From an uncultured Chlorobiaceae bacterium (GTDB taxonomy: Bacteria > Bacteroidota > Chlorobiia > Chlorobiales > Chlorobiaceae), in contig CAILXB010000141.1 in the NCBI GenBank assembly GCA_903838025.1, forward strand, positions 1 through 36,028: DNA of 36,028 nt. Direction: 5' to 3'. Under the pieces are notes generated by a model. It was not told the origin of the DNA, searched no databases, and saw only the letters and a list, made by a program, of their open reading frames with translations. Shown one piece after another: positions 1-36,028 of this stretch; the first letter of the stretch is position 1; each line of letters begins with the position of its first letter. The translations under genes and the position numbers were made by a program.

Positions 1-159
1 AGCATTGGCTCCGCCCTGGGCCGCAGAGGTATGGGAACGGTTAGGATAGACTTTGGAGAGAACGGCGATATTCAGTGCCGGATTGGTTTTCATTGCCTCC
101 ATAGCGGCATAGAGCCCGGCTCCACCGCCTCCGACAATAACAATATCAAATGGTTTCAT
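1..159 (-). CDS. sdhA: Succinate dehydrogenase/fumarate reductase flavoprotein subunit, N-terminal fragment cut by the window edge
   Basis: Reverse complement reads [53 protein letters not shown]: Rossmann GxGxxG plus the SHT-AAQGG covalent FAD motif; AAGGAG ribosome site upstream. Confidence 0.85.
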
Positions 160-307
160 ACGCTCAAATCTCCTTGTGAAGCCGCAGAGAGGGCCTCACT
201 GATTAAATGAAGGGGCACTGCAACCGACCGAAGCGCCCCGCTCATTGAAATTGGTCTTTCTGGTAATACTGAGAAATGCTGTACAAGATACCCTTAAAGC
301 TGGAAGG

Positions 308-793
308 CTACAGGGCGACATGATCATCATGAACAGGAAGCTCCTCAACAGCATGAAGCACATCCGTCATATTGAGAAGACCAAGAATTTTATTGTTTTC
401 CATAACAGTAAGACGCCTGATATTGGTACGTTTCATCAGGCGAAGAGCATACTTGATTCGAAGGCTGGGATTGACACTGATGACCGGCTTGCTCATGATT
501 TGAAACACGGGAGTATTCCATGGATCACGGTGAACATCCTCGCCTGGATCAATCACCTTTTCAAGAATATCTTTCTCAGTCACAATACCATAGCAATCGT
601 CCTCATTACGCGGCTCAACGATAAGACCGCTCTCCTTGCTCCGTTTCATGATTTGCAACGCCTCGGCCACCGTACAACTCCCCTTGATTACGTGAAACTC
701 TTTCTGCATAAGAGCAGATACCGGCAGCGTACGCAATGTTATAAGCTGATCCATAGTCATCAGGTTACTTAAAATTAAAAAAACAGATAACAA
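308..793 (-). CDS. CBS-domain pair protein; true start may be the internal MDQLITLR
   Basis: Two CBS-like repeats ([39 protein letters not shown]). Confidence 0.8.
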
Positions 794-954
794 CCATTTT
801 TACGTGCCTGGACAAAAAAAAACAGGCATCAGAATTTAAGTCAGAAAGCAGAAAAAGAGAGGAACACCCGCCGCTACCCTTACAACTGGTGCAAGCAATT
901 AATTTATAAAAAAAAACAACATAATTACAAGGACATCACCCTTAAAAAGCGAAA

Positions 955-1596
955 TTATGCAATTCCGTGTGTTTTTTTATAAGCCGCCCAGTTTTGTTTC
1001 AAGGCAAGAAAAGCTTTGAAATCTTGCTGAATCAGAAAGGGATTCAGAGCTCGCTCTGCACTGATGGAGGAGATGGGCGACACGCCGTAATCGTGTCCTG
1101 GATAAACTTTTGTCTCCGAAGGAAGCCGCATCAGCTTGCTGTGCAGAGAGTTGTATTCATCAAGAGCCTCCTCTTCAGTACTGGTACCCCCCACCTTTCC
1201 CGTAAAGAGGGTGTCGCCGGTAAAAAGAGCATCACCAACATGAATACAAAGAGAATCCCTTGTATGCCCAGGCGTATGGAGAATGCGGGCCACAAGAGAA
1301 CCAAAAGAAAAAAGAGCCCCATCCTCTACGGTAATGCCAGTCAATGGACAGGTATCACCATAGAGCAAGGGAGAAAGAGCGGTCATCAGCCCGATGGCTT
1401 CGTTGCCATTGGTATGATCGTTATGGCCATGGGTTGAAAAAATGTAACGGATTACAAAATCCCGTTCAGCAGCAAACTGCACAATCATTGAAGGATTGTA
1501 AGAGGCATCAATAACAATGGCATCCTTCGATACCTCATCGGCAACAAGGTACCCAAAGTTTCTGTCGCCGCCTGTACGAAACTGTTCAACAATCAT
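955..1596 (-). CDS. MBL-fold metallo-hydrolase, glyoxalase II/ETHE1-like
   Basis: THGHNDH, HTPGHT, GDTLFTGKVGGT and YPGHDYG motifs; starts 14 nt after the RND gene ends. Confidence 0.85.
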   Translation of the reverse strand: MIVEQFRTGGDRNFGYLVADEVSKDAIVIDASYNPSMIVQFAAERDFVIRYIFSTHGHNDHTNGNEAIGLMTALSPLLYGDTCPLTGITVEDGALFSFGSLVARILHTPGHTRDSLCIHVGDALFTGDTLFTGKVGGTSTEEEALDEYNSLHSKLMRLPSETKVYPGHDYGVSPISSISAERALNPFLIQQDFKAFLALKQNWAAYKKTHGIA

Positions 1597-1610
1597 GCGA
1601 TTGGCATCCT

Positions 1611-4600
1611 TTAAGGTTTTGATGATTTATTTTCAACAATATAATAGACAATCGGCACAACTACGAGCGTCAAAATAGTTGAAAGAACACCGCCCCAAAT
1701 CAGTGATATTGCAAGTCCCTGAAAAATCGGATCAAAAAGCATGACAAGAGAGCCGATAACAACGGCACCTGAGGTCAGAATAATCGGCTTTGTACGAACC
1801 GCCGCCGACTCAATGACCGCTCGCTTAAGATCCGCCCCTTCCGCCCTGCGGATCTGGATAAAATCAATAAGCAGTACCGAATTGCGTACCATAATGCCCG
1901 CCAGGGCAATCATGCCAATCATACTGGTTGCAGTAAAGAAAGCGCCATGCACAAAATGGCCTGGAATGATGCCCACAAGACTAAGCGGAATGGCAATCAT
2001 CATGATCAACGGAGTTTTGAACGACTGGAACCATCCGATAATCAAAAGATAAATGATGACAAGAACAACGGCAAAGGCGGTACCAAGATCTCTGAACACT
2101 TCAAAGGTAATCTGCCACTCCCCGTCCCATTTCATGGCCAGTTTCTCGTCCGAAGCGGGGCTGGCCGTATAGAGCGGGCTGACGCTGTATCCTCCCGGAA
2201 CCTTGAGCTGCTCTATTTTTTTATCCATGTTGAGCATGGCATAGACCGGACTCTCCGTCGCTCCGGCAACATCTGCCGTCACGTACACAACCCTGCGAAG
2301 ATCCTTGCGATAAATGCTCTTCTCCTGAATTTTTTCTTGAACCGTCACCAGCTCCGAAAGCGGAATCATCTCTCCAGCCCGCAGACGGGTTGTAAGCGTT
2401 CCCATACCCTGCGACTGCACAAAAAGCGTTGAAAGATCATGCAGGGAGGTTCTGTCCGACTGAGGAAGCCTTACCTGGATTGTAACCGGATCCAGCTCCT
2501 TGTCGGTATGCAATACCCCTACATCCATGCCGGCAAGCGACATGCGCAGCGTCTGGGCAATCTGTTCGGCGCTCACTCCACGGAAGGCCGCTCGCTCTTT
2601 ATTGACCACCAAATCGTAGACCTTCTGGTCATCTTCAACCATCCAGTCAACATCAACTACACCAGGAGTCTCTTGAAAAACCTTTTTGACCTGCCGGGCA
2701 AGTGCAATCTGCTGCTCCTGTGAAGGGCCATAAATTTCAGCCACAAGAGTTGAAAGTACCGGAGGGCCTGGAGGAATCTCAACAATCTTGGCATTGGCGT
2801 TGTACCGTCTTGCAATCTGCTGCACCCCGGCCCTTACCTTTTTGGCAATATCGTGGCTCTGCGCCTTGCGCTCATCTTTGGGCACAAGATTGACCTGAAT
2901 GTCGCCCATGTTTTTTGCCTGACGCATATAGTAATGGCGCACAAGGCCGTTAAAATTGATAGGCGCATTGATACCGACATAGTATTGATAACTGCGGACT
3001 TCAGGCACGGTTTTCAGATAGGCCGAAATCTCTTTGGTCACCCTTGCCGTCTGCTCAAGAGCGGTACCTTCCGGCATATCCACAATCACCTGAAACTCAT
3101 TTTTGTTGTCAAAAGGGAGCATCTTCATCTGAACAGCCTTCATCGGCACCAGTAAAATGGCACCAGCGAGCATCAACCCAACCACACCAAAAGCAATCCA
3201 GCGCTTGAAACTGCTCTCAATAAAGGGAGAAAGAATTGTGTTAAAGAGCCTGTAATAGCCCGTTTTGGTAATATCATACTCTTCATGATGCCCCTCTTCT
3301 GTTTTAAGAAGACGGAATGCAAGCCAAGGAGTGGCAATCAGGGCAACAAGCAGCGAAAAAATCATGGCCAGCGAAGCGCCGATTGGCATCGGACTCATAT
3401 AGGGCCCCATCAGACCTGAAACAAAGACCATCGGAAGCACGGCCGCGATAACCGTAAAGGTTGCAAGGATAGTCGGATTACCCACCTCATTGATCGCAGT
3501 AATTGCTGCCTGGAGCTTTGGCTGCCGCTTCATGGCAAAATGACGGTGAATATTTTCGGCAATTATGATCGAGTCATCAACAACAATACCTGTCACAAAA
3601 ATCAGCGCAAAAAGAGTCACCCTGTTGAGTGAATAATCGAGCAGATAGTAGATAAGCAGGGTAAGGGCAAAGGTAATCGGCACCGAGGCAAAAACCACAA
3701 GCGCCCCCCTCCATCCAAGAAAAAAACCAACCACAATCGTTACCGCCACAACTGCCACAATGAGATGCTCAAGAAGGGTAAAAACCTTGTCGGTTGCGGT
3801 TGCACCATAGTTTCTCGTTTCGGTTACCGTCACATCGGCGGGAATAAAACCCTTTTTAAGATTGTCAACCCTTGCGAGCACCTTGTCCGCAAGCTTTGAC
3901 GCATCACTTCCCTGTCGTTTGGCCACCGTCAAGGTCACCGCAGGATACTCGCCCGAAGCAGAACCGTTCGGAGCTGCAGCCGCCCAGCCGAAAAAGTTGT
4001 AATTATTGACCTCCTCAGGCCCATCTACAACACTCGCAACATCGCGAAGGTAGACCGGCGATGAACCGTAGATACCTATTACAATATTGGCAACATCATC
4101 GGCGTTCTCAAGAAAGCGTCCCGAACGAACAATGATCTCCTCATTCATCTGCTTGAAATCACCCGCTCTCATCTGGCTGTTAGACAGTTGTACCTGACGG
4201 GCAATCTGCAGGGGACTCACATTGAACTGCCGGAGTTTTTCCTTGTCGAGCACAATTTTTACCTGACGTTTCAATCCCCCCTTTATCTCAACATCACCGA
4301 TATTCTTGATTTTTTTCAGCTCATCAGCCACCCCGACGGCAGTTTTACGAAGCTGAAAAGGATCCTTCGTCTTGCTCCAGAAGGTGAGGTTAAGCACTGG
4401 AACATCGTCAATCGAGACCTTTTTCATCAACGGGAACTGGACTCCCGGAGGCATCTTGTCCATATTTTTCATCAAGGTCGACCACAACTTGACCATGCTT
4501 TTTTCAGCATCTTCACCCACCTTGTAGCGTACCGTCACCACCGCAAAGTCAGGCATGGAGGTGGAATAGACATAATCAACGCCAGGAATTTCAGTCAAGG

Positions 4601-4823
4601 TACGCTCAACCGGCTTGGCAACCCGTAGCTCCACCTCGGCAGGAGTTGCTCCCGGATAGGGAATATAGAGGTCAACCATCGGCACCACAATCTGGGGCTC
4701 CTCCTCTCTCGGCGTCATAAATGTTGCCATAATACCCACCAGAAGAGCGGCCACCATCAAGAGCGGCGTAATCTTTGAATTGATAAACTGTTTTGCAAGT
4801 TTACCGGCAATACCATCATTCAT
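1611..4823 (-). CDS. RND-family efflux transporter permease subunit
   Basis: 1070 aa, AcrB-like architecture; TM4 signature TGIVVDDSIIIAENI, duplicated porter/TM halves. Confidence 0.93.
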   Translation of the reverse strand: MNDGIAGKLAKQFINSKITPLLMVAALLVGIMATFMTPREEEPQIVVPMVDLYIPYPGATPAEVELRVAKPVERTLTEIPGVDYVYSTSMPDFAVVTVRYKVGEDAEKSMVKLWSTLMKNMDKMPPGVQFPLMKKVSIDDVPVLNLTFWSKTKDPFQLRKTAVGVADELKKIKNIGDVEIKGGLKRQVKIVLDKEKLRQFNVSPLQIARQVQLSNSQMRAGDFKQMNEEIIVRSGRFLENADDVANIVIGIYGSSPVYLRDVASVVDGPEEVNNYNFFGWAAAAPNGSASGEYPAVTLTVAKRQGSDASKLADKVLARVDNLKKGFIPADVTVTETRNYGATATDKVFTLLEHLIVAVVAVTIVVGFFLGWRGALVVFASVPITFALTLLIYYLLDYSLNRVTLFALIFVTGIVVDDSIIIAENIHRHFAMKRQPKLQAAITAINEVGNPTILATFTVIAAVLPMVFVSGLMGPYMSPMPIGASLAMIFSLLVALIATPWLAFRLLKTEEGHHEEYDITKTGYYRLFNTILSPFIESSFKRWIAFGVVGLMLAGAILLVPMKAVQMKMLPFDNKNEFQVIVDMPEGTALEQTARVTKEISAYLKTVPEVRSYQYYVGINAPINFNGLVRHYYMRQAKNMGDIQVNLVPKDERKAQSHDIAKKVRAGVQQIARRYNANAKIVEIPPGPPVLSTLVAEIYGPSQEQQIALARQVKKVFQETPGVVDVDWMVEDDQKVYDLVVNKERAAFRGVSAEQIAQTLRMSLAGMDVGVLHTDKELDPVTIQVRLPQSDRTSLHDLSTLFVQSQGMGTLTTRLRAGEMIPLSELVTVQEKIQEKSIYRKDLRRVVYVTADVAGATESPVYAMLNMDKKIEQLKVPGGYSVSPLYTASPASDEKLAMKWDGEWQITFEVFRDLGTAFAVVLVIIYLLIIGWFQSFKTPLIMMIAIPLSLVGIIPGHFVHGAFFTATSMIGMIALAGIMVRNSVLLIDFIQIRRAEGADLKRAVIESAAVRTKPIILTSGAVVIGSLVMLFDPIFQGLAISLIWGGVLSTILTLVVVPIVYYIVENKSSKP

Positions 4824-5232
4824 GGGTTTGATCCTCCACAGTCACACTTTTTATTACTGTTACACCTTCAACAAGCGCAGGAGCAGAGACTCCCACCACA
4901 AATTCCCCTTTATCCAACCCGCCAAGAACGACAAGATCGCCCCGCATGGAGCGACCAGTACTGATCCATCGGACAGTGAGGCGGTTATCAGCCCCGACAA
5001 CAAAAACAGCGGTAAGCTCCCCTTTATGGAAAATTGCCGTTGCAGGCACCAGCAGCACCTCATCGCCCCCGGCTTCAACCGCGCTACGAACGGCAACAAC
5101 ACTCACTACAGCAACAGGAGCCGCCTTGCTCCTGCTTTTTAGCGACTCCGAATTCTGGTTGCTGCACCCTGCAAAGAGCAGGGGAATGGCCACCAGAAAG
5201 GGAAAAAATTTCATTTTTATATCCGCACTCAT
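4816..5232 (-). CDS. Severely shortened RND periplasmic adaptor (HlyD/MFP-like) lipoprotein
   Basis: Lipobox-like LLFAGC N-terminus joined directly to an adaptor C-terminus (VPATAIFHKGELTAVFVV...VVLGGLDKGEFVV); located between TolC-like and RND genes, overlapping the latter. Confidence 0.75.
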   Translation of the reverse strand: MSADIKMKFFPFLVAIPLLFAGCSNQNSESLKSRSKAAPVAVVSVVAVRSAVEAGGDEVLLVPATAIFHKGELTAVFVVGADNRLTVRWISTGRSMRGDLVVLGGLDKGEFVVGVSAPALVEGVTVIKSVTVEDQTHE

Positions 5233-5264
5233 AAAATTATTTCACTTCAAGTTAAAAAGGCCTT

Positions 5265-6590
5265 TCAGTTACCACGGTAATAGTCAAGCTCACTTTTCGA
5301 AACACAATAATCGTATGACGCCTGGTTCAACCTCATTTTCGAATAGGTATAGGCCTGCTCCCTCATCAAAAGCTCGAAGGTCATCGCCATACCGGTCTTA
5401 AACTGCTCACCAATAAAACCAAGGCTTACCTTTGCCTCCTCAAGAGCTTTGCGGGCAACAGCTATTCTTGCTTTGGCGGTTTTCATCGACCTGAGCGACC
5501 GGCTCACTTCAGCCTGACTATTACTCTTTGCTGCTTCATAATTGTACATCGCCTCACGCGTCTGCGCCTTGGCCTCCTGGGTACGACCCGCTGTTGCCAT
5601 ACCATCATAAATATTCCACTGCATGTTCATCCCGATCGCCCAACTGGAGCCACCGCCAAAAACATGGTTACTGTGCAGGTTGGTCTGCATAAATGCGTTC
5701 AAACGAGGAAGTGTGGATGCATGAGCCATCTCTTCCTGACTTTCTGCAACTTGCCGAAAGGTTTCGAGTGCCTTGAGATCGGCTCGATTCTCCAGCAGGT
5801 ATTGTTCATTTCCATCTGGCAGCCGATCATCGACAACAAAATCACCCGTCGGCACAATGTTTACACCCGCCTCAAGATTCAGCAACACGGCAAGAACGTC
5901 CGTGCCATTTTTTATCTCGTCATGCAGCAAAAGCTTCTGCTCCTGAAGCTCAGCAAGCCTCACATCGGTCGAAAGCTTGTCAGATTTTGTCAGCAACCCG
6001 GCACGATACCCCTTTGCGGCATCATTGCTGTGAGCCTGCATGGTTTTTATCGACTGTTCGACAGCCTCTATGTTTTTTCGGGCAAGAATGAGCCCGTAAT
6101 AGACTTTGCTGACCTGGAATTCAACACTCTCCTCTGCACGGAGAGCCATCAGTTCCTGGCCCTTTTTGGCGGTTAACGCCATACTCCTGCCGATTGCAGC
6201 ATCCGCATTAAACACCGGCTGCGTCACCTGAAGAGAGGTATTAAAATCGTTGATACCATCAGGGTGATTAAGCGTTTCAGGAATAAAATCACTCTGCTGT
6301 ACACTCTTCTGCTGCAACTTGAAGACCAGCGCCGCCCCCGGATCGTTCGTAACAACCAGCGTCTCCAGCAGCGTCACTTTCGGCAAATATGACTGACGGG
6401 TCTGAACCACCCTCGCCTGAGCCTGATCAACCCTGCTTTTGGCCGCCTTTACCGTGTAATTATTCTGACGGGCCATAGTGATGGCGTCGGAAAGAGAGAG
6501 CCTCATTGCTCTGTCTGCCGTTTTTGCCTGAAGCGGCGAAGCCAGAGCAGCAGCAACACAACAACCGACCAATACCTTATATACCTTCAT
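5265..6590 (-). CDS. TolC-family outer membrane factor
   Basis: 441 aa with signal peptide, coiled-coil repeats (ITMARQNNYTVKAAKSRVDQAQARVVQTRQSYLP), next to RND genes. Confidence 0.88.
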   Translation of the reverse strand: MKVYKVLVGCCVAAALASPLQAKTADRAMRLSLSDAITMARQNNYTVKAAKSRVDQAQARVVQTRQSYLPKVTLLETLVVTNDPGAALVFKLQQKSVQQSDFIPETLNHPDGINDFNTSLQVTQPVFNADAAIGRSMALTAKKGQELMALRAEESVEFQVSKVYYGLILARKNIEAVEQSIKTMQAHSNDAAKGYRAGLLTKSDKLSTDVRLAELQEQKLLLHDEIKNGTDVLAVLLNLEAGVNIVPTGDFVVDDRLPDGNEQYLLENRADLKALETFRQVAESQEEMAHASTLPRLNAFMQTNLHSNHVFGGGSSWAIGMNMQWNIYDGMATAGRTQEAKAQTREAMYNYEAAKSNSQAEVSRSLRSMKTAKARIAVARKALEEAKVSLGFIGEQFKTGMAMTFELLMREQAYTYSKMRLNQASYDYCVSKSELDYYRGN

Positions 6591-6596
6591 GTTTTT

Positions 6597-6827
6597 TTAT
6601 TGTTTAGAGATGAGCTTCAAAATCTTTTCAACATTTTTTGAATCATCATTACTCACGCACTCCTTGAGATTGCGGTGCAGTACCAATGAAAACGTGTTGT
6701 CCAAAGCGGCCTTTGCCGCCTGAAACTGCGTAATAATCTGGGAGCACTCCTTCTCCCGTTCAATCATCCTGACAAGACCCTCAACCTGACCAGCAACCCT
6801 TTTCAGCCTGAGAATCACATCACTCAT
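6597..6827 (-). CDS. CsoR/RcnR/FrmR/CstR-family (DUF156) transcriptional repressor; ORF extends to 6899 but the MSDV start is preferred
   Basis: ILRLKRVAGQVEGLVRMIEREKECSQIITQFQAAKAAL...HRNLKECV; conserved Cys residues at the two family positions. Confidence 0.88.
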   Translation of the reverse strand: MSDVILRLKRVAGQVEGLVRMIEREKECSQIITQFQAAKAALDNTFSLVLHRNLKECVSNDDSKNVEKILKLISKQ

Positions 6828-6878
6828 ATTCCGTTCAGTTTTAATCATAAGAATTGCATCTAAAAATAATAAATACCC

Positions 6879-6895
6879 ATACCCCCTATAGGTAT
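6879..6895. promoter_or_regulatory. Candidate CsoR/CstR-type operator
   Basis: ATACCCCCTATAGGTAT, imperfect palindrome just upstream of the DUF156 regulator; resembles the C-rich TACCCC...GGTA operators of the family. Confidence 0.6.
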
Positions 6896-6958
6896 TCAAG
6901 ATATAAAAAAAAAGCTACGCACAAACTTTTTTTATTGAACGCAAGACTGGATGGAAAA

Positions 6959-7588
6959 TCAACCCTTTTTTTTGCCTCCCTCTACAGCAAGTTCAGCCGC
7001 AGTGCAGCAGATATCCGACTGAACCTGACAAAGCATACTTTCTGTTGCCTGCTGCATGATTTGCGACATCACAGCCTCGCTCATAAACCGCAAAATACCC
7101 TCAGGCATAAGGTTCAGGGGAAAAGAGAGTTCAAAATCAAGAGCAATATCGGTATCAAAATAGACTGATGTCCGGCCATCATGCTGATGCAGCAGGCAAA
7201 TTTCAGAACTTGCATGACCGACGAAAGTGTGGGGAGAAATCAGCTCAACTTCAGGATGATCATGAACCGCTTCCCACCGAATCCGCCTTCCATCACCATT
7301 GAGGTGCGACCTGTTTTTTACCCTGGAAGCCAACTGCTGTCCATAACTGTCATCAAACGAAAAAACCTCCTCCAGTTGGCGAACAAAAAACACTGCCGTG
7401 ATCGGATTGTTTCGAGGATCAGCCACCTGAAAAATCCACTGAAAAATACCGAGGTCCACTAAATACCTGACGTTACTGCAATAAGGATTACACTTCAGCA
7501 GCTTTTCATGATCTGAAAAGTAGAGAATCGATTCATGAAAACATGAGTCAAGAACCACATGCGCTTTGCTTTTACCAACAACTTCCAT
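6959..7588 (-). CDS. START/polyketide-cyclase-like protein, possibly DUF1997 family; start taken at MEVVGKSK
   Basis: Pattern of a SRPBCC-like protein (YLVDLGIFQWIFQVADPRNNPITAVFF...DIALDFELSFPLNLMPEGILRFMSEAVMSQIMQQ); photosynthesis-gene neighbourhood. Confidence 0.5.
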   Translation of the reverse strand: MEVVGKSKAHVVLDSCFHESILYFSDHEKLLKCNPYCSNVRYLVDLGIFQWIFQVADPRNNPITAVFFVRQLEEVFSFDDSYGQQLASRVKNRSHLNGDGRRIRWEAVHDHPEVELISPHTFVGHASSEICLLHQHDGRTSVYFDTDIALDFELSFPLNLMPEGILRFMSEAVMSQIMQQATESMLCQVQSDICCTAAELAVEGGKKKG

Positions 7589-7632
7589 TGATGTACGAAA
7601 AAAAATTGAAGAACCAAAAATCCAGACAAGTG

Positions 7633-7914
7633 TCATAAAGCTTTCGAACGCTCATCACGGATTGAGAGTTCCGTATCTTCCCTCTCCATCTCTTTTTGCC
7701 GCATAACCTCTCCCAAATTTTCAACCAACGTGCAGGCAACCTTGTTGGCCACGTTTCCAACCAAAAAGCCACCAAGGCCAGCAAGCAATAACCGTGGGAC
7801 TCCTCGAACAAAAAACGGAATCCCCAACGGAGAGAGAAGAAATGCCCCGCTGACAATTGCTGCCGCTGGCTTGAGAACCCCCTCCGGCAACGGGTGCTGT
7901 TGATTATCAGACAT
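7633..7914 (-). CDS. Small hydrophobic protein of unknown function
   Basis: 93 aa, central hydrophobic Gly-rich stretch (AAAIVSGAFLLSPLGIPFFVRGVPRLLLAGLGGFLVGNVANKVA); same orientation as neighbours. Confidence 0.6.
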   Translation of the reverse strand: MSDNQQHPLPEGVLKPAAAIVSGAFLLSPLGIPFFVRGVPRLLLAGLGGFLVGNVANKVACTLVENLGEVMRQKEMEREDTELSIRDERSKAL

Positions 7915-7996
7915 AAAAGCCCCTGATTTACTTTTTTGACAAGCAGGCCATCACTACCCTATAAACGCCATATCGAAAAAAAACGGTGCCTGGCGC

Positions 7997-8356
7997 CTAC
8001 TCTTTTTTGGCAGTTCCATCAATAATTTTATTGAGTGAATTGGATAACATACCGCAAACCATCTCAACCATCTTCAACTGCGAGGTGCCAATATCAACCA
8101 GAGAGGTGCAATAAACATTGAAGGCCTCAACGGTATCAATAAGGGGCTCAGAGAGTGTTGCATCCTCTGCAGGCTCTGGAGCCACTGCTGCTTTAGGCAA
8201 TACTCCGCCTCCCTTTGTGGCGGCTACAGTGCGGCTTTGCGTCTGGGATGGTGAGGTCGTTGCTGCTTTTATGCCTGGCTCTTCCTGAGGAGAGGCATCA
8301 CTTTTTTTGAACCGGGAAAAAAATCCCCCTTTTTTTTCATCTTTTGCCATGATCAT
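7997..8356 (-). CDS. Hypothetical protein with basic N-terminus, low-complexity linker and helical C-terminus
   Basis: 119 aa, adjacent to cyclase gene; Pro/Ala/Thr-rich middle and conserved-looking C-terminal helix. Confidence 0.6.
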   Translation of the reverse strand: MIMAKDEKKGGFFSRFKKSDASPQEEPGIKAATTSPSQTQSRTVAATKGGGVLPKAAVAPEPAEDATLSEPLIDTVEAFNVYCTSLVDIGTSQLKMVEMVCGMLSNSLNKIIDGTAKKE

Positions 8357-8383
8357 TCTCCATTTGACTGTTAAAAAAAGATA

Positions 8384-10042
8384 TCAATTTTTTAGAGATT
8401 TCTGCGAGAAGGCCCAGCCAATCATATTCTTAATCATACCAATCGATCCATTCAAACCAAGCTTACTGGCCGTTGCCCTTAAAATTCCAGGATAACCGCA
8501 GGCAACATGAACACCGACAACAACAAGATCGGCAAGATCCATCGTATCACGGAACAATGATTCACGATAACGGGTCGGAAGACGATCCAGCACAATCATG
8601 ACCTCATTCATCATCTCATTGACAAAGTTACGGCTATCAGTCTCTTTGCTGTAGCACATATACTTCATGAGGTTTGCCATAGCGGCCACATTGGGCTCAT
8701 AAGCGCTCACCCGCTCAAGACTCCCTTTCTCCAAATGACCACTCTGCAAAACATGCTCCAGCCCAGCAGTCAATAAGTTGATATTACGAACAAATGAGCC
8801 AAAACCACAAAAAGTCAAGGGAGAACCAAGAGAGGCCGCATCGCCTATCATAAGAATATTGTCGGCAGCAACTTCGCGGGCCAAGGTAAAACCGTCATGA
8901 AAATATGCCGGAATAATACCAAAAACCGGACGATGAATCACAAAATCAGCGCCCGGATTTTTATAGGAGGGAAGTTTGCGGAAATAGGTCTCAAACAGAC
9001 CGAGTAGACTCTTGTCGTTAGATGAATCAAGAGAGTCATAAAAAAAAAGATAGGTCGTGTACTGCTTGTTTCCGGCGGGAAACCCCTCCCATATTAACTG
9101 GCGGCCATTTCCTGCACTGTGATCGGCTGGTTCAAGGCTGACAAGTATTTCACCAATCTCTTCATCAATCCCCTCCAAACCGGAAGCAAGGGTACCAACC
9201 GTCGGACAGACATGAGTCTGGGGGCGCCCATTGTTCAACTGCCGCGCAACAGGCGAGGAAACCCCCATCGCATCAGCAAGAAGTCGCGCCTTATAGTAGA
9301 ATTTTTTATGAGCCCGATCTTCAACCTCAACAACAACATAACCCGGAAACTGAAAACACCTTGCAAAAGTCAGGCCACTTAAAACCTGATTACCGGCAAC
9401 AGCAAGAACTTTTTGTTGTGCAAGACCCAGCAGCGTATCGGCCTCAACCGCACAATCAAGCACATTATCGAGATAGAGCCTTTTTTTTCGGCCATCTTCA
9501 ACAAAAAACTCGGCCCAGCCTGTTTTATAACGGCAAACAATACTACGCTCAATCTCTTCGGCCGAAAAACACCCCGTCTCCTCCAGATTTTTCAGCTCAC
9601 TCCTCGATATATTCCAGTCACGAGTCGACTTTCCCGGAGTATTGCGGTCAAAAACAAGCACTGAACGCTGATACTTTTCAACCATAACCGCAGCATGAAA
9701 AAGAGCCAGAGTTCCCCCAGCATACACAATATCATACTCTCCGCTGATCGTTATCCCCTTAGGCATCATATCACCGTTGAAAACCACCTCCAGAGAGAGC
9801 CCACTCTTGACCTGCTCCCAATACCGGTCTATTTCAACAATTTGCTCAAAATGCTTTTGACCATCATCAAGCATACTGAAATGCTTATAAAAAAGCGGAT
9901 GCGTCTGACGTACCTGTTCCAGTCCCATAAGCAGCGAATACCATTTAAAAGAACCGTTGCACATAAAAACGAAATTTACACCTTCTTCCCTCTCCATCAA
10001 AACATCATGCACATCCCTAACCCTCAAGAGCCAATTCCGCAC
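8384..10042 (-). CDS. cruA: CruA/CruB-family lycopene cyclase-like FAD oxidoreductase
   Basis: YDIVYAGGTLALFHAAVM (FAD motif), DWNISRSELKNLEETGCFSAEEIE, GDAASLGSPLTFCGFGSFVRNI; CruA versus CruB cannot be decided from sequence alone. Confidence 0.75.
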   Translation of the reverse strand: MRNWLLRVRDVHDVLMEREEGVNFVFMCNGSFKWYSLLMGLEQVRQTHPLFYKHFSMLDDGQKHFEQIVEIDRYWEQVKSGLSLEVVFNGDMMPKGITISGEYDIVYAGGTLALFHAAVMVEKYQRSVLVFDRNTPGKSTRDWNISRSELKNLEETGCFSAEEIERSIVCRYKTGWAEFFVEDGRKKRLYLDNVLDCAVEADTLLGLAQQKVLAVAGNQVLSGLTFARCFQFPGYVVVEVEDRAHKKFYYKARLLADAMGVSSPVARQLNNGRPQTHVCPTVGTLASGLEGIDEEIGEILVSLEPADHSAGNGRQLIWEGFPAGNKQYTTYLFFYDSLDSSNDKSLLGLFETYFRKLPSYKNPGADFVIHRPVFGIIPAYFHDGFTLAREVAADNILMIGDAASLGSPLTFCGFGSFVRNINLLTAGLEHVLQSGHLEKGSLERVSAYEPNVAAMANLMKYMCYSKETDSRNFVNEMMNEVMIVLDRLPTRYRESLFRDTMDLADLVVVGVHVACGYPGILRATASKLGLNGSIGMIKNMIGWAFSQKSLKN

Positions 10043-10088
10043 ATGCCGAAGAGAACCAAAAAGAAAGATTCAAGGAGAGCATTCAACG

Positions 10089-10448
10089 ATGAAAACGCTT
10101 TTAAAGCCGTCAGAATTTTGTAATTTCAAAAGGCTGATGAACGCCTCCCCAAATTACATTCAGCACAAATTCCTTTCGAGTTACTACAAAGCCTATTCAT
10201 GGAAAAATATTACCAACAGGGTAAGAAAAAATCCCTATAAATTCCTTAACCTTATAACAAGCCTTGCCTTCAGAAAAAACATCGAGGAACAGCTCGACAC
10301 CTTTGAACGCCGAAAAACAACAAGAAACAACAACCATGCAGCAAATCACTCTCTACACGTCCATCTACGCACCCGTGCTCTATTTTTTCTCAGGCATTAC
10401 CATCGTCATTCTTCTGAACAAATTTATAGGAAAACACTCCTCCAATAA
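10089..10448 (+). CDS. Small uncharacterised ORF MKTLLKPSEFCNFKRLMNASPNYIQHKFLSSYYKAY...
   Basis: Good Shine-Dalgarno (AAGGAGAG) before ATG; within the track ORF 9957..10448; coding status uncertain. Confidence 0.35.
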   Translation: MKTLLKPSEFCNFKRLMNASPNYIQHKFLSSYYKAYSWKNITNRVRKNPYKFLNLITSLAFRKNIEEQLDTFERRKTTRNNNHAANHSLHVHLRTRALFFLRHYHRHSSEQIYRKTLLQ

Positions 10449-10461
10449 AACGGCAAAATAA
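10336..10461 (+). CDS. Possible small single-TM protein MQQITLYTSIYAPVLYFFSGITIVILLNKFIGKHSSNKTAK
   Basis: Clear TM-like segment, but no strong ribosome site and overlaps the preceding ORF in another frame. Confidence 0.3.
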   Translation: MQQITLYTSIYAPVLYFFSGITIVILLNKFIGKHSSNKTAK

Positions 10462-10520
10462 GAGCAAGTGACTGAAAAACCCCGGCACTTCATCTTTACT
10501 TTGCGCGAGCTGGTTCACCG

Positions 10521-11147
10521 CTATGTGCCGCCAAGGGTGTCACGCGCCTCTTCAAGCACGGCAAGGGTAATCTCTTTATATCCCATCTCCTCGGCATACT
10601 CTTCAGCCATTGTCCTGAACTTCCCCTGCATAAAGGAGGGCATAGATTGAAACCACTCCTGGGCCTCCTGAGTCCATTTCGCCGACAAACCTCTGGATTT
10701 CAAGCTTTTATTATACTGATGAAGCACATCTTCAACAAAGATTTCAACAGCATCGCCCTCTGAAAGAACATCTGGTGGAAAAATTGTTTCAACAAGAATT
10801 TTATTGCGGATCAAGTGCATTTTCAACTGCGGCAGATAGAGCACCGCTGCCGTAGACTGCGAACTTCCGCATGTCAAAAAGAGCGCAACTTTTTTCCTTT
10901 TAAGATTTTTTTTCAGGTCGCCAAAAATCAAGGCGCCCAAAAGCTGTGAGGCAACAACAAAATTGTACACCGGCGCACCAAGAATGACAAAATCAAATTC
11001 CCCTACAAAACTGTAGTCTGCCAGCGCCCTGCACTTTGCTTTTTCAACATAAACACCTGATTCCGCCAGGCTGAGCCCTATTGCATCAATAATCGCCTCA
11101 GTAGAACCAGTTGAACTCCTGCTATCGTACAAAATAAGAGCTTTCAT
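10521..11147 (-). CDS. Flavodoxin-like protein with C-terminal PCP_red (BchB/ChlB C-terminal) domain
   Basis: N-term MKALILYDSRSSTGSTEAI...FDFVILGAPVYNF; C-term WTQEAQEWFQSMPSFMQGKFRTMAEEYAEEMGYKEITLAVLEEARDTLGGT. Confidence 0.75.
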   Translation of the reverse strand: MKALILYDSRSSTGSTEAIIDAIGLSLAESGVYVEKAKCRALADYSFVGEFDFVILGAPVYNFVVASQLLGALIFGDLKKNLKRKKVALFLTCGSSQSTAAVLYLPQLKMHLIRNKILVETIFPPDVLSEGDAVEIFVEDVLHQYNKSLKSRGLSAKWTQEAQEWFQSMPSFMQGKFRTMAEEYAEEMGYKEITLAVLEEARDTLGGT

Positions 11148-11547
11148 CGAACACTTTCTGTTAAATTTTTATATCATATTGTTTTTAAACAATATATAGG
11201 GAGAAAAACGCACCAAAAACAGCAGAAAATTTACTCGAACAACGCAATAATAATTAAAATTTGTGGAGAAGATACCGAAAGGAAAAAGATAAAGAGTTAT
11301 TGCAACTCTGTAAAACCGAAATTTATACTGTTTTTGGTACCTCTGCGCAAAAAAAGTATTTGTTCTGTGCCAAACACTTTATCCCGTAGCAGCAAACTCA
11401 TAAAATTGAGTACTGTGGAGCGCTGAAAAGCTGAATCAAGGATTAAAGAAAAACCTTGCAATCCAACCTGCAACGGGTTCCTAAAGTGTTGTTTACGCAT
11501 TTTTCTATTTGCTCCATTGTTGAAAATGTTTTAATTTGGCGGGAAAT

Positions 11548-11562
11548 CGGTATCAGATACCG
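11548..11562. promoter_or_regulatory. Inverted repeat upstream of csmB
   Basis: CGGTATC-A-GATACCG, about 52 nt before the csmB start. Confidence 0.35.
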
Positions 11563-11614
11563 GACACTGTGTTTTATCAGCATTTGTTCTCATAACCAAT
11601 AAACCATACAGACC

Positions 11615-11842
11615 ATGGCAAACGGAACAGGCAATGACGTATCAGGCGCCGTCACCAACCTTTTGGAGACATTGGGAAAGCTTGCCCAGCAGCAGGTTGA
11701 TTTATTGACCAGTGGAATCAAGAGCGCAGTGGGGCTTATTGAGCCTCTTGGCAAAACAGCAACGGATCTCGTTGGCAGCGTAATAAATGCACTGAATCAG
11801 GTGTTGCAAAGCGTTTCGGCTGCGATTGCGCCCAAAAAGTAA
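11615..11842 (+). CDS. csmB: Chlorosome envelope protein B (CsmB-like)
   Basis: 75 aa; IEPLGKTATDLVGSVINALNQVLQSVSAAIAPKK, characteristic of CsmB. Confidence 0.88.
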   Translation: MANGTGNDVSGAVTNLLETLGKLAQQQVDLLTSGIKSAVGLIEPLGKTATDLVGSVINALNQVLQSVSAAIAPKK

Positions 11843-11856
11843 GATTTTTTTCTTTT

Positions 11857-11897
11857 AAAAGGCGCCTTGTACCTTTGGTATAAGGTGCCTTTTTTTG
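11857..11897 (+). terminator. Rho-independent terminator after csmB
   Basis: AAAAGGCGCCTTGTACC / GGTATAAGGTGCCTTTT stem (two G-U pairs) followed by T-run. Confidence 0.85.
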
Positions 11898-11929
11898 TTT
11901 TCCGTAAAAAAAATATCGAAGTTGTCCCT

Positions 11930-12934
11930 ATGGCCATCCAAAAAAATATCGCAGCTCTCTTCGACACCTGTTGCAGCAAGCCGCTTTCCATTACTAAAAT
12001 TCAAGGCGACGCTTCAAGCCGTCAGTATTTCAGGGTTACAGGTGCGAACAACTCCGCCGTTGCCTGCTATGATCAGGCATTGAACAGCTCATCGGTTGAT
12101 ACCTATCCCTTTCTGGTGGTGCACGACCTCTTGTCGCGGCACGCTCTTCCTGTACCGGCTGTCATGGCAATTGATGCCGAAAAAAACCTCCTGCTTCTGG
12201 AAGATTGCGGTGAAGTGCTTTTGCAGAACCTCTTCAACTCATCAAGAGAGCAAACTCTTCCTGGCCGATACAAGGAGATTCTTGATATACTTGTACAACT
12301 GCAGGCCATAAGGGGACACAACGACCAGATTCCCTTCAGCATCAGTTTTGATAAAGAAAAACTTATGTTTGAATTTGATTTCTTTATCGAGTACGGCTTG
12401 CGAAACTACTTTGCACCAACATTCGATCAGGAGTTAATCGGGAATTTACGATATGAGTTTGAATCCATTGCCGAACTCCTTGTCAAGCCAGAGCACTTTG
12501 TTTTGAACCACCGCGATTTTCACAGCCGCAACATTCTTATTCACCAGAACAAGCCGGTCATTATTGACTTTCAGGATGCCCGCATGGGTCTGCCTCAATA
12601 TGACGCAGTCTCCCTGATAAAAGATTCCTATGTCCAGCTTGAAGTGTCGTTGACTGATGAACTGAAAGCATACCACTATCAGGCACTCGCGAACAATGAA
12701 TTGACCACGATGAGTTTTGACGAATACCTCTTCTATTTTGATATTATGGCCTTTCAGCGAAATATCAAGGCAATAGGTACCTTTTGTTATCAGACCAGAA
12801 TCGCAAAAAACAGCAGCTTTGAGCACTCGATTGCGCCGACATTAGCCTACCTCCCTGATTACATTGAAGCAAGAAACGAACTGAAAAAAGCAGGAAAACT
12901 CCTGCAAACTCTTTTTGAAGGGCACGGACGATGA
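11930..12934 (+). CDS. amgK: Aminoglycoside-phosphotransferase-fold kinase, AmgK-like (MurNAc/GlcNAc anomeric kinase)
   Basis: QGDASSRQYFRV, HRDFHSRNILI, IDFQDARMGLPQYDAVSL, FQRNIKAIGTF; ATG overlap with downstream nucleotidyltransferase. Confidence 0.75.
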   Translation: MAIQKNIAALFDTCCSKPLSITKIQGDASSRQYFRVTGANNSAVACYDQALNSSSVDTYPFLVVHDLLSRHALPVPAVMAIDAEKNLLLLEDCGEVLLQNLFNSSREQTLPGRYKEILDILVQLQAIRGHNDQIPFSISFDKEKLMFEFDFFIEYGLRNYFAPTFDQELIGNLRYEFESIAELLVKPEHFVLNHRDFHSRNILIHQNKPVIIDFQDARMGLPQYDAVSLIKDSYVQLEVSLTDELKAYHYQALANNELTTMSFDEYLFYFDIMAFQRNIKAIGTFCYQTRIAKNSSFEHSIAPTLAYLPDYIEARNELKKAGKLLQTLFEGHGR

Positions 12935-13890
12935 AAGCGTTTGTTCTGGCCGCAGGTCTCGGTACCCGTCTAGCTCCCTTGACCGATCATACACCAAAGC
13001 CGCTGATCCCCATTCTCAATATTCCCAGCCTCTTCTACACCTTTTTTCTCTTGAAACAGGCAGGAATAAAAGAGATTATATGCAACATCCATCATCACGG
13101 CGATGCCATACGGCGAACGATCGAATCAAGCGGACTTTCCGGGCTAACTATCACGTTTTCAGAAGAACCCGTTATTCTTGGCACTGGGGGAGGTCTGAAA
13201 AAATGTGAAAAACTGCTCGGTGATGACAACTTTATTCTGGTCAACAGCGATATTATTACCGATATTGATTTTACGGAACTCATGCAACAGCATAAGAGCT
13301 CTGGACGCGGGGGAACGCTAACCCTTTTTGAAACACCTGAGGCGGCCACCATAGGATATGTCGGCGTTGAGAATGGATTGGTAAAAGACTTCCGGAACAT
13401 GCGCCATACCGGGCTTTACTCCTCATTCATCTATACCGGAGCGGCAGTTCTGAGTCCAGAAATCTTCCGTTTTATGAAAGCTGAATTTTCAGGAATTGTC
13501 GACACGGGTTTTACAGGACTCATTGATAACGGAGGTTTAAGTTATTACCACCATAAAGGGCTCTGGATGGATATCGGTACCATGCACAACTACTGGCTCG
13601 CAAATATTGATATAAATTCCGGTATGCGTGATCTTTTTGAACCAATGCATCGCACAATCGCACTCTCTCCACATTCGATCTCTCCGGATGCTCTTATCAG
13701 CCCCGAGGCCACCATCTCATGCTCCGTCATCGGAGCAGGATGCACTATCGGCGCAGGAAGTACCATCACAAACTCCGTACTCCTTCCGGGAGTCGCAATC
13801 AAACCCGGAAGCACCATCGTCAATGCCATTGTTGACCCCTACACTATAACCATCATGGAAAACACGAAACAAAACAGGACACAGAGATGA
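12931..13890 (+). CDS. murU: Sugar-1-phosphate nucleotidyltransferase, MurU-like with C-terminal left-handed beta-helix repeats
   Basis: MKAFVLAAGLGTRLAPLTDHTPKPLIPILN; EEPVILGTGGGLKKC; C-terminal hexapeptide repeats. Confidence 0.72.
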   Translation: MKAFVLAAGLGTRLAPLTDHTPKPLIPILNIPSLFYTFFLLKQAGIKEIICNIHHHGDAIRRTIESSGLSGLTITFSEEPVILGTGGGLKKCEKLLGDDNFILVNSDIITDIDFTELMQQHKSSGRGGTLTLFETPEAATIGYVGVENGLVKDFRNMRHTGLYSSFIYTGAAVLSPEIFRFMKAEFSGIVDTGFTGLIDNGGLSYYHHKGLWMDIGTMHNYWLANIDINSGMRDLFEPMHRTIALSPHSISPDALISPEATISCSVIGAGCTIGAGSTITNSVLLPGVAIKPGSTIVNAIVDPYTITIMENTKQNRTQR

Positions 13891-15050
13891 TCGCAACAGG
13901 ACTCGATATCCTGCTCAGGAAGAGTGAGCATTTTCAAAACAGGAAGATCGGACTGATTGTCAATCAAACCTCCGTGACTCCTGAAATGAACTACTCATGG
14001 AGCGCGCTGCAAGAGAGGGGAATTCAGGTCAAAATGATTTTTTCTCCTGAACACGGCCTCTTTGCCACCGAGCAGGACCAGATTGCCGTGAATTACCAGC
14101 CGGAGTTGGGCTGTGAAATGGTCAGTCTCTACGGCGACTCGGCGGAGTCACTTCTTCCCGACAAGGCACTGCTCGACAATTTAGACCTTATCATCTTCGA
14201 TATTCAGGATGTTGGCTCCCGCTATTACACCTACATCAACACTCTTGCGCTCTTCATGGAAGCCGTCGATGGCATGGATATCGAAATCATGGTGCTCGAC
14301 CGCCCGAATCCGCTGGGAGGCGCAATTGTTGAGGGGCCACTGCTTGACCCAGCATTCCACTCATTTGTTGGAATTTTTCCGGTACCGGTACGGCATGGCT
14401 TGACCGCCGGTGAACTGGCCCTCTTCTACCGCGACATCAAAAAACTCGATATCAATCTCAGCGTTATCAAAATGGAGGGATGGCAGCGCTCCATGCTCTT
14501 CCCTGAAACAGGCTTGCCCTGGATTCCTCCCTCCCCGAACATGCCGACCTTTGCCACGGCAGAGGTCTATCCCGGCATGTGTCTGTTTGAAGGAATCAAC
14601 GCATCTGAAGGAAGAGGAACAACAACCCCCTTCCAGCTCTCCGGCGCTCCCTTCATAAAACCTGACGACCTTGCCCGCCGCTGCCGGGCATACGGCCTCG
14701 AAGGAGTGCTCTTTCGCCCGGTGTGGTTTAAACCTACATTTCACAAATTCTGCGGCTCTGTCATCGGCGGACTCTGGCTTCAAGTGACCGACCACTCCCG
14801 CTTTCGCTCCTTCGCCACCGGAGTAGCCATGACGGCTGCACTGCATGAACTCTACCCTGAAGAGCTGCAATTTTTAAACGGGGTGTACGAATTCAACGAT
14901 CGCATACCGGCCTTTGATCTTCTTGCTGGCAATTCCACCATCCGCAACTCCATTTTGCAGGGGTGCGATACCGACCTTCTCCTCAACTCATGGAAAGGTG
15001 ACGAAGCTGAATTTTTGAGAATCAAGGCCGATTTTCACCTCTACGAATAA
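13887..15050 (+). CDS. namZ: DUF1343/NamZ-family exo-beta-N-acetylmuramidase, no evident signal peptide
   Basis: FSPEHGLFA, DIQDVGSRYYTYI, VLDRPNPLGG, RHGLTAGELA, PWIPPSPNMPT, YPGMCLFEGINASEGRGTTTPF. Confidence 0.85.
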   Translation: MIATGLDILLRKSEHFQNRKIGLIVNQTSVTPEMNYSWSALQERGIQVKMIFSPEHGLFATEQDQIAVNYQPELGCEMVSLYGDSAESLLPDKALLDNLDLIIFDIQDVGSRYYTYINTLALFMEAVDGMDIEIMVLDRPNPLGGAIVEGPLLDPAFHSFVGIFPVPVRHGLTAGELALFYRDIKKLDINLSVIKMEGWQRSMLFPETGLPWIPPSPNMPTFATAEVYPGMCLFEGINASEGRGTTTPFQLSGAPFIKPDDLARRCRAYGLEGVLFRPVWFKPTFHKFCGSVIGGLWLQVTDHSRFRSFATGVAMTAALHELYPEELQFLNGVYEFNDRIPAFDLLAGNSTIRNSILQGCDTDLLLNSWKGDEAEFLRIKADFHLYE

Positions 15051-15102
15051 CCATAGTCCAGAGATCAGGCAAACACAACGAACCAAAGGATATTAAACGC
15101 TC

Positions 15103-16578
15103 ATGCAGACTCTCGATCTTGCCATTATCATTCTTTTTCTTGCCGGCAATACCCTGTTCGGTCTCTGGCATGGCAAAAGCAACAAAAGTAACCGAGACTA
15201 TTTTGTAGGTGGTCATACCCTGCCATGGATAGTCTCGATGCTCTCCATTGTCGCCTCTGAAACCTCGGTACTTACCTTTGTCAGCGTTCCCGGTCTTGCC
15301 TTCCGGGGTGACTGGAGCTTTCTTCAACTTGCGATGGGCTACATCATCGGCAGAATCCTTGTCAGCTTCATACTCCTGCCGATGTATTTCAAGCAGGGCG
15401 TCAGCTCTATCTACGAAATTATCGGTATCCGTTTTGGCCCCGCCATGCAAAAACTTGCTGCGGTGATTTTTCTTGTTACCCGAACCCTGGGTGATGCCAT
15501 CCGCTTTCTTGCGGCTGGCGTCGTTGTGCAGGTGGTCACGGGCTGGTCACTGCCCCAGTCAGTCATGATTATTGGGATTGTTACTCTGGTCTACACCCTC
15601 TCGGGTGGCATCAAGGCCGTGGTCTGGCTTGAAAGCTTCCAGTTTGCTCTTTACCTTCTCGGAGGCATTCTCTCCATCCTCTTTTTGCTTCAGAGTATCA
15701 ACATCTCCACTGCCGATATCGTGGCCTCGCTTGCCAACTCAAGCAAACTCAAAATCATCAATTTTGATCCTCATATTTTAACCAACCCCTTCTCATTTTT
15801 CAGCGCATTTATTGGAGGCATCCTGCTTTCACTCTCATCGCACGGAGTCGACCACATGATGGTACAGCGCGTTCTCGGCTGCAAAAATCTGAAATCAGCA
15901 AAAAAAGCGATGATAGGAAGCGGCATTTTTGTTTTTTTCCAGTTTTCGGTTTTTCTTCTCGTTGGCTCCTTGCTCTCCATATTTATGCAGGGCGCACCGA
16001 TGGTAAAAGATCGTGAATTTGCCTTCTTTATTGTTCACTACCTTCCAACCGGATTGAAAGGATTGCTGATCGCCGGAGTTCTGTCGGCAGCAATGTCTAC
16101 ACACAGTTCAGCAATCAACGCTCTGGCATCATCAACAGTGAACGATATCCTTGGTGGAAAGGGCTCTCTTGGCCTCTCAAGGCTGATAAGTCTCTTTTGG
16201 GCAATCCTGCTTATCTTCATTGCACTCATGTTTGATGCTGGAGACAAGGCTATTATCATGGTAGGACTAGAAATTGCATCCTTCACCTACGGTGGCCTGC
16301 TGGGACTCTTTCTCCTCTCAAAAAGCAAAAAAGAATTTCATTCTGCCAGCCTCGGCGTCGGACTTGTTGCAAGCATGGCCATCGTTTTTCTGCTTAAATT
16401 TCTGGGCCTTGCCTGGACTTGGTATATCCTCGTCTCTGTTATTGTCAACATCATCTTTGTTTTTATCTTTGAAACTCTCGTCCGGGCTTTTGTTGCTGCA
16501 AATCAGCAAGCCAACGAGAACCGAGAAGTCCCGTCAGTTTCAGGAACTTTCTTCACTAAGTTTCTGACGAATGAATAA
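15103..16578 (+). CDS. Sodium:solute symporter (SSS) family transporter
   Basis: 491 aa, about 13 TM; SNRDYFVGGHTLPWIVSMLSIVASETSVLTFVSVPG, GVLSAAMSTHSSAINALASSTVND. Confidence 0.9.
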   Translation: MQTLDLAIIILFLAGNTLFGLWHGKSNKSNRDYFVGGHTLPWIVSMLSIVASETSVLTFVSVPGLAFRGDWSFLQLAMGYIIGRILVSFILLPMYFKQGVSSIYEIIGIRFGPAMQKLAAVIFLVTRTLGDAIRFLAAGVVVQVVTGWSLPQSVMIIGIVTLVYTLSGGIKAVVWLESFQFALYLLGGILSILFLLQSINISTADIVASLANSSKLKIINFDPHILTNPFSFFSAFIGGILLSLSSHGVDHMMVQRVLGCKNLKSAKKAMIGSGIFVFFQFSVFLLVGSLLSIFMQGAPMVKDREFAFFIVHYLPTGLKGLLIAGVLSAAMSTHSSAINALASSTVNDILGGKGSLGLSRLISLFWAILLIFIALMFDAGDKAIIMVGLEIASFTYGGLLGLFLLSKSKKEFHSASLGVGLVASMAIVFLLKFLGLAWTWYILVSVIVNIIFVFIFETLVRAFVAANQQANENREVPSVSGTFFTKFLTNE

Positions 16579-16623
16579 CCTTTCGGAATAAACATTCTGA
16601 GAAATCTGAACCGGTAACGTCTC

Positions 16624-19600
16624 ATGCAAAAAGAGAGCCAAGAATTAGAGGCCCGACAAAAACAACTGCAAGCGGAAAATGCCGACCTCAAGAAAAAAAT
16701 TCAGGCCCTTGAAGAGCGTTCCGCCGCTCTTCAAGTACAAAACCGGACTCTCAGCATGGTTGTGGAGGGAACACAGGCTGGATACTGGGACTGGAATATC
16801 AAAACCGGAGATTTGATCATCAATGCTGAATGGGCCTCTTTGATCGGCTACAACCTCGATGAACTTCAACCCGTCACAGTCAACACCTGGATAAACCTTT
16901 GCCATCCGGATGATCTGCCACGTTCAACGCAACTGCTTGAAGAGCATTTTTCCGGAAAAAGCACTTTTTATGAAATGGAGCTCCGGATGCGCCACAAACT
17001 GGGCCACTGGATTTGGCTGCTCGACCGGGGAATGGTTTTCGAACGCGACGCAGAGGGCCAAGCGCTTCGTATGGTCGGATCCCATCAGGATATCTCTACA
17101 AGAAAACATGCGGAAGAGGCACTCGGCCACAGTCGGGAGTTCGAGCACCTCGTAACTGATCTTGCAAATCAATTCATCAGCCTCCCCTTCGACCATATTG
17201 ATAAGATGATTTCTGACACGCTCCAGCTCATCGGTGAATTTGTCAAGGCTGACCGGAGCTACATCTTTCAGTTCCATGACGATCTTCGCCTGATGGACAA
17301 CACCCATGAATGGTGTGCCAAAGGCATTGAACCGGCAATCGACGAACTAAAAAAAATTGAAACGAGCAACTTTCCCTGGTGGATGGAGCAGATCAGAAAC
17401 AACCACATCATTCATCTTCCCCGGATCGCCGATATGGAGAGTAAAGCCTCGGCGGAAAAAGAGATCCTTGAAGCGCAGGATATAAAATCACTTATTGTTA
17501 TTCCACTTGTTGCTGGCTCGCTCCCCTTCGGCTATATCGGCTTTGATGCCGTAACACAAGAGCGAGAGTGGCATCTTGAAACAATATCCATCCTGAAGCT
17601 TGCAGGAGGCATCATTGCCAATGCGCTGCAACGCAAGACTGTTGAGCACTTTATACAGGCAGAGCTTGATCTTGCCATCAAACTCAACATCTCATCTTCT
17701 GTCAAGGAAACCCTGCAAACTTGCCTTCATGCGGCCATTTTTGCTTCCGGGCTGGATTGCGGAGGTATTTATCTGGTCAACCACCTTGATAAAACAATCA
17801 CCCTTACAATTCATGAAGGGTTACCACAATCATTCATCGATCATTCAGAATCATACGGCTTCGACTCCGAAAATGCCCGACTGATTTTAAAAGGAAAACC
17901 CATCTATCACAAGGCTAACCAGCTTGACCTGAAAAACATTCAAATACTGAAAAACGAACAACTAAGGGCCATTGCCATTCTCCCGATAGCCTATCGCGGA
18001 GAGGTTATTGCCTGCCTCAACGTCGCTTCGCACACGCTGAACCAAGTTCCGGAATTTTCACGAAAAGGACTTGAAACCATTACCTCGCATATCGGCTCGG
18101 CCATCATGCAGGCTCGCCAGGAAGAAACAATTGCTGAGGCAAAAAGTAACCTTGAATCGCTCTTCGATACTATTGACGATTTACTCTTCATTGTCAACAT
18201 GGAGGGCAATGTCATTCACGCAAACGCCGCTGTCGGAAAAAAGCTGGCCTACCCTGCAGACGTTGTTCTCAATAAACATGTGCTTGATTTTCACCCCGAA
18301 GAACAATGGGACAAGGCAAAAGAAAATATTGAAGGGATGCTTGCCGGAACCAAAAGTTCCTGTCTTGTCCCGTTAAAAACCAGCTCCGGAGAGCTCATAC
18401 CTGTCGAAACAAAAATTACAAGGGGGCTCTGGAACAACAACCCTGTTCTGTTCGGCATCAGCCGCGATTTTTCAGAACGGATACTTTCAGAAAAAACCTT
18501 GCGAGAGAGCGAGAAACGCTTCAGGGAGTTGACCGAACTCTTGCCGCTCACTCTTTTTGAAACCGACGCAAAGGGTGTTGTGACCTATTCCAATGCCAAA
18601 AGCTTCGAGGTTTTCGGCTACACCCCCGACATCACCGGAAAAAAAATCTTTGCCATTAATTTCTGTATTCCCGAGGATGCAAAAAAAGCACGTATCCATT
18701 TTCAGGCCATAAAAAAAGGGCAGAATATTTCTGAGGAGTACACCGCACTCAGAAAAGATGGAACAACTTTTCCCGCCCAGGTCTACAGCCTGCCTATCAT
18801 TGAAAACGGTCTGGTCAAGGGAATTCGCGGACTCGTTGTCGATCTTACTGAATTGAAAAAAGCGGAAGAGGCCCAGAGAAGCAGTGAAGTCCAACAAAGG
18901 ATTATCGAAGAGTTTCAGGCACTGATCAACAACATTCCGGGAGCTGTCTATCAAACCAGTGAAGAGGGCAAAACAACACTGCTTTCGGTCATAAGTGAAT
19001 TTCTTGACAAGTATACCAATGAAGAGGTCGAGCATGAACTCTTTGAAACCGGACAACTGATCCATCCGGAAGAGCGTGACCTGTTTTTCGAGTCAAACAC
19101 AAATCTGAAATTGTGCAGAACATCCAAAACTCTTCTCTACCGCATCATCACCAAAAGTGGTGCCGTCAAATGGCTCGAAGACAGAAAAACCTCCGTTTTT
19201 TCCCCCAAGGGCAAATTCACCGGAATCGACGGCATTTTATTTGACGTCACTGAACGCATCATGGCACAAAAAGAGCACCAGATGCTCGAAACAAATCTTC
19301 GCAGAACACAGCGTCTTGAAACCATCGGAACACTTGCGGGCGGTATCGCACATGATTTCAACAACATCCTGACACCAATCCTTGGCTATGCTGAAATGGG
19401 TGGGCTCAGCCAAGGCACCGATGCGTTCCAGCAAGAATATTTCACTGAAATTTATAAAGCTGCTGAGCGAGCAAAACATCTTGTTGCACAAATCCTCACC
19501 TTCAGCAAAGTACAAGAGAGTGCCCAGGATATTGTCAGCGTTCAGGAAATTGTCGATGAAGCTCTGAAACTTCTCCGTCCGTCAATACCATCGACCATTA

Positions 19601-20439
19601 CCATCGAAAAGCGTCTCGACCGCACCTGCCGCACAATACTTGCCGACTCCTCGCAAATCCATCAGGTCATTGTCAATCTCTGCACCAACGCATTCCATGC
19701 AATGGAAGAGTCGGGCGGCCTGCTGACGATTCAACTTCAGGAGATCATTGCCAGCAAGAGCCTGAAAAAACAGCTTCCAAAACTGCATGCAGAGAATTAC
19801 GTAAAGCTCAGCATTTCCGACACAGGCAAAGGAATGGATGAGAGCACTATCGAGCGTATTTTCGAACCATTCTTCACCACAAAATCCGTCGACAAAGGGA
19901 GCGGCCTTGGCCTTTCTGTTGTCCATGGTATTGTCACAAACTTTAACGGAGAAATTACTGTTGAGAGTCGACCAGAAAAAGGAACCACCTTCAACGTCTA
20001 TCTTCCAGTCGTCGACAAGCACGCCGGACAAGTACCCGTAACACAAATCTTTAAAAAAGGATACGGTAGCATTCTCCTGGTGGACGACGAATCGGCTGTA
20101 CTCGGGATGATGACAATAATGGTTACAAAACTTGGCTTCAAAATTCAGGCACTGAGCTCACCCCGACAAGCTCTTGAACTGTTCCAGCAAAACCCCGAGC
20201 GCTTCGACCTTCTCATCACCGACCTGACCATGCCTGAAATGACCGGCATTGAACTTGCCGAAGAGATGCACAAATCGGCTCCTCAACTGCCAGTCATTTT
20301 GATGACTGGCTACGAAAAAGATCTTGAGCCCACCTCTTTTTCCGGGGAGTATGGTATCTGCCAATTACTGAAAAAACCGGTAACCATGACACAAATGGCA
20401 ACAGCAATCAACGAAGTAATTTTTGAAACCCAGGCATAA
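16624..20439 (+). CDS. Multi-PAS/GAF hybrid sensor histidine kinase with C-terminal receiver
   Basis: N-terminal coiled coil, PAS/PAC and GAF segments, HisKA H-box ([24 protein letters not shown]), HATPase N/G boxes, REC ([11 protein letters not shown]...[13 protein letters not shown]). Confidence 0.93.
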   Translation: [1271 protein letters not shown]

Positions 20440-20451
20440 CCAGCTACTCTT

Positions 20452-20811
20452 ATGAAAATTCTTGTTATTGACGATGACGCAGCCGTCAGAAAATTTATCA
20501 GCATGACACTGCAAAGAAAAAAATACAGTGTTATAGAAGCTGAAAACGGCAAAATCGGCCTCCTGCTTCTACAAGAGCACCGCGACATTTCCGTAATGAT
20601 TACCGACCTCATCATGCCCGAAAAGGAGGGAATTGAAACTATTATCGAAGTCCGGCAACAGTTCCCGGCAATAAAAATCATCGCAATTTCAGGTGGTGGA
20701 AAAGTGAGCCCCGAAAACTACCTCGTCATAGCCGATGCCCTCGGAGCAAACACCACCCTGAAAAAACCCTTCAGCGGCCAGGAACTGATCCATGCCGTTG
20801 AAAATCTGTAA
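20452..20811 (+). CDS. Single-domain response regulator (CheY-like)
   Basis: MKILVIDDDAAVRKFI...VMITDLIMPEKEGIE...KKPF. Confidence 0.92.
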   Translation: MKILVIDDDAAVRKFISMTLQRKKYSVIEAENGKIGLLLLQEHRDISVMITDLIMPEKEGIETIIEVRQQFPAIKIIAISGGGKVSPENYLVIADALGANTTLKKPFSGQELIHAVENL

Positions 20812-20843
20812 CGAAAATTGCCAACGTGCGGGTGCTGAACACT

Positions 20844-21548
20844 CTACTCTGGAAGCAAGTCATAGCAGTGTTCAAGAGTAGACTGCACCTCTTCACAATC
20901 ATTGACCACTTCAAAGGTTTTATTTTTAGCCTTTTCAACCCAGAGAGAGAGCACGAGAAGCTCTGCGACATCCGATCGGTTGATCCAGCCGCTCCACAAC
21001 CTGTCACCACTTTCAACATGAAGCTTGTGGAGCAAAGGCTCGCCATCCTTCAACCCGCCGGGTCTGACAATGGTACAAGAGAGTGCTGGCGGCGCAAACA
21101 CCTTCCGAAGATGCTCCTCAGCGTCCCATTTTTTCAGCAATACAGCGCTAAAAAGATTCAAAGGATGATACCACCGTGTAACCCCGAGTGAGCTAACGAG
21201 CCCGAAATGCTTCACCCCCGATTTAGCGGCCTCATCAACAAGCCTCTTCACCCCATCCCGATCAACTTCAGTTGGAGAAGACTCTCCTGAATATGAGCTG
21301 GAACCAAGTGCCGAAAGAACCGCATCACACCCCTTGACTGCACGGGCAATATCCTCTCTGCTTTGTATCCTGCCAGTCACAATTTCAACGCTCTCACCAA
21401 AAAGAGAGAGCGCCTTTTCGGCCTGCCTCGAGAGTACCCTTACCGCTATACCGTAGTGAAGCAAACGCTTCACCACCCACTGACCCGTCCTTCCCGTCGC
21501 ACCGACCACAAGAACCTTTCCACTATAGACCCCTCGACTCTCCATCAT
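20844..21548 (-). CDS. NAD(P)-binding atypical SDR (NmrA-like/SDR_a5)
   Basis: KVLVVGATGRTGQWVVKRLL; GCDAVLSALGS; VSSLGV; TIVRPGGL. Confidence 0.85.
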   Translation of the reverse strand: MMESRGVYSGKVLVVGATGRTGQWVVKRLLHYGIAVRVLSRQAEKALSLFGESVEIVTGRIQSREDIARAVKGCDAVLSALGSSSYSGESSPTEVDRDGVKRLVDEAAKSGVKHFGLVSSLGVTRWYHPLNLFSAVLLKKWDAEEHLRKVFAPPALSCTIVRPGGLKDGEPLLHKLHVESGDRLWSGWINRSDVAELLVLSLWVEKAKNKTFEVVNDCEEVQSTLEHCYDLLPE

Positions 21549-21723
21549 ATACTCCCCGGAAAATTAAACCCAACTTATTTTTTTATAACATATTACCATA
21601 CAAACCATTTCCAGGCACAATAAATTTTCTTTACAGAGCTTAATTTTCATTACTTTTTGCAAGTGGAACTCTGCTGAGTGAAAAAAAACAGAGCTTACGG
21701 GTCAACAATCATCTAACAATGTC

Positions 21724-22950
21724 ATGAAACCGATTAAGCACAAAGTCATCACACTCTTTCTTGGTTTAGCACTCTCAACCTGCCAGACGGCCTTCGCATA
21801 CGATCCAGAAGCGCTCAGCACACTGAAAAAAAGTATTTCAGAATGGAATTCCATGCGCGTTGCCAGACCCGAAGAGACGTTTGACCTCGAAGAGGCAGAA
21901 CTTGAAGATGCCAGCCTTACCGGAGCGAACCTCAGTAAAACGGTTTTAATCAATGCGGAGCTCAGCGGCTCCACACTCGACCGGGCTGACCTGAAAGAAG
22001 CAAACCTTACAATGGCGTTGATAAAAAAGGCCAACCTCAAAATGAGTGACCTCTCGGGTGCCTGCCTTGTCAAGGCAAATCTTAATGGATCATTCATGAA
22101 AGGAGCAAAGTTCACAGGCGCAAACCTTCAAGAAGCCAATCTTCGATGGGTCATGGCCGAAAATACCGACTTTTCCAGAGCAAACCTGGCCAACGCCACT
22201 CTTTTTGAAGCAAATTTTACTGGCGCCAACTTATGTGGTGCCAACCTGTTGGGAGCGCATTTTCTTCAACAGGTCAATCTCGACGGAGCAAAGCTTTCAA
22301 ACAACACCATCCTGCCATCAGGTGAAAAAGCTACCTCTCAATGGAGTACTCTGCACAATGCACAATTTGTCAATGAAGGAGAAAGCGCACCAATAACCTA
22401 TGCTCCTCCCCTTTCTGCAGGAGCTTCGGGGCATGAAAAGAGCAGCGCTACCCTCAACGAGAGAGTCTCCGAAAAACCCAGAAGCGACAGAAAAAAGCAA
22501 TCGAGGATTTCCGGTAAATCAAATTTTGAAAATGGCTCGCTCAACAATGCAGTGATGGCAGGAGCTGACCTCCACAACGCAAACTTCCATAGAGCCGACC
22601 TGAAATTGGCTCATCTGCAAGGAGCAAACCTTCAGGGCGCAAACCTCGATCGAGCTTTTCTCAAAGGCGCAGATCTCAGCAAAAGCAACCTCTCCAATGC
22701 TCTTCTGTACCGGGCCACACTTGCCGACGCAAACCTGAGCAATGCAAATCTTGAAAAAGCCTCCCTCTTTGAAGCTGATCTTGAAGGGGCAAATCTTGAG
22801 GGTACAAACCTGAAAGATGCCAACATCACAGATGCCAATTTCAACAATGCAACCTTCTCGTCACGCACCACACTGCCGTCAGGAAAACAGGCCACATCAA
22901 GTTGGGCAACCCTTAAAGGCGCCAAATTCAGGGAGATAAAACAAGAATAA
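21724..22950 (+). CDS. Secreted pentapeptide-repeat protein with two repeat modules
   Basis: Signal peptide; A(D/N)LXX repeats in two blocks, each ending in TxLPSGxxATSxWxTLxxAxF. Confidence 0.92.
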   Translation: MKPIKHKVITLFLGLALSTCQTAFAYDPEALSTLKKSISEWNSMRVARPEETFDLEEAELEDASLTGANLSKTVLINAELSGSTLDRADLKEANLTMALIKKANLKMSDLSGACLVKANLNGSFMKGAKFTGANLQEANLRWVMAENTDFSRANLANATLFEANFTGANLCGANLLGAHFLQQVNLDGAKLSNNTILPSGEKATSQWSTLHNAQFVNEGESAPITYAPPLSAGASGHEKSSATLNERVSEKPRSDRKKQSRISGKSNFENGSLNNAVMAGADLHNANFHRADLKLAHLQGANLQGANLDRAFLKGADLSKSNLSNALLYRATLADANLSNANLEKASLFEADLEGANLEGTNLKDANITDANFNNATFSSRTTLPSGKQATSSWATLKGAKFREIKQE

Positions 22951-23016
22951 CCCTCTTTGAATGATAGTTTTGCAGTTCACGCCACGCTTTACGGCCCGGC
23001 ACAGAAGCCGTGCCGA

Positions 23017-23310
23017 TCATAACGCTTCGGTCAAACATATAAAGCGCTTGCGATAAAGAAGATGCTGAAAAAGATGGGCTTTGGTGATGTTAGGGTCGCT
23101 TGCTTGAAGCTTGTTTTTTTTGCCTGTTCTGGTAACCACATCAAGGGTTCCATCATCATTGACCTTGTCAACTGTCCAGAACTTGTCGACCACATAATGA
23201 TAGGCCTCCCCATGCTCAAGAGGATAAACCTGCTTGGCTCTCGGACCCGGATGAAATGAGCTTTTCGGCTTGTGATAAATAATCTTGTCTCCGACTCTGA
23301 ACCGCATCAA
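23017..23310 (-). CDS. Hypothetical 97-aa protein
   Basis: Clean ORF with MMRFRVGDKIIYH start; AGGGGAGGGG-like site upstream. Confidence 0.5.
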   Translation of the reverse strand: MMRFRVGDKIIYHKPKSSFHPGPRAKQVYPLEHGEAYHYVVDKFWTVDKVNDDGTLDVVTRTGKKNKLQASDPNITKAHLFQHLLYRKRFICLTEAL

Positions 23311-23347
23311 CCCCTCCCCTTTCCGGTTGCATGACCGGGTATTATTA

Positions 23348-23390
23348 GTTGTCAGTGGTCAGTTGTCTGATAACTGATGTCTGATAACTT
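23348..23390. repeat. Degenerate heptamer (about 7-bp period) intergenic repeat
   Basis: GTTGTCAGTGGTCAGTTGTCTGATAACTGATGTCTGATAACTT. Confidence 0.6.
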
Positions 23391-23411
23391 TTGTTAATCA
23401 ATGCAAAGCAG

Positions 23412-24092
23412 CTAACTGCCGGGCTTTCTCAAAATCAAGGTATACTCTCTCAAGTCAGACATTGGCCGACATTTTATATAGAGGCACCACTCTACAGCCA
23501 TATAGATACCTTGACCATCTTTAAATCTTGAATGGAAGGTTACAATATCATCCTCCTGCCGTTGTCGCAGTAGCGTACCTTTCACAAGCGCATAATCATC
23601 AGGATGAATCAAAACATCCAGTCTTGCCCCAGACAACGCATTGGGTTCATACCCCAAAAAAGTTTCCAGCGATCCCGTCATATCAACGAAGTGCTCCGAA
23701 GGGTCAATAAATGCATAAGCCTCAATGACCGGCTTGTACCTCTCTGCACCACTATCAACATTCAGATGCACCTGGCGAAACAAGTTGTCGATATCCATAC
23801 GGGAGCGGGAAAAGGCCATGGCATTACCAAGCGAAGCCAATGGCGAATCTTTCAACTGACCACTCTGCAACCACTGTATATCCGCCCCGTCATTTCTGAG
23901 CCTCTCAAGCATTTTTTTGCCGGGGCGGCACTTTCCCTGAAGATAAGGAGTCATCTGTGCAGGATATTTTATCCCGACGGTTTTGCAAAACGAGTTGATT
24001 GAACCATGCTTTTGCAAGATATACTCCCTGAGCCTTTGACTGAACCCGGTATTTGACGGCATAAAAAAGTGCAGTTCGTTGATCATTAACAA
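23412..24092 (-). CDS. HTH-like N-terminus plus PAS domain regulator
   Basis: GFSQRLREYILQKHGSINSFCKTVGIKYPAQMTPYLQGKCRPGKKMLERL (XRE-like) then PAS (FVDMTGSLETFLGYEPNALSGARLDVLIHPDD). Confidence 0.65.
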   Translation of the reverse strand: MLMINELHFFMPSNTGFSQRLREYILQKHGSINSFCKTVGIKYPAQMTPYLQGKCRPGKKMLERLRNDGADIQWLQSGQLKDSPLASLGNAMAFSRSRMDIDNLFRQVHLNVDSGAERYKPVIEAYAFIDPSEHFVDMTGSLETFLGYEPNALSGARLDVLIHPDDYALVKGTLLRQRQEDDIVTFHSRFKDGQGIYMAVEWCLYIKCRPMSDLREYTLILRKPGS

Positions 24093-24228
24093 TGATATTC
24101 AATGAAAAAACTATCCCTCATGAATTCACAAGCACCAAGCTATCATGCAAAGCTATATAATACAAGTATAACTGTTTTGCAAAACATAAAGTCTTGCGTC
24201 GCTGTCTGCTCCCTTATTTCCTGCCACA

Positions 24229-24996
24229 TCAACAGCGCCCTTTTCGTGAAATGTTAACCAACACACTTGCAAGCACAGGAACAACAAATATAGCAACCGT
24301 CACTCCAGAGGTAAGAATATCGCCGTTGGTACCTTCCATAAACCTGATAAAAGCAATTTCAGGATAAAAATGCTCCACCGCCGAGAGTGACAGCTTAAGC
24401 CCAAGCAACCCGATGACCAGAAATGCGCAAGTTTCAAGAAACGGATAACGCTCCATCAGCCCTACAAACCCCTGAGCAACAAAACGCATTGCAAGAATTC
24501 CAATAAAAACCCCAACGCAAATCAGCACCAGATTGTCGGTAAAAGCCACCGCTGCAAAAATATTGTCTATCGAAAAAGCGAGATCCATCATTTCGATAAG
24601 AAAAACGGTCGACCAGAAAGTCCCTAACGTACCAGAAAGCGACTGATACAGCCAGTTACTCTGCTTGTCGAAATAATCGTCCTCCTTTTGAGGCGTCTTT
24701 CGACCCTTCAGCCATCCCCATACAAGGTAGAGCAGATAAAGACCACCAATCGGCTTCAGCCACCAGATTTGCACCAGAAAGGAGGCAAAAAAGAGGCATA
24801 TTCCACGAAAGAAATAAGCGCCTATTATACCGTACTTTAATGCAGACGCCCGTTGTTTCGGCGGTAAATCCATGACCATGGTAGCCAGCACCGCCGCATT
24901 ATCGACAGAAAGAAGGCTTTCGATCATAATCAGATTGCCAATAACAAGCAATGATGAAAGCGGATTATGAACAATCTGCTGCAAAAGGTCAATCAT
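24229..24996 (-). CDS. TerC-family integral membrane protein
   Basis: LIMIESLLSVDNAAVLATMV; EMMDLAFSIDNIFAAVAF. Confidence 0.93.
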   Translation of the reverse strand: MIDLLQQIVHNPLSSLLVIGNLIMIESLLSVDNAAVLATMVMDLPPKQRASALKYGIIGAYFFRGICLFFASFLVQIWWLKPIGGLYLLYLVWGWLKGRKTPQKEDDYFDKQSNWLYQSLSGTLGTFWSTVFLIEMMDLAFSIDNIFAAVAFTDNLVLICVGVFIGILAMRFVAQGFVGLMERYPFLETCAFLVIGLLGLKLSLSAVEHFYPEIAFIRFMEGTNGDILTSGVTVAIFVVPVLASVLVNISRKGRC

Positions 24997-25042
24997 CCCC
25001 TCACCTCTCGGCTACTTAAGCTCACTGCAACTGCACTATCAC

Positions 25043-26956
25043 TCATATCTGTACCAGAACCCCGATCTCAATCACCTGACCAGAAGGAAGATCATAATAG
25101 GCCGTTGCGCTGAGAGCATTACGAGACATCAATGCAAAAAGTTTTTTACGCCACAACACCATTTTCGACTTCAACCCGGTAACAATTTTCTCCCGACTCA
25201 GGAAAAAGCTGATTGCCTCCGGCCTGAAATGGAGCCCCTGATGATTTGCAAGGGCTATGACCTGGCGAATATTGGGATATTCCAGAAATCCGTACCGGGC
25301 AACAACCTTAAAAAAGCCATCACCAAGTTTGGTCACCTCTACCTTCTGACTGTTGGGAACCCTCGGCACCCGCTCCGTGCTGAAATGAAAAAGAGCCACC
25401 TCCGAATGCATAACCTTGTTATGGCGCAAGTTATGAAGCATGGAAACAGGAACGACGTCAGGATTCGCCGTCAGATAGACCGCCTGGCCATTCACCCGGT
25501 AGGGCTGCTGTAATGAAAGACTCTGCAGAAACTCTTCAATCGTCAGTGTGCGATCCTGCAACTGCTGCAACAGAAGGCTGCGTCCCTGCTTCCAGGTCAG
25601 CATAAGAGTAAAGACCACAAGGCCAATTGCCAAAGGAAACCATGCTCCCTGGAAAAGCTTGGTTATACTTGCTCCGAAAAAGGAGAGATCAATGATAGCA
25701 AAAAAGCTGATCAACAGATTGAGGGCAATCTTGTTCCACTGCCAGAGATCACGTGCAACATAATAAAAAAGGATCGTCGAAATCAGCATGGTTGCTGTTA
25801 CCGCAACACCATAAGCGGCAGCAAGCTTGCTTGACGAACCGAAACCGGCAACCAGCGTGATGGTTGCTATCATCAACGCCCAGTTAGCCGCAGGCACATA
25901 AATTTGCCCGATATGCTTGGCCGAAGTATGCGTTACGGTCAAACGGGGCAGGTAGCCAAGCTGGATTGCCTGCTGGGTCAGCGAATACACTCCGGTAATA
26001 AGCGCCTGTGATGCAATAATCGTTGCCAGGGTCGAAAGAATCACCATCGGAATCATTGCCCAGGAGGGTACAAGAGCATAAAACGGATTATGAGACAGCT
26101 CGGGAGAACCAAGCAGCAGCGCACCCTGCCCGAAATAATTCAAAAGCAATGCAGGCAGCACCAGCAAAACCCAGGTCAACCGTATAGGCTTTTTTCCGAA
26201 ATGGCCCATATCGGCATAGAGCGCCTCAGCACCCGTAACAGAGAGGAAAACCGCCCCCAGAACCATAAAACCCTGAAGGTGATTGCTTAAAAGAAAAGAG
26301 AGGCCATACCAGGGCAAAATCGCCTGCAAAATCTGCGGAAATCGAATAATTTCAACAAGACCAAGTAAACCGATAACCACAAACCAGATAAAAATAATCG
26401 GGCCAAACAGAGCACCAACCCTTGCTGTGCCATGATGCTGAAAGAAAAAAAGACCAACAAGAACCAGAATGGTGGCCGGTATGACAAGATCCTTGAATGC
26501 AGGAGCGATGATCTGCATACCCTCAACCGCACTGAGAACCGAAATGGCAGGAGTAATCATACCGTCGCCATAAAGCAATGCGGCTCCAAACAAGCCGATA
26601 ACCACCAGAAACCATCGCTCATAACCTTTTTTCTTGCTTTGCGTAATAATCAAGGCCGTAAGAGCAAGAATACCGCCCTCCCCATCGTTGTCAGCTTTCA
26701 TGATAAACGTCAGATATTTCAGGCTGACAATCAAGAGAAGGGCCCAGACAAGCAGAGAGAGAACACCAAGAACATTTCCCTGTGTGATGGGGATGCCATA
26801 CTCACCATGAAAACACTCCCGAACAGCATAAAGAGGACTGGTACCGATATCGCCAAACACCACCCCAAGAGCGGCAAGAGAGAGACCGGCAAGCCGTTTC
26901 ATGCCCCCTTGTCCCGATTGGTGCCCTGAATCAGGCGCTTCCGATATTTTTGACAT
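25043..26956 (-). CDS. kup: Kup-type low-affinity potassium transporter (ORF open to 27025; MSKISEAP start preferred)
   Basis: LAGLSLAALGVVFGDIGTSPLYAVRECFHG; DNDGEGGILALTALI; LLYGDGMITPAISVLSAVEG. Confidence 0.95.
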   Translation of the reverse strand: MSKISEAPDSGHQSGQGGMKRLAGLSLAALGVVFGDIGTSPLYAVRECFHGEYGIPITQGNVLGVLSLLVWALLLIVSLKYLTFIMKADNDGEGGILALTALIITQSKKKGYERWFLVVIGLFGAALLYGDGMITPAISVLSAVEGMQIIAPAFKDLVIPATILVLVGLFFFQHHGTARVGALFGPIIFIWFVVIGLLGLVEIIRFPQILQAILPWYGLSFLLSNHLQGFMVLGAVFLSVTGAEALYADMGHFGKKPIRLTWVLLVLPALLLNYFGQGALLLGSPELSHNPFYALVPSWAMIPMVILSTLATIIASQALITGVYSLTQQAIQLGYLPRLTVTHTSAKHIGQIYVPAANWALMIATITLVAGFGSSSKLAAAYGVAVTATMLISTILFYYVARDLWQWNKIALNLLISFFAIIDLSFFGASITKLFQGAWFPLAIGLVVFTLMLTWKQGRSLLLQQLQDRTLTIEEFLQSLSLQQPYRVNGQAVYLTANPDVVPVSMLHNLRHNKVMHSEVALFHFSTERVPRVPNSQKVEVTKLGDGFFKVVARYGFLEYPNIRQVIALANHQGLHFRPEAISFFLSREKIVTGLKSKMVLWRKKLFALMSRNALSATAYYDLPSGQVIEIGVLVQI

Positions 26957-27449
26957 AATCAACGAAGGAAAAATAAAAACCGTATTGAACAAAAAAATTG
27001 TCACACACTGACCAGAAAATTTCACCTGTCAATATAAGACAATAAGTTCTAAATCGAAGAAACCAGCGACAACGACAACTCGGCGCGCTGCTTCACAAAA
27101 AGAGGGTAGTGTGTTGGTAAAAAGAAGGTCACGGAGAGGTCTCCGGCAAGGCGAAATGAATACTTATTCATAAAAAAGAATTAAAAAAGGAGGCGCCTCG
27201 CTTAAAAGAACAAACAAGAAAAGAGCCTGATTAAACGACAAAAAAGAGTCCTATTTCAAAAAAAACACATCAATAAAGGGCTTTAAACCCTTTGCAGGCA
27301 AGCGCTCCGGCAGATATTTCTTGCTTTAACATATTTTCTCTATATTGGGTCACGTAACAACATTGAATAGCCGTAGTGATTTTAATTCATTTTTACCTGT
27401 TCCCTGCATAAATGCCCGTTAGAGAACAGCGGATTTAAACCATGAGCGC

Positions 27450-27959
27450 ATGAAGCATGAAAAACAATTTTTTTCCTTGTCATTTGTTGCAATCCTGATC
27501 ACCATTGCCCTCGGAGCAAGCCATCCCAATCCGCATTTTTCAGGAATCGCTACACCCTATAACCCGCTGTACAGCTCAGCCGAGGCTGCTTTACGCCCCA
27601 CTCTCCTTACGAGAGCGCTCCCTCGTACACACAAAAAAGCTCGCGTAACCGAAGGCAGAGCATCCTTTTACGCCGACCAGTTTCACGGCCGCAAAACAGC
27701 AAGCGGTGAAACCTTTAACCGTGAAAAGCTGACCGCAGCTCACCCATTCCTGCCTTTCGGTACCTGGGTAAGAGTGACCAATCTGCGAAACGGAAAAGAT
27801 GTCATTGTGCGCATCAACGACCGGGGTCCATTTGTTAAAGGAAGAATCATCGACTTATCGAGAGGCGCAGCAAAAGAGATCGGGCTTACACAAGCCGGTA
27901 CAGCGCGGGTAAAACTCGAAGCACTCAGTTCAGGCAAGTCAGCTTTTATCGCTGGCTGA
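27450..27959 (+). CDS. RlpA-like double-psi beta-barrel septal ring protein (copy 1)
   Basis: [22 protein letters not shown]...[46 protein letters not shown]. Confidence 0.9.
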
Positions 27960-28045
27960 TTATCAAAAATACAAGATCAACGACTTTTCCAGAAAGAGTC
28001 GAGATAACAACGTTTCACAAAACGCTCGTAACCTTTTTTTGTATT

Positions 28046-28570
28046 ATGACAAAAAAAAACCTGTCGCTGCCCGGAACAGTACTTCGGACACTCTTTGCAA
28101 TAACGCTCTGTGCCACACTGAACCAGGGTAGCCTTCACGCAGAAGAGAGTACGGAACTCCCCAATCCTGCCACGTCAGGCATGCAGTGGTTTCCCGAAAA
28201 TAGCGGAGCAAATCCAGCTTCGTCAACAGGCGCACAAGCAATGCTTCCGGCGACCAGCGCTCTTGTCGCCGAAGGCAAAGCCTCATACTACGCTGGAAAG
28301 TTTCAGGGCAGAAAAACAGCCAACGGCGAATACTTCAGCCTCAGCCACTTCACGGCCGCACACCGCACCCTTCCTTTCGGTACCACGGTCAAGGTTATCA
28401 ATCTTGAAAACGGGAAAACTGTTATGGTACGCATTAACGACCGGGGCCCTTTCCGGCACGGAAGAATCATCGATGTTTCGCAAGCGGCAGCCAGAGTGAT
28501 CGGGCTTGTCGGAAGTGGAGTTGCCAATGTCCGCATTGAGGCATACCAGGAAAGTACTTCCGTCTTGTAA
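28046..28570 (+). CDS. RlpA-like double-psi beta-barrel septal ring protein (copy 2)
   Basis: [22 protein letters not shown]...[47 protein letters not shown]. Confidence 0.9.
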
Positions 28571-28631
28571 AAGAGAGGAGTAAGGGTGGCCACAGTTCCA
28601 TGTGGCAGCCTGCCTTGACCACCAACCGATC

Positions 28632-30509
28632 CTACTTGCCCGTTACAAGCTTGCTGACATGGTCAAAAAAAGCACGAGCTTCAAGAACGCCCACGACCCG
28701 GCTTCCAGCAATCTCTTTTCCTGTCGTGTCAAAAAAGATCATTCCTGGAGGGCCGAAGAGGCCGAAACGCTTCATGAGTGCACGATCATCCTCACTGTTG
28801 GCGGTCACATCGACCTGCAGCAGCGTCAGCCCCCCAAGTTGCTCAATCACCTTGGGGTCATGAAAGGTAAAGCGATCCATCTCCTTACAGGCAACACACC
28901 AGTCGGCATAAAAATCGAGCATGACCGGTTTTTTTGCGGAAACTAACGCCTGGTCGAGCTCGGCTACTGTCCGGATACGGGTAAAATGGACTCCCTTCTC
29001 CTCTCCCTGGCTGACTGTCGATGCCCCGCGAACCGTCGAAAGCGGCTCAAACACATTGGTACCACCCGCCGCAGCCCCCACAAGCTCAAGTAACCCGGCA
29101 ACAAAAAGAACCAAACCAAGGGTTTTGCCAAAACGAAGCGCAATGGTTGGTTTGGCCGTTGACGTATCAAAAACGCCAAGAAAAACCGAGCAGAGAATGG
29201 CGAAGGCACCCCAAAAAAGCATCATTGCAGGAGCTGAAAGAATTGGCGAAACCATCCAGATAGCAACGGCTATCAACAGAAGCCCAAACACATACTTCAC
29301 ACCAATCATCCAGGCTCCAGCCTTGGGCAGCAAACTACCTGCTGAAAGCCCGACAAGCAGCAGCGGCAGACTCATCCCCATAGCCATCGAAAAGAGGGCA
29401 AGACCACCAAGAAGTACGTCACGCGTCTGGCTGATATAGACCAGGGTTCCGGCAAGCGGCGCAGCAACACATGGACCCACAATAAGCGCCGACAGGGCTC
29501 CCATAAAAAAGACCCCGGCAAAACGACCACGCTTCAAACCACCGGAAGCCTTGCCCAACTTGCTTTGCAGGGAAGTTGGCAACTGCAACTGATAAACATC
29601 GAACATGGAAAGTGAGAGCAGCAGAAGCAGCAACGCAAAGAGTACCAGAACCCATGGTTTTTGCAGGGCTCCAGCCAGCCCTTCACCCGCAAGACCGGCA
29701 GCAACACCAAGTGAGGTATAGACTAACGCCATCCCAAGGCAATAGGCGAGCGCCATCAAAAAACTACGACGACGGGTAACAACACCCTCGCCCACAATGA
29801 TCGAAGAGAGAATCGGAACCATCGGCAAAACGCAAGGGGTAAACGACAGAAGCAGACCGAATGCAAGAAAGGCAAGGGAGATTTTCCATAAACTTCCCCC
29901 TGCAAGAGTGGCTGTTGCCAGAGAGAGATCTCCATCCGTTTTGCTCTCTTTAACAAGAGGTGAAGCCTCTGCATGTGCTGCAACTGGCTGACGACTGATA
30001 ACTGACGACGGAGAACTGATAACTGACGACGGAGAACTGATGACTGACGACTGACGGCTGACGGCCGACGGCTGAAGATTAAACGTAAAGCTCTTCGTGA
30101 TAGGCGCATAACAGAGTCCGTCCTCTGCACACCCCTGGTATCCGACTATCAACGTAAAGGGAGCTGCCCCCTTGGTAATGGGAAGTACGACCGTAAGCCT
30201 GTCGTGATAGATATCGATCTTTTCGTTGGTTGTTAAATCAGTAATGGTAATGCCTTTTGGGAGCACAGGTACCTTAAAAGGAGCCTTTCCACTTTTGACG
30301 CCGACAGTAATCTTGTCGCGATAAAGTTTATAGCCTTTCGCTATTTCCCAATGCAGGGTTACTGAATTCTGGCTGGTCACATTGGCCTTAAGCTTGAAAG
30401 CCTGTTCAGGGTCAAGAAATTCTGCGGCAAACAGTGTACTCACCCTGAAAAAAAGGGCCAAAACAATACCGGTCACAATGACCGCAAACCGTGGGGATGG
30501 CCTATGCAT
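28632..30509 (-). CDS. dsbD: Thiol:disulfide interchange protein DsbD
   Basis: nDsbD GCAEDGLCYAP, TM PCVLPMVPI, C-terminal thioredoxin WCVACK. Confidence 0.92.
   Translation of the reverse strand: MHRPSPRFAVIVTGIVLALFFRVSTLFAAEFLDPEQAFKLKANVTSQNSVTLHWEIAKGYKLYRDKITVGVKSGKAPFKVPVLPKGITITDLTTNEKIDIYHDRLTVVLPITKGAAPFTLIVGYQGCAEDGLCYAPITKSFTFNLQPSAVSRQSSVISSPSSVISSPSSVISRQPVAAHAEASPLVKESKTDGDLSLATATLAGGSLWKISLAFLAFGLLLSFTPCVLPMVPILSSIIVGEGVVTRRRSFLMALAYCLGMALVYTSLGVAAGLAGEGLAGALQKPWVLVLFALLLLLLSLSMFDVYQLQLPTSLQSKLGKASGGLKRGRFAGVFFMGALSALIVGPCVAAPLAGTLVYISQTRDVLLGGLALFSMAMGMSLPLLLVGLSAGSLLPKAGAWMIGVKYVFGLLLIAVAIWMVSPILSAPAMMLFWGAFAILCSVFLGVFDTSTAKPTIALRFGKTLGLVLFVAGLLELVGAAAGGTNVFEPLSTVRGASTVSQGEEKGVHFTRIRTVAELDQALVSAKKPVMLDFYADWCVACKEMDRFTFHDPKVIEQLGGLTLLQVDVTANSEDDRALMKRFGLFGPPGMIFFDTTGKEIAGSRVVGVLEARAFFDHVSKLVTGK
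29988..30074. repeat. Heptamer/21-bp tandem repeat inside dsbD
   Basis: (GATAACTGACGACGGAGAACT)n plus degenerate GACTGACGGCT units; encodes QPSAVSRQSSVISSPSSVISSPSSVISRQ. Confidence 0.85.
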
Positions 30510-30556
30510 AAAAATTTTACAAAAAAGGTTATTGAAATATTTTTTTTAAAATCGCG

Positions 30557-31447
30557 CTATACATCCTTGTGATAGATTTGACCAAGCCGATCGACCGCGA
30601 AATACCCAAACCCTGACTCCTGCAAAAACCCGAGTCCATCAGCCTCTTTTAACATTGCTATGGTCGTATGACTCCCTGCGGTGACCGCTAAAGGAGCTAT
30701 AACCGTTACTGATCTCCAATGTGCTACCGGATAACCGGAACGAGGATGGATGATGTGGCAGTACCGTCTGCCATCAACTTCAAAATAACGCTCATAATCC
30801 CCGCTTGTCGCCAAAGCCCCGGTAAAAAGAGGCAGAGAGGCAATCGTACGCTCCCTGTTGCGGGGATCCTGAATCCCGATCATCCATGGGCTACCGTCTG
30901 GTTTAGGGCCTATAACCCTTATATCACCAGCAAGGTTGACATATCCATGCCTCACCCCTTTACCGTGCATAATCGAGGCCGCCCGGTCAGCCGCATACTC
31001 TTTGCCAAACCCGCCAAAATCAAACTCCATACCTGCCAGAGGCAGCCGAACTTCCTTACCATGACGTTCAACACGCTTCCAGCCAATCAAAGCCAGAATC
31101 GGAGCCAACGTTTCCTCGTCAGGCACAACACCACTTCTGAAATCCCAAGCCCGCCTCAAAACACCAGCCGTGATATCAAAAAGCCCACCACTACTCGAAT
31201 AAAGAATATCAGCATACTTAAAAAGAGCAAGGGTCTCATCATCGCACTTCACACCTTCAACTCCGGCAACTGCATTGATTCTCGAAACGATGCTCTCCGA
31301 CCGATAACGGGAGTACTTTCGCTCTATTCTCGACACCTCCTCTATGGCAAGTGCGGCAATCGACTGAGCCTCTGTATTGCTTGTGGAAACAAGTACCACC
31401 TCACACCCGCTCCCCATGGCCTGAAACCCAAAACAAAAAGTATCCAT
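30557..31447 (-). CDS. apbE: ApbE-family FAD:protein FMN transferase
   Basis: FQAMGSGCEVVL, DFGGFGKEYAADRA, GALATSGDYERYFEVDGRRYCHIIHPRSGYPV. Confidence 0.93.
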   Translation of the reverse strand: MDTFCFGFQAMGSGCEVVLVSTSNTEAQSIAALAIEEVSRIERKYSRYRSESIVSRINAVAGVEGVKCDDETLALFKYADILYSSSGGLFDITAGVLRRAWDFRSGVVPDEETLAPILALIGWKRVERHGKEVRLPLAGMEFDFGGFGKEYAADRAASIMHGKGVRHGYVNLAGDIRVIGPKPDGSPWMIGIQDPRNRERTIASLPLFTGALATSGDYERYFEVDGRRYCHIIHPRSGYPVAHWRSVTVIAPLAVTAGSHTTIAMLKEADGLGFLQESGFGYFAVDRLGQIYHKDV

Positions 31448-31633
31448 GTGGCTATAATTTTAATCCTGTTACTTATTTTAGACCGCTTTCAACCATCAGA
31501 CTACCCTGCCGAACGCAGCAGCCTAAGCACCATTTTTTACGGGAAACCCGGACAGGTGATAAGCCGAAGAGCCATCGGCCATTATTGCGTCAACGTGTTC
31601 AAACAGAAAGCAGTATCCCGACGGGTTGATGAA

Positions 31634-32482
31634 TCAAAACTCAAGCCCTACCCTGAGACCATACTCTGTGGAGTTGTTTTGAGGCTCAATAATACCGCTT
31701 GAACCATTAACAACCAGCGCGGAAGTTTCCTTATCCCTTGCCAGTTCTGAAGTGTTAATATTCCAATATCTGACAAACGGCTCAACTGAAAGAAAGGTAC
31801 CCTTGCCAATATTTTTGCTGACTTTAACCGATGCTCTCAAGCCATATCCACCACTCTGATGATTCGTAAACGGAGCAAAAGGGGTGTAATGAGAAGTCAT
31901 CTGGGTTCCAGACCACAAATAATCATACTCAAAGGAACCATCAAGAGTCCATCCATCCTTTAAACTGGTCGATATTTCAACACCGACGGGAGAGTAATAG
32001 TAATTTGACTGCCTGTCGTACCCTAAGCTTCCCGTTGTTGATGTCATTCCATAAGAATTATCAGTCAATCTCCGATACCCAAACCCCAAATATTGTACAA
32101 TAACAACTGAGTCTTTTTCTACAATGTTTTGGCCAAACAGAACTCTTGTTTCAAAAAAAGAATCAGGAACGGTCTGCATCGTGCCCGTACGTGAAGAGGT
32201 ATAGTCAACCGAGCCCCATGCAGCATCAGCTTCAGTTCTGAACTTATCGAAAAGACCAAAAACACGCCCATGCAGAGAGTACGCAGCCGAAACCCCATAC
32301 AGAACACCTGCGTTCTGCATATATCCCGGTTCCTTATAGGTGAGGTGCAACAAGGAAGGTGCAATCTCAAAAGAGCTCTTCTGATCGGCCGTGGCTGCAC
32401 CAAGAGTGCCTGCACCAAAAAAGTGCAGAGACACAGCACACACAACAACTTTGCATATCGAAGCTTTCACTTTTTCCCCCAT
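31634..32482 (-). CDS. Secreted outer-membrane beta-barrel-like protein of unknown function
   Basis: Signal peptide, alternating aromatic/Gly-rich strands, C-terminal YGLRVGLEF. Confidence 0.65.
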   Translation of the reverse strand: MGEKVKASICKVVVCAVSLHFFGAGTLGAATADQKSSFEIAPSLLHLTYKEPGYMQNAGVLYGVSAAYSLHGRVFGLFDKFRTEADAAWGSVDYTSSRTGTMQTVPDSFFETRVLFGQNIVEKDSVVIVQYLGFGYRRLTDNSYGMTSTTGSLGYDRQSNYYYSPVGVEISTSLKDGWTLDGSFEYDYLWSGTQMTSHYTPFAPFTNHQSGGYGLRASVKVSKNIGKGTFLSVEPFVRYWNINTSELARDKETSALVVNGSSGIIEPQNNSTEYGLRVGLEF

Positions 32483-32601
32483 TTACTGTTTAGAAAAACT
32501 CTTGCTGGCAGCAAACACTCTGAAGAGGTTCACTTCGCCCGGTAGAACAAGATAGCCCGAATTATTACCAAGCGAAGTGAAAACAGAGTCCTCATCCTAA
32601 G

Positions 32602-33936
32602 CTAAAACTCTCTGGAGATGCCCAGTTGAATACTTCTCGCAGAAAACGATGCAAGTGCAGTGTCGGCATGACCGCTCAAAGCCCAATCACTCCGCTGCTC
32701 ATACATCTCGACCTTTACATCAACCAGCCAGTCTGGATTCAACTGTTTGCTCACTTTCAACCCTACTGTCAGAGCCCCAAACGCTGAAAGTCGCTGATCC
32801 TCACTATAGTAGACTGCGCTGGCAGACGGAGTAGTCACAACCGACGGATTAGCTTTTTCAGCGGCACTGGTAGCAACGTAGAAATCGGCCTCCGTTTGAG
32901 TGTAGATGCGCAAAAGAGGCGCAACAGTCCAGCCATGCTTCAGCGGCTGCACGTACTCACCCTCAAGGGTGTGTGCACGTATACCGAAGGTGTCGGTATA
33001 GTAACGGTAGGAGGTGCGTGACGTCCCGTCAGAACCGTCGAAATGGTGATTCCACTTCCCCATGACCGTCGTATTATTACGCTTGCCTGGCCTGTTGTCA
33101 TAGTATTTGTAAGGATCCGAGTAGTAACCCTCTCCTTTACTGTACCCTATGTTAAGCTGAACGATGTCATTCTTCGACAGCACCCTTGTTACGCCGAACA
33201 ACGCTGCATTAATATCTTTTTTGGAGGTGACATTCGGCTGCGTCTTGGGTGTAATCGTATCATTGGTAATACTACCGCCAAGCGTAAAGGTGGTATTTTT
33301 ATCCTCGGTAGAGAGGCTGCCCTGCAAAGAGTAACTTTTTGAGAGATAGTCGGACTCCTTTGAGTAACTCGTTCCCACAGCAACATTACCACTTGAAAAA
33401 TAATGGGTAAGCTGTACGTCAGCAACGTCGCGGGTGTCTTTCATGTGGGTCAGGCCAGACGTGTGGTAGGTCGGAGATGCACCTGAAACCGAATCATGGA
33501 TATAGGTGGTTGCAATAGACCACTTTCCGGCAATCGGCGCCATCGCCATAATCGAATAGGCATTGACACTGATGCGATCCTGGGCAGATGACCCTGTAGT
33601 CGAAGAGACGGAAGAGGGCGTAACAACAGATGGCGTTGCTGTTGTCAAAGTGGAGGCTCCGGAAACAAGATCGACCCATACAGCGTTTTCTTTTTTACTA
33701 CCAGACTCCTTCTCAATTTTGTCCTCAACCTCTTTACTCTCACTTACAGAGCCTGAAGAGGAGGAGGAGCTGCCCAACGCGCCCTGACGCTCCGAATAAT
33801 TAAGATATTTAAAACTGATAATGCCTCGCTCCGGCGCCACATCTGCAGAAGCAAACTGCACAGAGGGCAGCATCATGGCCGCAGTGGCGAGAGCAGTCCC
33901 AAGAAGGGTTGACCTTTTTTTACTCTTTAATCTCAT
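32602..33936 (-). CDS. DUF3570-family outer-membrane protein
   Basis: DRISVNAYSIMAMAPIAGKWSIATTYIHDSVSGASPTYHTSG; SYSKESDYLSKSYSLQGSLSTEDKNTTFTLGGS; C-terminal LGISREF. Confidence 0.85.
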   Translation of the reverse strand: MRLKSKKRSTLLGTALATAAMMLPSVQFASADVAPERGIISFKYLNYSERQGALGSSSSSSGSVSESKEVEDKIEKESGSKKENAVWVDLVSGASTLTTATPSVVTPSSVSSTTGSSAQDRISVNAYSIMAMAPIAGKWSIATTYIHDSVSGASPTYHTSGLTHMKDTRDVADVQLTHYFSSGNVAVGTSYSKESDYLSKSYSLQGSLSTEDKNTTFTLGGSITNDTITPKTQPNVTSKKDINAALFGVTRVLSKNDIVQLNIGYSKGEGYYSDPYKYYDNRPGKRNNTTVMGKWNHHFDGSDGTSRTSYRYYTDTFGIRAHTLEGEYVQPLKHGWTVAPLLRIYTQTEADFYVATSAAEKANPSVVTTPSASAVYYSEDQRLSAFGALTVGLKVSKQLNPDWLVDVKVEMYEQRSDWALSGHADTALASFSARSIQLGISREF

Positions 33937-33960
33937 AGTGGGGGTAAGTTAAAATTCAGG

Positions 33961-34203
33961 TTAATTGCATCCGCAGCCACCGCCGCCAACACCGGCACCG
34001 CCGGACGCGGCCTCTGTACTGCTGTAGATATGCTCGGTGTAACCAGTGTCGAGCTTATCGCCACCAAAGGTCATTTCAGGTCTTGCCAAAGTCCCTTTTT
34101 CCCATGGCTGGACTGCCGTACCCATCGAACAGGCCGACAAGCCAAGAGCAAGCAACAGCAAAAGAGCCTGAAGCGATTTTTGAAGCTGGTTTTTTTTCAT
34201 CAT
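33961..34203 (-). CDS. DUF4266-like small lipoprotein with C-terminal GGGGCGCN
   Basis: Lipobox LGLSAC, VQPWEKGTLARPEMTF, C-term ASGGAGVGGGGCGCN. Confidence 0.85.
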   Translation of the reverse strand: MMKKNQLQKSLQALLLLLALGLSACSMGTAVQPWEKGTLARPEMTFGGDKLDTGYTEHIYSSTEAASGGAGVGGGGCGCN

Positions 34204-34715
34204 TTTTTTGCCTCCAATGCTGCGTTGATCTCTTGTTCAAGTTTTTCGCTATCAGCCTCTTTAAACCCCAGGTGCTGAAAAATAATTTTGCCATCCCTGC
34301 CCACAAGAAAACTGGTAGGCATACCCTTTACTCCGTAACTCTGGGGTGTCACACCTTTAGAGTCAAAAGCGACAGTAAAGTGGGCCGGAGTCTGCGCCAA
34401 AAACTTCCGGGCATCCTCGCTTTTACCATCAAGATTGATCCCGATAATCTTCAACCCCTTCTCTCTGTACTTCTCCTGCATGGTGTTCATCCATCCAAAC
34501 GACTGCTTGCAGGGGCCGCACCACGACGCCCAGAAATCGACATAAACAACCGAACCGGCAGCGCCCGAAAGCTCCACCGTACCCTGCGCTCCCGGCAGGC
34601 TGAAATCGGGCGCTTTGCTGCCGACCTCAAGCGCATAAGAGGTGCCATTGCAACTCAAATACAAAAGGGAGGCAAAAAGAAGCGTCCTGAACGTTTTCCT
34701 CTGAAAAGTCACCAT
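34200..34715 (-). CDS. TlpA/ResA-like periplasmic thioredoxin (ORF open to 34811; MVTFQRK start preferred)
   Basis: APDFSLPGAQG, VDFWASWCGPCKQSFGWMN, GVKGMPTSFLVGRDGKI. Confidence 0.92.
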   Translation of the reverse strand: MVTFQRKTFRTLLFASLLYLSCNGTSYALEVGSKAPDFSLPGAQGTVELSGAAGSVVYVDFWASWCGPCKQSFGWMNTMQEKYREKGLKIIGINLDGKSEDARKFLAQTPAHFTVAFDSKGVTPQSYGVKGMPTSFLVGRDGKIIFQHLGFKEADSEKLEQEINAALEAKK

Positions 34716-34911
34716 AGTTTGTAGGTTTTTGATTAGGAAAGGTAGCAGAGAAAACCCTTTTTCGCGATGTGCCCACAAGCGCAGCATCCACCAGCCGAAA
34801 GTTCTTTTCAACTCTCATTTTACAACATAAAACCTTAATAGACTATTAGCTGACGCTTAAAATTCACTTAAAAAGCAAGAGTTAAGCTGATAGAGAGGAT
34901 ATTGAGAGTAA

Positions 34912-34954
34912 AAAAAAGAGGCATGTCCATAAAAAATGAACATGCCTCTTTTTC
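34912..34954. terminator. Bidirectional-looking intrinsic terminator
   Basis: AAAAGAGGCATGT-CCATAAAAAATGA-ACATGCCTCTTTTT. Confidence 0.85.
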
Positions 34955-35002
34955 AAAAACAGGCTATCCCAAGTACTTCAGGAGAGCCAAGTCAACAAGT
35001 GA

Positions 35003-36028
35003 TCAGAAACCAGCCCTGACAGCAACAACAACCTGATTCTGGTTGGTATTGCCGGTCGCAGTTACCTTCCTGTCCTTTGTGTAAATAGTGGCCGTCGTGG
35101 TAAGAGAGATGTTCGGAGCAATATACCAAGCCAGAGAAGGAGCAATCGTCGGCTGATGAATATCATAGGAGGACGCGGTATTCAAAAGAGCTGCATTCGA
35201 TACGTCAGCATAGGCAACCTTTGCAAAAAGCCATGGATAGATGAAGTACCCAGCCTCAACCTTGATGTTGTTCAGCTTCAGGTCCTTGTCATGACTGGCT
35301 GCTACGCCAACCAGGAAGTCATCATAGACACCCTGTACATCGCCGCCGTAGACCAGAGTCTCGCCAGTATAAGTCGTGGCAAAACCGATTGGAGCTGTAG
35401 CCACGTTGTAGTTTTTCCTGGCATAAGAGAGACCTGCACCAAGTGTAACCTGATTGTCAAGGCCATTGTACTGGTTGCCAAATTCTCCATTGGCACCGCT
35501 GAGAAGACCTGCACCGAAGAGCTTTACCTTGCCACGAAGGTAGAGGATATCATCAAGCCTGTTCTGGGTTGCAATGATAGCCGAAGCCTTTGCGCCCATG
35601 CTTCCACCCGCAACGATAGAATAACCACCGGTCTCACCTCTGGTGAAGTTCAACTCAGCATAGGTACTCGGAGCAGGAAGGACACCGGAGACGTTGACAA
35701 CACCGCCACCACTCACACCATTCCATGAAGCGTTGGTGAAGTTGTTACCCAGAGCAAGGTTAAAGCCAGGAGAGAACTGGTATACCGCTCTTACATTGCA
35801 ACTTTCTTCTGTAGCCGCAGATCCTGTCCCTGGCGCGGATCCGAAGGTACCAAGCTCACCAAAAATGGAGATATTGTCACCAATGGTTGCACCCCAAAAG
35901 AGGGCGACGGTAGCCGGCACGTCAAATGCGTACTGTGGATTTGCCACCTGCACTCCAGCCGCATCCTTTGAAATCGTCTTGTAGGTGAACATGTTACCAG
36001 TGAGGACAACGCTCAACGGATCAAACTG
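35003..36028 (-). CDS. Outer-membrane porin-like protein, N-terminus beyond the window
   Basis: Frame stays open to the edge (QFDPLSVVLTGN...); repeated beta-strand pattern, C-terminal VAVRAGF. Confidence 0.7.
   Translation of the reverse strand, partial: QFDPLSVVLTGNMFTYKTISKDAAGVQVANPQYAFDVPATVALFWGATIGDNISIFGELGTFGSAPGTGSAATEESCNVRAVYQFSPGFNLALGNNFTNASWNGVSGGGVVNVSGVLPAPSTYAELNFTRGETGGYSIVAGGSMGAKASAIIATQNRLDDILYLRGKVKLFGAGLLSGANGEFGNQYNGLDNQVTLGAGLSYARKNYNVATAPIGFATTYTGETLVYGGDVQGVYDDFLVGVAASHDKDLKLNNIKVEAGYFIYPWLFAKVAYADVSNAALLNTASSYDIHQPTIAPSLAWYIAPNISLTTTATIYTKDRKVTATGNTNQNQVVVAVRAGF

Follow-up and report, generated by a model that had tools for sequence, protein, structure and literature searches.

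In Pseudomonas, the MupP-AmgK-MurU pathway returns N-acetylmuramic acid (MurNAc) to UDP-MurNAc by means of an anomeric kinase and a uridylyltransferase, bypassing MurA (PMC5371407, PMC5371409). A second arrangement is known from Tannerella forsythia, whose operon reads ampG-ybbC(NamZ)-murTKQ (PMC5388701, PMC7670621). The operon of Chlorobiaceae described here is a variant of this already known MurNAc recycling pathway. With Pseudomonas it shares the kinase/uridylyltransferase pair and the MurA bypass; however, the Chlorobiaceae are without AnmK, their MurNAc is predicted to come from a cytosolic NamZ, they have a sodium:solute symporter (SSS) and no AmpG over cut-off, and their MurU carries hexapeptide repeats. 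With Tannerella, where AmgK and MurU have also been described, it shares a NamZ gene beside a MurNAc transporter (predicted here), but the MurK/MurQ catabolism and AmpG of that organism were undetected in Chlorobiaceae. Other Bacteroidota, including an order mate (G086), likewise have adjacent AmgK and MurU genes, although their AmgK belongs to a separate clade, is fused to a RapZ_C domain, and is unlinked to NamZ or SSS. Our literature search returned nothing on AmgK in Chlorobium, on peptidoglycan recycling in green sulfur bacteria, or on DUF1343 together with MurNAc.

The operon lies on the forward strand of the window, by which we mean the whole stretch of 36,028 nucleotides analysed, from an uncultured Chlorobiaceae bacterium. 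It encodes an AmgK-like kinase of 334 aa with an APH fold (11930..12934), a MurU-like sugar-1-phosphate nucleotidyltransferase of 319 aa with C-terminal hexapeptide repeats (12931..13890), a NamZ of family GH171, predicted to be an exo-beta-N-acetylmuramidase without a signal peptide (13887..15050), and an SSS family sodium:solute symporter, presumed to import peptidoglycan sugar and recognized by PF00474 and its retained operon position (15103..16578). ATGA overlaps couple kinase to MurU (12931-12934) and MurU to NamZ (13887-13890), and 52 nt separate namZ from the SSS gene; all of this matches the original prediction exactly in coordinates and strand, and its four family assignments were supported by Pfam profiles and, for the first two proteins, by the best NCBIfam models. 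The automatically called kinase frame starts at TTG 11867, and the start kept in relatives is ATG 11930.

The window's own genome is 80% complete, and our statements of absence rest on its relatives. Family searches of 98 genomes of the class (86 Chlorobiaceae, family f1, and 12 other order members, families f2, f3 and f4) examined the co-occurrence of the four genes and found the operon in 84 of the 86 Chlorobiaceae, so that a combination first taken to be unusual in a green sulfur bacterium is in fact near-universal in this family. Reading of the loci showed the four genes in the same order and strand in 78 of the 84 operon-bearing genomes; contig ends cut the operon in five more (G003, G006, G031, G067 and G074), and in G023, where the operon is split or misassembled, amgK-murU and namZ-SSS stand on separate contigs (L154 and L197) with other sequence beside each. 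The amgK gene adjoins murU in 83 loci, 75 of which have an overlap of exactly 4 nt, and this precision, together with the order kept in 78 genomes, argues that the arrangement is not due to chance. Two genomes, G050 (99% complete) and G015, lack all four genes and retain the exported NamZ discussed below; such joint loss, along with the tight spacing, points to one functional unit. Separately, two genome records each hold two operon copies (L168/L169 in G048, L181/L182 in G069), possibly as a result of mixed bins.

The kinase matches APH (PF01636, E 2e-23), and its best NCBIfam model is AmgK (NF045759; 115 bits, under the cut-off of 550). The nucleotidyltransferase joins an NTP_transferase domain (PF00483) to its hexapeptide repeats, with MurU as best NCBIfam model (NF045761; 143 bits, under the cut-off of 250). 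Since both proteins fall well short of the equivalog cut-offs, a point that counts against a role in MurNAc recycling, we keep the names "AmgK-like" and "MurU-like". The APH catalytic motifs are retained, as HRDFHSRN (HRDFHxRN) in 83/84 copies and IDFQDA in 84/84, and the motif GTGGG occurs in 85/85 copies of the MurU-like protein. Phylogenetic analysis joined the Chlorobiaceae kinases with spirochaetal AmgK (support 100/99), apart from the RapZ-fused Bacteroidota kinases, and in one scan of public genomes the closest kinases outside Chlorobiaceae were spirochaetal (42-48% identity); AmgK and MurU, whose nearest relatives are spirochaetal, look acquired. Two spirochaetal amgK genes (L218, L219) directly follow ftsZ in a division and cell wall cluster, one of these contigs also carrying murG, murC and ftsA (identified by reading the sequences), and in a third case murU and then a truncated SSS gene come after amgK. 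An acidobacterial cluster (L247, 3092-6966) encodes a signal-less NamZ, a CYTH-like protein, MurU and AmgK. Such neighbours, found independently of one another, link this clade of kinases to peptidoglycan.

The same evidence bears on the possibility that the kinase and nucleotidyltransferase serve another sugar (GlcNAc, mannose or heptose) for surface glycans, with NamZ supplying or accompanying that sugar. Solved NTP-transferase matches include GMPPB at a similar score, AmgK acts on GlcNAc too, and the scores under the equivalog cut-offs would suit such a role. We nevertheless consider it unlikely, given the constant linkage to NamZ, the fact that AmgK and MurU are the best curated models, the placement of the MurU-like protein outside the GMPP/UGP clade (100/98), and the position of the closest AmgK genes, which adjoin ftsZ and lie near murC. 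The MurU-like protein also fails to cluster with the Pseudomonas MurU of known structure, which speaks against MurNAc recycling, although the deep forks of this tree are weak.

Elsewhere in the dataset, many Bacteroidota encode a short MurU beside an AmgK that is joined in one protein to the C-terminal domain of RapZ (L047 5306-6778, L055, L056, L057, L271 and L278), with PF22740 (RapZ_C) found in the L047 fusion protein; a literature search returned nothing on RapZ together with AmgK. In Bdellovibrionales and Sulfurovum MAGs, AnmK is encoded beside AmgK and MurU (L252, L265, L281).

The original prediction had envisaged direct anabolic re-entry of MurNAc without MurQ or MupP, to be checked by looking for the absence of murQ, anmK and nagZ. 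Family searches found AnmK in 0/86 Chlorobiaceae and in 11 of the 12 other members of the order, while MurQ over its curated cut-off was found in 0/86 Chlorobiaceae, 0/2 f2 genomes and 10/10 genomes of families f3 and f4. Weak MurQ matches in Chlorobiaceae were not counted, being partial, below cut-off, and located in longer frames or short SIS-like proteins; their position and length suggest GlmS and GmhA. NagA was over cut-off in none of the 98 genomes searched, and neither was AmpG, a weaker absence because just 2/5 responding control genomes passed. The expected absence thus held for AnmK and MurQ, which supports direct re-entry, and failed for NagZ: GH3/NagZ-like proteins are present, both of those examined (n = 2) having signal peptides. 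With AnmK undetected, no MurQ, NagA or AmpG over cut-off, and signal peptides on the two GH3/NagZ-like proteins examined, the AmgK-MurU anabolic route is the sole MurNAc route detected in Chlorobiaceae; lacking AnmK, it would give MupP no evident source of MurNAc-6-phosphate. Both AnmK and AmgK are encoded in the f2 genomes G086 and G087, and in G086 a RapZ-fused AmgK adjoins a short MurU. One order therefore holds three MurNAc configurations: AnmK with MurQ (f3 and f4), AnmK with AmgK and MurU (f2), and AmgK and MurU with a cytosolic NamZ (Chlorobiaceae).

The operon NamZ is covered over its full length by NamZ_N (PF07075, 5e-75) and NamZ_C (PF20732, 3e-47), and it keeps 48 of the 50 columns that are at least 93% conserved in other NamZ; Q65 and N118 are two clade-specific changes. 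From this family membership, we infer exo-N-acetylmuramidase activity on MurNAc-GlcNAc. Bacillus subtilis NamZ (YbbC), of the same family, is exported and clustered with murQ. The operon protein, as originally proposed, is not exported: none of the 85 copies read has a signal peptide or a hydrophobic N-terminal stretch, in-frame upstream sequence included. In-frame upstream extensions were considered as signal peptides and rejected, since they read as MurU sequence out of frame. A second NamZ, with a hydrophobic leader indicating export, is encoded by the own genome and most Chlorobiaceae. In the NamZ tree, the operon type and the exported Chlorobiales NamZ fall into separate clades, which speaks against descent of the one from the other by recent duplication; the sister row of the operon type sits on a long branch, and where this type came from is uncertain. 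Among other Bacteroidota, NamZ is near AmgK in G361 only, about 5 kb apart.

The symporter matches SSF (PF00474, E 5e-24) and resembles the solved SSS structure 5nv9 (1e-26), which we take to be a sialic acid symporter, and SMCT1 (7e-33). Import of MurNAc or MurNAc-GlcNAc is presumed, although the symporter's closest relatives of solved structure transport iodide, monocarboxylates and vitamins, which weighs against a role in recycling. The comparison first drawn with MurT of Tannerella forsythia as an SSS protein went unconfirmed, as we found no literature statement to that effect and MurT has been called a novel transporter family (PMC7670621). No SSS gene stands beside NamZ in 40 NamZ loci of other Bacteroidota. 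In sister families (G086-G089), a symporter homologue is convergent with the gene of an exported NamZ, and in several other f4 genomes the homologue is not adjacent to NamZ.

This convergent pair would fit product transport and, together with the exported NamZ paralogue of the own genome and most Chlorobiaceae and the exported GH3 proteins, favours a reading in which exported NamZ and NagZ complete the digestion in the periplasm and the symporter takes up the resulting free MurNAc (and GlcNAc), the cytosolic NamZ being auxiliary and acting on an occasional disaccharide. We regard this as possible but lean against it, since the operon NamZ keeps its conserved residues and overlaps or nearly abuts murU, which argues for a regular substrate. 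Against recycling of wall sugar through the operon stands that the cytosolic copy would have no clear purpose if the exported NamZ already sets MurNAc free, and that the GH3 signal-peptide statement is based on two proteins. Because exported NamZ and GH3 proteins may free MurNAc in the periplasm, MurNAc-GlcNAc is a presumptive imported species. A dedicated transporter could also indicate that the module scavenges foreign peptidoglycan rather than the cell's own wall. The Chlorobiaceae are photoautotrophic, however, no NagA or MurQ was found for catabolism, and two genomes live without the operon, which argues against an obligate supply. Even with the precedent of Tannerella forsythia, which scavenges MurNAc (PMC7670621), we judge such scavenging very unlikely.

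Directly upstream of amgK, 82 genomes carry a gene for a 75-aa protein (11615..11842, forward strand in the window) that has no Pfam or NCBIfam match and presumably resembles small chlorosome envelope proteins. It is followed on the same strand by a terminator-like hairpin of 17 bp (11857..11893), identified by terminator scan and folding (-29.1 kcal/mol, z -5.6), whose 3' end is 36 nt from the amgK start; gene and hairpin (11615-11893) leave little room for a separate amgK promoter. Positions 10521-11147 on the minus strand encode a flavodoxin-like protein with a C-terminal PCP_red domain. Downstream of the operon, the window encodes at 16624-20811 a hybrid PAS/GAF histidine kinase of 1271 aa (16624..20439, forward strand; Pfam) and then a response regulator of 119 aa. 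Homologues of the histidine kinase occur downstream in 53 genomes, the response regulator in 61, and either in 62, making the hybrid histidine kinase a frequent, non-universal neighbour. It may be compared with the GppX hybrid two-component control of Tannerella.

We conclude that the operon quite probably provides every cytosolic step needed to recycle the cell's own peptidoglycan sugar. In the periplasm, the exported GH3/NagZ-like enzymes and exported NamZ that we observed, together with amidases, which we assume, would cut wall turnover products. The symporter would carry MurNAc-GlcNAc and/or MurNAc over the inner membrane, cytosolic NamZ would split MurNAc-GlcNAc into MurNAc and GlcNAc, AmgK would phosphorylate MurNAc, and perhaps GlcNAc, at C1, and MurU would make UDP-MurNAc, which would enter at the MurC step with MurA and MurB bypassed. 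The substrates and the direction of transport in this scheme are predicted, set against an observed background of gene content, gene order, a missing export signal and absent alternative routes. More tentatively, the SSS symporter may import MurNAc-GlcNAc intact, with cytosolic NamZ splitting it and one kinase phosphorylating both sugars at C1 for direct re-use, without 6-phosphate intermediates, and the operon may be a horizontally acquired replacement of AnmK-based recycling that became fixed across green sulfur bacteria; we consider this fuller version plausible but short of probable.

The three alternative MurNAc routes within one order mean that the swap between them can be placed on the tree and tested. 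For the Chlorobiaceae, our results predict that the wall is recycled although AnmK, MurQ and NagA are missing and no AmpG can be recognised, that NamZ works in the cytosol, that a symporter transports a peptidoglycan sugar, and that tolerance to fosfomycin depends on the operon.
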